Shown: positions 1-64,000 of the stretch, in pieces
How positions within the stretch are numbered: the stretch's first letter is position 1
Layout: each line of letters opens with the position of its first letter
Source: Futiania mangrovi
Lineage (GTDB): Bacteria; Pseudomonadota; Alphaproteobacteria; Futianiales; Futianiaceae
Reading direction: 5' to 3'
Length of the DNA: 64,000 bases
Assembly: GCF_024158125.1 (NCBI RefSeq)
Contig: NZ_JAMZFT010000002.1
Span: 372,001 to 436,000, forward strand
Notes under the pieces: generated by a model
Told to the model about the DNA's origin: nothing
The model's input: only the letters and a program-made list of their open reading frames with translations
The model's database searches: none
Position numbers and translations under genes: made by a program

Positions 1-349
1 CTGGGGCGCCCCCTACCACGTGCACATGGTAGTGCGGGACTTCCTGGTGGGCGTCCGGGCCGGAATTGGTGATCAGGCGGTAGCCGTTTCCGCCTTCGCC
101 CTCGGCAACGCCAGTCTTGCGCGCCGCTTCGAGGATGGTGCGGTGAAAATCCGCGATCTCCGCGTCGCTGGCATTGGCCGCGAACGCCTCATGGTTGAGG
201 TAGGGCCCCTTCGGTATGACCAGCACATGCACCGGGGCCTGCGGGTTGATGTCCTCGAACGCGAGCGTGTGCGCGCTTTCGCAAACCTTCTTGCAGGGGA
301 TCTCGCCGCGGACGATCCGGGCGAAAATGTTGTTCGTGTCGTAGGCCAT
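1..349 (-). CDS. HIT (histidine triad) family protein, 3' end cut by window edge
   Basis: Hint/PKCI-type HIT proteins hydrolyse nucleoside phosphoramidates and related nucleotide conjugates in the cytoplasm. About 116 codons are visible, beginning MAYDTNNIFARIVRGEIP, the usual N-terminus of the family. The triad is seen as PHYHVHVVGG near residues 105-114 (H-Y-H-V-H-V), just before the window ends, so the C-terminus is missing. The ATG at 349 lies inside a GGTATGGCC nonamer. It follows hisE on the same strand after about 30 bp and is probably the last gene of the his operon. Family membership is clear; the substrate is not. Confidence 0.9.
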   Translation of the reverse strand, partial: MAYDTNNIFARIVRGEIPCKKVCESAHTLAFEDINPQAPVHVLVIPKGPYLNHEAFAANASDAEIADFHRTILEAARKTGVAEGEGGNGYRLITNSGPDAHQEVPHYHVHVVGGAP

Positions 350-378
350 ACCGTTTCCCCGTGGCTTCCCCTCGCCGC

Positions 379-726
379 TCAGGCCTTGCCCCGCGACGCC
401 TTTTCCGCGATGCCCGATATGCCTTCGCGCCGGGCAAGTTCCGTCCAGACGTCCTCCGGCGCGACACCGGCGGACGCCCAAAGGACGAGCAGATGATAGA
501 GCGCATCTGCCGATTCCGCGACGAGGGCCTCCCGGCCCTGGGCGGCGGCGGCGATGACCGTTTCCACGGCTTCCTCGCCGAACTTTTCCGCGCACTTCAG
601 CGTGCCCCTGGCAAGCTGCCGCGCGGTATGGCTGGTCTCTGGATCGGCGGAACGCCGTGCCTCGATCGTCGCAAAGAGACGGTCGAGAACGTGCGCCTGC
701 GCAGCTTCGGATGATGAGCGGGTCAT
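379..726 (-). CDS. hisE: Phosphoribosyl-ATP diphosphatase (HisE)
   Basis: Removes pyrophosphate from phosphoribosyl-ATP, the second step of histidine synthesis. The 115-residue protein is a MazG-like all-alpha NTP pyrophosphohydrolase; metal-binding acidic residues are visible in [14 protein letters not shown] and in [12 protein letters not shown]. An upstream in-frame start at 819 exists, but the ATG at 726 ([10 protein letters not shown]) matches the family length. It is separated from hisF by a CYTH-CHAD gene, an unusual interruption of the his cluster. HisI (cyclohydrolase) is not in the window. Confidence 0.93.
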
Positions 727-758
727 TCTGAGCGAGTTAGCACGGGCCGGTGCCGTCC

Positions 759-2339
759 TCAATCCCAGAACGGCTTCGTCCGGGCGAGGCGCCGCCAGCG
801 CGATTGCGCCTCCGACCATGCCGCATCGGCGCGGCCCGCATGGACGCCGAGCACGAGCCCATGGGTCCGGGAAAGCGTTCCGTCTGCAGAATCCGGCGGC
901 GCGAGGTCGGCGAGCAGCGCCCGCGCCACCGCCACGTCGTTCAGATAGCCGAAGACATCCTGTAGCGTCTTGAGCGACTTCACCCAGGTCCGGACCCGCT
1001 TGGCGGGGAACAGCGGGGCGAACAGGTCGGCCCCGTAGCGCAGCTTCTTCAAGGACTTGCGCAACTCGTGCCGCTCAGCCTCGTCCAGGTCGGCGAGATG
1101 CCGGGCACGCTTGTCGACCTTGCGCCAGAGGCGGTCGAGCGCGCCGGACGCGAAGTGCGCGAGATCGGCCTCGCAGGCGGCGGCCCGGTCCTCGGGCGCA
1201 TCGGGCTCGGCGCGCCAGCCTGCCCCCTCGGCATAGATGCCGAGGCCGAGAATCAGGGCGGGTGTCCGGGGATCGTCCAGTGCCGCGGCAAGCCGCGCAT
1301 GGGCGGCCTCAGCGGCAATGGAGCGGGCGGCTTCGAGCCGGTCATACCCGGTCTGACCGTCCGGTGCCTCCGGGTCCAGCGCCCGTGCCGGCACTACGAT
1401 CTCTGCTCCGAAGACATGAAGGTCGCGTGCCGGTCCTGCCTCGCCGGCGAGCCAGGCCGCCTCCGCCGCAAGGTGTCGTGCGCCATCCCCATCCGATACC
1501 GGCCGGAAAATCCGCAAGACGGACCGCAGCCTGCGCAAGCCGACGCGAAGCTGGTGGGGTCCTTCCGCGTCGCCGTTTTCCCGGCAGGCCAGGGCGTTCA
1601 CCGCGATCTGGCGCAGGCAGGACCGCAGCGCGGCCCGCAGACCCTCCTCCACGGTCATACCCGCGGTCAGACCGGGGAGGCGGGCCGTCTCCGGCGCCGT
1701 CGGAGCCGTGATGTCCCTGCCCGCCGCGAGATGAAAGCCCCGTTCCGCTTTCGTCCGGGTCTCGAGGCGCAGGGGCTGATCGCCGAGAACGTCACGTGCA
1801 AGCGCGAACACGTCGGCGGGGCTGCCTTCCCTTATCTCGATCTCCAGTTCGCAGATGGGGGAGATGCGCTCTCCGGAACGAATCGTTCCCTTGTCGGCGG
1901 CGAGGAAAAGGGTGCTCCCCCCTTCGCCCGAGAGCGTCCACTCACGCCGGTCGATGTCGGTCTCGAACACGGGACGCAGGCGGCGGCGGCCGATAGCCCC
2001 GGCGGCCGCGGCGCGCAGGTTCCTGTCTCGGATCCGGTCGAGGTTCGGCCGGTCGGCAGCGATGGGCTGCTCGTCCTCCAGCACGTCGAGCAGCGCGCTT
2101 GCAGCGTCTCTGGCGGCCTTCAGGGTCTGGACGCGGGCGTCGCCCAGGTCGCGGATTCGCAGCGCCATACCGTTGCGGGATAGTGCTGCATCCGCCGTGT
2201 CCCAATAGACCGTGCGGAGGCGGCGGCGGCGCGGTTCTTCACGCAGCGCCAGGAGGGCGGAGCCTGCCAGAGCGGCCTCCATCTCTTCCGGCGTCAGGCG
2301 GAGTTTCAGCTCGATCTCACGGGGCGCGCTCTTGCTCAT
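759..2339 (-). CDS. CYTH and CHAD domain protein (inorganic triphosphatase-like)
   Basis: 526 residues. The N-terminal half is a CYTH triphosphate-tunnel domain with the signature EIELKLR at residues 8-14, followed by alternating charged strands. The C-terminal half (from about residue 220) is a CHAD domain with the basic helix [23 protein letters not shown] domains bind polyphosphate. Related proteins (YgiF type) hydrolyse inorganic triphosphate, so this is the likely but unproven reaction. The reading frame stays open upstream across hisF, but the ATG at 2339 ([10 protein letters not shown]) is the proper start. Its place between hisF and hisE suggests co-transcription with histidine genes. 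Confidence 0.9.
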
Positions 2340-2389
2340 GGCTGGCACAGCGTGCTGAGCCGGCCTGTCACAATCAAGCGGCAAAACCG

Positions 2390-3151
2390 TCACAAAAGGC
2401 GTACCGGAACCCCAGCGGCGGCCATGTGGGCCTTCGCCTCGGCAATCGTGTAGGTGCCGAAGTGGAAGATGGAGGCCGCGAGCACCGCGCTCGCATGTCC
2501 CTCGAGCACGCCCTCCACGAGATGGTCGAGCGTGCCGACCCCGCCGCTTGCGATCACGGGAACGGTAACCGCGTCCGCGATCGTCCGCGTCAACGGAATG
2601 TCGAAGCCTGCCTTCGTACCGTCCCGGTCCATCGAGGTGAGCAGGATCTCGCCCGCGCCCAGGGCAACCACCTCGCGCGCATAATCGACTGCGTCGATAC
2701 CGGTTGGGGTCCGCCCTCCGTGGGTGAAGATCTCCCACTTGCCCGGAGCGACCGCCTTGGCGTCGATGGCGACGACGATGCATTGCGCGCCGAACTTTTC
2801 CGCAGCGCGTGCGACGAAGGATCGGTCCTTGACCGCTGCCGTGTTGATCGAGACCTTGTCGGCGCCTGCGACCAGGAGCTTGCGGATATCCTCGACCGCG
2901 CGCACGCCCCCACCCACGGTCAGCGGCATGAAGCATTGCTCGGCCGTGCGGGCAACCACGTCGAAGATGGTGTCCCGGTTCTCGTGGCTGGCCGTGATGT
3001 CGAGGAAACACAACTCGTCCGCGCCCGCCGCGTCATAGATGCGCGCTTGCTCAACGGGGTCGCCCGCGTCGCGCAGGTCTACGAAGTTCACGCCCTTCAC
3101 GACGCGGCCGTCCTTCACATCGAGACAGGGGATGATGCGGGTCTTCAGCAT
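2390..3151 (-). CDS. hisF: Imidazole glycerol phosphate synthase, cyclase subunit HisF
   Basis: Cyclase half of IGP synthase: uses ammonia from HisH and PRFAR to form imidazole glycerol phosphate and AICAR. The 253-residue (beta/alpha)8 protein starts [20 protein letters not shown], with catalytic Asp11 in CLDVKDG and the second Asp in VVAIDAK near residue 130. Glycine-rich phosphate-binding loops ([11 protein letters not shown] and [11 protein letters not shown]) are present. It lies 12 bp downstream of hisA, as expected for alphaproteobacterial his operons. Confidence 0.98.
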
Positions 3152-3163
3152 GGGAACTACCGG

Positions 3164-3889
3164 TCAGTCCTGCAGGAGGGCCAGCGCGGCCGCGGGGTCG
3201 ATGCGCCCGTCATAGATTGCGCGGCCCGAGATCACGCCGTCGATGTTGGGATGGTTGGCGGCCTTGAGCGCCCTCAGATCGTCCATGCCGGCGACGCCGC
3301 CGCTTGCGATCACGGGTGTCGAGACGGCATCGGCCAGCGCAAGGGTGGCCTCCACATTCACACCTGTCAGCGCGCCGTCCCGGTCCACGTCGGTGTAGAC
3401 AATCGCGGCCGCACCCGCGTCCTCGAACCGCCGGGCAAGGTCGATGACGGTCAGTTCCGACGTTTCGGCCCAGCCTTCGACCGCAACCTTGCCACCCTTT
3501 GCATCGATCCCGAGCACGATGCGGCCGGGATGGGCCTTGCACGCGGTCTTCACCAGCTCGGGGTCGCGCACGGCCACGGTGCCGAGGATGACGCGCCGCA
3601 CGCCCGCATCGAGCCACATCTCGATGGTCGCCATGTCGCGAATCCCGCCCCCGAGCTGCGCCGGGATCGTGATCGCATTCAGAATGCCGCGTACTGCGTC
3701 CGCATTGATCGGCCTGCCCGCGAATGCACCATTGAGGTCGACCAGGTGCAGCCAGCGAAAACCCTCGTTCTCGAACTTGGCCGCCTGCGCCGCAGGGTCG
3801 TCGTTGAAGACGGTCGCCTTGTCCATCTCGCCCTTGAAGAGGCGGACGCAGGCACCGTCCTTCAGGTCGATCGCGGGGTAGAGGATCAT
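3164..3889 (-). CDS. hisA: ProFAR isomerase HisA
   Basis: 1-(5-phosphoribosyl)-5-[(5-phosphoribosylamino)methylideneamino]imidazole-4-carboxamide isomerase, the Amadori rearrangement that feeds IGP synthase. TIM barrel with catalytic Asp8 in PAIDLKDG and the second Asp in [10 protein letters not shown] place the start at ATG 3889 (MILYPAIDL), which overlaps the hisH stop in an ATGA and has GAGGTGG five bases upstream. A GTG at 3898 would add three residues but lacks a spaced SD. 241 residues, normal length. Confidence 0.96.
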
Positions 3890-4527
3890 GGACGCCACCT
3901 CAGGAAATTGGCGATCAGGCGCAGGCCGGTGACCTGGCTCTTCTCGGGATGGAATTGCGTACCGACCAGGTTGTCGCGCCCGACGATGGCCGTCACGGGT
4001 CCGCCATAGTCCGTCTCCGCCAGCACACAGGCGCGGCTCTCGGGCACCAAGTGGTAGGAGTGCACGAAATAGGCATGGTCGCCGTCGGCGATCCCGTCGA
4101 GAATGGGGTGGGCACTGCGCAGCCGCAGCGTGTTCCAGCCCATGTGCGGGATTTTCAACGCCGGGTCGGCGGGCGTCAGCGCCCGCACCTCCCCCGCGAT
4201 CCAGTCGAGACCGTCGTGCGATCCGTGCTCCAGGCCCCGCGTCGCCATGAGCTGCATGCCTACGCAGACGCCGAGGAAGGGGACACCGTCGCCCATCACC
4301 CGCGCGATCAGCGCATCGCGCAGACCCTCGACCGCGGCAAGACCGGCCGCGCAGTCGCCGAAGGCGCCCACGCCCGGCAGGATGACACGGTCAGCCGCCC
4401 GGACAAGCGCCGGATCGTCGGTGACATGCACCGCCGCAGAAATCCCCGCCTCCCGCGCCGCACGCTCCACGGCCTTCGCGGCGGATCGGAGATTTCCGGA
4501 TCCGTAGTCCAGAATCGCGATCTGCAT
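3886..4527 (-). CDS. hisH: Imidazole glycerol phosphate synthase, glutaminase subunit HisH
   Basis: Class I glutamine amidotransferase that supplies ammonia to HisF. 213 residues; the nucleophile Cys88 is seen in [12 protein letters not shown] and the His-Glu pair in QFHPEKSQ near the C-terminus. The start [15 protein letters not shown] is canonical. It overlaps hisA by four bases and follows the DUF2628 gene by six bases, so translation is probably coupled along the operon. Confidence 0.97.
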
Positions 4528-4533
4528 GGACCC

Positions 4534-5028
4534 TCAAGCCTCCGGAAACACGCCGAGCGGCGTCGACGGCACGGCGCGCGGCCGGCCCGGGCCCGCGGGA
4601 CGCAAATCGACGGGCCGCTGCTCGCCGGACCCGGACCAGGGACGCTCCGCCGGCGCCGTCCGGCGCACCGGCATGGGCGGATCGGCATAGAAGCGCACTT
4701 CCGCCTCCTCCGTATTGCGCGCGACCACCGACCCCATCTCGGTCCAGCCGCGGCGGCCGAGCGCGCTGCGCAGCAACTCGTTGGCCTCGAAACCCACCAA
4801 CAGGTTGAGCGCGGCGAACGCTACCTGCATCGCGACCTCCGCAACGCCGGCAGCACCGAGACCGGCGAACAGCAAGCCCGCCAGCACCACATAACCCAGC
4901 GTCTCCCACCACAGCCGGTGGACGAGCAGCCATACCGCGGGGAACAGGAAAGCCAGCCAGGCAAACCCGTCGCGCACGAAGACCGCGTCTTCGAGAGTGT
5001 CGCGGACGTGAACGGTGTAGACCCGCAT
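4534..5028 (-). CDS. DUF2628 family membrane protein
   Basis: 164 residues with two hydrophobic segments near residues 20-45 and 52-80, consistent with a small inner-membrane protein. The N-terminus MRVYTVHVRDTLEDAVFVRDGFAW is characteristic of DUF2628, whose members often sit inside alphaproteobacterial his operons. The C-terminal third is proline/arginine rich and probably disordered in the cytoplasm. The spacing of six bases to both hisB and hisH shows it belongs to the operon. No biochemical function is known to me, and nothing in the sequence links it to histidine chemistry beyond position. Confidence 0.85.
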   Translation of the reverse strand: MRVYTVHVRDTLEDAVFVRDGFAWLAFLFPAVWLLVHRLWWETLGYVVLAGLLFAGLGAAGVAEVAMQVAFAALNLLVGFEANELLRSALGRRGWTEMGSVVARNTEEAEVRFYADPPMPVRRTAPAERPWSGSGEQRPVDLRPAGPGRPRAVPSTPLGVFPEA

Positions 5029-5034
5029 CGCGCG

Positions 5035-5628
5035 TCAGTTCCCCAGGGTGCCCTTGGTCGACGGTACGGCGTCGGCCGCGCGCGGGTCGATCTCGACCGC
5101 CATGCGCAGCGCCCGCGCCAGCGCCTTGTAGGACGACTCCACGATGTGGTGGTTGTTCTCGCCGTAGAGGTTCTCCACGTGCAGGGTAATACCGGCTGCC
5201 TGCGCAAAGGCCTGGAACCACTCCTTGAAGAGTTCGGTATCCATGTCGCCCAGCTTGGGCCGGGTGAAGGCGACCTTCCAGATGAGGTAGGGCCGCTTGG
5301 ACACGTCCAGCGCGACGCGCGTCAGCGTCTCGTCCATCGGGATCAGCGCCGAGCCATACCGCCGGATGCCCCGGTAGTCCCCGAGCGCATCCGCCACCGC
5401 GAGACCGACCACGATGCCGGTATCCTCCGTCGTGTGATGGAAGTCGATGTGCAGATCGCCCTTGGCCCGGACCTTGAGATCGATGAGGGAATGGCGCGAA
5501 AGCTGTTCGAGCATGTGATCGAGGAAACCGATCCCCGTCTCGACGTCATAAACGCCGGAACCGTCGAGGTTCACCTCCACCTCGACGCTCGTTTCCTTGG
5601 TCGTGCGTGCCGCGCGTCCGATCCGCAT
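5035..5628 (-). CDS. hisB: Imidazoleglycerol-phosphate dehydratase HisB
   Basis: Dehydrates imidazole glycerol phosphate to imidazole acetol phosphate using manganese. 197 residues, the stand-alone dehydratase rather than the bifunctional enterobacterial form. The two metal-binding repeats are seen: FHHTTEDTG (H64, H65, E68) and [17 protein letters not shown] near residue 168. The ATG at 5628 has CAGGAG upstream; an ATG at 5646 lacks an SD. First gene of the his operon, divergent from hslV across 117 bp. Confidence 0.97.
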
Positions 5629-5707
5629 CCTGCGCCACTCCTGCATGTTTCGCGGGGCACTTGTAACGCACCGGATGCCCGCGGCCAAGCGCGCGCGACG
5701 GGCCAGG

Positions 5708-5740
5708 GCTTGACCGGGCGCGCCGCCCGTCTCATGTAGC
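5708..5740 (+). promoter_or_regulatory. Candidate hslV promoter with start next to the ATG
   Basis: TTGACC at 5710-5715 and CATGTA at 5733-5738 are separated by 17 bases, a plausible -35/-10 pair. The expected transcription start falls within a few bases of the hslV ATG at 5746. No SD-like sequence precedes that ATG, so the mRNA could be leaderless. CTTGAC also resembles the left half of sigma-32 promoters, as would suit a heat-shock protease. Weak evidence. Confidence 0.35.
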
Positions 5741-5745
5741 GCGTC

Positions 5746-6306
5746 ATGGGCAACGAACACGGTACTCTTCCCTGGCACGGCACGACCATCCTGTCGGTGC
5801 GCAAGGGCGGCAAGGTGGTGATGGCCGGTGACGGGCAGGTGTCCGTCGGCCCCACCGTCATGAAATCGAGCGCGCGCAAGGTGCGCCGCATCGGCAATGG
5901 CAAGATCCTCGCGGGTTTCGCGGGCGCGACGGCGGACGCCTTCACGCTGCTGGAGCGGCTGGAGGCGAAGCTGGAGCAGCATCCCGACCAACTGATCCGT
6001 GCCTGCGTGGAACTTGCGAAGGACTGGCGCACCGACCGCTACCTGCGCCGGCTCGAGGCCATGATGGCGGTCGCGGACGCGCGCGTCAGCCTCGTCCTCA
6101 CCGGACAGGGCGACGTGCTGGAGCCTGACGACGGCGTCATCGGGATCGGCTCGGGCGGGTCCTACGCGCTTGCCGCGGCCCGCGCACTGATGGACACGGA
6201 CGCCGACGCAGAGGCGGTCGCCCGCAAGGCCATGAAGATCGCCGGCGAAATCTGCGTCTACACGAACGACGCGGTGATCGTCGAAACGCTGGACGCTGAG
6301 GTATGA
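5746..6306 (+). CDS. hslV: ATP-dependent protease peptidase subunit HslV (ClpQ)
   Basis: Threonine-type peptidase of the HslVU protease, a bacterial proteasome homologue that degrades unfolded and regulatory proteins with HslU. 186 residues. Cleavage before Thr13 in [15 protein letters not shown] would expose the catalytic N-terminal threonine, leaving a 12-residue propeptide. GDGQVS and the [14 protein letters not shown] helix are typical. It is followed by hslU after 61 bp. The start has no recognisable SD (see the promoter entry). Confidence 0.97.
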
Positions 6307-6367
6307 GGGCGGCCAGGACCGCTTTCCCTTCGCCCGTTTTCCCCGGTAGAACCACAGGCAGACCGGT

Positions 6368-7669
6368 ATGACTCACTTCTCCCCCCGCGAGATCGTCTCC
6401 GAGCTCGACCGCTACATCGTTGGCCAGACAGCGGCGAAGCGCGCGGTCGCCCAGGCCCTGCGCAACCGCTGGCGCCGGCAGCAGCTCGAAAGCCCGCTCA
6501 AGGACGAGGTTCTACCGAAGAACATCCTGATGATCGGCCCGACCGGCGTCGGAAAGACGGAGATCTCGCGCCGTCTCGCCCGCCTTGCCGAAGCGCCCTT
6601 CCTGAAGGTCGAGGCGACCAAGTTCACAGAGGTCGGCTATGTCGGCCGCGACGTGGAATCGATCGTCCGCGACCTCGTCGAGATCGCGATCAGCCAGCAG
6701 CGCGAAACCGCGCGCAAGGCGGTGGAGGCACAGGCGCAGCTGAAGGCGGAGGAGCGTGTTCTCGAGGCGATCGTCGGCCCGTCGGCGCAGGAGGGCACGC
6801 GCGAAACCTTCCGCCGCAAGCTGCGCTCCGGGGAACTCGACGACCGCGAGATCGAGGTCGAGGTGCCGGATCAGGGCGGGGCGCCCATGCTCGACATCCC
6901 GGGCATGCCGGGCGGGGCGGGGATGATCGACCTGTCGGAGATGCTCGGCAAGGCGTTCGGCGGCCGCCGCCGCAAGCGCAAGATGACGGTGCGGGAGAGC
7001 CACAAGGTGCTGGTGCAGGACGAGGCCGACAAGCTGATCGATACAGACCGCATCACGCGCGAGGCGATCCACGCGGTGGAGAACAACGGCATCGTCTTCC
7101 TCGACGAGATCGACAAGATCTGCGCGCGCAGCGAGATGAAGGGCGGCGACGTCAGCCGCGAGGGGGTACAGCGCGACCTCCTGCCCCTGATCGAGGGCAC
7201 CAGCGTGCCCACCAAGCACGGGACGGTGAAGACCGATCACATCCTGTTCATCGCGTCGGGCGCGTTCCACTTGGCCAAACCGTCGGACCTGCTGCCGGAG
7301 CTTCAGGGCCGCCTGCCGATCCGGGTCGAGCTGGAGGCACTGACGCGCGACGACTTCCGCCGGATCCTGACCGAGCCCGAGGCGAGCCTCGTCAAGCAAT
7401 ACAAGGCGCTGCTGGGGACCGAGGGCGTCACCCTCGACTTCACCGAGGACGGCATCGATGCGCTGGCCGACATCGCCGCGGAAGCGAACCGCACGGTCGA
7501 GAACATCGGCGCGCGCCGCCTGCACACGGTTCTGGAGCGCGTGCTGGACGAGATCAGCTTCACCGCGACGGACAAGCCGGGCGAATCCGTCACGATCGAC
7601 CGCGCCTACGTCGACGACCGCGTCGCCGACATCGCCCGCAACGCGGACCTGAGCCGATTTATCTTGTGA
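6368..7669 (+). CDS. hslU: ATP-dependent protease ATPase subunit HslU (ClpY)
   Basis: AAA+ unfoldase that feeds substrates to HslV. 433 residues. Walker A GPTGVGKT at residues 57-64; inserted I-domain at roughly residues 110-240; Walker B in [10 protein letters not shown]; sensor and arginine-finger region [12 protein letters not shown]; the C-terminal tail LSRFIL is the segment that docks into HslV. It forms an operon with hslV and converges on the Smr gene with only 19 bp between, where a GGTAGGGCC nonamer sits. Confidence 0.98.
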
Positions 7670-7688
7670 GACAGCGCGGTAGGGCCGT

Positions 7689-8351
7689 TCAGCCCTTCCG
7701 CCGCAGATAAAGGTAGAACGCGCCCGCGCCGCCATGACGGCGGGACGCCGGGACGCAGGCCGCGATCGTCGCGGAAAGCTCCGGCCGCGCAGCCCAGAGC
7801 GGCAGGCTCTCGCGCAGGATGCCCGGACGGTCGAACAGGTCGAAGGCCGGGGCCTTGTGCCGCTCCCCCTTGCCCGTGATGACGAGGAGACAGCGGAGAC
7901 CCTGCGCGTGCGCCGTGCGGACGGCGGTGACGAAGGCAGCGTAGGCGTCCTCCTGGCGCAGCCCATGCAGGTCGAGGCGACGGTCGGGCGCGATCTCCCC
8001 CCGGCGCAGGCGCGCGGACGTCCTGCGGTCGAGGCCGATGATATGACCGCGCTCGGACACCGGGCTCGGCAAGCGGCGCTCGGCCGGCGGCACATGGACG
8101 GGACCTTGTGCGATCTGCGGCTTGCGAGCCTTGGCGGACCGGGAGGGCCGGGTAGGGCCCCCGATCTCACCGCCCGCCGCGCCCGCTTTCGGCGGTGCGC
8201 CCTCGGTCTCCGGCGACCCGGTCACGCCCGGATGATCGCTGCCGCTGTCGAGAGCGGCCCGGCTCGCATGATCGCGCGGGCGCACGTCCTGCGTGACGTG
8301 GCTCCAGAGGGCGATCTCATCGCGCGTCAGATGGCGGCGGCGGCGTGTCAT
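7689..8351 (-). CDS. Smr/MutS2 C-terminal domain protein
   Basis: 220 residues. An N-terminal conserved helix (RHLTRDEIALWSHVTQDV) is followed by a low-complexity linker of about 70 residues, then an Smr domain with LDLHGL near residue 125, LLVITGKG, and a C-terminal GAFYLYLRRKG. Stand-alone Smr proteins are thought to act as nucleases on DNA or ribosome-associated RNA; the specific role here is unknown. In many alphaproteobacteria this gene directly follows mltA, but here lutABC lies between them. Confidence 0.9.
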   Translation of the reverse strand: MTRRRRHLTRDEIALWSHVTQDVRPRDHASRAALDSGSDHPGVTGSPETEGAPPKAGAAGGEIGGPTRPSRSAKARKPQIAQGPVHVPPAERRLPSPVSERGHIIGLDRRTSARLRRGEIAPDRRLDLHGLRQEDAYAAFVTAVRTAHAQGLRCLLVITGKGERHKAPAFDLFDRPGILRESLPLWAARPELSATIAACVPASRRHGGAGAFYLYLRRKG

Positions 8352-8399
8352 GCGGCCCAGATGGCCGATACGCGCGGCAAAATCCAGTGCTGCCGGTCC

Positions 8400-9074
8400 T
8401 TACGCATCCTCGACCAGCACGATGTGCAGCCGCTTCGGCCCGTGCGCGCCCATGAAGATCGTCTGTTCGATATCCGCCGTGCGCGACGGCCCGGTGATGA
8501 AATTGACCGTGCGTGGCATGAAACCGGGCTTTCCCCCGCCCATCTCGCGCAAGTGCGCCCAACCGTCCTCGTAGGATCCGACGATCTGCGAGGCGCGGAT
8601 CACGACGACATGGTTCTCGGGCAGGAAATTGAGCGTGGTCGACCGCTCAGGCCCTGAATGCAGCATCAGCGTGCCCGTTTCCGCCACCCCGGCGAAGGCG
8701 GCGGCGAGCCCGACCTCGTCGGTCGCCTCGGCGACCCCGGTCGCGGTGTCGAGCGCGGTTCCCGACCAGTCGAGGCCGCCCAGCGCCGGATCGGGTGCGA
8801 TCTTCACCCGTGCGGGCAGATTGTGCCGGCGGATGAAGGCAGCGACCGCCGCGGGGATGTCGCCATCGGAGGCGACGCGGGCCAGGCTTGCCGCATGGTA
8901 TTCCGCCATCTCCGCGAAGCGGTCGACGCGGGTTGCATCCTCCGCCCCACGGGCCGGGACGAGGTTGCGGGCGTGGGCTGCAAGCCGCGCCTCGACGGTG
9001 CGGCGTGCCTCGGCCTCGTTGCCGCTGCGACCCGTGGCGCGGCGGATGGCGCCAAGCATGCTCTCCCGGCTCAT
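8400..9074 (-). CDS. lutC: LutC/YkgG-type LUD domain protein of L-lactate oxidation
   Basis: 224 residues forming one LUD domain. Such proteins are the third component of the LutABC L-lactate oxidation complex that converts L-lactate to pyruvate at the membrane. Family features include GVAEATDEVGLAAAFAGVAETGTLML and the C-terminal RTADIEQTIFMGAHGPKRLHIVLV. The ATG at 9074 overlaps the lutB stop by four bases. Last gene of the lutABC operon; no lactate permease or LutR regulator is adjacent. Confidence 0.9.
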   Translation of the reverse strand: MSRESMLGAIRRATGRSGNEAEARRTVEARLAAHARNLVPARGAEDATRVDRFAEMAEYHAASLARVASDGDIPAAVAAFIRRHNLPARVKIAPDPALGGLDWSGTALDTATGVAEATDEVGLAAAFAGVAETGTLMLHSGPERSTTLNFLPENHVVVIRASQIVGSYEDGWAHLREMGGGKPGFMPRTVNFITGPSRTADIEQTIFMGAHGPKRLHIVLVEDA

Positions 9075-10498
9075 CGGCGGCCCCCTTTCGCCTTGTATTG
9101 CGCCATGAAGGTGCCCCCCGGCGGCGGGGCGGGCAGATCGCGCCCGTCGGTCCAGCCCTCCGCCAGCGGTAGGGCCGGGTAGCGCCCGCGACCGCGCGCC
9201 AGAACCGACAGGACCCGCGACGCCAGATCGACCCCGATCCGGTAGGCCCAGGGCCGTGCCGCCGCCCAGGACCAGAGCGAAATCCCGAAGCGTTCCGCCG
9301 CCGGGCTCTCGCCTTGCGCGAACGATTTCTCCCGCCAGCTGCGCATCAGCTTCGGCAGCGGGATGCGCATGGGGCAGACTTCCTCGCACCGTCCGCAGAA
9401 GGTCGAGGCGTTGGGCAGATGCCGCCCGTCCGCAAGCCCTACCAGGTTGGGCGTCAGCACCGCCCCGATGGGCCCCATGTAGACCGAGCCATAGGCATGA
9501 CCGCCCACGGTTGCATAGACCGGGCAATGGTTCATGCAGGCCCCGCAGCGGATGCAGCGCAGCACCTCCTCGAACTCCGTACCCAGCAGCCGCGTCCGTC
9601 CGTTGTCGAGCAGGATGACGTGGAAGTCGTCGGGCCCGTCCGCGTCGCCCTGCCGCTTCGGCCCGGTGGAGAAGGTCGTGTAGACCGAGAACTCCTGCCC
9701 CGTGGCGGAGCGCGCAAGCACGCGCAGGATGGTTGAGACATCCTCGAGCGTCGGCACGATCTTCTCGATGGAGGCGAGCACGATGTGGGTGCGCGGCAGG
9801 GATTGGGTCAGGTCGCCATTTCCCTCGTTCGTGACGATGACGGTCGAGCCGGTCTCGGCGATCAGGAAGTTCGCACCGGTAATACCGACGTCGGCCTCCA
9901 GGTAGCGCTGGCGCAGGATGGCGCGCGCCTCCGCCACCATCTCCTCTCCCTCGGTCAGGCGGCGGGTATATCCCAGCTTCTCGTGATGCTTGAGAAAGAG
10001 GTCGGCCACCTGCTCCTTCGTCTTGTGGACGGCGGGGCCGATGATGTGGGAGGGCGTCTCACCCGCAAGCTGGATGATGTATTCGCCGAGGTCGGTTTCG
10101 ACCGGCTCGATCCCGTGACGCTCCAGGAAGCCGTTGATCTCGATCTCCTCGCCGATCATCGACTTGCCCTTGGTGACGGTCTTCGCGCCCTTCTCCTGGC
10201 AGATCTTGAGGACGGCGGCCCGCGCTTCCTCGGGCGTGGCGCACCAGTGGACGTGGCCGCCCGCTTCCTGCACGCGCGTCTCGAACGCCTCCAGATATAG
10301 GTCGAGATGGGCCAGCACATGGTTCTTGATGCCACGCGCCTCGTCGCGCAGGGCCTCGAACTCCGGCAGCTTGTTCACCGCGCCGAGCCGCTTGGCGAGG
10401 AAGTTGCGCTCCGCCTTCGCCATGGCGCGCTGCAACTCGGTATCGGTCAGCGCGTTGTGGGCGTTCTTCTTGAAGGACTTCGGATCGAGCTGGGTCAC
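9071..10498 (-). CDS. lutB: LutB iron-sulfur protein of L-lactate oxidation
   Basis: 475 residues. An N-terminal LUD domain (to about residue 290) is followed by two 4Fe-4S motifs, CIRCGACMNHCP and CGRCEEVCP, and a C-terminal tail. In LutABC it passes electrons from lactate towards the quinone pool. The start is a GTG at 10498 whose GTGA overlaps the lutA stop; the downstream sequence TQLDPKSFKKNAHNAL is typical. Translation is therefore coupled to lutA. Contains one GGTAGGGCC copy near its 3' end. Confidence 0.93.
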   Translation of the reverse strand: MTQLDPKSFKKNAHNALTDTELQRAMAKAERNFLAKRLGAVNKLPEFEALRDEARGIKNHVLAHLDLYLEAFETRVQEAGGHVHWCATPEEARAAVLKICQEKGAKTVTKGKSMIGEEIEINGFLERHGIEPVETDLGEYIIQLAGETPSHIIGPAVHKTKEQVADLFLKHHEKLGYTRRLTEGEEMVAEARAILRQRYLEADVGITGANFLIAETGSTVIVTNEGNGDLTQSLPRTHIVLASIEKIVPTLEDVSTILRVLARSATGQEFSVYTTFSTGPKRQGDADGPDDFHVILLDNGRTRLLGTEFEEVLRCIRCGACMNHCPVYATVGGHAYGSVYMGPIGAVLTPNLVGLADGRHLPNASTFCGRCEEVCPMRIPLPKLMRSWREKSFAQGESPAAERFGISLWSWAAARPWAYRIGVDLASRVLSVLARGRGRYPALPLAEGWTDGRDLPAPPPGGTFMAQYKAKGGRR

Positions 10499-11325
10499 GA
10501 GCGGCCCCCCTTGTCCGGTGCGGCGATCGGAGGAACGCCGGCCATACCGGCCAGTACCTCCGCCACGTGATAGACCTTCACAGGCTTGCCCTCGCGGGAG
10601 AGCCGGCCGGCCATGTTCATGAGACACCCCATGTCGCCCGCAAGCAGCGTATCGGCCCCCGTCTCCGCCACCCTGGCGACCTTCTTGGAGACCATGGCTG
10701 TCGACACCTCCGGGTACTTGACGCAGAAGGTGCCGCCGAAGCCGCAGCATGTCTCCTCGTCCGGCAGGTCGACCCGGGTCAGGCCGGCCATACCGTCCAG
10801 CAGTGCGCGCGGCTGGCCCTTCACCTTCAGTTCGCGCAGGCCCGAGCAGGAATCGTGATAGGTCACCGTGCCGTCATACCGGGCCGCCACGCCGGTCATA
10901 CCGCGCACGTCCGTGAGGAAGGAGACCAGTTCGTGGGTTTTCGCCGCCAGCGCGAGCGCACGCGGGCCCCAGTGCGGGTCGTCGGCCAGGACTTCCGGGT
11001 AATGTTTCACGATCATGCCGCCACAAGACCCGGAGGGCACGACCACGAAGTCATACCCCTCAAACAGCGGGATCATGGCACGGGCGACGGCCGCGGCCTG
11101 TGCGCGGGCGCCGGAATTGAACGCCGGCTGGCCACAGCAGGTCTGGGCTTCCGGCACCTCGACGATGCACCCGGCCTCCTCGAGCAGTTTGAGCGCGGCA
11201 AAACCTACATTGGGCCGGATCATGTCGACCAGGCAGGTCACGAACAGCGCCACACGCGGCGCACCGCTGATTCCGGGACCGTTATCCGACACGCCACGCA
11301 CCCCCTGTTTTCCGTTTTGGGTCAT
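10495..11325 (-). CDS. lutA: LutA, CCG-domain protein of L-lactate oxidation
   Basis: 276 residues with two cysteine-rich CCG domains, seen as AQTCCGQPAFNSG and EETCCGFGGTFCVKYPE, which bind Fe-S clusters in heterodisulfide-reductase and glycolate-oxidase-like subunits. First gene of lutABC. The ATG at 11325 gives a 15-20 residue glycine-rich lead before the conserved RVALFVTCLVD; a GTG about 12 codons downstream is possible. Three GGTATGRCC nonamers cluster in this gene. Confidence 0.93.
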   Translation of the reverse strand: MTQNGKQGVRGVSDNGPGISGAPRVALFVTCLVDMIRPNVGFAALKLLEEAGCIVEVPEAQTCCGQPAFNSGARAQAAAVARAMIPLFEGYDFVVVPSGSCGGMIVKHYPEVLADDPHWGPRALALAAKTHELVSFLTDVRGMTGVAARYDGTVTYHDSCSGLRELKVKGQPRALLDGMAGLTRVDLPDEETCCGFGGTFCVKYPEVSTAMVSKKVARVAETGADTLLAGDMGCLMNMAGRLSREGKPVKVYHVAEVLAGMAGVPPIAAPDKGGRS

Positions 11326-11380
11326 GTGCTGAAGCTAGCATGGCAGGTGCCGGAATCCATGCGCCACATGCAGGTGCAGA

Positions 11381-12649
11381 TCAGGATCCGGATGCGGCCT
11401 CGCCGTCTGTCGCGAGCCCGGCGGCCACCGGGCGAGGAAGCAGAAGCCACATCCGTCCCTGCGACTGCATGTGACCGGCCAGCCATTCCGCCTCCTCCCC
11501 GAAGCCGAAGAAGATGTCGCCGCGCACCGGGCCGACGATGGCCCCGCCGGTATCCTGCGCGACCATGAGGCGCTGCCAGGCGGTTGGGCCTTCCGCTGCA
11601 CCCGGCTGTTGCGGCAGCAAGGTTGCAACAAAGACGGGTGCGCCCATGGCGTGATGGGTCCGGTCCACCGCCAGGCTGCGTCCGGGGGTCAGCGGAACCC
11701 CGGTAGCCCCGGGAGGGCCGAGATCGGTATCGCGCTCCTCGATCTCGCGGAAAAAGACGTAGGAGGCATTCGCGTTCATCACCTCCTGGGCGCGATCGGG
11801 ATGTTCGGCCAGCCAGGCGCGGATCGATTGAAGGGAGACCGCTTCCCGCGGGATCTGCCCCTCGGCGACCAAAACACGTCCGATGGCGGTGTAGGGATGC
11901 CCGTTCTGACCAGCATAACCGACCCGCATGACGGATCCGTCTTCCAGCGCGACCCGGCCCGAGCCCTGGATCTGCAGGAAGAAGGCCGCGACCGGGTCGT
12001 CGACCCAGACGAGCGCAAGATCCTCCGCCGGCAGGGCACCATCCACGATAGCCTCCCGCGCCGGGTAGGGCCGCAGCCGGTTGCCCTCGACGCGTCCGGC
12101 GATGCGTTGGCCCTTGAGGCTTTCGCGAAATGCGCCCAGATCGACATCCACCAGGTCGGCGGGACGGGTCAGCAGGGGCGTCTGGTAGGGCCCGCCGCGG
12201 GTCCGCGATCCGGTGAGCTGCGGCTCGTAGTACCCGGTAAACAGTCCTTCCGCAGCGCTTCCCGCAAAGACATGTACCGGGAGAAAGGCATCCTCGAAGC
12301 CTGCACGGGGATCGTCCGCGGCAGCAAGCGCGGCGCACGCCGCTGCCCAGTCGCCCGCGCGGCCAAGGCGCGGATCGGGTCCCGCCGCCGCGTCACCGGC
12401 GAGCCGGGAGAACCGGCTGCAGGTGCGCTGCACCGCGACCCGGGCGGCAGCGTGATCGTCCGCCGCCCATCCCGGCAGATCGGCCCACCCTGCCGGTGCC
12501 AGGACCATGGCCGGCGGCGGCGCGGGCGGTTCGGGCTGCGGGGTCACGAGACGTCCTATCAGGTCGAGCGCGGGGACGAAGGCGATCCCGGCCGCAAGGC
12601 CGACGAGACAGCCCAGAATAAATCCGATGCGGGCGCGGCCACGCCGCAT
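11381..12649 (-). CDS. mltA: Membrane-bound lytic murein transglycosylase A
   Basis: Cleaves peptidoglycan glycan strands with formation of 1,6-anhydro-muramic acid during cell-wall remodelling. 422 residues. An N-terminal membrane anchor (residues 7-30) is followed by the MltA domain (TGYYEPQLTGSRTR, FFLQIQGSGRV) and a 3D domain with catalytic aspartate in MVAQDTGGAIVG and RGDIFFGFG. It lies seven bases after the Tim44-like gene. Two GGTAGGGCC nonamers are inside. There is no lipobox, so it is probably anchored by the N-terminal helix. Confidence 0.95.
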   Translation of the reverse strand: MRRGRARIGFILGCLVGLAAGIAFVPALDLIGRLVTPQPEPPAPPPAMVLAPAGWADLPGWAADDHAAARVAVQRTCSRFSRLAGDAAAGPDPRLGRAGDWAAACAALAAADDPRAGFEDAFLPVHVFAGSAAEGLFTGYYEPQLTGSRTRGGPYQTPLLTRPADLVDVDLGAFRESLKGQRIAGRVEGNRLRPYPAREAIVDGALPAEDLALVWVDDPVAAFFLQIQGSGRVALEDGSVMRVGYAGQNGHPYTAIGRVLVAEGQIPREAVSLQSIRAWLAEHPDRAQEVMNANASYVFFREIEERDTDLGPPGATGVPLTPGRSLAVDRTHHAMGAPVFVATLLPQQPGAAEGPTAWQRLMVAQDTGGAIVGPVRGDIFFGFGEEAEWLAGHMQSQGRMWLLLPRPVAAGLATDGEAASGS

Positions 12650-12655
12650 CAGGGG

Positions 12656-13348
12656 TCAGTCCGCATCCGGCTCTCCGGTCGCGCAGAGTCTCCAGTTCGG
12701 ATCCGAGGCACGGATATCGCGGGTGAAGGTCCAGGCGTCCACCACTTCGCGGATCTGCGTCCGGGAGCCTTCGACGATCTCGCCGTCGGCATTCTCGACG
12801 AAGGAAATCATGTTGGCAGTGAAGCGGACCGTGACCTCGGCCATGCGGCCTTCCACAGAGGCACCCGTGATCGTCGCATCGCGCAGGTCGACGATCGACG
12901 ATGTCGCCGACACCCCGCGCGCTGCCCGGTCGTCGATCACGGCCGCGAAACTCTCGAACACGTCGTCGGTCAGCAGCATGCGCAGCGTATCCTTGTCGCC
13001 TGCCGCGAAGGCCTCCACGATCATCTCGTAGGCTGCTTTCGCACCGTCGAGGAAGCGTCCGGGGATGAAAGTGCGGTCCGCAAGCTGGAGGCGCGCGATC
13101 TGCATCCCTGCCTCGCCACCCTTCTGCACGAAGCGGTCGATCTCGTTCTCCTCCGGCTGCGGGGCTTTGTCCCGCTGCGGCAACGAAACGACATTGTCGT
13201 CACCCTGATCCGATGGGCCGGAGTAGGGATCGTACGGCGGCCGTTCCTCGCCCGTGCGGCGGCCGAGAACGCTGCGCAGGCGCAGAAAGATGAACCCCGC
13301 GATGACCGCGAGGATGATGATGTCCAGAATGTTGAACCCGCCGCTCAT
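12656..13348 (-). CDS. Tim44/TimA domain protein, inner-membrane anchored
   Basis: 230 residues. One N-terminal membrane helix (FNILDIIILAVIAGFIFLRL), a charged linker, and a C-terminal Tim44-like domain (about residues 70-225; GRFLDGAKAAYEMIVEAFAAGD). Alphaproteobacterial homologues of the mitochondrial import-motor subunit Tim44 are bound to the inner membrane; their role is poorly known. The frame is open to 13369, but the ATG at 13348 (MSGGFNILD) with AAGGG upstream is preferred. Divergent from fxsA across 183 bp, next to secB, as is usual. Confidence 0.9.
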   Translation of the reverse strand: MSGGFNILDIIILAVIAGFIFLRLRSVLGRRTGEERPPYDPYSGPSDQGDDNVVSLPQRDKAPQPEENEIDRFVQKGGEAGMQIARLQLADRTFIPGRFLDGAKAAYEMIVEAFAAGDKDTLRMLLTDDVFESFAAVIDDRAARGVSATSSIVDLRDATITGASVEGRMAEVTVRFTANMISFVENADGEIVEGSRTQIREVVDAWTFTRDIRASDPNWRLCATGEPDAD

Positions 13349-13531
13349 GAGTACCCTTGTCCGACGCACAGTCTTCAGGTTGCGCTCCTGATCCCCAATA
13401 TAGGGTCTTAGTGCATGAAACCCTACCCTGCCGCAATGCCTGCGCGACGCGGCGGGGTCTCCATTGCGGCACGGACTGCCTGCGGCACGCCACGGCCGCC
13501 GACAAAACCCGACGGAAAGGGCCCGCCCGAC

Positions 13532-14026
13532 ATGGCAAGGCTAGCGCTTATCGCCTTCATCGCCGTTCCCCTGATAGAGATCGCCCTGTTCATCCAGGTA
13601 GGCGGACTGATCGGCTTGTGGCCAACGCTGGCAATCATCGTGCTGACCGCCGTGATCGGTGTCGCCCTGCTGCGCCAGCAGGGGCTCAGTACCCTGACCC
13701 GCGCCCAGGCACGCATGGACCGGGGCGAGATGCCGGTGCGCGAAATGCTCGAGGGCATCCTCCTCGCCATCGCCGGGGCCCTGCTTCTGACACCGGGGTT
13801 CTTCACCGACGCGATCGGCTTTGCGTTGCTCGTCCCTGCCGTGCGCCAGGCCATAGGTAACCGGATCGCCCGGCACGTGGTCGTGAGCGGTCCGCAACCG
13901 GCGCCGCCCCATCGTCCAAAGACCGGTTCCGGCGGCACCATCGAGGGCGACTACGAGGTGGTCGGAGAGGGTACCCCGCCAGGACCCGCAACACCACGAG
14001 AGGACAGTCCCTGGCGCGGCACGTGA
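13532..14026 (+). CDS. fxsA: FxsA family membrane protein
   Basis: 164 residues. Hydrophobic helices at roughly residues 4-22, 25-45 and 72-95 with the FxsA signature PLIEIALFIQVGGLIGLWPTL, then a hydrophilic C-terminus. FxsA in E. coli affects exclusion of phage T7 by F plasmids; its normal cellular function is unclear. The ATG at 13532 (MARLALIAF) follows GGAAAGG; a longer open frame begins at 13415. It precedes secB on the same strand by 85 bp. Confidence 0.9.
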   Translation: MARLALIAFIAVPLIEIALFIQVGGLIGLWPTLAIIVLTAVIGVALLRQQGLSTLTRAQARMDRGEMPVREMLEGILLAIAGALLLTPGFFTDAIGFALLVPAVRQAIGNRIARHVVVSGPQPAPPHRPKTGSGGTIEGDYEVVGEGTPPGPATPREDSPWRGT

Positions 14027-14111
14027 GCGGAAGTCCGCCGCGCGCTTGCCGGACGGTCGAGGCCGTGCTAGCCACCGTTCCGACCCTTAGTCGTTCGAGG
14101 AGAGTAGCCCC

Positions 14112-14624
14112 ATGGCGGAGACCAACGGCGCCGGCGCCCAGCCGCAGCCCGGGCAGCAGCAGGCAGCCCCGCAGATCCGGATCCTGACGCAGTATACGAA
14201 GGACCTGTCCTTCGAGAATCCGCAAGGGGCGCGGGCCGGGGATCCGAACGCCGGCCAGCCGCAGATCGGGGTGTCGGTGAACGTCCATGCCGGAAAGATG
14301 GGCGAGGATCTCTACGAGGTGGACCTGCGGATCCGTGTGGAGGCCAAGCGCGACGACAAGACCGCATTCCTTTGCGAACTGTCCTATGGCGGTGTGTTCC
14401 AGTTGAAGAACCTGCCTGCGGACGCGATCCAGCCGGTTCTGTTCGTCGAATGTGCCCGACAGCTCTTCCCCTTTGCCCGGCGTGTCGTCGCCGACACGGT
14501 GCGCGACGGCGGATATCCTGCCCTGCTTCTCGACCCGATCGATTTTCTGCAGCTTTACCGCAACCAGGTGCTCGCGGCCCAACAGCAGCAGCAACAGGGC
14601 GGCGCGGCACCCCAGGGCGCCTGA
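14112..14624 (+). CDS. secB: Protein-export chaperone SecB
   Basis: Cytosolic chaperone that keeps preproteins unfolded and delivers them to SecA. 170 residues. The core contains ILTQYTKDLSFENP, the acidic SecA-contact region, and LLLDPIDFLQLYRNQ. The N- and C-termini are glutamine/alanine rich, as in other alphaproteobacteria. SD-like AGGAGAG precedes the ATG. Converges on dnaQ with a 72 bp gap that shows no clear hairpin and no GGTAGGGCC. Confidence 0.97.
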   Translation: MAETNGAGAQPQPGQQQAAPQIRILTQYTKDLSFENPQGARAGDPNAGQPQIGVSVNVHAGKMGEDLYEVDLRIRVEAKRDDKTAFLCELSYGGVFQLKNLPADAIQPVLFVECARQLFPFARRVVADTVRDGGYPALLLDPIDFLQLYRNQVLAAQQQQQQGGAAPQGA

Positions 14625-14696
14625 GAAGCTATCCCACGCCTTCTTCCGGCTTGACGGGCGTCTTGCCGTGCCTGTCGGCGCGGCAGGTGCTTTCGC

Positions 14697-15380
14697 CTAA
14701 AGACCGCGCCAGAGCGCTTTCTCGCCCATCTCCGCGATGAAGGCACGGTGGGCCTCCTCCTCCGCAGCGGTCAGGCGGGGCGGCAGGGCCACCGGGCGTT
14801 GCGGCTGCCGCTTGCGGTCCTTTCCGGCAAGCACGGCCCCATCCTCAAGGCCCAGCATCAGCCCGGGCTCACGACCGCCGATCAGCTCCAGATAGACGTT
14901 GGCAAGCAGTTGCGCGTCCAGGAGCGCGCCGTGATAGGTGCGCGAGGAATTGTCGATCCCGAAGCGCTTGCAGAGTGCATCGAGCGAGACCTGCGCACCG
15001 GGAAACTTCCGGCGCGCAATGGCAAGCGTGTCGATCGCCTGGGAAGAAGGCAGCACGGGCCGGGCAAAGCGCCGGAATTCCGCGTTCAGGAAGCGCATGT
15101 CGAAGGCAGCGTTGTGAATCACCAGCGGCGCGTCCGCGAGGAATTCCTGGATCTCGTCGACATGTGCCTCGAACGGGTTGTGCTTCGAGAGGAAATCGAT
15201 CGAAAGGCCGTGCACGGCAAAGGCCGCCTCCGGCATGTCCCGCTGCGGATCGAAGTAGAGATGCAGCGTGCGGCCGGTCGGCACATGATGCTCCAGCTCC
15301 ACGCACCCCAACTCGACGACGCGGTGACCCTCGGCCGGATCGAGCCCCGTGGTTTCGGTATCGAGAACGATCTCGCGCAT
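14697..15380 (-). CDS. dnaQ: DNA polymerase III epsilon subunit (proofreading exonuclease)
   Basis: 3'-5' exonuclease of the replicative polymerase. 227 residues. Exo I VLDTETTGLD (residues 5-14), Exo II VIHNAAFDMRFL, Exo III YHGALLDAQLLANVYL with the catalytic His and Asp. The C-terminal 50 residues form the linker and the segment that contacts the alpha subunit. Five bases separate it from coaE upstream. This dnaQ-coaE-aroE-maf-ppsR order is the standard origin-proximal block in alphaproteobacteria. Confidence 0.96.
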   Translation of the reverse strand: MREIVLDTETTGLDPAEGHRVVELGCVELEHHVPTGRTLHLYFDPQRDMPEAAFAVHGLSIDFLSKHNPFEAHVDEIQEFLADAPLVIHNAAFDMRFLNAEFRRFARPVLPSSQAIDTLAIARRKFPGAQVSLDALCKRFGIDNSSRTYHGALLDAQLLANVYLELIGGREPGLMLGLEDGAVLAGKDRKRQPQRPVALPPRLTAAEEEAHRAFIAEMGEKALWRGL

Positions 15381-15385
15381 CTCTC

Positions 15386-16009
15386 TTACCTTCTCCTGCG
15401 GTCGGACCAGGCCCGTGCCCGGTAGTGCCGGAGGCCCTCCATCACCCTTTCCACGTCCGCCTGAGCCGCGGGGATCCCGCGGCTCGTCTCGATCAGGAAG
15501 TCGGCGCGCGCACGCTTCTCCGCATCCGGGGTCTGGCGTGCGAGCAAACGGTCCAGGATCTCTGCGGTCATACCGGGCCGCTCCAGCACACGGGCCCTCT
15601 GTACCGCCTTCGGTGCCGTCACGACAACCACTGCATCGACACGGGTATGACCGCCTGTCTCGAACAGCAGAGGGACGTCCAGGATCACGATTTCGGCGCG
15701 GTCCCGCTCGGCAAGGGTCAGGAAGTCGATCTGCGCACGTCCGACAAGCGGGTGGACCACGGCTTCCAGGCGGGCGAGCGCCTGCGGGTCGGACTTGACG
15801 GCCTCCGACAGCCGGGCACGGTCGACACCGTTCTCGACGATGGCCTGGGGAAACACAGCTCCGATCGGCCCTACCGCGGCACCCCCCGGCGCATAGAGCG
15901 CGTGGACCGCGGCGTCAGCGTCGTAGTGGACTGCCCCGGCCGCGCGAAAAAGCGCAGCGGTCGTCGATTTTCCCATGCCGATCGAACCGGTCAGACCGAC
16001 GAGCCTCAT
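15386..16009 (-). CDS. coaE: Dephospho-CoA kinase
   Basis: Phosphorylates dephospho-CoA at the 3'-hydroxyl of the ribose, the last step of CoA synthesis. 207 residues. P-loop GSIGMGKST at residues 8-16; substrate-binding DADAAVHALY; LID region near RQTPDAEKRARADFLI. The ATG at 16009 overlaps the aroE stop in an ATGA; the open frame upstream is an aroE shadow. One GGTAGGGCC and two GGTATGACC nonamers lie in this gene. Confidence 0.96.
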   Translation of the reverse strand: MRLVGLTGSIGMGKSTTAALFRAAGAVHYDADAAVHALYAPGGAAVGPIGAVFPQAIVENGVDRARLSEAVKSDPQALARLEAVVHPLVGRAQIDFLTLAERDRAEIVILDVPLLFETGGHTRVDAVVVVTAPKAVQRARVLERPGMTAEILDRLLARQTPDAEKRARADFLIETSRGIPAAQADVERVMEGLRHYRARAWSDRRRR

Positions 16010-16869
16010 GCAGATGTCTCCCCGAGGTCCGAGAGGATCGCCGCACGAATGTCTGCCGTGACCTCGGGCGCGGTTCCGAACCATGCCTCGAACCCCGGGC
16101 GGGCCTGATGCAGCAACATGCCGAGCCCGTCGACGATCCGATGGCCACGCGCGCGGGCGGCCAGGAGGAAAGGCGTGATCCGCGGCTTGTAGACGATATC
16201 CGTCACGAGCGCTTCTGCGGGTAGGGCCGGCAGGACGTCGAGCAGGGGTGCCATATCGCCCCCGCCGAGCCCCAGGCTGGTCGTGTTGACGGCCAGGCGC
16301 ACATCGGCACATGCCGCATGCGGGACCGGCCAATCCACGACGCGAACGCATTGGCCAAATACCTCGGCGAGGGTCTCCGACCGAGCGCGCGTACGGTTTG
16401 CCAGCCGAACTTCCGGAACCCCTTCCGCCAGCAGGCCGTGAACGACGGCCCGTGATGCACCCCCCGCACCCAGCACAAGGGCCGGCCCCTCGAACGCACC
16501 GGTGGCCTGCGCATCCGTTCTCAGGTTCTCGATGAAACCGAAAGCATCGGTGTTATCGCCCGTCACGAGACCGTCCTCGCCGATCACGAGGGTATTTACG
16601 GCACCGATCGCGCGGGCGCGGCCGGTCAGCCGGTCACACAGCGCAAATGCCTGCTCCTTGTGGGGAATGGTCACGTTGGCTCCGCGAAAGCCAAGGGCTA
16701 CAAGGCCACGGAATGCCTCGGCGAAGCGGTCCGGATGCACGGCAAGAGGCACATAGGCACCGTCTATGCCGTAGCGATCCAACCACAGGCCGTGAAGCCG
16801 CGGCGACAGGGAATGTGCGACCGGCCATCCCATGACGCCTGCGAGTCTCGCCGCACCTGTCAGACCCAT
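16006..16869 (-). CDS. aroE: Shikimate dehydrogenase (NADP+)
   Basis: Reduces 3-dehydroshikimate to shikimate in aromatic amino acid synthesis. 287 residues. Substrate site GWPVAHSLSPRLH, catalytic lysine in NVTIPHKEQ, aspartate in GDNTDAFGF, Rossmann loop VLGAGGASRAVV, and NRTRARSE as the NADP-binding motif. The ATG at 16869 is preceded by a strong GGGGAGGGAG SD; the frame extends to 16905 without one. It overlaps coaE by four bases. Confidence 0.96.
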   Translation of the reverse strand: MGLTGAARLAGVMGWPVAHSLSPRLHGLWLDRYGIDGAYVPLAVHPDRFAEAFRGLVALGFRGANVTIPHKEQAFALCDRLTGRARAIGAVNTLVIGEDGLVTGDNTDAFGFIENLRTDAQATGAFEGPALVLGAGGASRAVVHGLLAEGVPEVRLANRTRARSETLAEVFGQCVRVVDWPVPHAACADVRLAVNTTSLGLGGGDMAPLLDVLPALPAEALVTDIVYKPRITPFLLAARARGHRIVDGLGMLLHQARPGFEAWFGTAPEVTADIRAAILSDLGETSA

Positions 16870-16901
16870 GCTCTCCCTCCCCTGACGCCCCGCCATGTCC
16901 C

Positions 16902-17531
16902 TCACGACGGCACATCACCGCGCGCACGCAGCCAGTCGAGAAGTTCGAGAAGCGGAAGCCCCTGAATCGTGAAGGTATCGCCCTCGATGCGAGAAAAGAG
17001 ATGAACCCCCGGCCCCTCGATCCGGTAGCACCCAACCGATCCGAGAGCAGATGCCCCCTCAATCTCCAGATAGCGTGCGATGAAGGCGTCGGACAGCGGC
17101 CGGACGGTAAGGCGTGCGTGACCCACGTGACGCCAGGCCGGATTTCCGCCGATCACAGCCACTGCCGCACTGTAAAGGTGATGTGTCTTGCCTGAGAGCA
17201 GCTGCAGGGTCGCGGCAGCCTGTTCGGCTGTCCCGGCCTTGCGCACAACCTGCCCGTCGCACACCAGTACCTGGTCGCATCCGATGACCACGGAGCCGGG
17301 GGCACGTCGCGCCACGGCAACCGCCTTGATCTCGGCCAGCGCATCGGCTAGGTCGCGTCCGCCCAAGCCTTCGGCAAGTAGCGATGCTGCGACTTCGGCC
17401 TCGTCGACCGGGGCCCGGACGGCTGCGAAGGAAAGTCCTGCATCCCGCAGCAGGCGGGCGCGCGTCGGGCTGCCACTCGCCAGCACCAACGGCGGCTCCG
17501 GTCCGAGCGTCTGCGGATCGGATACGGTCAT
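16902..17531 (-). CDS. maf: Maf-family nucleoside triphosphate pyrophosphatase
   Basis: Maf proteins hydrolyse canonical or modified nucleotides to monophosphates and PPi and have been linked to septum inhibition. 209 residues. Substrate loop LASGSPTRARLLRDAG near residues 17-32, catalytic aspartate in VIGCDQVLVCDG, and SRIEGDTFTIQGLPL at the C-terminus, the YceF-like form. Its ATG overlaps the ppsR stop by four bases, so it is translationally coupled to ppsR. Confidence 0.94.
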   Translation of the reverse strand: MTVSDPQTLGPEPPLVLASGSPTRARLLRDAGLSFAAVRAPVDEAEVAASLLAEGLGGRDLADALAEIKAVAVARRAPGSVVIGCDQVLVCDGQVVRKAGTAEQAAATLQLLSGKTHHLYSAAVAVIGGNPAWRHVGHARLTVRPLSDAFIARYLEIEGASALGSVGCYRIEGPGVHLFSRIEGDTFTIQGLPLLELLDWLRARGDVPS

Positions 17532-18367
17532 CCGCCGTTCGCCTTGCGCTGCTGGTAAAGGGTGAAGATGGCCGCCGCGGTTTCCTCGATCGACCGGCGG
17601 GAAACGTCGATCACCGGTATGCCCAGCTTCTCGTAGAGCCGCCGCGCGGCGGACGTTTCGTCACGCACCATCGAGGGATTGACGTAATCGGTCTCCTCAG
17701 TCTCCGACAGAGACAGAAGACGGTTGCGCCGGATCTGTACCAGACGTTCCGGTGATGCCAGCAGCCCTACCACCAGTGGCCGACGCAGGTTCTCGACGAT
17801 CGGCGGCAGCGGTATGCCCGGTACGACCGGCACGTTTGCAGCCTTCACACCGCGGTTTGCAAGATAGATGCAGGTCGGTGTCTTCGACGTCCGGCTCACA
17901 CCCAGAAGCACCACGTCGGCCTGGTCCAGCTCGTGCACGTTCTGACCGTCATCGTGCGCCATCGTGTAGTTGAGGGCGTCGATGCGGGCAAAGTACCCGC
18001 TGTCCAGCTGGTGCTGGCCACCCGGACGGTGTGTGGTCTTCGTACCCAAATAGGCTTCGAAGACGGCGAGGACGCCATCGAGGACCGACAGGCAAGGCAT
18101 CCCAAGTTCGGCACAGCGGCGCACGAGCGCGTGGCGAAGATCCTCGTTCACCAGGGTGAAGAGCACGATACCCGGGGCATCCGCGATCCCGGCGAACACC
18201 TTCTCGAGCTGCCGCGGGGTCCGGACAAGGGCATAGGAGTGCTCTATGGGCTGCACCCGCTCGAACTGGGCAACCGCAGCCTTGGCGAGGACATTGATCG
18301 TCTCGCCGGTCGAGTCCGACACGAGATGGAGATGGAAATAGGTGACCGTTTTGCGGCGCGCGGACAT
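17528..18367 (-). CDS. ppsR: Pyruvate, water/phosphate dikinase regulatory protein (DUF299 kinase/pyrophosphorylase)
   Basis: Bifunctional ADP-dependent kinase and Pi-dependent pyrophosphorylase that switches PEP synthase or PPDK off and on by threonine phosphorylation. 279 residues. N-terminal FHLHLVSDSTGETINVLAKAA and the P-loop-like GVSRTSKTPTCIYLANRG (near residue 155) are diagnostic. No target dikinase is in the window. The gene begins at the left edge of the predicted origin and is transcribed away from it, the usual alphaproteobacterial position beside oriC. Confidence 0.93.
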   Translation of the reverse strand: MSARRKTVTYFHLHLVSDSTGETINVLAKAAVAQFERVQPIEHSYALVRTPRQLEKVFAGIADAPGIVLFTLVNEDLRHALVRRCAELGMPCLSVLDGVLAVFEAYLGTKTTHRPGGQHQLDSGYFARIDALNYTMAHDDGQNVHELDQADVVLLGVSRTSKTPTCIYLANRGVKAANVPVVPGIPLPPIVENLRRPLVVGLLASPERLVQIRRNRLLSLSETEETDYVNPSMVRDETSAARRLYEKLGIPVIDVSRRSIEETAAAIFTLYQQRKANGG

Positions 18368-18418
18368 GGAATCCTTCTACCCGATTGGCGGGGAAGGGCA
18401 AGCGGCACCGTCGAGTCC

Positions 18419-18427
18419 CGTGGATAA
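18419..18427 (+). promoter_or_regulatory. DnaA box candidate CGTGGATAA
   Basis: Eight of nine positions match the consensus TGTGGATAA. It lies 52 bp upstream of ppsR inside the predicted origin. Confidence 0.5.
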
Positions 18428-18700
18428 GTGGGAGAACACGGGGTCCCGACGGGGGGGCGTGTGGGCAAGCGCGGATTCATCCCCATTGTGAACGCGATGG
18501 CTGGCACGGACCTTGATCATGGGCACAACCCGGCCGAGAGGTTCCGTGACCTGCATCCGGAGCACCCGGCTTTCCCGAGATTCCGACTCAACCCCGCGAG
18601 CCAGCGCGCGACAGTTCAACGAAGAATCCCTACCGGAAGCTTCCAGCTATCTCCCGGCGAAACGGAGCCGTAGCGGACCCTGCCTGCCTGTGCATGAACC

Positions 18701-18709
18701 TGTGGATAG
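18701..18709 (+). promoter_or_regulatory. DnaA box candidate TGTGGATAG
   Basis: Eight of nine match to TGTGGATAA. It faces the next box 24 bp away in inverted orientation and lies just left of the AT-rich tract. Confidence 0.6.
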
Positions 18710-18724
18710 CTGCGGGACGCGCGA

Positions 18725-18733
18725 TGATCCACA
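18725..18733 (-). promoter_or_regulatory. DnaA box candidate TGATCCACA (G-box type)
   Basis: Eight of nine match to TTATCCACA and, as I recall it, identical to the G-box sequence described for DnaA binding in the Caulobacter origin. It is adjacent to the AT-rich tract that starts about 14 bp downstream. Confidence 0.65.
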
Positions 18734-18861
18734 GGACTCAGGCCCCAACAAGCTTCTTCAACCCTTTTTTAGATTCCTGACTTGTGTTGGGTCGTTCCGG
18801 TGGGCATCGTCGCCACCCTGTCGCCGAGGGAACTCGGCCTTCCCGGATGGACAAGAGGGTG

Positions 18862-19899
18862 ATGAGCCGTTCGACCGAGAAACCGCTTCTGCGTGCACTC
18901 AGCGGCGAGGCGTTGCCGACGCCTCCGGTATGGCTGATGCGGCAGGCTGGGCGCTACCTGCCGGAATACCGCAAGGTACGGGCGGAGGCGCGGGACTTTC
19001 TGGACCTGTGCTATTCGCCGGACCTGGCGACCGAGGTCACCTTGCAGCCAATCCGGCGCTATGGCTTCGATGCCTCGATCCTGTTTGCCGACATTCTCCT
19101 GATCCCGGATGCGCTGGGCCAGCAGGTTCGCTTCGTCGCCGGGGAGGGCCCGCGTCTCGAGCCTGTTCGCGATGCTGCCGCGATCGGGAAGCTGAGCGCC
19201 GCGCGGGTCGGAGAGCACATGCAGCCTGTCTACGAGACCGTCCGCCGGTTGCGGAGGGAACTGCCCGGACAGGTTACCCTTATCGGTTTTGCAGGGTCTC
19301 CGTGGACCGTCGCGACCTACATGGTGGAAGGGCGCGGCAGTCCGGATCAGAAGCAGGCACGGCTGATGGCATGGACAGCGCCCGATGTCTTCGGCGTGCT
19401 GATCGACAAGCTTGTCGCCGCGACCGTGGAGTATCTCTCAGGCCAGGTTGCCGCCGGGGCTGAAGTTCTGCAGCTCTTTGACAGTTGGGCGCAAGGGTTC
19501 TCGCCCGCGATGTTCGAGCGATGGGTCATCGCCCCGACGCGCGCCATCGTTGACGAGATCCGCGCCCGCCATCCGGGTGTGCCGATCATCGGTTTCCCGA
19601 GGCTGGCCGGCGCGCAGATTCCGCACTATGTCGCGGCGACGGGCGTCGATGCGGTCAGCCTCGACACCGGTGTCGACCCGGCATGGGCACGGCAGGTCAT
19701 GCCGGAAAGTGTATGTCTGCAGGGCAATCTCGATCCGCTTTGCCTGGTTGCGGGGGGAGAGGCGATGGCAGCCGAGACGCGGCGTCTTCTCGACGGGATG
19801 GCCGGCCGGGCGCATGTCTTCAACCTGGGTCACGGGATCGTTCCGGAGACGCCGCCGGAACATGTGAGTGCCCTGCTCGAGATTGTGCGCGGCCGGTAG
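18862..19899 (+). CDS. hemE: Uroporphyrinogen decarboxylase
   Basis: Decarboxylates uroporphyrinogen III to coproporphyrinogen III in heme synthesis. 345 residues. Signature PVWLMRQAGRYLPEYR near the N-terminus and GFAGSPWTVATYMVEG are present. The start is uncertain: ATG 18862 has AGAGGG very close upstream; ATG 18847 would add five residues (MDKRV) but has no SD. The TAG stop lies inside a GGTAGGGCC nonamer (19895-19903). Heads the hemE-hemH-hemJ group on the right side of oriC. Confidence 0.96.
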   Translation: MSRSTEKPLLRALSGEALPTPPVWLMRQAGRYLPEYRKVRAEARDFLDLCYSPDLATEVTLQPIRRYGFDASILFADILLIPDALGQQVRFVAGEGPRLEPVRDAAAIGKLSAARVGEHMQPVYETVRRLRRELPGQVTLIGFAGSPWTVATYMVEGRGSPDQKQARLMAWTAPDVFGVLIDKLVAATVEYLSGQVAAGAEVLQLFDSWAQGFSPAMFERWVIAPTRAIVDEIRARHPGVPIIGFPRLAGAQIPHYVAATGVDAVSLDTGVDPAWARQVMPESVCLQGNLDPLCLVAGGEAMAAETRRLLDGMAGRAHVFNLGHGIVPETPPEHVSALLEIVRGR

Positions 19900-19924
19900 G
19901 GCCGGTGATACGGGTGAGGACGAG

Positions 19925-20968
19925 ATGGCTCGAAAACTGGCGGTGGTGCTGTTCAACCTGGGAGGGCCGGACAGCCCCGAGGCTGTAAAGCCGTTTCTGT
20001 ACAACCTGTTCAACGATCCGGCGATCATCTCGGTCCCCTGGCCGGTCCGGCCGTTGCTGGCACGGCTTATCTCGTCGCGGCGGGCCCCTGTCGCACGCGA
20101 GATCTATGCCGAGATCGGAGGGCGGTCTCCTCTCGTTCCCCTGACGGAGGAGCAGGCCGAGACGCTCGCGGCGGCAATCGGCGAGAGCGGGGAGGGCGAG
20201 GCGAAGGTTTTCATCGCCATGCGTTATTGGCATCCGATGGCTGATGAGACGGCACGTTTCGTGAAGGCATACGGGCCGGACGAGATCGTTCTGTTGCCGC
20301 TTTATCCGCAGTTCTCGACGACGACGACGGGGTCTTCGGTAAAGGACTGGAAGAGGGCGGCGCAGGTGGCGGGGCTGGACGTACCGACGCGCACGGTTTG
20401 TTGCTATCCGCTGGAGGAGGGCTGGATTGCCGCGCAGGCAGACCTGCTCCGGCAGGCGATCCGAAAGAGCGGTGAGGGCCCGGTGCGCGTCCTGTTCTCC
20501 GCACATGGTTTGCCGAAGAAGGTGATCGCGTCCGGCGATCCGTATCAATGGCAGGTGGAGCAGACTTCGGCGGCCGTGGCCGAGGCGGTTGGGGCCGACA
20601 TGCCGGAGTGGGTCGTTTGCTACCAAAGCCGGGTCGGGCCGCTGGAATGGATCGGGCCTTCGACGGAGGACGAGATCGCGCGGGCAGGTGCCGATGGTGT
20701 CGGCCTTGTGGTGGTGCCGATCGCGTTCGTCTCGGAGCACTCGGAAACGCTGGTGGAGCTGGACATCGAATACGCGGAACTGGCGGCGCACAAAGGTGTG
20801 GCGTCCTACGTCAGGGTTCCGGCGGTGGCAACACACTCCTCCTTCGTCGCGGGTCTTGCGCGGGTCGTCGGGGAGGTCCGGGGACGCGCAGCGGGTTCCG
20901 TGTGCCCGAACGGTGGCCGGCGGATCTGTCCTGCAGTCCACGGACGCTGTCCGGCGACGCAGGTGTAA
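19925..20968 (+). CDS. hemH: Ferrochelatase
   Basis: Inserts Fe2+ into protoporphyrin IX, the last step of heme b synthesis. 347 residues. Metal-binding histidine in LFSAHGLPKK and glutamate in FVSEHSETLVELD are visible, with YPQFSTTTTGSS typical of the family. GAGGACGAG precedes the ATG at 19925. The C-terminal 25 residues hold three cysteines spaced C-x7-C-x6-C; ferrochelatases of animals and some bacteria carry a 2Fe-2S cluster bound by C-terminal cysteines, but the spacing here differs, so a cluster is only a possibility. Confidence 0.96.
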   Translation: MARKLAVVLFNLGGPDSPEAVKPFLYNLFNDPAIISVPWPVRPLLARLISSRRAPVAREIYAEIGGRSPLVPLTEEQAETLAAAIGESGEGEAKVFIAMRYWHPMADETARFVKAYGPDEIVLLPLYPQFSTTTTGSSVKDWKRAAQVAGLDVPTRTVCCYPLEEGWIAAQADLLRQAIRKSGEGPVRVLFSAHGLPKKVIASGDPYQWQVEQTSAAVAEAVGADMPEWVVCYQSRVGPLEWIGPSTEDEIARAGADGVGLVVVPIAFVSEHSETLVELDIEYAELAAHKGVASYVRVPAVATHSSFVAGLARVVGEVRGRAAGSVCPNGGRRICPAVHGRCPATQV

Positions 20969-20994
20969 ATCCGCGAACGGCAGGAGGAGGCGGT

Positions 20995-21429
20995 ATGGCC
21001 GAATATTACCTGTGGCTGAAGACGGCCCACATCGTCTCGATGGTCGCGTGGATGGCTGCGCTTTTCTATCTGCCGCGGCTTTACGTCTATCATGTGAGTG
21101 CGGAGCCTGGCGGCGAACTCGACGACACGCTGAAGATCATGGAGCGGCGGCTTCTGAAGGCGATCATGACGCCCGCGATGATGGCAACCTGGGTGTTTGG
21201 GCTCCTGTTGCTCGGTTCCGGCGTTGCCGGTATGGCCGAGGGATGGCTGCACGCCAAGGTCGTCCTTGTCCTTCTGCTGTCGGGCTTCCACGGTGCATGT
21301 GCGAAGTGGCGCAAGGATTTCGAGGCCGGGCGCAATACCCGATCGGAGCGGTTCTACCGGGTGGCGAACGAGGTGCCGACGGTGCTTCTGATCGCCATCG
21401 TCCTGCTGGCGGTGGTGAAGCCGTTCTGA
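20995..21429 (+). CDS. hemJ: HemJ-family protoporphyrinogen IX oxidase
   Basis: Membrane protein that oxidises protoporphyrinogen IX to protoporphyrin IX, replacing HemG/HemY in most alphaproteobacteria. 144 residues with four hydrophobic helices. The N-terminal histidine of WLKTAHIVSMVAWMAALFYLPRL and the later KWRKDFEAGRNTRSERFYRVANEVP match the family. AGGAGGAGG precedes the ATG, which sits in a GGTATGGCC nonamer; a second copy is at 21229-21237. Next to hemH, so the last two heme steps are co-encoded. Confidence 0.93.
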   Translation: MAEYYLWLKTAHIVSMVAWMAALFYLPRLYVYHVSAEPGGELDDTLKIMERRLLKAIMTPAMMATWVFGLLLLGSGVAGMAEGWLHAKVVLVLLLSGFHGACAKWRKDFEAGRNTRSERFYRVANEVPTVLLIAIVLLAVVKPF

Positions 21430-21665
21430 TTGACACGGGCGAGGATTCGACTATGTGTGAGGCACCTACCAAAGGCCGCCGTTGACGCGAGTGCCCGTGA
21501 GGCGTGCGCGTACAGCGTCCGGAGCGGCCACCTCATGATCGTTTGACGCCGGCCGTGTCGGGCCCTTTCCAGCATTTGCACCCGATTCCCGCTGCCGGCC
21601 GGGACGGACATCAGCTTCCGACAGGCCAGGGTACGCTTCGGTTTCTTCCCTTCCAGGACATCCAC
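21430..21665 (+). promoter_or_regulatory. rho upstream leader region with micro-ORF candidate
   Basis: 236 bp between hemJ and rho. A ten-codon ORF at 21453-21485 (MCEAPTKGRR) has GCGAGG eight bases upstream. E. coli rho also has a leader-peptide gene (rhoL), so a regulatory leader is conceivable. No convincing hairpin-plus-T-run terminator is seen. Nothing else recognisable. Confidence 0.3.
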
Positions 21666-22937
21666 ATGGACATTCGCGAACTCAAGCTGCAGGACCTCAA
21701 GGTCAAGTCGCCCACCGATCTTCTGGCGTTCGCCGAGCAGCTGAACGTCGAGAACGCATCCTCGATGCGCAAGCAGGACATGATGTTCGCCATCCTCAAG
21801 GAGCTGGCGGAGCAGGAGTGCGAGATCACCGGCGAAGGCGTGCTTGAGGTTCTTCAGGATGGCTTCGGGTTCCTGCGCAGCCCGGAATCGAATTATCTCG
21901 CCGGTCCCGACGACATCTACGTCTCGCCTTCGCAGATCCGCCGCTTTGGCCTGCGCACCGGCGACACGGTCGAGGGGACCATCCGCAGCCCGAAGGACGG
22001 GGAGCGGTATTTCGCACTCACCCGTGTGGACCGGATCAATTTCGACGACCCCGAGAAGGTGCGCCACAAGGTGCATTTCGACAATCTGACGCCGCTCTAT
22101 CCGGACGAGCGGCTGCGCATGGAGATCGAGGATCCCACGATCAAGGACATGAGCGCGCGGGTCATGGATCTCGTTGCGCCGATCGGCAAGGGCCAGCGCG
22201 CGCTGATCACCGCGCCGCCGCGCACCGGCAAAACCGTGGTGCTGCAGAATATCGCCCGCTCGCTCGCGGCGAACCATCCCGAGTGTTACCTGATCGTGCT
22301 CCTGATCGACGAGCGCCCTGAGGAAGTGACCGACATGCAGCGGACCGTGAAGGGCGAGGTCGTTTCCTCGACCTTCGACGAGCCCGCGGCACGCCACGTC
22401 CAGGTTGCCGAGATGGTGATCGAGAAGGCCAAGCGCCTGGTGGAGCATGGACGCGACGTGGTGATCCTTCTCGACTCGATCACGCGCCTCGGCCGGGCCT
22501 ACAACACCGTTGTCCCAAGCTCCGGCAAGGTGCTGACCGGCGGTGTCGACGCCAACGCCCTGCAGCGGCCGAAGCGCTTCTTCGGTGCGGCCCGCAACAT
22601 CGAGGAAGGCGGATCTCTGACCATCATCGCGACCGCGCTGATCGACACCGGCAGCCGCATGGACGAGGTGATCTTCGAGGAGTTCAAGGGTACCGGCAAC
22701 TCCGAGCTGATCCTCGACCGCAAGATCGCCGACAAGCGCATCTTCCCGGCCATCGACATCACGCGCTCGGGCACGCGGAAAGAGGAACTTCTGGTGCCGA
22801 AGGACACGCTGTCCAAGATGTATGTCCTGCGCCGTATCCTGAACCCGATGGGGACCGTGGATGCGATGGAATTCCTCCTCGGCAAGATCAAGCAGACCAA
22901 GTCGAACAGCGATTTCTTCGACTCCATGAACACCTGA
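21666..22937 (+). CDS. rho: Transcription termination factor Rho
   Basis: Hexameric RNA-dependent ATPase helicase that ends untranslated transcripts. 423 residues. N-terminal helical domain, RNA-binding cold-shock-like domain with DGFGFLR, Walker [10 protein letters not shown], Walker [17 protein letters not shown], and the Q/R loop region. No N-terminal insertion such as actinobacterial forms carry. The frame is open from 21504 but [12 protein letters not shown] at 21666 is the conserved start. Ends before a hairpin terminator shared with the convergent oxidoreductase gene. Confidence 0.98.
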
Positions 22938-22976
22938 CAAGCGCCCCCGCGGCCTTTTTCCGGCGCGAAACGAAAG

Positions 22977-23006
22977 AGCCCGCGTACTGCATACGGTACG
23001 CGGGCT
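22977..23006. terminator. Hairpin between convergent rho and quinone oxidoreductase
   Basis: An 11-bp perfect stem (AGCCCGCGTAC at 22977-22987 with GTACGCGGGCT at 22996-23006) and an 8-base loop. The plus-strand side is followed only by TTCAATCATT; the minus-strand side by CTTTCG, so the T-tract is weak on both sides. Likely a bidirectional terminator. Confidence 0.7.
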
Positions 23007-23047
23007 TCAATCATTCTGGCGCGTTTCAGGGCCTGATCAGGGCCCGA

Positions 23048-24022
23048 TCAGGGAATGAGGATCGTCTGACCTGTAGTCTTGCGGGCTTCCAGATCCTCGT
23101 GCGCCTGGCGCGCGTCGCTCAGCGCATAGCGCTGGTTGATGTCGATCTTCACCTTCCCAGATGCGACCACGTCGATGACATCCTGGGCGGTGGCGCGCAT
23201 TTCATCGGGTGTGGCCGTGTAGTGCATCAGGGTCGGCCTGGTGACGAAGAGCGAGCCCTTGGCCGAGAGGATGCCGAGGTCCACGTCGCGGACCGGACCC
23301 GAGGCATTGCCGTAACTGACGAGCAGGCCGCGCGGCTGGAGCGAATCGAGCGAAGGCACCCATGTGTCCTTGCCCACGCCGTCGAAGACGACGGGCACCT
23401 TCTTGCCGCCCGTGATCTCCTTCACCCGTTCGGCGATGTCTTCCTTGCGGTACAGGATGACATGATCGCAACCGTGCGCTTTGGCGAGGTCGGCCTTGTC
23501 CTCGCTTCCGGCGGTACCGATGACCGTGGCGCCAAGTGCCTTGAGCCACTGGCAGGCGATCAGGCCGACACCGCCGGCGATGGCATGGAAAAGCACCGTC
23601 TCCCCCGCCTGGACCGGGTAGATGCGTCGGATGAGGTACTGCGCCGTCATCCCTTTCAGCATCATGGCGGCGCCGGTTTCATCGCTGATGCTCCCCGGCA
23701 GTTTCACCACCTTGTCGGCTGGCATGACGCGAGCCTCTGCGTAGGAACCGATGGGACCTGTCCCGTACGCGATACGATCGCCCTCGGAGAGGCCGGTCAC
23801 GCCGCTACCAACCGCCTCGACAACGCCGGCAGCTTCCAGGCCGAGGCCGGAGGGCATTTGAAGCGGGTAGAGGCCGGACCGATGGTAGGTGTCGATGAAA
23901 TTCAGGCCGACCGCGGTGTGACGGACGCGGATCTCGCCCTTCCCTGGCGCCGGGACGTCGAGATCGACAACCTCGATGACTTCCGGACTGCCAGGCCGCT
24001 GGATCTGGATTGCCTTGACCAT
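23048..24022 (-). CDS. Zinc-free quinone oxidoreductase, MDR family
   Basis: NADPH:quinone reductase-like enzyme (QorA type). 324 residues. Substrate-side GLNFIDTYHRSGLYP and the nucleotide-binding FHAIAGGVGLIACQWLKALGATVIGTAGS are characteristic; the zinc ligands of alcohol dehydrogenases are absent. Start at ATG 24022 (MVKAIQIQRPG) with a G-rich SD. It follows the dienelactone hydrolase gene by about 11 bp, so the two are probably one transcript. The physiological quinone or aldehyde substrate is unknown. Confidence 0.92.
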   Translation of the reverse strand: MVKAIQIQRPGSPEVIEVVDLDVPAPGKGEIRVRHTAVGLNFIDTYHRSGLYPLQMPSGLGLEAAGVVEAVGSGVTGLSEGDRIAYGTGPIGSYAEARVMPADKVVKLPGSISDETGAAMMLKGMTAQYLIRRIYPVQAGETVLFHAIAGGVGLIACQWLKALGATVIGTAGSEDKADLAKAHGCDHVILYRKEDIAERVKEITGGKKVPVVFDGVGKDTWVPSLDSLQPRGLLVSYGNASGPVRDVDLGILSAKGSLFVTRPTLMHYTATPDEMRATAQDVIDVVASGKVKIDINQRYALSDARQAHEDLEARKTTGQTILIP

Positions 24023-24033
24023 GATACCCCCGC

Positions 24034-24732
24034 TCAACCGAGGTGGTTGTTGAAGAAGGTGGCCGTCCGCCCGTTGGCGAGCTTCGCGGCCTCCGCGTCG
24101 TAGTGAGCCCCGCCGACACGGGCAAACGCATGATCGTTGCCGACATAGTCGTGCAGCGTCACATGGGTATTTTTGTCGAGCGCCTCATGCACCTTCTTCT
24201 GGGCGTCCTTGGGAACGAATCCGTCCTCGGTTGCAATGTGCAGCATCAGCGGCACCGCGATGTTGCCCGCCTCGTCCAGCAGGGCGTCGAGACCCACGCC
24301 GTAATAGCCGACCGCCGCGTCGGTGTCCGTACGGGTCGCGGAGAGATAGGCGAGCTTTCCGCCGAGACAGTAACCTACCGTGCCGACCTTGCCCGTCGTC
24401 TCGTCCATGTTCCGGACGTGTGTGATGGTCGCTTGCACGTCGCGGATGCCGGCGTCGACATCGAAGGCCTGGAAATAGCCGAACGCCTGCTTCCACTCCT
24501 CCTCCGTCTGGTCGGTAATGTCGATGCCCGGCTGGATGCGCCAGAAGAGGTCGGGGCAGACGGCGACGAAGCCCTGGCGGGCGAGGCTGTCGCAGATATC
24601 GCGCATCACCTTGTTCACGCCGAAGATTTCCTGCATGACGACAATCGCCGGTGCGGGCGTGTTATCCGGATAGGCGGCGTAGGCCGAGAACTTGCCGTCG
24701 GGTGTATTGATCGTGAGCGTGCCGGTCTTCAT
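24034..24732 (-). CDS. Dienelactone hydrolase family protein
   Basis: Alpha/beta hydrolase, 232 residues. The triad is seen as nucleophile cysteine in VGYCLGGKLAYL, aspartate in ATEDGFVPKDA and histidine in GNDHAFARVGG. VVMQEIFGVNKVMRDICD is typical of the family. A cysteine nucleophile fits dienelactone hydrolases of aromatic degradation, but no such pathway is nearby, so the substrate is open. ATG 24732 is favoured by GGGAGGGG eight bases upstream. Two bases separate it from the DUF255 gene stop. Confidence 0.9.
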   Translation of the reverse strand: MKTGTLTINTPDGKFSAYAAYPDNTPAPAIVVMQEIFGVNKVMRDICDSLARQGFVAVCPDLFWRIQPGIDITDQTEEEWKQAFGYFQAFDVDAGIRDVQATITHVRNMDETTGKVGTVGYCLGGKLAYLSATRTDTDAAVGYYGVGLDALLDEAGNIAVPLMLHIATEDGFVPKDAQKKVHEALDKNTHVTLHDYVGNDHAFARVGGAHYDAEAAKLANGRTATFFNNHLG

Positions 24733-24734
24733 GG

Positions 24735-26792
24735 TCATCCCCTCCCTGGGTTCGTGGTTTTCCAGCGTTGTGCGAAGTCTAGCCTGATCGCTTCCTCTTT
24801 CGAGACGGGTAGGCTGCACGAGGGGCCGATACAGATATAAACACCTGATTTTTCGACCTTATCGGCTGCGGGATGCGTCTCTGGCAGGGCTGTGCCAGGG
24901 CTTATTGCCTGGAGGGCGCGCGAGGGCGGTGCCGCACGATGCGCGGCGGCGAGCAGCTTCTCTGTGTCCGGGTCGTCCGGGTCGCCGATGACGGTTACCT
25001 GGGCAGGCCGTTCGATTGTCTCCCACGAGCAGAAGAGCGCGGTCAGCGGAAACACATTGCGATGAACGAGGGGTGCGAAGGTCGCGGCGATTTCCTCTGC
25101 CCGCTCGCGATAGAGGCTGTCGCCCGTCAGAAGGTGAAGCCGGGCAAGCGTTCCGGCAAGCATCCCGTTTCCGGACGGTGTCGAGGCATCCGAGCAGGAC
25201 TTGGTGCGCACGATCAGCGCCTCGGCGTCGTCAGCCGTGAAGAAATAGGCGCCGCCATCGCCGTCGCGATAATGGGTGTCGAGGACATCCGCCCAATGGG
25301 TCGCCCAGTCGAGGTAGGCGCTGTCGGCGGTTGCTTCGTAGAGGGTCACGGCTGCCTCGATCATGAACGCATGGTCGTCGAGGGTCGCGGCATGTCGTGC
25401 CTGTCCCTGCCGGTAGCTGTGAAGCAGGCGGCCGTCCCTTGTCATGGCCTCGACGATGAAGGCAAAGGTCTCCTCGGCAAGCGCGATCCAATCCGGTTCA
25501 TCCATCATCCGGCCCGCATCGGCGAGCGCGGCGATCATCAATCCGTTCCAGTCGGCAAGCACCTTGTCGTCGCGCCCCGGCCGGATGCGCCCTTCACGCA
25601 CGGCATGCAAGGTTGCGCGCATGGCATCGAGGCGGGCTTCTTCTTCCGTGCTGGGCAGTTGGTCGCAGGAAAGCCGGTTGAGGATCGTCTTTCCTTCCCA
25701 GTTTCCGCCGGACGTGACGTCGAAGACGCGGGCGAAGAGGAGAAAGTCCTCCTCTCCCAGAACGCGCCGGATCTCTTCGGCGGTCCAGACGTAGAAACGG
25801 CCTTCCTCTCCCTCGGAATCCGCATCCAGGCTCGAAGCGAAACCGCCATCGGGTGCCATCATCTCGCGCCGGGTCCAGGCCACGATCTCCCGGCAGATGC
25901 GGCGGTAAAGGGGGCTCTCCGTCTCGGCCCAGGCATGGGCGTAGAGGCGCAGGAGCTGGGCGTTGTCATAGAGCATCTTCTCGAAGTGCGGCACGAGCCA
26001 ACGAGCATCGACCGTATAGCGCGCAAAGCCGCCGCCAAGGTGGTCGCGGATACCGCCGAGCGCCATCTGGTCGAGGGTCAGGAGCACGCCGTCGCGCAAG
26101 GTGGCGTTTCCCGTACGCAATGCAGTGCGCCAGAAGAAATCGAAGAGCGACACCTGCGGGAACTTCGGCGCGCCGCCGATACCGCCGTTGTCCCGGTCGA
26201 TATGGGTGCCAAGCCGTTCGGCGATCTCGTCGAGCAGGGGCAGCGAGAGGGACAGCGGCTCTCCCTCAATCTTGTTCATGGCTTGGAGCGCCTGGGCAAG
26301 GGCCTTGCGATTGTGGGTAATCTTTTCAGGCTCCGCATGGAAGACGCGGTGTACTTCGCGCAGGATCGTCGGGAATCCGGGCCGCCCGTAACGGGCTGTG
26401 GGCGGGAAGTAGGTACCCCCGAAGAAGGGCTCGCCGCCGGGGGTCAGGAACATGGTCAGCGGCCAGCCGCCATGCTCGCCCAACATCTGCAACGCCGCCT
26501 GGTAGATCGCGTCGATGTCGGGCCGCTCCTCGCGGTCGACCTTGATGTTCACGAACAGCTCGTTCATCACGCCGGCGATTTCGGGGTCCTCGAAGCTTTC
26601 GTGCGCCATGACGTGGCACCAATGGCAGGCGGCATAGCCGACCGACAGGAGAATGGGCTTGTCGTAGCGGCGCGCCTCGGCCAGCGCCTCCGGACCCCAT
26701 GCCCGCCAGTGCACCGGATTGTCCGCGTGCTGGAGCAGGTAAGGGCTCGTTTCGTCGGCGAGCAGGTTCGCCTGGGGCAGGGCAGCGCTCAT
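24735..26792 (-). CDS. DUF255/YyaL-type thioredoxin-domain protein
   Basis: 685 residues. An N-terminal thioredoxin-like domain with [18 protein letters not shown] around residues 55-75 is followed by a long alpha/alpha-toroid region resembling N-acyl-glucosamine 2-epimerases and cellobiose epimerases ([46 protein letters not shown]). The family (human SPATA20 homologue) is widespread with uncertain function, perhaps redox-linked sugar handling. Start ATG 26792 with GGAGACAGG upstream. Divergent from the DUF6489 gene. Confidence 0.92.
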
Positions 26793-26917
26793 GCCTGTCT
26801 CCGTGTGTCCGCGGGATGGACTCGGGCTATTGGGGATCACATATGGACAGGGTAGGCTGTCGGGCGGCGGGCGTAAACCGCCGCGACAGCCTGTTTTTCC
26901 CGAGGAGAGGACGGCCG

Positions 26918-27190
26918 ATGAAGGTCACCGTCGAAATGGACCTGACGCCAAAGGAAGCGCGCGAACTGCTGGGCTTGCCCGATCTGCAGCCCTTGCAGGA
27001 CGCCATGGTTGCACGGATGCAGGAGAACATGGAGCAGGCCGCAGCAAGGCTGGATCCAGAGGATCTCGTGAAAGCCTGGATGCCGCTCGGACAACAGGGG
27101 CTGGAACAGCTGCAACGCTTTCTGTTCGGCGCAGCCGGAGCGGCTGCCGCCGGCCGCACAGGCGGCACCAGGAGCGGGGAAGGGTCATGA
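26918..27190 (+). CDS. DUF6489 family small protein
   Basis: 90 residues beginning [30 protein letters not shown], the hallmark of DUF6489. The rest is helical and glutamine rich ([29 protein letters not shown]) ending in a glycine/alanine-rich tail. No enzymatic motif is present. GAGGAGAGG precedes the ATG. Its stop overlaps the next start (ATGA), coupling it to the ferredoxin-like gene. Function unknown. Confidence 0.85.
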
Positions 27191-27558
27191 CGGGCGGGCG
27201 TTCGGCTGGCGATCCGCAGCCCTATTTCGACAGGCACGTTTTCGTCTGTACCAACCGGCGGGCGGAGGGACATCCGCGCGGGTGTTGCGCCGAGAAGAAG
27301 TCGGAGCCACTGCGGGCCTATCTCAAGGCGCGTGTGGGAGAGGCCGAGGTGGGGCGGGTCCGGGTAAACGCATCCGGGTGCCTCGATCGGTGCGAACTGG
27401 GTCCCGTGCTCGTGATCTATCCGGAGGGCATCTGGTACACTTATCGGACCGCCGAGGATCTGGACGAGATCATCCAGACGCATCTTGTCGAGGGTGGCCG
27501 GGTCGCACGCCTGATGCTGAGTCCTGAAGACGGCCCCAAGCCGCCGCCGGCGGGCTGA
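27187..27558 (+). CDS. Thioredoxin-fold (2Fe-2S) ferredoxin domain protein
   Basis: 123 residues. Cysteines in HVFVCTNRR and HPRGCC near the N-terminus and in NASGCLDRCELGPV fit the C-x10-14-C ... C-x3-C pattern of thioredoxin-like 2Fe-2S ferredoxins (NuoE/CbiX-associated type). Likely a soluble electron carrier; the partner is not identified. Coupled to the DUF6489 gene and only 13 bp before mnmE, suggesting one transcript DUF6489-ferredoxin-mnmE. Confidence 0.9.
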   Translation: MTGGRSAGDPQPYFDRHVFVCTNRRAEGHPRGCCAEKKSEPLRAYLKARVGEAEVGRVRVNASGCLDRCELGPVLVIYPEGIWYTYRTAEDLDEIIQTHLVEGGRVARLMLSPEDGPKPPPAG

Positions 27559-27571
27559 CAAGGTTCTCCTG

Positions 27572-28909
27572 ATGAACGATCGGGATACGATTTTCGCCCT
27601 GTCAACCGCTGCGGGGCGGGCTGGGGTTGCCGTGATCCGTGTCTCGGGTCGGCGGGCACCCCTGGTCGCCGAGCGGCTTTGCGGACGCCGCCCCCAGGCG
27701 CGGCGCGCAGAGCGTGCGGTGTTGCGGCATCCGGGTACGGGCGAGGCGCTCGACGACGGTCTTGTCCTGCTGTTCCCCGCACCGCGGAGCTTTACCGGGG
27801 AAGATGTGCTGGAACTTCAGGTTCACGGAAGCCTGGCGGTGGTTGCTGTTCTTCTCGAAGTGCTGTCAGGCGAGAAGGACTGCCGGCCTGCAGAGCCGGG
27901 CGAGTTCACGCGGCGTGCCTTCCACAACGGGAAGCTCGACCTGACCCAGGTCGAAGGTCTGGCGGACCTGATCGACGCGACGACCGAGGCCCAGCGCCGG
28001 CAGGCTCGGCGCCAGGTCGATGGCGCCCTCGGTACGCTGTACGACGGTTGGCGGGAGCGCCTCGTGCGTGTAGCGGCGCACCTGGAGGTCATGATCGACT
28101 TTCCGGATGAGGATGTGCCGCAGGAGACCCGCGACCTGGTGGCGGGTCAGGTGCGGATGCTGCGGGACGAGTTACGCGCGCATCTGGACGACTCGCGGCG
28201 CGGAGAGCGCCTGCGCCACGGGGTGAGCGTAGTCATTCTCGGTGCGCCGAATGCTGGAAAATCGAGCTTGCTCAACCTGCTCGCCCAGCGGGAGGCAGCA
28301 ATCGTCTCGGAGATTGCGGGCACGACGCGCGATGTCATCGAGGTGCACCTGGACCTCGGCGGCTATCCGGTTACGCTGGTCGACACCGCGGGGCTGCGGG
28401 AAACGGAAGATCGAATCGAGGCAGAGGGCGTGCGGCGAACGCGCGCCCGGGCAGCCGATGCGGATATCCGCCTTCTGGTTCGGGATGCCAGCATCCCGGG
28501 GATCCCCGACCTCGCGACTATGGCGGAAGAAACCTCGCCGGACCTCGTCGTCTACAACAAGATCGACCGGGAAGGGGTAGCGACGCCATTCCACGAGGAG
28601 GCGGTGAGAATTTCCTGCCGGACTGGCGCCGGGGTTGACACGTTGCTGGAACGGCTGGGGGCCTTGGTGCGGGCGCGCTTCGGTCTCACGGAAGCCCCTG
28701 TGCTGACCCGTGCCCGGCATCGCAGAGCGCTGGGGGATTGCGTGAGCGCCCTGGAGAGGTTCCTGGCCCGGGATCTCTCCGATGACGCGCCTGAGCTGGC
28801 GGCGGAAGAGATCCGGTTTGCGGTTGGCAGCCTTGGGCGCATAACCGGGCGGGTCGATGTTGAGGATCTGCTCGACGTGGTGTTCCGGGACTTCTGCATT
28901 GGGAAATGA
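27572..28909 (+). CDS. mnmE: tRNA uridine-5-carboxymethylaminomethyl synthesis GTPase MnmE
   Basis: With MnmG modifies the wobble uridine (U34) of several tRNAs. 445 residues. N-terminal tetrahydrofolate-binding domain, helical domain, and an inserted G domain with GAPNAGKSS, GTTRD, DTAGLRE and NKID. The C-terminus FCIGK carries the catalytic cysteine motif. The stop codon is immediately followed by the first parS site. mnmE-mnmG-rsmG-parA-parB order is conserved in alphaproteobacteria. Confidence 0.98.
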   Translation: MNDRDTIFALSTAAGRAGVAVIRVSGRRAPLVAERLCGRRPQARRAERAVLRHPGTGEALDDGLVLLFPAPRSFTGEDVLELQVHGSLAVVAVLLEVLSGEKDCRPAEPGEFTRRAFHNGKLDLTQVEGLADLIDATTEAQRRQARRQVDGALGTLYDGWRERLVRVAAHLEVMIDFPDEDVPQETRDLVAGQVRMLRDELRAHLDDSRRGERLRHGVSVVILGAPNAGKSSLLNLLAQREAAIVSEIAGTTRDVIEVHLDLGGYPVTLVDTAGLRETEDRIEAEGVRRTRARAADADIRLLVRDASIPGIPDLATMAEETSPDLVVYNKIDREGVATPFHEEAVRISCRTGAGVDTLLERLGALVRARFGLTEAPVLTRARHRRALGDCVSALERFLARDLSDDAPELAAEEIRFAVGSLGRITGRVDVEDLLDVVFRDFCIGK

Positions 28910-28910
28910 C

Positions 28911-28924
28911 GTTTCACGTGAAAC
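28911..28924. promoter_or_regulatory. parS site 1
   Basis: GTTTCACGTGAAAC, a perfect 14-bp core of the universal parS palindrome, one base after the mnmE stop. ParB binds here to nucleate the partition complex. Confidence 0.93.
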
Positions 28925-28979
28925 ATGCTAGGAGCCAGGCCGTTCGCGGGTCGAGCGAATGGCGGCGCGTTCGGACGGA

Positions 28980-28995
28980 TGTTTCACGTGAAACA
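28980..28995. promoter_or_regulatory. parS site 2
   Basis: TGTTTCACGTGAAACA, a perfect 16-bp parS palindrome in the mnmE-mnmG intergenic region, 69 bp from site 1 and 30 bp before the mnmG ATG. Confidence 0.96.
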
Positions 28996-29024
28996 CCGGC
29001 GTGGCGTAACTCGGAGCGAGTGGA

Positions 29025-30902
29025 ATGAACAGCGAGATGAAGCGGTCGTTCGATGTCATCGTGATCGGCGGTGGACACGCGGGCTGCGAGGCAGCGGCGG
29101 CCGCGGCGCGGTGTGGCGCGCGCACGGCACTCGTCACGCACAAGCTCTCGACCATCGGCGAGATGTCCTGCAACCCGGCGATCGGCGGTCTTGGCAAGGG
29201 ACACATCGTCCGGGAAATCGACGCGCTCGACGGGCTTATGGGCCGGGTCGCCGACAAGGCGGGGATTCAGTTTCGCCTGCTCAACCGGCGGAAGGGACCT
29301 GCAGTCCGGGGTCCGCGCGCGCAGAGTGACCGGGCCCTCTACCGCATGCACATGCAGGCGGCGCTGGCAGATATGCCGGGCCTGGCGCTGATCGAAGGCG
29401 CGGTGGAGGACCTCGAAGTCCGGGATTCGCGGGTGACCGGAATCGTCCTCGCCGACGGCCGGCGCTACGGGGCAGGGGCGATCGTCCTCACGACGGGAAC
29501 GTTTCTCAATGGCCTGATCCACCTGGGCACAGAGCGTACCCCCGCGGGCCGGGTCGGGGATGCACCCGCGATCGGGTTGTCCGAGCGGCTGTATGCCCTG
29601 GGATTGCAGATGGGCCGGCTTAAGACCGGCACGCCGGCCCGGCTCGATGGACGCACGATTCGCTGGGATGTCCTCGAGATGCAGCCCGGGGACGAGCCGC
29701 CCGTTCCGTTCTCCTTCCTGACCGAGAAGATCGAAACACCGCAGATCGCGTGCGGGATAACCACGACGACGGCTGAAACGCACCGGATCATCCGCGAGAA
29801 TCTGGCCGACGCGCCGCTTTATTCCGGGCAGATCAAGGGCGTCGGACCGCGCTATTGCCCATCCATCGAAGACAAGGTCGTCCGTTTTGCGGAGAAGGAA
29901 GGGCACCAGATCTTTCTTGAGCCGGAGGGGCTCGAGGACCACACCGTCTATCCAAACGGCATATCGACGTCTCTTTCGCGCGGGGTACAGGAAGCGTTTC
30001 TGCGGACGATCCCTGGTCTTGAGGATGTTCGGATCGTTCGGCACGGCTATGCGATCGAATACGACTACGTTGACCCGCGGGAGCTGTTGCCAACGCTGGA
30101 ACTCAAACGGGTCGCAGGGCTCTACCTGGCGGGCCAGATCAATGGCACAACAGGTTATGAGGAAGCGGCAGGGCAGGGACTGCTTGCTGGCGCAAATGCC
30201 GCGGCGGCCGTTTCGGGTTCGGAACCGCTGATTCTTGACCGGGCGCAAGCCTATATCGGTGTCATGATCGACGACCTCGTCACGCGCGGTGTGAGCGAGC
30301 CCTATCGCATGTTTACCTCGCGGGCCGAGTACCGGCTGACGCTGCGCGCGGACAACGCCGACCAGCGTCTGACGCCCGTCGGCATCGCGCGCGGTCTTGT
30401 GGGGAGCGTGCGAGCAGACTCGTTCGCGCAGAAGCAGCAGCGCCTCGAAGATGCCCGATCGCTGGCAGCCGGACTCACGCTGACGCCGAGCGAGGCCCGA
30501 AACCGGGGACTGGAAGTGAACCAGGACGGTGTCCGGCGCAACCTCTTTGACCTTCTGGCCTATCCGGATATCAGCTGGAGTCGGATGGAAGGCATCTGGC
30601 CCGAGCTGACCGCAATCGCCAGGGATGCCCGGGAGCAGGTCGAGATCGATGCGCTCTACAAGGGTTATCTGGACCGGCAAGAGGCCGACATCATCTCCTT
30701 CAGGAAGGACGAACAGCTTCAGATTCCAGCCGATCTCGACTATGGCGGAGTGCATGGTCTGTCGACAGAGGTTCGGCACAAGCTGGCGGCTGCAAGACCG
30801 GTTACCCTGGGGCAGGCGGCCCGGGTCGACGGTGTGACACCCGCAGCATTGACAGCACTGCTGGCGCATGTGCGCAATGGCCGGCGAGCGCGAACCGCAT
30901 GA
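29025..30902 (+). CDS. mnmG: tRNA uridine-5-carboxymethylaminomethyl modification enzyme MnmG (GidA)
   Basis: FAD-dependent partner of MnmE. 625 residues. FAD-binding [21 protein letters not shown] at residues 10-30, [23 protein letters not shown], and [18 protein letters not shown] are family signatures. The C-terminal helical domain binds MnmE and tRNA. GGAGCGAG lies before ATG 29025; ATG 29037 (MKRSFD) is an alternative. Overlaps rsmG by 26 bases. Confidence 0.98.
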
Positions 30903-31584
30903 GCTTTGCCCGGTGAGTCGCACGGTGCGGGGTCCCGAGGCAGCCGATACTGCAGAACGCGAAAGCGTGCTGGGCGGCCATCGTGTTTCACGTGAAACAG
31001 CCGAGGCGCTCGATATCCTCGTCGCAGCCCTTCAGAAGTGGCAGAGGGCGATCAATCTGGTCAGCCCCTCGACGCTTCCGCATGTGTGGTCGCGGCATGT
31101 CGCGGACTCCCTGCAGGTTGCCGAAGCTGTGCCGCTCGGCGCCCGTATAATCATCGACCTCGGTTCGGGCGGTGGTTTCCCCGGCCTCGTGATCGCCGCT
31201 GTGCTGAAGGGCAAACCGGACAGTCATGTCCACCTTGTGGAAAGCGACCAGCGCAAATGTGCCTTCCTGCGTCAGGTCGTCAGACGCGCCGATCTGCCTG
31301 CGACCGTTCATTCCACGCGGATCGAGACAGCCGACCTGCCCCCGCCCGACGTCATCACGGCGCGGGCACTCGCTCCGCTGCCGAAACTCCTGGCGCTTGC
31401 GGTCCCGCATGGCGGCCCTGCAACTCTTTATCTCTTTCCCAAAGGGCAAGATGTGGAAGTCGAATTGACCGAAGCCGCTAAATGTTGGACACTTTCGGTC
31501 GACGCGATCCCGTCCAGGACCGACCCGGATGGTGTGATCCTCAAGCTGAAGGATGTCGCCCGTGTCAGGCCAGATGTTGTCTGA
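30877..31584 (+). CDS. rsmG: 16S rRNA (guanine-527 N7)-methyltransferase RsmG (GidB)
   Basis: Methylates G527 of 16S rRNA; loss gives streptomycin resistance in several bacteria. 235 residues. SAM-binding [18 protein letters not shown] near residue 95. The start is unsure: ATG 30877 lies inside mnmG and has no clear SD; GTG codons at 30868 and 30913 are alternatives. The third parS palindrome is embedded in its coding sequence, encoding R-V-S-R-E-T at the start of the conserved domain. Confidence 0.94.
30984..30999. promoter_or_regulatory. parS site 3, inside rsmG
   Basis: TGTTTCACGTGAAACA, a perfect 16-bp palindrome within the rsmG reading frame, about 2 kb from sites 1 and 2 and 0.6 kb upstream of parA. 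Confidence 0.96.
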
Positions 31585-32401
31585 ATCCGCCGGCACGCGC
31601 CGGTGCCGCATCATTGCCGTCGCCAATCAGAAGGGAGGCGTCGGAAAGACCACGACTGCCATCAATCTCGGGACGGCATTGGCGGCGGTTGGCGAGCGTG
31701 TCCTGATCGTGGACCTCGACCCGCAAGGCAACGCCTCGACGGGCCTTGGTGTCGAGCGTCACGGCCGCGCGATCTCCTCCTATCATGTCCTGCTTGGCGA
31801 GGCGGGCGTTTCGGAGGCGGTTGTCGGCACGATCATCCCTAACCTCGGCCTGATCCCGTCGACACAGGATCTTTCGGGCGCGGAAATTGAACTGATCGAA
31901 GCCGAACGGCGCGCCTTCCGCCTGCGCGATGCGCTTCGCGGACGGCCGGGCGGCCCCCGCAAACGTCTCGACTACGATCATGTGCTGATCGATTGCCCAC
32001 CATCGCTCAATCTGCTGACGATCAACGCCATGACCGCGGCAGATGCCGTTCTGGTGCCGCTGCAATGCGAGTTCTTCGCGCTCGAGGGCTTGAGCCAGTT
32101 GCTCGCCACGGTGCGAAAGGTTCGTGCCAATCTCAATCCCAGCCTGGATATCCAGGGCGTTGTGCTGACGATGTTCGATCAGCGCAACAACCTCTCGGGC
32201 CAGGTTGCGGCGGATGTGAAGAGCTTCCTGGGCGACAAGGTCTACGAAACGATCATTCCGCGAAACGTGCGGATTTCCGAGGCGCCGTCGCATGGGAAGC
32301 CTGCGCTTATCTACGATCACCGGTGTGTCGGAAGCCGAGCATACATGAGCCTGGCATCCGAGGTGATACGCCGGGAACGGGCGGCACTCGCGGCAGCCTG
32401 A
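31553..32401 (+). CDS. parA: Chromosome partitioning ATPase ParA
   Basis: Walker-type ATPase that drives origin segregation with ParB-parS. 282 residues. Deviant Walker A KGGVGKTT near residues 28-35, VDLDPQGNASTGLG, LIDCPPSLNLLTINAM, and NVRISEAPSHGKP. The start may be ATG 31553, GTG 31562 (SD GAAGGA eight bases upstream) or ATG 31574; all overlap the rsmG end. Chromosomal Soj-type, without the N-terminal HTH of plasmid ParA. Confidence 0.97.
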   Translation: MSPVSGQMLSESAGTRRCRIIAVANQKGGVGKTTTAINLGTALAAVGERVLIVDLDPQGNASTGLGVERHGRAISSYHVLLGEAGVSEAVVGTIIPNLGLIPSTQDLSGAEIELIEAERRAFRLRDALRGRPGGPRKRLDYDHVLIDCPPSLNLLTINAMTAADAVLVPLQCEFFALEGLSQLLATVRKVRANLNPSLDIQGVVLTMFDQRNNLSGQVAADVKSFLGDKVYETIIPRNVRISEAPSHGKPALIYDHRCVGSRAYMSLASEVIRRERAALAAA

Positions 32402-32445
32402 GACGCGGGGTTGCGACTCGAAACGGTAGGGTGACAGGAGTGGCG

Positions 32446-33360
32446 ATGACGGAAGAGGCAAAGCGCAAGGGGCTCGGACGGGGCTTGTCCTCCCTTCTGG
32501 GCGAAGATCTTGCGCAGGAGGAGGCTGGACGCAGCGACAGCGACGTCCGTACGGTACCCGTCGAGTTCATCGTGCCGAATCCGGAACAGCCGCGCCGCGA
32601 CTTCGATGCCGACGAAATGGAGGCCCTCGCGGCATCGATCCGCGAAAAGGGCATCATCCAGCCGCTGATCGTGCGGCGCCTGCCCGACGATCCGTCGAGC
32701 TACCAGATCGTCGCCGGCGAGCGACGCTGGCGCGCCGCACAGATGGCGCAGCTCCACGCGGTGCCGGTGGTCGTCCGCGACCTTACCGATGCAGAGGTTC
32801 TCGAGCTCGCCATCATCGAGAATATCCAGCGGGCAGACCTCAATGCGGTCGAGGAGGCGGGCGGCTTCCAGCGCCTGATCGATCAGTTCGGCTACACCCA
32901 GGAAGGTCTTGCCCGCATCATGGGCAAGAGCCGTAGCCATATTGCCAACACGCTGCGTCTCCTGAGCCTGCCGGAGGGCGTGCAGACGATGCTGCGCGAA
33001 GGCCGCCTGAGTGCAGGGCATGCCCGCACGCTGGTTGGGCGTGCCGATGCCGAAGACCTGGCGGCAGCGATCGTGGAGAAGGGCCTCAGTGTCCGCGAGG
33101 CCGAGCAGCTCGTGAAATCCGATCGAGCCTCCGGCAGGGGGCCATCCGGCGGCAAGGGCGCCAAGGGACGCACGGGAAAGAATCCGGACACGGTCGCACT
33201 GGAAAACGACCTGACAGCCGCACTGGGGCTCAAGGTCACGATCCTGCACAAGGATAATGAGGAGCAGGGTGAAATCCGCTTCGGCTATCATTCCCTGGAT
33301 CAGCTGGACGAGATCTGCCGCCGCTTGTGCGAGCCACCTTCCTTGCGAGATTGGTCGTAA
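32446..33360 (+). CDS. parB: Chromosome partitioning protein ParB
   Basis: CTP-dependent clamp that binds parS. 304 residues. N-terminal KGLGRGLSSLLGE (ParA-stimulating arginine), CTP-binding ParB/Srx domain with VAGERRWRAAQ and ENIQRADLN, then the HTH (TQEGLARIMGKSRSHIANTLRLL) and a C-terminal dimerisation domain. AGGAG seven bases before ATG 32446. Converges on holA; the 31-bp junction carries a GGTAGGGCC nonamer on the minus strand. Confidence 0.98.
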   Translation: MTEEAKRKGLGRGLSSLLGEDLAQEEAGRSDSDVRTVPVEFIVPNPEQPRRDFDADEMEALAASIREKGIIQPLIVRRLPDDPSSYQIVAGERRWRAAQMAQLHAVPVVVRDLTDAEVLELAIIENIQRADLNAVEEAGGFQRLIDQFGYTQEGLARIMGKSRSHIANTLRLLSLPEGVQTMLREGRLSAGHARTLVGRADAEDLAAAIVEKGLSVREAEQLVKSDRASGRGPSGGKGAKGRTGKNPDTVALENDLTAALGLKVTILHKDNEEQGEIRFGYHSLDQLDEICRRLCEPPSLRDWS

Positions 33361-33391
33361 AAACAAAGAATTAGAACAGTAGTGCCTGGCC

Positions 33392-34408
33392 CTACCTGCG
33401 GCCGGCAAGCCGCGCGAGCGCAATCACGGCCTGACCGACAATAGCGGCGTCGTTCGCGGCCTGTATGCGGCTCGCCCGCTCGGCAGCGAACAGCACCCGC
33501 TCGGCCTGGGACAGCCGTGTTTCGTCCCAGGTCCGCACCGTCTCTGCCATCGCGGCGGCACGATCCAGCGGCAAACGAAACATCCGCATGAGCGCCATCT
33601 TGTCGGGCGGGCCCTTGAGCGCACGCGCCTTGCGGACCTGGCGGACCTGGCCCCCGAGGAAGCGCAGGATCCCGCCGGGGGCGATGGCGTTCTCGAGACA
33701 GCGGTCGAGCAGGACAAGCGCCCGTTCGATCCGCCCCGCCAGCACGGCGTCCGCCAGATCGCCGATCCGCGTCTCCGGCGCATCGGCCAGAACCGCGCGA
33801 ATGTCCTCGGCAGACACCGGCGTCCTGTCTTCCCCCTTGTAGAGGATGAGCGTCTCCAGCCGCGAGCGGGTGTCCGCCCGGTTGTCCCCAAGGCTGGACA
33901 GGAGAAGCGCCTGCGCCTCGGCACTTGCACCGAGCCCGGCCGCAGAGAGCATCTCGCGGACCACGTCGGCCAGATCGCGGGCCGAATCGGGGTAGCAGGC
34001 GATGGCCGCTGCGGACCCTGAGCCACTTGCGAGTTTCACCAGCTTCGAGGTCTTGTTGAGTCCGATCGCCTCGACGATCGTCAGCGCCTCGGCGCCGGGC
34101 GTCTCCAGGAGACCGGCAGCGGCGCCGGCGAGCCCGTCGCCGGCATCCCGCACATGGACCACCCGCCGCCCCCCGAACATCGGGATTGCCTGCGCCTCAT
34201 CGAGCAGCCGGGCCGGATCGGCCTTGAGATCCTCGGGCGTCAGGCTGACAAGCTGGAAATCGTCGGCGGCCGTCCCGCAAACGGCACGGATGAGCCCCTG
34301 CGCCAGTTCGCGCGCGAGTCCCGATTCCTGCCCGTAAAGTACGACAAGTCGCACTGCGGCGGGCGGCGACCTTACGAAGTCGGTGCGTTTCTGCGGCGGT
34401 ATGTCCAT
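33392..34408 (-). CDS. holA: DNA polymerase III delta subunit
   Basis: Clamp-loader subunit that opens the beta clamp. 338 residues. VRLVVLYGQESGLARELAQGL and FGGRRVVHVRD mark the N-terminal AAA-like fold; the conserved C-terminal helical region includes GGILRFLGGQVRQVRKARALK. GAGG lies five bases before the ATG. Its TAG stop is the TAG of a GGTAGGGCC nonamer. Last gene of the minus-strand block DUF3576-leuS-lptE-holA, the usual order next to parB. Confidence 0.95.
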   Translation of the reverse strand: MDIPPQKRTDFVRSPPAAVRLVVLYGQESGLARELAQGLIRAVCGTAADDFQLVSLTPEDLKADPARLLDEAQAIPMFGGRRVVHVRDAGDGLAGAAAGLLETPGAEALTIVEAIGLNKTSKLVKLASGSGSAAAIACYPDSARDLADVVREMLSAAGLGASAEAQALLLSSLGDNRADTRSRLETLILYKGEDRTPVSAEDIRAVLADAPETRIGDLADAVLAGRIERALVLLDRCLENAIAPGGILRFLGGQVRQVRKARALKGPPDKMALMRMFRLPLDRAAAMAETVRTWDETRLSQAERVLFAAERASRIQAANDAAIVGQAVIALARLAGRR

Positions 34409-34483
34409 CGGAACCTCAAGGTAGGGCTGCGCATGGAGCGGTGGCTGGACGTACGGTTGCGGACGTCCGGAAGACCGGAGGTC

Positions 34484-35008
34484 TCAGCCCTGCCTGCCCT
34501 CGCCGGTCGCGAAGAACATGGACAGCCGCAAGCGAATGTCGGTCGCAACGTCGCGTGCGGCGCGCGCCTCCACGTCTCGCCGCGCGATCAGGGTCGCGAA
34601 CTGCGAATCGACCACATTGTAGGCGGCGATACCTTCCGTGCGCCCTTCGGTCAGCGTCTTGCCGTCGTCGAGAGAAACGAGCTGATAGGTGGCGACAAGC
34701 CTGTAATTGTAGCGCGTGATCGTATCGTCGCGCTGAATGGCCAGACCCTCGGCGCTTTCCTGCAGGCCGATGCGAAGCTCCTGACGCGGCGCCTCTGCCC
34801 CGTCGATCCGCAACTCCCGGATCAGCGCGTTGCGCAGGGTAAAACCGACGCGGCCAGCGATCTCCGCCACGCGCACCGCCTTGAGTGCCGGCGCGGTCGC
34901 CTGGCTCACGCCGTAGAGCGGCTGGAAGCCGCACGCACCGAGCAGGCCAGATGCCGCCACGGCGAGGCCTGCCCGGCAAACCTGGCGCCGTGACAGTGGG
35001 AGGGCCAT
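34484..35008 (-). CDS. lptE: LPS assembly lipoprotein LptE
   Basis: Outer-membrane lipoprotein that plugs LptD for lipopolysaccharide insertion. 174 residues with signal peptide and lipobox L-G-A-C at Cys26, followed by GFQPLYGVS, the usual start of mature LptE. A twin-arginine-like SRRQ occurs before the hydrophobic core but is probably just n-region charge. Starts one base after the leuS stop, between leuS and holA, the classical position. Confidence 0.92.
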   Translation of the reverse strand: MALPLSRRQVCRAGLAVAASGLLGACGFQPLYGVSQATAPALKAVRVAEIAGRVGFTLRNALIRELRIDGAEAPRQELRIGLQESAEGLAIQRDDTITRYNYRLVATYQLVSLDDGKTLTEGRTEGIAAYNVVDSQFATLIARRDVEARAARDVATDIRLRLSMFFATGEGRQG

Positions 35009-35009
35009 C

Positions 35010-37613
35010 TCAGGCCGCCACCACGAAATTGAGAATACGATTGGGCACCAGGACGACCTTCCGGATCTCCCCGTCGGCCAGCACGCGAGAGACGGCGTCG
35101 ATCTGACGGGCGGCGCTTTCGACCGTGTCGCGGTCTGCATCCTTCGGGACCGAGACCTCGCCGCGCCGCTTGCCGTTCACCTGGATCGCGATCACGACGG
35201 AATCGTCGCGTGTCAGCATCGGGTCTGCTTCGGGCCAGGGCATCTCCGCGGCGAGCGTGTCATGGCCGATGGCATGCCAGGCTTCCTCCGCCAGGTGCGG
35301 CATCATCGGCGCCATGAGACGGATCAGGATCTCGCACGCCTCCCGCCGGGCCGCACCGGACGCGGTGTCCGTCGCCTTGAAGGCAGACAGCGTGTTCGTG
35401 AGTTCATAGATGCGCGCGACCGCACGGTTGAAGCGGAAGCTCTCGATATCCTCCGTGACGGCGAGAATGGCCTTGTGGGCCGCGCGACGCAGGTCCACGG
35501 CGGCTGCAGGAAGATCTGCCGGGATATCGGCGCCGGCGGGCGGAAGGGTGTCGCGCGCCTCGTCCAGCGTGCGCCAGATCCGCTGGGTGAAGCGCCAAGC
35601 TCCCTCGACACCCGCGGCGGTCCACTCGATATCGCGCTCCGGCGGTGTGTCGGACAGCATGAACCAGCGGGCCGTGTCCGCGCCATAGGCGGCGATGATC
35701 GCCTCCGGATCGACCGTGTTGCGCTTCGACTTCGACATCTTGATGGCGGGGCCGGTCTCAACCGGCGCACCCGTTGCCCTGGCCACGGGCTGTCCGTCGC
35801 GGACTTCGACCTCGCCGGGTTCCAGCCAGCTGCCATCCGCCGCACGGTAGGTCTCGTGACAGACCATGCCCTGCGTGAAGAGACCCGCGAACGGCTCGTC
35901 CAGGCTCACATGGCCGGTGTCGCGCATCGCCCGGGTGAAGAAGCGCGAATAGAGGAGGTGGAGAACCGCATGCTCGATCCCGCCGATGTACTGGTCGACG
36001 GGCAGCCAGTAGTCCACCGCATCCCGATCCGTGGGCGCTTCGGCGTGGGGCGAGCAGAAGCGCGCGAAATACCACGAGGAATCGACGAAGGTATCGAAGG
36101 TGTCCGTCTCGCGCCGCGCAGGCTTGCCGCAGGACGGGCAATCGACGTACTTCCAGGCCGGGTGATGGTCCAGCGGGTTGCCCGCAACGTCGAAGGCGAC
36201 GTCACGCGGAAGCTCGACGGGAAGCTGGTCGCGCGGGACAGGCACGATGCCGCAGGATGCGCAGTGAACGATGGGGATCGGGCAGCCCCAGTAGCGCTGC
36301 CGGCTGACGCCCCAGTCGCGCAGGCGGAAATTCGTGGTGCGCTGGCCGCGTCCCATCTCCTCCACCCGCGACATGGCCGCGTCCTTCGCCTCCTCCACGG
36401 TCATGCCGTCGAAGGGGCCGGAGTTGATCATGCGGCCGGGCCCGGTGAACACCTCCGCCCGCCGGTCATACTCCCGGACATACCGGTCGAGATCGCCGTC
36501 CAGCGCTTCCGTCGGCGCGACCACGGGAATGATGTCGAGGCCATACTTGAGCGCGAAGTCGAAGTCGCGCTGGTCGTGCCCCGGGCAGCCGAAGATCGCG
36601 CCCGTGCCGTACTCCATGAGGATGAAGTTGGCGACATAGACGGGCACCGTCTTGCCCTCGATGAACGGATGCTTGGCGCGCAGCGGTAGTTGCCAGCCGC
36701 GCTTCTCAGCCTTCTCGAGCACCTCTTCCGACGTGCCCATGCGGTTGCACTCCGCCAGGAAGTCCTTGAGGCCCGGATCGGTCTGCGCGTGGGCGAGCGC
36801 GAGGGGATGCTCCGGCGACACGGCACAAAAGCTCATGCCGTAGAGCGTGTCGGGCCGGGTGGTGTACACCTCCAGCGCGCCGGCGGAAGCCCCGCCCGCG
36901 TCGAGCAGGTCGAAGCTCATCCGCAGGCCGAACGACCGGCCGATCCAGTTCTCCTGCATCAGGCGGACCTTGTCGGGCCAGCGGTCGAGCCCGTCTAGCG
37001 CACCCAGCAGGCTCTCGACCTTGTCGGTGATGCGGAAGACCCACTGCGCGAGCTTGCGCTTCTCCACGAGCGCGCCCGAGCGCCAGCCGCGCCCTTCGAT
37101 CACCTGCTCGTTGGCGAGCACGGTCTGGTCGACGGGATCCCAGTTCACCGTCGATTCGCGGCGGTCGACGAGGCCCGCGGCCAGCATGTCGAGGAAGAGC
37201 GCCTGCTGGTGACGGTAATAGGAGGGGTCGCAGGTCGCGAACTCCCGGTCCCAATCGATCGAGAGGCCCATCGACTTGAGCTGCTCCCGCATCGTCTCGA
37301 TGTTCTTGTAGGTCCAGTCGGCCGGATGCACGCCCCGCTCCCGCGCCGCGTTCTCCGCCGGCAGGCCGAAGGCGTCCCACCCCATCGGGTGCAGGACGTT
37401 GAACCCGCGCGCCCGCTTGTAGCGCGCCACCACGTCGCCCATCGTGTAGTTGCGCACATGCCCCATGTGGATGCGGCCCGACGGGTAGGGGAACATCTCC
37501 AGCGCATAGAACTTCGGCCGCGACCGGTCTTCGGAAGCGCGGAACACGCCCGCCTCTTCCCACGCGCGCTGCCACCTGGGTTCCGCTGTCTTGGCGTCGT
37601 AGCGGGTCGTCAT
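35010..37613 (-). CDS. leuS: Leucyl-tRNA synthetase
   Basis: Class I aminoacyl-tRNA synthetase, 867 residues. HIGH motif seen as [21 protein letters not shown] as [15 protein letters not shown], a CP1 editing domain, and a zinc-like [10 protein letters not shown] insertion near DCPSCG. The start ATG 37613 ([15 protein letters not shown]) is preferred over an in-frame TTG at 37634. It forms an operon with lptE and holA. Confidence 0.98.
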
Positions 37614-37703
37614 GACGTGAGGTCGGTCCTTCAAGCGATACGGGGAACGGGGCAGCAGACGCCGCTGCCCGGATACGGAAACGGGAGCGCCGGCGCCGGT
37701 CCG

Positions 37704-38231
37704 TCAGCCCACGTCGTCGAGCCGAAGCTGGCGCGCGCGCGTCAAGATCGTGTCCTCCAGACGCTTTGTCGCGGCGTCGCTGACGGGCGCATTCACCCAC
37801 TCGCCGCTTTCGTTGCGCACCTGGCGGAACAGCGCGACGCGCAGGCCGTCCGCCCGCAGGCGCCGGTCGAGGATGAAGACATTGGCCTTCATCCGCTCGT
37901 TCTGCGCCTCCGGCGCGGCGTACCAGTCGGTGATGATGACGCCGCCGAAGGGGTCGGCGCTCGCCAGCGGCATGAAGCTGAGCGTGTCGAGGGAGGCGCG
38001 CCAGAGATAGGCGTTGACCGCGATGCCCGTGCCGGCCGGCGCCTGCTCCTCGTCGCCGCCGAAGATGTTGATGCCGTCGCGGCCGAACACCTTGTCCTCG
38101 CGCGCGCGGTCGTTCGTGCTGTAGGGGACCGGGCCCTTCAGCGGATCCTTGTAGGGGTACACCCGCTCCGATTCTCCGCACGCGGCGAGCGAGAGCGACA
38201 GGAGGACGACCGGCAAGGCGCCGCGAATCAT
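37704..38231 (-). CDS. DUF3576 family lipoprotein
   Basis: 175 residues with signal peptide and lipobox LSLAAC near residue 18, so an exported lipoprotein. The body contains DGINIFGGDEEQ, AVNAYLWRASLDTLSFMPLASADPFGGVIITDWY and a C-terminal helix with DTILTRARQLR, matching DUF3576, which is regularly found upstream of leuS in alphaproteobacteria. No catalytic motif seen; an envelope-assembly role is only suggested by the leuS-lptE context. ATG 38231. Confidence 0.88.
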   Translation of the reverse strand: MIRGALPVVLLSLSLAACGESERVYPYKDPLKGPVPYSTNDRAREDKVFGRDGINIFGGDEEQAPAGTGIAVNAYLWRASLDTLSFMPLASADPFGGVIITDWYAAPEAQNERMKANVFILDRRLRADGLRVALFRQVRNESGEWVNAPVSDAATKRLEDTILTRARQLRLDDVG

Positions 38232-38599
38232 GCGGGAAGTGCCGCACGGCCGGTTCTTGCTGCCACGGTCCGGCCTCTGCAATGGGAAGGTCACGCTCAC
38301 GGGCTCTATCGCCTCCGTCGATCTGGGAAGGCCATCCGGATGCCCCGAAAAGATGGCCGCAACAAGCCGTTTTTATAGAGACTCCGCAGCGTCCCGACAA
38401 CTGCGCGCGGGGCCGGTCTCTTAACGATGTCTTGCCGCCCCCTGTGTCACTTGTGCAACAGCGCGCGGTTTCTGCAACGACAGCAGGGCGGCAGTGTTGA
38501 CCGTGCGGCCACTGATTTGGCTATGGTTGCGCTGCCGATAAGGGGGGTCGTGCGCACCCGCCATGGGCATAAAAGTCAACTTGCGGAACGTGCGAGGGA
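38232..38599. other. Intergenic region between DUF3576 gene and porin
   Basis: 368 bp holding the divergent promoters of the lipoprotein and the porin. Two similar decamers, TGCAACAGCG and TGCAACGACA, occur about 18 bp apart near 38455-38485 and could be a regulator site. No ORF with coding character is seen. Confidence 0.5.
38497..38527 (+). promoter_or_regulatory. Candidate porin promoter
   Basis: TTGACC at 38497-38502 is a good -35. CTATGG/TATGGT at 38521-38527 could serve as -10 with 18-19 bp spacing. It lies about 75 bp upstream of the porin start. Confidence 0.3.
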
Positions 38600-39649
38600 A
38601 TGATGAAAAAGGTTCTTTATGGAACGACGGCGCTCGTCGCGGCCTCTCTGGCCGGAACGGGCATTGCCGCTGCGAAGCTCGACGTGTCGGTCGGCGGTTA
38701 CTACCAGGCGGTGTTCGTCGCCGGTGACCACGACGATGCGGCCGGCGGTACCGAGTACCGGACGACCCAGGTCAAGCAGGAAGGTGAAATTCACTTCAAT
38801 GCGAAGACCACGCTGGACAACGGCCTGACGGTCGGCATGCAGGTGCAGCTCGAGGCCTACACCACGGGCGACCAGATCGACGAGCACTACGTCTACCTCG
38901 ACGGCGGCTGGGGCCGCGTGCTGATCGGCGCCGAGAACTCGGCTCCGTACCTGATGCACTACGGTGCGCAGTCGGTCGTTCCGGGCCACGGCGTCGACAC
39001 GCCGAACTTCCGTCACCACCCGATCCGCGGCGCCAACTCGTCGACGACCTACCTCGTGTCGACGTCGGACGCCAACAAGATCACGTACTTCACGCCGCGC
39101 TTCGGTGGCTTCCAGCTCGGTGTGTCCTACACGCCGGACGCAGCGGGCACGTCTGGTACGTCTGACTCCTACACGGTCCTGACGGCTGACGACGGCCTGG
39201 AAGACGTGTTCGAGGTCGGCGCGAACTACGTGCAGGACTTCGGCGGCTTCAACGTCGCGCTGTCCGGCGGCTTCATGTCGGGCGACAACAACGGCACGGC
39301 GGCGGGCGAGTCCGGCTGGTCGGCCGGTGCGCGCGTCGGCGTTGCGGGCTTCACGGCCGGCGTTGCCTACCGCGACCTGGAGCGGACCTCCACCAACGAC
39401 GAGACGACGCTGTCGGCCAGCCTCTGGTACGGCACGGGTCCGTGGGCCGTCGGCCTGGCCTACCTGACGTCCGAGTACGACACGGGTGCGGGCGACGACG
39501 AGTACGATGCCTACGAACTGGGCCTGTCCTACAAGCTCGGCGCCGGCGTGACGGCGGGCTTCGCCCTCCAGCACTACAAGTCGGAAACGGCTGCTGGCGT
39601 GGACGGCGACTCCACCGTGGGTGCGCTGGTTCTCGGCCTGTCGTTCTAA
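38600..39649 (+). CDS. Outer-membrane porin
   Basis: 349 residues. A signal peptide (MMKKVLYGTTALVAASLAG, cleavage probably after AAA near residue 25) is followed by alternating beta strands rich in Gly, Tyr and Asp and ends with the C-terminal phenylalanine (LVLGLSF) recognised by the Bam machinery. KLDVSVGGYYQAVF at the mature start is typical of alphaproteobacterial 16-stranded porins (Gram-negative porin family). GAGGGA precedes the ATG; ATG 38603 is an alternative. Codon use is strongly GC/C-ended, as in highly expressed genes, and a clear terminator follows. Confidence 0.93.
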   Translation: MMKKVLYGTTALVAASLAGTGIAAAKLDVSVGGYYQAVFVAGDHDDAAGGTEYRTTQVKQEGEIHFNAKTTLDNGLTVGMQVQLEAYTTGDQIDEHYVYLDGGWGRVLIGAENSAPYLMHYGAQSVVPGHGVDTPNFRHHPIRGANSSTTYLVSTSDANKITYFTPRFGGFQLGVSYTPDAAGTSGTSDSYTVLTADDGLEDVFEVGANYVQDFGGFNVALSGGFMSGDNNGTAAGESGWSAGARVGVAGFTAGVAYRDLERTSTNDETTLSASLWYGTGPWAVGLAYLTSEYDTGAGDDEYDAYELGLSYKLGAGVTAGFALQHYKSETAAGVDGDSTVGALVLGLSF

Positions 39650-39675
39650 GCCACACCGGCTTGAACAGCATTGGG

Positions 39676-39709
39676 GGAGCGGACCTTCGGGTCCGCTCCT
39701 TTCCTTTTG
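39676..39709 (+). terminator. Rho-independent terminator of the porin gene
   Basis: A perfect 10-bp stem GGAGCGGACC/GGTCCGCTCC with a TTCG tetraloop, followed by TTTCCTTTTG. It begins 27 bp after the porin stop. Confidence 0.95.
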
Positions 39710-39837
39710 TGTCCGATGACCTGCTGGCGGCAGCGGGTGCCGGCGCGCGGACTTGACGGCGCCTGCCGGTCCCGATACCCGACAACAGGGCGCAAATGCC
39801 CATGCGGGTTGAGCGCCTTGTTCAAGGGGAGCGGTAC

Positions 39838-40692
39838 ATGGGCGGGATCATCTGGCTGGCGTCCTATCCGAAGTCCGGAAACACGTGGACGCGCGCCTTC
39901 CTGCACAATCTTCTGACGAACCCGGCGCAGCCCGTGGACGTCAACGAACTCGACAAGTTCACGCTCGGCGAGAGTGCGCGCAGCTGGTACGAGCGGCATG
40001 CGACGAAACCACTCGAATCGATGACACTCGACGAGATCGTGGCGCTGCGCGCGCAGGTGCACCGCGATTTCACGCGGGTGTCGCCCGATTCGGTGTTCGT
40101 GAAGACCCACAATTTCCTGGGAGAGCGCGGCGGCCACCCCATCCACAACATGGAAGTGACCGCGGGCGCCATCTACATCGTGCGCAATCCGCTCGATGTC
40201 GTGATCTCCATGACCCATCACTTCGGGCTCTCGGTCGACGATGCGATCGCCATGATGAACAATCCGCTCGCCGATACCGACCTGACGGAACGGCACGTGC
40301 CCCAGCTGCTCAACACCTGGTCGGTGCATGTCACGAGCTGGGCGCGGGAGGAACGGCCCGGCCTGCACATCATGCGCTACGAGGACATGCTGGAGAAGCC
40401 GGTCAAGACGTTCGGCAAGCTCGCCCGCTTCCTGGGCCTCGACCCGCCGAAGGAGCGGCTGCAGAAGGCGATCCGCTACTCCTCCTTCCGCGTGCTGAAG
40501 GAGCAGGAGAAAGCCAAGGGCTTCAAGGAGCGAAGCGCAACCGCCAAGGCCTTCTTCCGGGAAGGCACCCGCGACCAGTGGCGAAAGCTGCTCACGCCCG
40601 CGCAGATCGAGCGGATCGTCGCGGACCACGGGGAGCAGATGGCGCGCTTCGGCTATGTCCCGAAGGTCATTCCGAAGCAGGGTGCGGCCTGA
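39838..40692 (+). CDS. PAPS-dependent sulfotransferase domain protein
   Basis: 284 residues. The 5'-phosphosulfate loop YPKSGNTWTRAFLHNLL (residues 9-25) and the 3'-phosphate motif YIVRNPLDVVISMTHHFG are clear, with RYEDMLEKPVKTFGKLARFLG near residue 180. Such enzymes transfer sulfate from PAPS to hydroxyl or amine groups of small molecules or glycans. No sulfate-activation or glycan genes are adjacent, so the acceptor is unknown. AAGGGGAG precedes ATG 39838. Its 3' end overlaps the convergent ThiE-like gene by 26 bp. Confidence 0.9.
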   Translation: MGGIIWLASYPKSGNTWTRAFLHNLLTNPAQPVDVNELDKFTLGESARSWYERHATKPLESMTLDEIVALRAQVHRDFTRVSPDSVFVKTHNFLGERGGHPIHNMEVTAGAIYIVRNPLDVVISMTHHFGLSVDDAIAMMNNPLADTDLTERHVPQLLNTWSVHVTSWAREERPGLHIMRYEDMLEKPVKTFGKLARFLGLDPPKERLQKAIRYSSFRVLKEQEKAKGFKERSATAKAFFREGTRDQWRKLLTPAQIERIVADHGEQMARFGYVPKVIPKQGAA

Positions 40693-41224
40693 CGGAGGCC
40701 GGGCGGGCGGCAAAACCGATCCCCGCCCAGCCGATCACGCCCGGCATATGCGCGAGACGCCGCCAGTTCCGCGGCGTGACACCGCCGAGTGCCAGAACCG
40801 GGCAGGGATATACGCGGGCGAGCGCGCCGAGACGCAAGGGGCCGAGTGCAGGCGCGCCCAGATGGCTCTGCGTCGGAAAGACCGGCGAGAGCAGTACGGC
40901 ATCGGCGCCGATCCTGCGGGCCGCTGCCATTGCCCGAGGCCCGTGGGCGGCCATCGTGACGAGCCTCAGCCCGCGAAGGGCATGACGGGGGAGCGATCGG
41001 GCCATACCCTCCGGAAGATGGACACCGTCCGCCCCGCAGGCCCGTGCAAGCGCCGGATCGCCCGCCACCAGCACCCGGAGGCCGTGGCCGTGCGCCTCGG
41101 CGACGAGTGCGCGCACCCGGCGCTCGCGGCCGGGCATACCGTAGGAGCGTTCGATCACCAGCGTACCGGGCGGGAGGGCCGGGAGGTAGGGCCGCGCATC
41201 GGGCAGGCGGACCGGGTCGGTCAT
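40667..41224 (-). CDS. Thiamine phosphate synthase (ThiE/TenI) family protein
   Basis: 185 residues, a short TIM barrel with DGVHLPEG, GADAVLLSPVFPTQSH and VLALGGVTPRNW, the phosphate- and pyrophosphate-binding loops of ThiE/TenI proteins. It lacks the N-terminal strand-helix of full-length ThiE (about 210 residues) and has a GVHLPEG rather than the usual GVHLGQ-D loop, so catalysis of the ThiE reaction is doubtful; a TenI-like aromatase or orphan role is possible. No other thi genes are in the window. Divergent from the YggS gene. Confidence 0.8.
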   Translation of the reverse strand: MTDPVRLPDARPYLPALPPGTLVIERSYGMPGRERRVRALVAEAHGHGLRVLVAGDPALARACGADGVHLPEGMARSLPRHALRGLRLVTMAAHGPRAMAAARRIGADAVLLSPVFPTQSHLGAPALGPLRLGALARVYPCPVLALGGVTPRNWRRLAHMPGVIGWAGIGFAARPASVRPHPASE

Positions 41225-41324
41225 GAGCGCACGGACGCTCGCCGCCGCTGCACCGCCTTTACCGGGGCGGGACCTGCTTGCTAGCGTGCCTGCCCTGTCA
41301 CCCGTCATACCGGTAGCCCTGCAC

Positions 41325-42041
41325 ATGACAACGCCCGACACGCCCTCTGCCGACACGCCCTCTGCCGACACGCCCGAAGCCCGCCTCGCCGACATTCGCG
41401 GCCGCATCGCCGCCGCCGCGCGGGAGGCCGGGCGCGATCCTGCGGAGGTGACGCTCGTCGCCGTCTCCAAGACCCACGGGCCAGACCGCATCGCTCCCCT
41501 GATCGCCGCGGGCCAGCGCACCTTCGGCGAGAACCGCGTGCAGGAAGCCGCCGCGAAGTGGCCGGACCTCAAGGCCGCGCATCCGGACATCGAACTGCAC
41601 CTGATCGGACCGCTTCAGACGAACAAGGTCAAGGACGCGCTTGCACTCTTCGACGTGATCGAGACGCTGGACCGGCCGAAGCTCGCCTTCGCGCTGGCCG
41701 ACGCGATAACGAGGGCCGGGATCCGGCAGCCGCGCTTGTTCGTGCAGGTGAACACGGGCGAGGAGCCGCAGAAGGCCGGGATTGCGCCCGGCGATCTCGG
41801 TGCGTTCCTTAAGACGGTGCGTGAGGAAGCGGGCCTCGCCGTGGACGGCCTGATGTGCATTCCGCCCGTCGAGGAGGAACCCGCACTGCATTTCGGCCTG
41901 CTTGCCAATCTCGCGCGCGATCATGGGCTGAAGGTGCTCAGCATGGGGATGAGCGGGGACTACGAGGTAGCGGTTCGCCTGGGCGCGACCCATGTCCGCG
42001 TCGGAACCGCCCTGTTCGGCGCGCGCGAGGCCTACCGGTAG
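41325..42041 (+). CDS. YggS/PROSC-type pyridoxal phosphate homeostasis protein
   Basis: 238 residues. The PLP-binding lysine is in VTLVAVSKTHG, followed by FGENRVQEA, LHLIGPLQTNK, GLMCIPP and LSMGMSGDYEVAV, all hallmarks of the fold-III YggS family that buffers PLP and affects amino acid pools. The N-terminus carries a short tandem repeat (TPSAD). ATG 41325 follows a spacer with no strong SD. The TAG stop sits in a GGTAGGGCC nonamer at the convergent junction with the UbiH-like gene. Confidence 0.93.
   Translation: MTTPDTPSADTPSADTPEARLADIRGRIAAAAREAGRDPAEVTLVAVSKTHGPDRIAPLIAAGQRTFGENRVQEAAAKWPDLKAAHPDIELHLIGPLQTNKVKDALALFDVIETLDRPKLAFALADAITRAGIRQPRLFVQVNTGEEPQKAGIAPGDLGAFLKTVREEAGLAVDGLMCIPPVEEEPALHFGLLANLARDHGLKVLSMGMSGDYEVAVRLGATHVRVGTALFGAREAYR
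41336..41375 (+). repeat. 15-bp tandem repeat at the start of the YggS gene
   Basis: Two full copies and a 10-base partial copy of CGACACGCCCTCTGC, encoding D-T-P-S-A units. In frame (15 bp), so copy changes would alter only the disordered N-terminus. Confidence 0.9.
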
Positions 42042-42061
42042 GGCCTTGGCCCGGCGGTCTG

Positions 42062-43309
42062 TCAGGCCGCGAGGCTGTCGCCGCGCAACAGTTTCGGCAG
42101 GTCGCCCACGTCGCCGCCCGCATGACGCATGAAGAAACGGCGCAAGGGCGCGGCCTGGCCGGCCGCCCACAGGCCCACGTCGCGCACCAGGCGCACCGGC
42201 CCGATGTCGTTGGAAAAGAGCCGGTTGAGCACATCCGTCACGGCCGCCAGGCTGACCGTGTCGAAGCGCCGCCACTGGGCATACCGCTCCAGCGTGTCGA
42301 AGGCGCCCGGATCGAGGCCGAGGCCCCGCGCCTGCGCCATCACCTCCGCCAGCGCCGCGACGTCGCGCAGACCGAGGTTGAGGCCCTGGCCGGCAATCGG
42401 GTGGATGCCGTGCGCCGCGTCCCCGACGAGGGCCACCCGCTCCGCGATCATGTCGGTCGCGATCTGCAGCGACAGCGGGTAGGACCAACGCGGTCCGACC
42501 GGTTCTACCGCCCCAAGATAGTCGCCGAAGCGTGCCCGCAGTTCCGCCGCGAAGTCCTCCGCATCGAGCGCGAGCAGCGCGTCTGCAAGCTCCGTCCGCT
42601 CCGTCCAGACGAGCGAGGCCCGGTTGCCGGTCATCGGCAGGATGGCAAAGGGACCCGACGGCAGGAAGAACTCCTGCGCGACGCCGTGATGCGGCTTCTC
42701 ATGCGCAACGGTCGTGACGATGCCGGTCTGGCGGTAGGACCAGCCGATGGTGCGGATCCCCGCCATGGCGCGCAAGGCCGACTGCCGCCCCTCGCACACC
42801 GCAAGCAGGCGGGCATGCACCTGGCGGCCGTCCGCCAGCGTGCCCGTCACGCCGTCGGGCGTCGCGCTGTAGCCGGTCACCCGGCCGGGCGCGATCAGGG
42901 TGATCGCGGACACATCCCGCGCCGCGGCGAAAAGGGCAAGCCGGATATGCCGGTTCTCGACCAGGTGGCCGAGCGGCTCCTCCCCGATCTCGCGATGGTC
43001 GAAGTGGAGGAAGAGGGGGGAAGCCCCGCCCCGCACCGTCCCGTCCGTCACCACGATGTCGTTGATCGGCTGGGCATGGTGCGCCATGTGCGGCCACACG
43101 CCGAGCGCCCGGTACATCCGGCAGACGGCATAGGCCAGCGCCGAGACCCGCCCGTCGAAGCCCGCGTCCGTCACCGTCTCGGGCGCCAGTGCGTCGACAA
43201 CCGTGCTGCTGAGGCCCCCTTGCGCCAGCGCCAGAGCAAGGGAAAGACCGGCCATACCGCCGCCTGCGATCAGCACGTCCGTTTCGGTGGAAGCAGGCTT
43301 GCGCGGCAT
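42062..43309 (-). CDS. UbiH/UbiF/VisC-family FAD-dependent hydroxylase (ubiquinone pathway)
   Basis: 415 residues. FAD-binding DVLIAGGGMAGLSLALALAQGG near residue 12, the internal DG motif, and GDAAHGIHPIAGQGLNLGLRDVAAL near residue 300 are typical of ubiquinone-ring hydroxylases. In alphaproteobacteria such enzymes (UbiH, UbiF, UbiL, UbiM) differ in regiospecificity, which cannot be told here. ATG 43309. Divergent from the amidase gene across 79 bp; converges on the YggS gene. Carries two GGTAGGACC and one GGTATGGCC variants. Confidence 0.9.
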   Translation of the reverse strand: MPRKPASTETDVLIAGGGMAGLSLALALAQGGLSSTVVDALAPETVTDAGFDGRVSALAYAVCRMYRALGVWPHMAHHAQPINDIVVTDGTVRGGASPLFLHFDHREIGEEPLGHLVENRHIRLALFAAARDVSAITLIAPGRVTGYSATPDGVTGTLADGRQVHARLLAVCEGRQSALRAMAGIRTIGWSYRQTGIVTTVAHEKPHHGVAQEFFLPSGPFAILPMTGNRASLVWTERTELADALLALDAEDFAAELRARFGDYLGAVEPVGPRWSYPLSLQIATDMIAERVALVGDAAHGIHPIAGQGLNLGLRDVAALAEVMAQARGLGLDPGAFDTLERYAQWRRFDTVSLAAVTDVLNRLFSNDIGPVRLVRDVGLWAAGQAAPLRRFFMRHAGGDVGDLPKLLRGDSLAA

Positions 43310-43388
43310 GGTGTGCCCGTTGGATTGCCTTGACTGTCTTTGCTGGCATAGCGTGAGACGAACACGGGAACAAGCGACGGAGCGACGC

Positions 43389-44750
43389 ATGGAGGGGGTG
43401 GTGAGGGAGAGGTCGGCGCGCGAACTGGGCGCAGCGATCGCCGCAGGCCGGGTCGATGCCCGCGAACTGACCGCGGCGCTGCTCGACCATATCGCGGCCG
43501 TCGATGGCGACCGCGCCGTCTATCTCGTGCGGACCGAGGAGCGCGCGATGCGCGAGGCCGCCGCCGCCCACGACCGTGCCCGTCGGGGCATGACCGCCTC
43601 GCCGCTCGACGGCGTACCGGTGTCCTGGAAGGACCTCTACGACACCGCGGGCATCCCCACGTCGCACGGGTCCGCGCTGTTGCGCGACCGGGTGCCGGAG
43701 CACGACTGCCCGCTCGTCGCCCGCGGTGTCCGCGCCGGCTGGGTCATGCCCGGCAAGACCAACCAGTCGGAATTCGCCTTTTCCGGCCTCGGCCTCAACC
43801 CGACCTTCGGTACGCCCGCGAACCCGTACTCGGGCTCCGAGCCGCTGGCGCCGGGGGGCTCGTCGTCCGGTGCCGCCGTCTCGGTGGCGGCGGGACTCGC
43901 GGCGGTCGCCATGGGATCGGACACCGGTGGCTCGGTGCGCGTGCCGGCCGCGTGGTGTGGCGTGACCGGCCTCAAGACCACCTGGAACACGCTGCCGATG
44001 GAGGGGGTCCTGCCGCTTGCACCGTCGCTGGACACTGCGGGCCCGCTTGCCCGCGACGTGGCCGACGCGGCGGTCGCCTGGGCGACGCTCGCCCGCAGGC
44101 CGGCCCCCGACCTGACGGGCGCCTCCATGAAAGGCGTGCGCCTGCTCGTCCCCCGTACCCTCGTCTGGGACGATTGCGAACTGGGCATCGACCGGGTTGT
44201 GCGCGAGGCGCTGGACCGGCTTGCGAAAGCCGGGGCGACGCTGGTGGAGGCCGACGTCCCGGAGTTTGCCGAGGCCGACCGGATCATCGCGCGCGGGCCC
44301 TACCTGCCGAGTGCGGAGGGGTATGCCGTCTGGGGAGATCTGGTGGAATCCGCGCCCGAGCGGGTGTTCTCCCAGATCGTCGAGCGGTTCCGGTTGGGCG
44401 CGAAGGCCTCGCCCATCGACCTCGCCAGGCTCGTGCTGGAGGGGCGCCGCCTGCAGGCGACCTATGTTGCGCGGACGGCAGGGTTCGACGCTGCGGTCAT
44501 GCCGACGGTGCCGATCTCCGCCCCGCCGGTGGCGCGCCTGCTGAAGGACGAGGCCTTTTATGTCGAGCGCAATCTCAAGGCGCTGTCCAATACGCGCTAT
44601 GGGAACTACCTGGGCCTCTCCGGCCTGACCGTGCCGTGCGGCACCGACGAGGCGGGCGTGCCGGTGGGCCTGATGCTGCTCGGGGCGCCGCACGCCGAGG
44701 CGCGGCTGCTGCGTCTGGGTGCAGGGGTGGAGCGCGCCTTGGGTGCATGA
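43389..44750 (+). CDS. Amidase signature family enzyme
   Basis: 453 residues. The Ser-cisSer-Lys triad is visible: Lys in VPVSWKDLYDTAG, the serine loop APGGSSSGAAVSVAAG, and GSDTGGSVRVPAAWCG. Closely resembles indoleacetamide/aryl-acid amidases and GatA-like proteins, but GatB/GatC are not near, so it is probably a catabolic amidase of unknown substrate. GGAGCGACGC precedes ATG 43389. Ends before a hairpin terminator. Confidence 0.9.
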   Translation: MEGVVRERSARELGAAIAAGRVDARELTAALLDHIAAVDGDRAVYLVRTEERAMREAAAAHDRARRGMTASPLDGVPVSWKDLYDTAGIPTSHGSALLRDRVPEHDCPLVARGVRAGWVMPGKTNQSEFAFSGLGLNPTFGTPANPYSGSEPLAPGGSSSGAAVSVAAGLAAVAMGSDTGGSVRVPAAWCGVTGLKTTWNTLPMEGVLPLAPSLDTAGPLARDVADAAVAWATLARRPAPDLTGASMKGVRLLVPRTLVWDDCELGIDRVVREALDRLAKAGATLVEADVPEFAEADRIIARGPYLPSAEGYAVWGDLVESAPERVFSQIVERFRLGAKASPIDLARLVLEGRRLQATYVARTAGFDAAVMPTVPISAPPVARLLKDEAFYVERNLKALSNTRYGNYLGLSGLTVPCGTDEAGVPVGLMLLGAPHAEARLLRLGAGVERALGA

Positions 44751-44781
44751 TACGGTCTGCATAAAATTTAGGCGATAGCGG

Positions 44782-44809
44782 GGCGGCCATCGAGTGCCGC
44801 CTCTTTTTT
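44782..44809 (+). terminator. Rho-independent terminator after the amidase gene
   Basis: Stem GGCGGC/GCCGCC with an 8-base loop and a following TCTTTTTT tract, 31 bp after the stop codon. Confidence 0.85.
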
Positions 44810-44897
44810 ATGCAAATTGAGTGTTCCATCGGGCCAGCGCGGAATCGAGACTCGAAAAACTCTATATAATTCAATCGAGTGGAAGGTTTCTGAAAAG

Positions 44898-44912
44898 TGG
44901 CACGCTTCTTGA
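44898..44912 (+). promoter_or_regulatory. Sigma-54 promoter of glnK-amtB
   Basis: TGGCACGCTTCTTGA matches the -24/-12 consensus TGGCACG-N4-TTGC at all positions but one (final C to A). It lies about 115 bp before the glnK ATG. An AT-rich stretch and a 6-bp inverted repeat ACTCGA/TCGAGT (44850-44880) lie upstream and could hold activator sites. Implies NtrC-type nitrogen control. Confidence 0.8.
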
Positions 44913-44992
44913 CTCTCTGAGGACGGGTGACGGGTATCCGCAGCAATCTGCGGGCATCACCGGGGGCAGATGCCCTGCCAGGCCGTCCATGA

Positions 44993-45367
<375 letters not shown>

Positions 45368-45387
45368 CGTTTTCAGGAGTTCACCCC

Positions 45388-46719
45388 ATGAAAAAGTTCA
45401 CCCGACTTGCCGGTCTGACCGCGCTCGGCGTCCTTGCGCCCGCGGCGGCCTACGCCCAGGACGCGGGCGTCTCGCAGGAGACCGCCTACATCTTCAACAC
45501 GCTGCTGTTCCTCATCGGCGGCTTCCTGGTCATGTGGATGGCCGCCGGCTTCGCCATGCTGGAGGCGGGTCTCGTCCGCTCCAAGAACGTGGCCATGCAG
45601 TGCACGAAGAACATCGCGCTCTTCTCCATTGCCGGTCTCATGTACTTCCTCATCGGCTACAACCTGATGTATCCGGGCGATGGCTGGAGCATCGCGGGCT
45701 GGCTGGGTGCCTTCGGGCTGACCTCGCTGCCGCAGCCGGCTCCCGACGCAACCATGGAGGACATCACCTACGCCTCCGTCGGTTCTGATTTCTTCTTCCA
45801 GCTGATGTTCTGCGCGACGACTGCGTCGATCGTGTCGGGCACGCTGGCCGAGCGCATCAAGCTGTGGCCGTTCCTGATCTTCACGATCGTTCTGACCGGC
45901 CTGATCTACCCGATCCAGGGCTCCTGGAAGTGGGGCGCGGGCTGGCTCGACGAGGCGGGCTTCGCCGATTTCGCCGGCTCGACCATCGTGCACTCGGTCG
46001 GCGGCTGGGCCGCGCTGGCCGGTGCGATCCTGCTCGGCGCGCGTCACGGCAAGTACGACAAGGAAGGCCGCGTCAACCCGATGCCGGGCTCCTCGCTGCC
46101 GCTCGCCACGCTCGGCACGTTCATCCTTTGGCTGGGCTGGTTCGGCTTCAACGGCGGTTCGCAGCTCGCCATGGGTTCGCTCGCCGACGCGTCGGACGTG
46201 AGCCGCATCTTCGCCAACACCAACATCGCCGCCGCGGCGGGTGCGGTTGCGGCGCTGATCATGACGCAGATCATGTTCGGCAAGATCGACCTCACCATGG
46301 TGCTGAACGGTGCGCTGGCGGGCCTCGTCTCGATCACGGCCGAACCGCTCACGCCCTCGCTGTTCATGTCGATGATCATCGGCGGCATCGGCGGCGTCCT
46401 GGTGGTCGTGACGGTTCCGATGCTCGACAAGCTGAAGATCGACGACGTGGTCGGCGCTATCCCGGTCCACCTGATCTGCGGCATCTGGGGCACGCTGGCG
46501 GTTCCGCTGACGAACTCGGACGCGAGCTTCGGCGCGCAGATCACGGGCATCGTCGCCATCGGTGTCTTTGTCCTGGTCGTGAGCTTCGTGCTCTGGGCGA
46601 TCCTGAAGGCCACCATGGGCATCCGCGCCTCCGACGAGGCCGAGCGCATGGGTCTCGACCGTGCCGAGCTGGGCATGGAGGCCTATCCGGAGTTCGGCAA
46701 GGGCTCCCAGATCGCCTGA
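45388..46719 (+). CDS. amtB: Ammonium transporter AmtB
   Basis: Trimeric inner-membrane ammonium channel. 443 residues with a cleavable signal peptide (ending AAAYAQD, about residue 23) and eleven transmembrane helices. The twin pore histidines are in TIVHSVGGWAALAGA and AIPVHLICGIWGTLA; GFNGGSQLA and WLGWFGFNGG are typical. AGGAG eight bases before ATG 45388. Controlled with glnK; PII binding would block the cytoplasmic gate when nitrogen is ample. Confidence 0.97.
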   Translation: MKKFTRLAGLTALGVLAPAAAYAQDAGVSQETAYIFNTLLFLIGGFLVMWMAAGFAMLEAGLVRSKNVAMQCTKNIALFSIAGLMYFLIGYNLMYPGDGWSIAGWLGAFGLTSLPQPAPDATMEDITYASVGSDFFFQLMFCATTASIVSGTLAERIKLWPFLIFTIVLTGLIYPIQGSWKWGAGWLDEAGFADFAGSTIVHSVGGWAALAGAILLGARHGKYDKEGRVNPMPGSSLPLATLGTFILWLGWFGFNGGSQLAMGSLADASDVSRIFANTNIAAAAGAVAALIMTQIMFGKIDLTMVLNGALAGLVSITAEPLTPSLFMSMIIGGIGGVLVVVTVPMLDKLKIDDVVGAIPVHLICGIWGTLAVPLTNSDASFGAQITGIVAIGVFVLVVSFVLWAILKATMGIRASDEAERMGLDRAELGMEAYPEFGKGSQIA

Positions 46720-46782
46720 TCGTTCCCGGCCGGTCCCGTCCGTCTCCATCGCGTTCCGGAGGCGGGCGGGCCCCGCGCACCT

Positions 46783-46816
46783 GGCCCGGGCAGTACGCTG
46801 CCCGGGCCTTTTCTTT
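46783..46816 (+). terminator. Rho-independent terminator of glnK-amtB
   Basis: Perfect 10-bp stem GGCCCGGGCA/TGCCCGGGCC with a 6-base loop, then TTTTCTTT. Confidence 0.9.
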
Positions 46817-46926
46817 GGCCGGACTTATCCCCGCGCGCCGCCGCGGGGTTATATGTTTTGGAACCTCGCCGCACGCGCGGGTACCATCGCACCCACCGAA
46901 TCGGTTGAAGAGAGCTTGGACGGAGC

Positions 46927-49431
46927 ATGGCTCGGACACGGCGCATGAGCGACAGCGGGCGGCGCGGCGCGCGCACGGACGAAGGACTGCGCGCCTTCCT
47001 GCGCCGCCGGGCAGGGGAGGGGGCTGGCCTCCTGATGATCCTGCTCGCGGTTTTCATCGCCCTGGCGCTTGCGAGCTACGACCCCGCCGACCCCTCTCCG
47101 ACACACGCCGCACCCGGCCCCGTCTCGAACCTTGCCGGGACGTCGGGTGCCTATGTGGCCGACCTGCTCCTTCAGACGCTCGGTCTCGGGGCACTGGCCG
47201 TCGCCCTGAGCCTCGTGGTGTGGGGCGTCCGGCTCCTGACCCACGTCCGCGCCAGGTACGAGGCAGTGCGCGTTGCCGCCTGGCCGCTGGGTGTGCTTGG
47301 GCTTGCAGCCGCCTTCGCCTTCCTGCCGGCACCGGATGCATGGCCGATCCGCACCGGGCTCGGCGGCCATCTCGGGGCGCTGATTGCCCACGCGCTCGAT
47401 ACGGGCCTGTCCGGATGGGTGGCGGCGCTGCCGCTGGCGCTGATCCGGGCGGGGGTGGCCCTGGCTGCGGCTGCGGTCCTTCTGCTGACGCTCGGCCTGC
47501 AACCGGTCGCGATCGCCCGCCGCCTTTGGACTGTGGGACGCGGTGGCTGGCGCTCGCTTCGGGGCGCGGGAGATTTGGCCGCGGACGCTTCCGCACGTCT
47601 GGGCGAGGCCGCACGTGCCGCGCGCCGGTTCCTCCCGCGCCGCAGCCGGGAGGACGACGATGCCCCGCGCCCGCGCCGCCCGCGCGAGCCGGTGCTCGGC
47701 CCGGCGCATGGAGCTGACGCTTTCGGCGCGGACGGCGACGATGCCTATGCCGCTGCGCCTCTCGCGCGGACGGAAGGCAGGTCCCCCCGCGAAGCGGGTC
47801 GCGATATCGGCCGCGATGCTGGCCGCGAGAAGGAAAAGCCCGCCCGCAAGGCGCGCAAGGCCGTCGGCGGCGGAGAGCAGCGGCTGCTCGCGCTCGATGG
47901 CGGCTCGCCCTATGCGCTGCCCTCGCTCAATTTTCTGGCGGCGCCGGGGGCGGTGGAGATGGATCCCGCCCTGTCTCCCGCCGCCCTGCAGGAGAATTCG
48001 CGTCTTCTCGAGGGCGTGCTGGACGACTTCGGCGTGAAGGGCGACATCATCGGTGCCAAGCCCGGGCCCGTCGTCACCCTGTACGAGCTGGAGCCCGCGC
48101 CGGGGTTGAAATCCTCCCGCGTGATCAATCTCGCTGACGACATCGCCCGCTCGATGAGCGCCATCTCCGCCCGCGTCGCGGTCATTCCCGGGCGCAACGC
48201 CATCGGCGTGGAGCTTCCCAACCGCCGCCGCCAGACCGTCTACCTGCGGGAGCTTCTGGCCTCGCGGGAGTACGAACAGGCACCCTTCAAGCTTGCGCTG
48301 GCACTCGGCAAGACCATCGGCGGCGAGTCGGTCATCGCGGACCTTGCCCGCATGCCGCATCTTCTCGTCGCGGGCACCACGGGCTCGGGCAAGTCGGTCG
48401 CGATCAACACCATGGTGCTGTCGCTCCTCTACCGGCTGCCGCCCGATCAGGTGAAGCTGATCATGATCGACCCGAAGATGCTGGAACTGTCGGTCTACGA
48501 CGGCATCCCCCATCTTCTGGCACCGGTGGTGACCGATCCCAAGAAGGCGGTCGTGGCGCTGAAGTGGGTCGTCCGCGAGATGGAGGACCGCTACCGCAAG
48601 ATGTCGAAGCTCGGCGTCCGCAACATCGCCGGCTACAACCAGCGCATGGGGGAGCTGGAGGCGCGCGGCGAGACGCTGACCCGCGAGATCCAGACCGGCT
48701 TCGATCCCGACACGGGCCGCCCGACCTACGAGGAGGAAGAGATCGCGCCCGAGAAGATGCCCTTCATCGTCGTCATCGTGGACGAGATGGCGGACCTGAT
48801 GATGGTCGCGGGCAAGGATGTCGAGGGATCGATCCAGCGGCTGGCCCAGATGGCGCGCGCGGCCGGCATCCACCTCGTCATGGCCACGCAGCGCCCGTCG
48901 GTCGACGTCATCACCGGCACGATCAAGGCGAACTTCCCGACCCGCATTTCCTTCCAGGTGACATCGAAGATCGACAGCCGCACCATCCTCGGCGAGCAGG
49001 GGGCCGAACAGCTTCTGGGCCAGGGCGACATGCTCTACATGGAGGGCGGGGGCCGGATCCGCCGCGTCCACGGGCCCTTTGTCTCCGACACGGAGGTCGA
49101 GGAGGTGGTGGCCTGGCTGAAGGCGCAGGGCTCGCCCGACTATCTCGACGCCGTGACCGAGGACGAGGAAGACATGGGCGGCGGCGGTGCTGCGGGCGGC
49201 TTCGACGACGGCGACGGGGGCAGCAGCGGCAACGATCCGCTGTTCGACCAGGCCGTCGCCATCGTGGCGGCCGAGCGCAAGGCCTCGACCAGCTATCTGC
49301 AGCGCCGTCTCCAGATCGGCTACAACCGCGCCGCCCGGATCGTGGAGGAGATGGAGGAGCAGGGCATCATCGGCCGGCCCAACCATGTGGGGCGCAGGGA
49401 GATCCTCGTCCGCGACCCGAACGAGGATTAG
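46927..49431 (+). CDS. ftsK: DNA translocase FtsK
   Basis: Septum-anchored motor that pumps DNA and activates XerCD at dif. 834 residues. Four N-terminal membrane helices (about residues 33-190), a Pro/Arg/Asp-rich linker, then the RecA-like motor with Walker [16 protein letters not shown] near residue 480, Walker [14 protein letters not shown], and the C-terminal winged-helix gamma domain ([22 protein letters not shown]) that reads polar KOPS sequences. GGACGGAGC precedes the ATG. Followed by lolA, the usual order. Confidence 0.97.
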
Positions 49432-49564
49432 GTCCGCTCCGGCTCAGGGCACGGGAGCGGGCCGGTGGCCTCGCGCAGGCGACGGAACGCGCCTCGCCGG
49501 AACGTTTTGCGGGGGCGCGGCATTGTCCCGATGCCGCCGTATTCAGGGTCTAGGGATCAGCGCC

Positions 49565-50203
49565 ATGAGTATTCGACACAGCCTTGCCGCCACACTCGCC
49601 GCCGCCGCTGCCATGCTTGCCCTGCTGCTGGCGGGGCCGCCGGCCCATTCTGCCGATCTCGATGCGGGAGACGTGCGTGCGCTCGACCGCATCAGCGGCT
49701 GGCTCAATGCCAATCCCCGCCTTCAGGCTGCCTTCGTGCAGATCAATCCGGACGGCACGATCGTCGACGGGACCGTCTACATGTGGCGGCCGGGCCGGAT
49801 GCGGTTCGAATACCGGCCGCCGACGCCGATTCGCGTGATTGCCGATGGAACCTGGGTCGTGCTCGAGGACATGGAGCTTGACACCCAGGACCGCTACCCG
49901 CTTTCGGCAACGCCGCTTTCGCTCCTCCTCGACGACGAGGTCGACCTCAAGGAAAGCGCGCTGATCGAGGACGTGACCCGCGCCGACGGCACGATCCGCG
50001 TCACGGCCCGCGACCGCGACAACCCGGACCAGGGCCGGATCGTCATCGTCTTCAACGAGGAGCCGCTCGCGCTCCGGCAATGGATCATCACCGACACGCA
50101 GGGTCAGCGAACCACGGTCGCGCTGAAGGACGTGCGCACGGGAATGAGCCTCGATCCCAGGCTCTTCGTGGCCAACGATCCGCTGCCCCAGGGGCCGCGC
50201 TGA
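49565..50203 (+). CDS. lolA: Outer-membrane lipoprotein carrier protein LolA
   Basis: Periplasmic chaperone that carries lipoproteins from LolCDE to the outer membrane. 212 residues with a signal peptide (cleavage near AHSAD, residue 30). Mature region with QAAFVQINPDGTIVDGTVYMWRPGRMRFEY and WVVLEDMELDTQDRYPL matches the family fold. ATG 49565. It lies 133 bp after ftsK, a conserved pairing. No LolB is visible, consistent with alphaproteobacteria. Confidence 0.92.
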   Translation: MSIRHSLAATLAAAAAMLALLLAGPPAHSADLDAGDVRALDRISGWLNANPRLQAAFVQINPDGTIVDGTVYMWRPGRMRFEYRPPTPIRVIADGTWVVLEDMELDTQDRYPLSATPLSLLLDDEVDLKESALIEDVTRADGTIRVTARDRDNPDQGRIVIVFNEEPLALRQWIITDTQGQRTTVALKDVRTGMSLDPRLFVANDPLPQGPR

Positions 50204-50341
50204 CGCGGGTTCCGGGGCGCTGCCTGTCCCCGCTTGTGAGGCCCGTGCCGGCGTGCTAGCGATCTGTCCAGGCGCTCAACAGGGAGCAGGATCGGGTCGC
50301 GTGCATGATTCTCCGCGCACGGGTGCCCGGCTGACCGGAAC

Positions 50342-51718
50342 ATGAAAGACGCGGCCCGCAGTCCGCAGGATACCCGCGACCGCCTTGCCGCATGGCTTGC
50401 CGAACGGCAGGTCAGCGAGGTCGAGTGCATCGTCGCCGACATGAACGGCCTCGCGCGCGGCAAGATCCTGCCGACGAAGAAGTTTCTCGATACCTTCGAC
50501 GAGCGTTCGTTGCGTCTTCCGGAATCGATCTTCCTGCAGACGGTGACCGGCGACATGATCGATTCCGAGGTGCTGTCGGAGACCGAGCCGGATGTGATTC
50601 TCCTGCCGGACCCCGACACCGTCCGCCTCGTGCCCTGGTATGACGAGCCGACCGCGCAGATCATCTGCGATGCCGTCTACAAGGACGGCAGCCCCGTGAC
50701 GGTGGCGCCGCGCCAGGTGCTGAAGCGCATCCTCGCCCTCTACGACCAGCGGGGCTGGAAGCCCGTCGTCGCGCCGGAGGTCGAGTTCTACCTCTGCCAG
50801 AAGAACGTCGATCCCGACTACCCGCTGGTTCCGCCGATCGGAAAGTCCGGGCGGCAGGAGAACGCCCGCCAGCCCTATGGCATCGACGCGGTCAACGAGT
50901 TCGATCCGCTGTTCGAGGACGTCTACGACTATTGCGAGGAGCAGGCGATCGACATCGACACGCTGATCCACGAGGCGGGGGCGGCGCAGTGCGAGATCAA
51001 CTTCAACCACGGCGACCCGCTGAGCCTCGCGGACCAGACATTCCTGTTCAAGCGGACCGTGCGCCAGGCGGCCCTGCGGCACGACGTGTACGCGACCTTC
51101 ATGGCCAAGCCCTACCAGGGTGAACCCGGTAGTGCCATGCACATCCACCAGTCGATCCTCGATGTGGAGACGGGGCGAAACCTCTTCGCCACGCCAACGG
51201 GCAAGGACACCGCGCTCTTCAAGAACTACATCGCGGGCCTTCAGAAGTTCCTGCCCGGTGCGATGCCGCTGATCGCCCCGAACGTGAACTCCTACCGCCG
51301 CCTGATTCGCGACCTCTCGGCGCCCGTCAACACTCATTGGGGGCGGGAGAACCGAACCGTCGGCCTGCGCGTGCCCGATTCCCGGCCCGCGAACCGGCGC
51401 GTCGAGAACCGGGTGCCCGGTGCCGACGCCAATCCCTATCTCGCCATCGCGGCGACGCTTGCCTGCGGCTACCTCGGCATGCGCAAGCGGCTGAAGCCGA
51501 CGCCCGAGATGACGAAGAGTGCCTATCTCTCCCAGCGGTACGCGCTTCCCCGCCACATCCTCGACGCGCTACAGAAGCTGAAGTCCGCGACCGAACTGCG
51601 GGAAATTCTCGGGCCCGACTTCGTCCAGGTCTACCTGGAGGTCAAGCTGGAGGAGCACCACGCCTACCAGCAGGTGATTTCGGCCTGGGAGCGGGAGCAC
51701 CTGCTGCTCAACGTCTGA
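50342..51718 (+). CDS. Glutamine synthetase family protein (gamma-glutamylpolyamine synthetase-like)
   Basis: 458 residues. The catalytic domain shows VVAPEVEFYL (metal-binding glutamates), CEINFNHGDPL, GSAMHIHQS, and LIAPNVNSYRRLIRD. Length and motifs match PuuA/GlnT-type enzymes that join glutamate to amines such as putrescine, rather than the adenylylated GlnA dodecamer; the adenylylation-site tyrosine loop is not recognisable. No other puu genes are adjacent, so the amine is unknown. Monocistronic, with 138 bp upstream and 144 bp downstream gaps that hold no other feature I can see. Confidence 0.88.
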   Translation: MKDAARSPQDTRDRLAAWLAERQVSEVECIVADMNGLARGKILPTKKFLDTFDERSLRLPESIFLQTVTGDMIDSEVLSETEPDVILLPDPDTVRLVPWYDEPTAQIICDAVYKDGSPVTVAPRQVLKRILALYDQRGWKPVVAPEVEFYLCQKNVDPDYPLVPPIGKSGRQENARQPYGIDAVNEFDPLFEDVYDYCEEQAIDIDTLIHEAGAAQCEINFNHGDPLSLADQTFLFKRTVRQAALRHDVYATFMAKPYQGEPGSAMHIHQSILDVETGRNLFATPTGKDTALFKNYIAGLQKFLPGAMPLIAPNVNSYRRLIRDLSAPVNTHWGRENRTVGLRVPDSRPANRRVENRVPGADANPYLAIAATLACGYLGMRKRLKPTPEMTKSAYLSQRYALPRHILDALQKLKSATELREILGPDFVQVYLEVKLEEHHAYQQVISAWEREHLLLNV

Positions 51719-51862
51719 CCGCCCGGGTATACGCGGCCAGTCAGCTGTCCAGATCACGGGGAGGCGGCGTGCGAATCCCTGCGCGCCCGGATGGGCAAGT
51801 GTTGCGGCAGCGCGCCGGTTCCTCTCTTATGCCTCATGCCCACCGCCTGCACGAGGCTGCAC

Positions 51863-52705
51863 ATGTCCCTCTCCCGCCGCCTTCGCCGCCTCGCCTTCGG
51901 GCTTGCCACGCTCGCCGGGCGGCCGCGCGGGTTCTTCATTCCCTACCGGTATGCCTCCGGCGTGGACGTTCCGGGCCACGACGCCTATCCGGAGATCGGA
52001 GGTCTGCTCGACGCCGCGCGGCCCCGATTCGCCGACTGCTTGAACGCGCTCGAAGCTCACGCGGACGCCTTCGCCCGCATCGGTTCCGCACCCCCGCCCG
52101 CACCGCGCTGGACGCAGGACTGGTTCCCGACCCCCGATGCCGCGGTCCTCTATCACATGGTAGCGACGCTCGCCCCCCTGCGCCTTGTCGAGGTGGGGTC
52201 GGGCCATTCCACCCGCTTTGCCATGGCGGCGGTGGCCGACGGGGCGCTTGCCACCCGGATAACCGCGATCGACCCGGCCCCGCGCGCCGACATCGCCGCC
52301 CTGCCGCTGACCCTGCTGCGCACGACGGTGCAGCAGGTGGACGACGCGCCGTTCGCCGCACTTCGGCCCGGCGACATTCTCAGCATCGATTCGAGCCATA
52401 TCCTGATGCCCGGCACGGACGTGGACCGGCTGTTCGCGCGGGTTCTTCCGGCCCTACCGGCCGGTGTGACCGTTCACATCCACGACATTTTCCTGCCCGA
52501 CGGTTATCCTGCGGGCTGGGCCTGGCGCGGATACAATGAGCAGAACGCGGTTGCCGCCCTGCTCGCCGGCGGCGGATGGGAGATTCTCTGGGCGAGCCAT
52601 TACGCCGTGACCCGCATGAGGGACGAGGTGTCCGCAAGCGTGATCGGCCGCCTGCCCACGGTACCGGGGGCGCAGCCTGCCGGTCTCTGGCTGCGGAAGA
52701 TGTGA
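51863..52705 (+). CDS. Class I SAM-dependent methyltransferase
   Basis: 280 residues. Motif I RLVEVGSGHSTRFAMAAV near residue 105, followed by the acidic ITAIDPAPRADI and DILSIDSSHILM, matching Rossmann-fold methyltransferases that act on small molecules or glycans. An aromatic-rich C-terminus (GWAWRGYNEQNAVAALLAG) resembles proteins of polysaccharide clusters. ATG 51863 has GAGG six bases upstream. Sits 49 bp before the cyclase gene; acceptor unknown. Confidence 0.8.
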   Translation: MSLSRRLRRLAFGLATLAGRPRGFFIPYRYASGVDVPGHDAYPEIGGLLDAARPRFADCLNALEAHADAFARIGSAPPPAPRWTQDWFPTPDAAVLYHMVATLAPLRLVEVGSGHSTRFAMAAVADGALATRITAIDPAPRADIAALPLTLLRTTVQQVDDAPFAALRPGDILSIDSSHILMPGTDVDRLFARVLPALPAGVTVHIHDIFLPDGYPAGWAWRGYNEQNAVAALLAGGGWEILWASHYAVTRMRDEVSASVIGRLPTVPGAQPAGLWLRKM

Positions 52706-52754
52706 CGCGGCAAGCGGGCGCCAGAGCCCGCACCGCCATGAGCGAGGGCAGGGG

Positions 52755-54095
52755 ATGCGGAAGTTCAGGGACTTCCTGATCGGGGCGCCGCCCGAGGGTG
52801 AGCTGCCCGCGCGCGTGCGCGCCGATGTTGCCCGCCAGCAAAACGACAGCGAGATCCTGATCGGCTGGGTGCTTCTGCTCCTGGTCGCCATCCTCGGCGC
52901 GCTCTACGGCATCGCGCCCAAGGCCTTCGACGAGAAGGCGCCGTTCGAGCCTGTCCCGGTCGTGATCGCGTGCCTGGGCGCGCTCGCCGCGATTCGCCTC
53001 CTGCTCGCCTACCTGCATGCCTTGCCCCGCGTTCTGCTGGCGTTCAGCGTCATCGCGGAGGTCGGCCTGCTCATCGGCCTGATCTGGAGCTTCCACATCC
53101 AGTATGGCCAGCCGCCGGGGTTCTACCTGAAGGCGCCGACCATCCTTTACCTGTTCGGCATCCTCGCGTTGCGCGGCTTGCGGTTCGAGGCGGGCTATGT
53201 GCTGCTCGCCGGGCTGGTGGCCGCCGCGGGGTGGGCGTGGCTCGTCTGGTATGCCGTCTCGGGAATGTCGATCGGCGACCCGATCACGCGCGATTTCGTG
53301 GAGTACATGACGTCCTACCGTGTCCTGCTGGGCGCGGAGTTCGACAAGATCCTCGCGATCCTGATGGTGACCGGCGTTCTGGCGCTCGCCATCGTCCGGG
53401 CCAACCGCCTGCTGGTGCGTGCGGCGGCGCAGGGCCATGCGGCCCGCGACCTGTCGCGCTTCTTCGCGCCGGAGGTGGTAAGCCGCATCACCGGGGCGGA
53501 AGACCGTATCGCCGCGGGCGAGGGCGAGATGCGCGAAGCGGCGATCCTGCTCGTCGACATCCGGGGGTTCTCGGCGCTTGCCGCCGAGTGGCCGCCTGCG
53601 CGCACCATGAGCGTGCTCGCCGAATACGAGGCCCGCATGGTGCCGCTGATCCGCGGCCACGATGGCACCGTGGACAAGTTCATGGGTGACGGCATCCTCG
53701 CGACATTCGGTGCGGCGCGGGTCAGCGAAACGGCGGCCGCCGACGCCGTCGCCGCTGCGCTGGCCGTCGCGGACGCCGCAGCCTTCTGGGCGCAGGAGCG
53801 GCGCGAGGCCGGCGAGCAGGTGCTCGAGATCGGTGTGGGCGTGGCCTCGGGCCCCGTCGTTTTCGGGGCTGTCGGGCATGACGAGCGGTTGGAGTACACG
53901 GTGATCGGTGCGGCGGTGAACCTCGCCGCCAAGCTCGAAAAGCACAACAAGGTGCTCGGGTCGCGCGTGCTCACCGATGCGGAGACGGTCGCGTTGGCCC
54001 GTGCGCAGGGATGGGCGGGACAGCCTCTCCGGAGCGTGACGGGCACGCGTGTCGACGGCCTCGACCGGCCAGCCGACCTGGCGGTCCTGGCCTGA
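52755..54095 (+). CDS. Membrane-bound class III adenylate/guanylate cyclase
   Basis: 446 residues. About six transmembrane helices (residues 35-220) precede a short linker (RDLSRFFAPEVVSRITG) and a catalytic domain with ILLVDIRGFSALAAE (metal aspartate), FMGDGILATFG (second aspartate) and EYTVIGAAVNLAAKLE. Such proteins make cAMP in response to envelope or ligand signals. No Crp-like regulator or phosphodiesterase is adjacent. Converges on the peptide ABC permease gene; a GGTAGGGCC nonamer sits in the 43-bp gap. Confidence 0.93.
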   Translation: MRKFRDFLIGAPPEGELPARVRADVARQQNDSEILIGWVLLLLVAILGALYGIAPKAFDEKAPFEPVPVVIACLGALAAIRLLLAYLHALPRVLLAFSVIAEVGLLIGLIWSFHIQYGQPPGFYLKAPTILYLFGILALRGLRFEAGYVLLAGLVAAAGWAWLVWYAVSGMSIGDPITRDFVEYMTSYRVLLGAEFDKILAILMVTGVLALAIVRANRLLVRAAAQGHAARDLSRFFAPEVVSRITGAEDRIAAGEGEMREAAILLVDIRGFSALAAEWPPARTMSVLAEYEARMVPLIRGHDGTVDKFMGDGILATFGAARVSETAAADAVAAALAVADAAAFWAQERREAGEQVLEIGVGVASGPVVFGAVGHDERLEYTVIGAAVNLAAKLEKHNKVLGSRVLTDAETVALARAQGWAGQPLRSVTGTRVDGLDRPADLAVLA

Positions 54096-54138
54096 ACTTG
54101 GCGGGTCTGCCTGGCCCTACCGGATGCGTTGCACGGCC

Positions 54139-55296
54139 TCACGCATAGGGATCGGCCGCGTCGCGCAGGCCGTCGCCGAGGAAATTGAAGGCCAGCACAA
54201 CGATGATGACCGGGATCATCGGCGCCATCAGCCAGGGATAGACCGTGACGACGGTCAGGTTCTGCGCCTCGTTCAGCAGCACTCCCCACGAAACGGCGGG
54301 CCGCTTGAGACCCAGGTTCAGGAAGGAGAGCGCCGTTTCGCCCAGGATCATGGTCGGGATGGAAAGCGTGGCCGACGCAATCAGGTGGCTCGTGAAGCCC
54401 GGCAGCAGGTGGCGCGCGATGACGCGGCGGGGCCTGGCGCCCATCAGCACGGCGGCGGTTGCGTAGTCCTCCTCGCGCAGGGACAGCAGCTTGGAGCGGA
54501 CAGCGCGCGCCAGCCCCGGCCAGTCGAGCAGGCCCAGGATCACGGTAATACCTATGTAGATCAGCACCGGGCTCCACGTCACCGGCAGCGCTGCCGACAG
54601 CGCCATCCACATCGGCAGTTCCGGCAGTGAGCGCAGGATCTCGATCACCCGCTGAATGGCGGCATCGACCAGCCCGCCGAAATACCCGGCCATACCGCCC
54701 AGCACGATGCCGAGCGTCAGGCTGATCGCGACGCCGATCAGGCCGACGGTCAGCGAGATCCGCGCCCCGTAGACGATCCCCGAGAACAGGTCCCGGCCCA
54801 GCCGGTCGGTGCCGAAAAGGAAAAGCGTGCCTCCCTCCGGCGCGCAGACGAGCCGGAAACGTGCCTCGACCAGCCCCCAGAACAGGTAGGGCTCACCGGC
54901 GCAGAAGAAGCGCAAGGGCTGCGGCGCGGTCCGGTCGATCCGGTACTCCCAGCGGAAGTTCGCCAGGTCCGGCTCGGCGATCATGGGATAGGTGAAGGGC
55001 CCGACGAACCGGCCCTCGTGAAACAGATGCACGCCCTGAGGCGGGGCATAGAGGTGTGCGTTGTCGCGCGCGTTGGCCGTGTAGGGCGCGATCACCTCTG
55101 CGAACGGTACGGTGAGGTAGATCAGCAGCAGCAGCACGCCGGACCACAGCGCGACCTTGTGCCGCTTGAACCGCCACCACATCAGCTTCCATTGCGAGGC
55201 GCGGAAATACCGCTCCTGCTCCGGCGTCAGGACGTCGTCCTGCCCGGGTTGGAAGGGCGCCTGGTCGACGTAGTGCTCGAGCTTGTCCCCGTTCAT
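54139..55296 (-). CDS. ABC transporter permease, OppC/YejE type
   Basis: 385 residues. An N-terminal helix near residue 47, a periplasmic insert of about 110 residues (typical OppC N-terminal region), then five transmembrane helices. The cytoplasmic coupling segment EEDYATAAVLMGARPRRVIARHLLPG matches binding-protein-dependent importers. ATG 55296 overlaps the upstream permease stop (ATGA). Last gene of an ATPase-SBP-permease-permease operon read on the minus strand. Confidence 0.92.
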   Translation of the reverse strand: MNGDKLEHYVDQAPFQPGQDDVLTPEQERYFRASQWKLMWWRFKRHKVALWSGVLLLLIYLTVPFAEVIAPYTANARDNAHLYAPPQGVHLFHEGRFVGPFTYPMIAEPDLANFRWEYRIDRTAPQPLRFFCAGEPYLFWGLVEARFRLVCAPEGGTLFLFGTDRLGRDLFSGIVYGARISLTVGLIGVAISLTLGIVLGGMAGYFGGLVDAAIQRVIEILRSLPELPMWMALSAALPVTWSPVLIYIGITVILGLLDWPGLARAVRSKLLSLREEDYATAAVLMGARPRRVIARHLLPGFTSHLIASATLSIPTMILGETALSFLNLGLKRPAVSWGVLLNEAQNLTVVTVYPWLMAPMIPVIIVVLAFNFLGDGLRDAADPYA

Positions 55297-56318
55297 CGCT
55301 TGCGCCCTCCCTCGAGCCGGATGCGCGGATCGAGCATCGCGAGCAGCAGGTCGGAGATCAGCATGCCGACGAGCGTCAGGACCGCCACGAACAGCAGGAT
55401 GAAGCCGGCGAGATACTGGTCCTGCGACTGCAGTGCGCCGAGCAGGATCGGCCCTACCGTGGGCAGGTTCAGCACGACCGACACGATGACCGAACCGGAG
55501 ACAAGTTGCGGCAGCAGATTGCCGATGTCCGCGATGAAGGGATTGAGTGCCATGCGCAGCGGATACTTCACGAGCAGCGTACGCTCGCCGAGGCCCTTTG
55601 CGCGCGCCGTGGTGACATAGGGCTTGCGCAACTCGTCGAGCAAATTGGCCCTCAGCCTGCGGATCATCGCGGCCGTGCCCGCTGTCCCGATCACGATGGT
55701 GGGCACGATCAGGTGCGCGAGCACCGAGCCGAGCTTGGCGAGGCTCCATGGCTCGCCGATGTATTCCGGTGCCATCAGGCCGCCGACGGAGAGACCGAAC
55801 CACACGTTCGCGTAATAGAGCAGGATCAGCCCCAGCAGGAAGTTCGGCGTCGCGAGGCCGAGGTAGCCGACGAGCGTGATCCCGTAGTCGCCCCAGGAAT
55901 ATTGCCGTGTCGCCGAATAGATCCCGATCGGGAAGGACACCACATAGACGAACAGCACGGTCGCGAGGTTGAGCACGATCGTCAGCAGGACGGTCTGCCC
56001 CACGACCTCGGTCACCGGCCGGTCATACTCGAACGACCAGCCGAAATTCCCCTGCAGGATACCGCTGAAGCCGTTTGGCCCCGGCAGGGCGCCGATCCAG
56101 ATCAGGTACCGCTCGAGAAAAGGGCGGTCGAGCGCGAACTCGTTGCGCAGGAACTCTAGCTTGGCGACCGATGCGCTCTCGCCCTGGGCCTGAAGTTCCG
56201 CAATCTGGTTCGTCAGATAGTCGCCTGGCGGCAGTTCGATCACCAGGAACATCAGAAGGGAAACCACGATCAGCGTCGGGATCATGGTCAGCAGGCGGCG
56301 GATGACATAAGTCCCCAT
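55293..56318 (-). CDS. ABC transporter permease, OppB/YejB type
   Basis: 341 residues. N-terminal YVIRRLLTMIPTLIVVSLLMFLVIELPPGD is the OppB signature, followed by a periplasmic loop and five more helices. Coupling segment KPYVTTARAKGLGERTLLVKYPLR. Pairs with the next permease to form the membrane pore. One GGTAGGGCC nonamer near residue 290. Downstream of the substrate-binding protein by about 50 bp. Confidence 0.92.
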   Translation of the reverse strand: MGTYVIRRLLTMIPTLIVVSLLMFLVIELPPGDYLTNQIAELQAQGESASVAKLEFLRNEFALDRPFLERYLIWIGALPGPNGFSGILQGNFGWSFEYDRPVTEVVGQTVLLTIVLNLATVLFVYVVSFPIGIYSATRQYSWGDYGITLVGYLGLATPNFLLGLILLYYANVWFGLSVGGLMAPEYIGEPWSLAKLGSVLAHLIVPTIVIGTAGTAAMIRRLRANLLDELRKPYVTTARAKGLGERTLLVKYPLRMALNPFIADIGNLLPQLVSGSVIVSVVLNLPTVGPILLGALQSQDQYLAGFILLFVAVLTLVGMLISDLLLAMLDPRIRLEGGRKR

Positions 56319-56370
56319 CAGCCACCCCTCCGGTGCTGCGCGGCCGTCCGGGATCTGCCCATAGGTCTCG

Positions 56371-58343
56371 TCATTGCGTGACCGGCGCCTCCCCTCGGCC
56401 CGGCGCGTCCGTGCGCCAGAAGGTGTCCATGCGGAACAGGCCGAAGTGCGCGCCCGGATCCCAGCCGTAGAATGCCGTCTCGGGCACGTTGCGCAGGACG
56501 TTCGACACGGCGACCGGCTGCGGGATCCCTTGCACCGTGCCGATGGTCAGCGTCTCCTCGGCATGGATCGCCAGCATGGCATCCCAGGCCTCCGCCTGTT
56601 CCTGCCGCGTCGTGGCCGTCCGCCAGCTGTCGTACAGCTCCAGAAGGCGCCGTGCCCATGCCGTGTCCGGTTCCTCGCCGCTCTTGCCGCGCGTTTCGTG
56701 GTACTGGCCCCACTCCGGCCAGGCAAGCATGGCCTGGCTGACCGGGGCGAGTTCGTCCGGCGCCATCTCCGGCGTCGGGATGCCGTTGTCGAAGCCGTCC
56801 CAGACGGACATGACGAGCTGTCCGGCAAACGCCCGGTTGCGCATGACGTCGCGTTGCGAGGCCTTCACGAACAGGCCGACGCCGATCTCCCGCCACGTCT
56901 CCTCGATCAGGGCCAGCATGTCGACCTGCTCCTGGCTTTCGCCCGCGGTCTCGACGATGATCTGCAACGGCCGCCCGTCGGGCAGCAGGCGGATGCCGTC
57001 GCCGCGGCGTTCGGTCAGGCCGATCTCGTCCAGCAGGCGGCCGGCCTCCGCCGGGTCGTACCGGCACCAGTCCGACCGGTAGGACTCCTGCGACAGCGGG
57101 CTGCGCGGCAGCGCCGTGTTGTTCGCGGGCGTGCCGAGGCCGAAGTACATCACCCGGTTCAGCATCTCCCGGTCGATGCCCAGTGACAGCGCATGGCGGA
57201 ACCTGCGGTCGCGCAGGAGCGCGCGCCAGACCGGATCGGTCACGGTCATGTTGGGATAGAGCGCCATGGCAGAGCCCTTGGAGATCGGCCACAGGTAGGT
57301 CCGGTAGTTCCCGCCGCGCTCCCCGCGCTTGAGCGTCGTGATGTTGGAGAAACCGATTCCGCGCGCTTGCAGGTCGCTTTCGCCCGCAGCGGTCTTCGCC
57401 GCGATCAGGCGCCCGTCCGCAACCATCAGGATCAGCCGGTCGATGTAGGGCAATTGCTGGCCCTGCGCGTCGATGCGGTGGAAAAACGGATTTCGGACAA
57501 GGACATAGCGCTGGGCAGGCGATTCTGTCGTGTTCACCCACGGCTGCAGGGTCGGCATCGCGATATTGGAGAAGTCGTACATCTCGTCGGCGCGATTGTG
57601 CAGCGCGGCCCAGTTCCGCACCCGCGCCTCCGCGATCATCCGTTCAAGTTCCGCCGGATCGCCGTAGCGCGCGTGGAACCGCTTCAGATAGTGCGCGGGG
57701 CGATAGATGAAGGGCGGCCGCGCCTTCGCCAGCTCCGGCAGGAACGCCGGGTTCGGCGCTTCCCAGGTGAAGCGCACGGCGGTTTCCGACAGGACCTCGA
57801 AACGGGGCAGCTTTCCCTCGACGAGAAAGAAGGCCGGCGGGCCCGAGGGCATCAGCTCGGCATTGTTCGCGACGTCTTCCCAGTAATACCGGAAGTCGTC
57901 GGCGGTGAAGGGTTGGCCGTCCGACCAGCGGTGTCCCTTGCGCAGGACCAGGGTGACGGCCCTGCCGTCCGGGCTGACCTCGACATCCTTCAGGATGTCC
58001 GGTTCGAGGTCGAGGTCTTCGGTCCAGCCGACCAGTCGGGCATAGCCCCAGACGACGGCAAGGCGCACGTCCTTCGTCCGCCCGATCAGCGTCGTCAGGT
58101 CACCCCCGTGGCGGCCGGGCACGCGGCCCATCGCAGCCATGTCCGTCACCATCGGTTCGGCCGGCACCCGTTCTGCGACCCGTGGCAGGATCGTCTGCGG
58201 GTGCGAGCGGCTGAGCGTCGGTGTCTCGACCAGTTCCGGCACGCCGTTCGCGCCGGTCCGGGTATCCGTCTGCGCGCCCGCCGGTGCGGCCATCGGGGCC
58301 AGCGCCAGCAGAAGGGCCACGGCCATACCGGTCAGACCGCGCC

Positions 58344-58347
<4 letters not shown>
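56371..58347 (-). CDS. ABC transporter substrate-binding protein, family 5 (YejA-like length)
   Basis: 658 residues with an N-terminal signal peptide (AMAAPAGAQTD, cleavage about residue 26). The family-5 core has SPDGRAVTLVLRKGHRWSDGQPFTADDFRYYWED and the later DRRFRHALSLGIDREMLNRVM. The length (about 660 against 530 for OppA/DppA) is closer to YejA and related large binding proteins that take up modified peptides or opines. ATG 58347 overlaps the ATPase stop. It sits between ATPase and permeases, an uncommon but known order. Confidence 0.9.
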
Positions 58348-60227
<1,880 letters not shown>

Positions 60228-60268
60228 GGCTGGAGGCTCCCCCCGCGGGTTCGGTCCCGCTTTGACGA

Positions 60269-60760
60269 TCATGGTGACCGATCCGCGCCGGATTCCAAAG
60301 CCTGAAGATTGGCTCGCGTGCGCTCCGACATCTCTATCCCCGTCCGGCGCGCCATCTGGCAGGCGGCAGAGGCGATGGCCGCGAAGCCCTCGTGCTCGCT
60401 GTCGAGCGTGATCCGTGTGCGGGCGTCGCCGATCCGGAGCACGAACAGGCCGCGGGTGCGGTCGAACATTCCAGGGTAGTAGTCGAGCCGCACGGTTTGC
60501 AGCATGTCGAGGTCGAGCACCCGCCGGCCGGTTCTGTCCTCGAGCGTCAGCATGTCTCCCTCGAGGCGGATGCGCCGGCCGGAGCGCAGCAGCGCGCGCA
60601 CGAGCAGAACGGCGAACAAGGCGGCGACCAGCAAGAGAATCGCGGCGACGATCGGCGCCGGCTGCGTCCCGGCGATCAGCGCGGCCATGGCTGCGAGACC
60701 CAGTGCCCCGATGGCCAGGTCGCGCCAGACCGAGAACTGCAGGACGCGGCCTTCGGTCAT
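60269..60760 (-). CDS. Small membrane protein, PH-domain-like
   Basis: 163 residues. Two hydrophobic helices (residues 15-55) are followed by a short beta-rich cytoplasmic domain (RIRLEGDMLTLEDRTGRRVLDLDMLQTVRLDYYPGMF) that resembles bacterial PH-like modules. Not a family I can name. Its ATG overlaps the deacetylase stop by four bases, so it is translated with the glycan operon. Confidence 0.7.
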   Translation of the reverse strand: MTEGRVLQFSVWRDLAIGALGLAAMAALIAGTQPAPIVAAILLLVAALFAVLLVRALLRSGRRIRLEGDMLTLEDRTGRRVLDLDMLQTVRLDYYPGMFDRTRGLFVLRIGDARTRITLDSEHEGFAAIASAACQMARRTGIEMSERTRANLQALESGADRSP

Positions 60761-61515
60761 GCTGCCAGCCTTGCGAACAGGGCATCCGGGGCGGGCCAGG
60801 ATACGCCCGCGGCAGCCGCCGTATCGGCCAGCACCGCCTCCAGCGTCGCCCAGGCGGTCTCGTCGTGCTGCAGGTGATGTGTCAGCAGACCGACCGGTCC
60901 CGGCAGGCGGCCCGTGACGCGGGCGTCGATCGCATCGGCCAGCGCGGCCGCCACGTCGGGGTAGGGCCGGCCCTCCCGGCGGCGCCAATCCATCAGGTCG
61001 ACCTCCGGATTGAGCTGATACAGCCCTGTGCCGGCCGCCTCGGCCCGCGTGCCGAAGGTCGACAGGGCTGCGAAGCCCGCCCACCGCAGACCCTGCACAA
61101 CGGGTGCGTCGATCCGGTTCCAGGGCGGGACGAGGAGCGGGAGCGCCCTGCCTGGAAACCGTCGGGCCAGAACGTGCCGTGCGTTCTTCAGCGCGGCGAG
61201 GAGCGGTTGCGCCGCGCTGTCGTCGGCGGCCACGAGTTCCTGCTTCTTCTGCCCTGCCGCCGCCCGGTTCGCGTGCGCAATGCCGTGTACCGCGACCGCC
61301 ACGCCCTGCGCCTCGGCAAGGGCCTCCGCGAGAGAATCGTCCACGCGGTCCGGTATGACCGCCAGCACGACCGGCAGGCCGTACCTCCGGGCGAGGGCGA
61401 GCAGGCGGTCGAGCGCGCCGCTACCCCGTGCCGCATCGTCGTCCCGCCACCAGAGCGCCACGCCGCCCGACCGGGCTGCATCCTGCAGGGCTCTGGCAAG
61501 CCGGGGGTCGGTCAT
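60757..61515 (-). CDS. Polysaccharide deacetylase family protein
   Basis: 252 residues. NodB-type motifs: VALWWRDDDAA (catalytic/metal aspartates), VAVHGIAHANRA (metal histidines), PLLVPPWNRI, and GLLTHHLQHDE. No signal peptide or membrane anchor, so cytoplasmic; such intracellular members are found in glycan biosynthesis operons. Thirteen bases after the glycosyltransferase gene. The acetylated substrate is unknown. Confidence 0.85.
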   Translation of the reverse strand: MTDPRLARALQDAARSGGVALWWRDDDAARGSGALDRLLALARRYGLPVVLAVIPDRVDDSLAEALAEAQGVAVAVHGIAHANRAAAGQKKQELVAADDSAAQPLLAALKNARHVLARRFPGRALPLLVPPWNRIDAPVVQGLRWAGFAALSTFGTRAEAAGTGLYQLNPEVDLMDWRRREGRPYPDVAAALADAIDARVTGRLPGPVGLLTHHLQHDETAWATLEAVLADTAAAAGVSWPAPDALFARLAA

Positions 61516-61528
61516 GTCGGGCCTGCCC

Positions 61529-62686
61529 TCAGCTGTCCCGCGCCGAGCCGATGCGGTCGCGCACCCATCGCGCCGTCACCTCCGCGCCGTCGAGGCGGGC
61601 GTCGACCTTCGGCGGCGGTGGCCCGGCCAGCGCGCCGTCGATGGCGCGCGCAAGGTCAGCCGCCTCGATCCCCTTCTCGTGCACGACGGTCACGAGGCCC
61701 GCCTGCTCGAAGATCTCGGCCCGCGCCGCCTGCTCGCTTTCCTTGCCGCCGGCGAAGGGCACGATGACCGCACGCACGCCCGTCGCCAGCAGGTCCATCA
61801 TCGTGTTGTAGCCTGCCTGGCTCACCGACAGCGCGGCATTCGCGAGCAGACCGCGATAGTCGGCCCGCGCGGTCTCGACGATGGTTCCCGGTTGGCGTGC
61901 GGCGCGCGCTGCAAAGCCGGCCTGCCAGGCGGGCTCTGCGTTCGTTCCGGTCAGGAAGCGCCAGACGCGGTTGCTGCCCGCGCCGAGTGCGTGGGCGCCG
62001 AGTGCGGCCTCGAACAGCGCCTGGCCCATGGCGCCCCCGCCAGCGGCCACGACGATCTCGTCCGCGCCGTCCTGCGTCTCGGGCATGCCCTCGCGTGCGA
62101 CATAGCCCGTGTAGGTGAGCAGATCGCGCACCTCGGCCGCGGCCGGGTAGCTTGCCTCGAGCGGACTGATGCTCTCGACGCCATGCACCAGCACGGCGTC
62201 GAAGAAGGTGCGCGCTGTCTCGATGCTCTGCTCGATCCGCAACGGCTTGGGCGAGGGAATGAGGATGTCGCGGACCGAGGAAACCAGCAGCGGCCGGGGC
62301 CGCATCGCGTGGATCCGCTCCACGAAGGGTTCCAGTTCGAACCGCATCTTGTGCCGGCCGAAAGGGAAAAGCTCGGTGATGACAATGTCGGGCCGCGTTT
62401 CTTCCAGCGTGTCGAGCAGCGCAGCGGTGCGCCTCTGCTTCCACGCGTCGTCGATGTCGCGGCCTTCCTCGTCGGCAAGCCCCTTGAAGTCCGCGCCCGT
62501 GGCGCGCGCCGGGGGAAGCTGGACGAAGCGGGCGCAGCGTACGCCGTGGCCGACGACCGGCAGGCCGCCGGCGACGAAGGTCACCGACAGGCCGATGTCG
62601 GTCATCGCTTCGGCCAGCGCCGCGGCGCGGACGTAATGCCCGGTGCCGAGCAGGTGCTGCACATAGATGAGTACGCGTCCGGTCAT
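61529..62686 (-). CDS. MurG-like glycosyltransferase (GT28 C-terminal type)
   Basis: 385 residues. The N-terminal domain begins RVLIYVQHLLGTGHYVRAAALAEAM, typical of UDP-sugar-using GT-B enzymes; the C-terminal nucleotide domain has EIVVAAGGGAMG and SVSQAGYNTMMDLLATGVRAVIVPFAGGKESEQ, the MurG-like sugar-nucleotide site. No membrane helix. Overlaps the histidine phosphatase by four bases. Donor and acceptor are unknown; likely an extracellular or envelope glycan. Confidence 0.87.
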   Translation of the reverse strand: MTGRVLIYVQHLLGTGHYVRAAALAEAMTDIGLSVTFVAGGLPVVGHGVRCARFVQLPPARATGADFKGLADEEGRDIDDAWKQRRTAALLDTLEETRPDIVITELFPFGRHKMRFELEPFVERIHAMRPRPLLVSSVRDILIPSPKPLRIEQSIETARTFFDAVLVHGVESISPLEASYPAAAEVRDLLTYTGYVAREGMPETQDGADEIVVAAGGGAMGQALFEAALGAHALGAGSNRVWRFLTGTNAEPAWQAGFAARAARQPGTIVETARADYRGLLANAALSVSQAGYNTMMDLLATGVRAVIVPFAGGKESEQAARAEIFEQAGLVTVVHEKGIEAADLARAIDGALAGPPPPKVDARLDGAEVTARWVRDRIGSARDS

Positions 62687-63297
62687 GCAGGCTGCCTCGG
62701 TTCCAGCGGGATATTGGCCTCGACGAGGGAGATCGCGCCATCTGCTTCCAGGCGGAAGAGATGCACCGTCCCGCGTTCCAGGCGGACAGGGGCTTTTTGC
62801 GTCATGTCCCAGCCGCTCGCAAGGGCCAGCGCCGCGCGGAGGACTCCCTTGTGGGTGACGACGAAGGCTGTCGCGCGGGCTGCGCCCAGCTCAGCCAGAA
62901 GTCCGGAGAGACGTCCCATCACGGCGCGCGGGCGTTCTCCGCCGGGCGGCGAGAGGTCGAGGCCGCGTGCCTCCGCAGCCTTCATCCCTTCGGGATCGGC
63001 AGCACGCAGGTCGGCAAGGCGCTTGCCCTCCCACGCGCCCCAGTCGGTCTCGATCAGGCGGGGATCGGTCTCGATATGGCCGGGCCAGAGCAGGCTTGCC
63101 GTCTCGACGGCGCGGGCCAGCGGGCTCGCAAGGCATCTCTCGGCGGCTGCGATGCGTGCCGGCAGTTGCAGAGACCGCAGCGCGGCGGTCGACGCGGGCG
63201 TCAGCGGTACGTTCTGCCGTCCCTGGATCAGGTTGCGGTCGTTCCATGCGGTCGGGTAGTGTCGCATCAGCGCGATCCAGGCGTCCCTGCCGCTCAT
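62683..63297 (-). CDS. Histidine phosphatase family protein
   Basis: 204 residues. The phosphohistidine loop is WIALMRHYPTAWND (RHY in place of the usual RHG), with RCLASPLARAVETASLLW and the second histidine in AFVVTHKGVLRAALAL. Similar to phosphoglycerate-mutase-like phosphatases that act on sugar phosphates or sugar nucleotides. Coupled at both ends by ATGA overlaps to the two glycosyltransferase genes, implying a step in the same pathway. Confidence 0.85.
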   Translation of the reverse strand: MSGRDAWIALMRHYPTAWNDRNLIQGRQNVPLTPASTAALRSLQLPARIAAAERCLASPLARAVETASLLWPGHIETDPRLIETDWGAWEGKRLADLRAADPEGMKAAEARGLDLSPPGGERPRAVMGRLSGLLAELGAARATAFVVTHKGVLRAALALASGWDMTQKAPVRLERGTVHLFRLEADGAISLVEANIPLEPRQPA

Positions 63298-64000
63298 GCA
63301 GCTCTCCCTTCGGCGCGTGCCGCGGCGAGGCAGGCCGCGATGCATGTGTCGAGACGTTCCGCCGCGCGCGCGATGCTGCGGGTCTCCAGGATCTCCGCCC
63401 GTCCGGCTTCTGCAAGCTTCCGGCGCAGACCGGGGTTTCGGATCAACCCGGCGAGGCCTGCGGCGTAGCCGGCGTCCGTGTCCTCTGTCAGCCTGCCGGT
63501 ATGGCCGTCGGCGATGACCGCCGAAGGACCGGGTCCGGCCAGTGCGACCGGCACGGCGCCCGCCGCCTGCGCTTCCAGGTAGACCATGCCATAGGCCTCG
63601 CCCACACCCGGCCAGGCCAGCAGGTCCGCTTCCAGGTAGTACCGCGGTAGCGCTTCCGGTTCCACGGCGCGCGCGAACCGCACGCGGGCCCCGAGGTCGT
63701 CGAACAGCGCCTCGACCTGCGCGCGGGCCGGTCCGTCGCCGGCGATGGTGAGGTGCCAGTCCTCCGCACCGAGCAGCCGCAGCGCCCCGGCCAGCCGCCG
63801 GTAGCTTGCGAGCTTCGCGCCCTCCCGCATCATGCCCACGGCCAGAAGCCGGGCGGGTTCTCCCTCCGGCCGTGCGGGGCGGTCCCCCAGGAAAGGCGCG
63901 GGGTCGACGAAGGCCGGAAAGACGTGCAGCCGGTCCTCCGGCACGACGCGGCCGAGGCACGCGCTGTCGAGCGGGGTCATCGCCAGCACCGCCGCCGCCT
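63294..64000 (-). CDS. Glycosyltransferase family 4, N-terminus beyond window edge
   Basis: At least 235 residues of the C-terminal nucleotide-sugar domain: PARLLAVGMMREGAKLASYRRL, LTIAGDGPARAQVEALF and a GVGEAYGMVYLEAQAAGAVPVAL motif (E-x7-E type) of retaining GT4 enzymes. The reading frame runs off the right edge without a start. It overlaps the histidine phosphatase gene by four bases and is the first visible gene of the glycan operon. Confidence 0.88.
   Translation of the reverse strand, partial: AAAVLAMTPLDSACLGRVVPEDRLHVFPAFVDPAPFLGDRPARPEGEPARLLAVGMMREGAKLASYRRLAGALRLLGAEDWHLTIAGDGPARAQVEALFDDLGARVRFARAVEPEALPRYYLEADLLAWPGVGEAYGMVYLEAQAAGAVPVALAGPGPSAVIADGHTGRLTEDTDAGYAAGLAGLIRNPGLRRKLAEAGRAEILETRSIARAAERLDTCIAACLAAARAEGRAA

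Follow-up and report, generated by a model that had tools for sequence, protein, structure and literature searches.

A predicted chromosome replication origin between ppsR and hemE in Futiania mangrovi, with a cluster of GANTC sites

Where does chromosome replication begin in Futiania mangrovi, the only genome of its order among the species compared? The window analysed here, a stretch of 64,000 nucleotides (C2:372001-436000 of a 3.39-Mb draft genome in five contigs), contains a long gap between ppsR and hemE that a preliminary description had proposed as the probable oriC. The two genes diverge from this gap, as described. The span initially given, 18368-18861, was correct at its start and not at its end: its last 15 bases lie inside hemE, and the gap ends at 18846 (Table 1). 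The hemE/COG1806 pair also borders the origins of Caulobacter crescentus and Rickettsia prowazekii; the origin is thus of a known kind, at a site well established in Caulobacter and Rickettsia (PMC1914354). No RNA family was matched in the window at gathering score. From its sequence and surroundings, the gap is almost certainly the chromosome replication origin, and the computed support for this prediction consists of its place, a skew switch, a box cluster, a conserved module and nearby parS sites.

Table 1. Features of the predicted origin and its surroundings (window positions).
Feature	Position	Strand	Basis
Predicted oriC, 479-bp intergenic gap between divergent ppsR and hemE	18368..18846	.	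gene borders, skew, relatives' profile
ppsR (PEP synthase/PPDK regulator, PRK05339 family; COG1806), left border	17528..18367	-	NCBIfam name
hemE (uroporphyrinogen decarboxylase), right border	18847..19899	+	TIGR01464, E 4e-124
Eight GANTC sites, starts 18369, 18413, 18474, 18579, 18585, 18624, 18735, 18772	18369..18776	.	motif count
DnaA-box-like TTATCCACG	18419..18427	-	8/9 match to TTATCCACA
Weak DnaA-box-like TCATGCACA, fourth nonamer	18689..18697	-	one mismatch to TTATNCACA
DnaA-box-like CTATCCACA, left half of inverted pair	18701..18709	-	8/9 match to TTATCCACA
DnaA-box-like TGATCCACA, Caulobacter G-box type; at upstream box position of relatives' profile	18725..18733	+	8/9 match to TTATCCACA
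Putative unwinding module (box, C-rich spacer, trinucleotide-like repeat, T tract)	18715..18773	+	relatives' profile, E 0.00066
Degenerate repeat CAACAA-g-CTTCTTCAACC where relatives have CTACAACTACTACC	18746..18763	+	profile alignment; strict DnaA-trio rule unmet
T-rich tract, presumed DNA unwinding element	18764..18785	+	low GC of 18746-18785
Two parS sites, 28910 (one mismatch) and 28980 (exact)	28910..28995	.	site search
Third parS site, exact	30984..30999	.	site search
parA (31553-32401) and parB (within frame 31993-33360, 32446 on used)	31553..33360	+	gene matches

Whole-genome GC skew had been named beforehand as a check on the proposal. It was computed from 54 sampled 20-kb stretches (32% of the draft genome, whose five contigs are of unknown order), and the sole within-contig switch from minus to plus fell at the gap. 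On contig C2, all 8 sampled stretches left of 380 kb had negative skew, the sign changed inside the 380-400 kb stretch (first half -0.025, second half +0.059), and 13 of the 15 stretches beyond it were positive. Across the contiguous segment C2:360001-440000, cumulative skew reached its minimum at C2:389963, window position 17963, 0.4 kb from the gap. On C1, 14 of the first 15 stretches had positive skew and the last 5 had negative skew, the switch near 1.0-1.05 Mb being terminus-like; on C3 the first stretch was positive and five were negative, and four on C4 were positive. The parS sites adjoin mnmE, mnmG, rsmG and parAB; both they and parAB are located 10-15 kb rightward of the gap. In the same survey, two stretches stood out by composition, C3:1-20000 with a strong TA skew (-0.11) and C2:1080001-1100000 with low GC (61.6%); both are perhaps acquired DNA.

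The three DnaA-box-like nonamers reported earlier, each with 8/9 matches and one of them of the Caulobacter G-box type, are indeed present, and the gap (18368-18846) holds no perfect DnaA box. Two of them had been described as facing each other 24 bp apart: their starts, 18701 and 18725, are so spaced, but read as TGTGGATAG...TGATCCACA they form an inverted pair that points outward. Such box-like sites number 264 in the 3.39 Mb of the genome, so that finding four within 479 bp has a Poisson probability of about 8e-8; in the sampled 1.08 Mb (54 stretches, with 88 sites), the gap alone contained more than two per 470 bp. What is unusual is thus their clustering: the ten one-mismatch sites of the window are no excess, since 14 of 100 shuffles reach ten, and four of these ten lie inside the gap. 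A cluster of DnaA boxes beyond chance is what an origin of the hemE-COG1806 type is expected to carry.

Three further observations concern nonamers elsewhere in the genome. At window positions 44756-44900, a pair of TTATGC-type one-mismatch nonamers, spaced by 50 bp, accompanies the window's 40-mers of lowest GC (30% at 44855). On contig C1, 11 of the 12 copies of TGATCCACA are on the minus strand, probably a strand-skew effect. A perfect TTATCCACA, among the few genome-wide, stands at C2:113218-113226 (L206:1315-1323) and precedes the gcrA match by about 180 bp. In Caulobacter, DnaA activates gcrA, and by analogy this site may reflect a conserved regulatory link.

We compared the locus with hemE loci of relatives, 27 taken from named contigs and 30 being the best-scoring among the 227 genomes of the class with a hemE match, the window's own included; given this choice of best-scoring loci and listed places, the sample leans to closer relatives. 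A divergent ppsR lies upstream of hemE in 47 of these 57 loci (46 of 56 without the window), with gaps, as cut, of 195-691 bp. Together these 47 gaps contain 154 box-like nonamers, where shuffled gaps gave 20.3, and two of the 47 have none. In most relatives, the block just before hemE approximates TAATCCCCGTTATCCACAGG-CTACAACTACTACC-TTTTTATATA.

A profile was then built from the hemE-upstream gaps of 103 relatives, the window being left out (57 seeds, 79 final members), and scanned against 1.064 Mb, in which the window itself replaced the four sampled stretches around it. It gave a single match, the module of Table 1; the next best had an E value of 23. In this match, TGATCCACA corresponds to the first box-like unit, with an eroded second box and a degenerate repeat. 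The AT-rich tract noted earlier is real but modest: the 40-mer 18746-18785 has 37.5% GC, a value equalled or undercut by 49 of the 63960 40-mers of the window, and the best 25-mer of the gap has 17 AT positions of 25 where most listed relatives have 18-24, so the tract is weaker here. Still, an AT-rich module adjoining hemE and common to relatives, another mark of a hemE-COG1806 origin, is found. The module resembles the basal unwinding system (BUS) of Pelliciari et al. 2021 (PMC8287927) in having a box, a spacer, a repeat and a T-rich tract, which follow each other as they do in the origins of the relatives. Instances of a rule simplified from that source (a box with up to two mismatches, 0-16 bp, then at least three 3'-NAN-5' trios) occurred in 57 of the 103 relatives and in 21 of 103 shuffles. 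Unlike the published element, the gap of the window shows at most two consecutive trios within 16 bp of any box and no instance of the simplified rule, and the module was therefore recognised by homology instead. Synteny in relatives, together with a relatives-only profile that matches here alone, lends the origin independent support, and with the skew switch these results bear out the initial placement between ppsR and hemE.

Could the gap nevertheless be merely a long divergent promoter region, in which DnaA regulates ppsR and hemE, with the origin elsewhere? Caulobacter DnaA doubles as a transcription factor (PMC4468827), and dnaA itself is near, at C2:345828, 44 kb left of the gap. However, the region around dnaA (C2:340001-360000) contains no one-mismatch box-like nonamer and skew is negative on both sides of it, so that an origin at that gene was rejected, whereas the skew switch and the module of the relatives both fall at the gap. 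We thus regard a promoter without origin function as highly improbable.

The Caulobacter origin, Cori, carries five CtrA sites, and both CtrA and IHF sites are described for that of R. prowazekii. The predicted origin differs from both. The preliminary description saw no TTAA-N7-TTAA site; in fact TTAA occurs nowhere in 18368-18846, which leaves neither a CtrA full site nor a half site, and a search of the gap at up to one mismatch found no IHF-like site. A CtrA-controlled origin of the Caulobacter type was thus rejected. The likeness to Cori lies in the hemE - COG1806 borders, the weak G-box-type DnaA boxes and the several GANTC motifs (PMC1914354, PMC4468827, PMC3973325), and that to the R. 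prowazekii origin in the same borders (PMC1914354).

The less expected feature, which the preliminary description had missed, is a cluster of GANTC sites, the motif of the cell-cycle DNA methylase CcrM. The gap contains 8 in 479 bp against a sampled mean of 0.50 (1.08 Mb), a 16-fold excess; among 52704 sliding windows of 479 bp this locus alone had more than four, making it the densest place sampled. The other seven palindromes of equal composition number 0-2 each in the gap. One site lies just past the key DnaA box and another inside the presumed opening tract. The genome encodes GcrA and a CcrM homologue of 371 aa, with a RAMA domain (66.4 bits) and a match to the NCBIfam CcrM model of E 1e-189 and 629.5 bits, under the model cutoff of 830. 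GANTC enrichment and a CcrM gene, both expected of a CcrM-regulated origin, thus occur together.

To place this excess, we counted GANTC at 120 loci, 71 from genomes with CcrM (window included) and 49 without, and kept those with a divergent ppsR (62 and 20; the other 9 and 29 were dropped). Two genomes without the locus (G170, G032) were left out, and two loci with gaps above 1.5 kb that probably contain another gene (L185, L200) were kept. In the 62 origins with CcrM, GANTC reached 7.25 per kb against 1.32 in flanks, with a mean of 3.37 sites where control palindromes average 1.26 (GANTC exceeding them in 51 of 62). Several genomes without a CcrM match are incomplete; the 20 origins of this group gave 6.42 per kb against 2.10, and 2.30 sites where the controls gave 0.87 (GANTC exceeding them in 15 of 20). 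Rechecked at E 0.001, the group showed only partial or weak methylase matches. No clean link between GANTC excess and CcrM presence was found across these 62 and 20 origins (group difference p = 0.19), and since the excess also appears where CcrM gave no match, a role for methylation is unproven. The count here is above that of most origins compared, but several (L182, L198, L094, L097) equal or exceed its density, which makes the trait a shared one. GANTC-ACA DnaA boxes were rejected as the source of the excess, as they make up 17 of 201 sites in CcrM-bearing relatives and none in the window. In one family without a CcrM match, three loci (L125, L126, L148) have 5, 4 and 5 GANTC sites in the origin gap; retention through another methylase or a recent loss of CcrM is possible. 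A limited literature search on GANTC and origins found no class-wide count at hemE origins.

Besides marking an origin, the cluster might act as a CcrM-dependent timing device: once fired, the origin would be hemimethylated and would remain refractory until the appearance of CcrM ahead of division, in a manner comparable to Dam/SeqA in E. coli. The excess over the sample (elsewhere at most four per 479 bp) and over control palindromes, here and in the 62 CcrM-bearing genomes, would fit, as would the presence of CcrM and GcrA. Likewise, the Caulobacter origin carries several GANTC motifs and over-expressed CcrM produces extra chromosomes in C. crescentus (PMC3973325), while at ori2 of A. tumefaciens methylation has an effect and hemimethylation was proposed as a restraint (PMC11514494). 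On the other hand, the excess is similar in the 20 origins without CcrM, most strongly in the three-locus family above; according to PMC3973325, moreover, deletion of CcrM leaves replication control in C. crescentus intact, and CcrM bearers in general show over-representation of GANTC in their intergenic DNA. Like E. coli oriC, the predicted origin concentrates a methylase motif, but there it is GATC with Dam and here GANTC with CcrM. We therefore consider a timing role unlikely. A broader proposal, that clustered CcrM sites form a CtrA-free control device whose methylation state governs DnaA loading or strand opening, and that the GANTC excess of hemE origins is an ancestral alphaproteobacterial once-per-cycle switch older than the CtrA control of Cori, appears to us distinctly unlikely.

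For the predicted origin itself, initiation may be pictured as follows. DnaA would bind the few weak boxes, with the inverted pair 18701-18733 as the core, and from TGATCCACA would extend rightward on a single strand of the C-rich, repeat and T-rich module (18740-18785), which would open, presumably at the T-rich tract. Two forks would then depart in opposite directions, and the parS/parAB locus would be among the first regions segregated. The eight GANTC sites should be methylated by the CcrM homologue, with any role in timing conjectural.

All together, these results fix a predicted origin for the sole genome of its order compared and extend the hemE-ppsR origin type to it. Of its features, only the GANTC cluster merits experiment: its excess over palindromes of the same composition offers a specific target for asking whether CcrM licenses origins outside Caulobacter.
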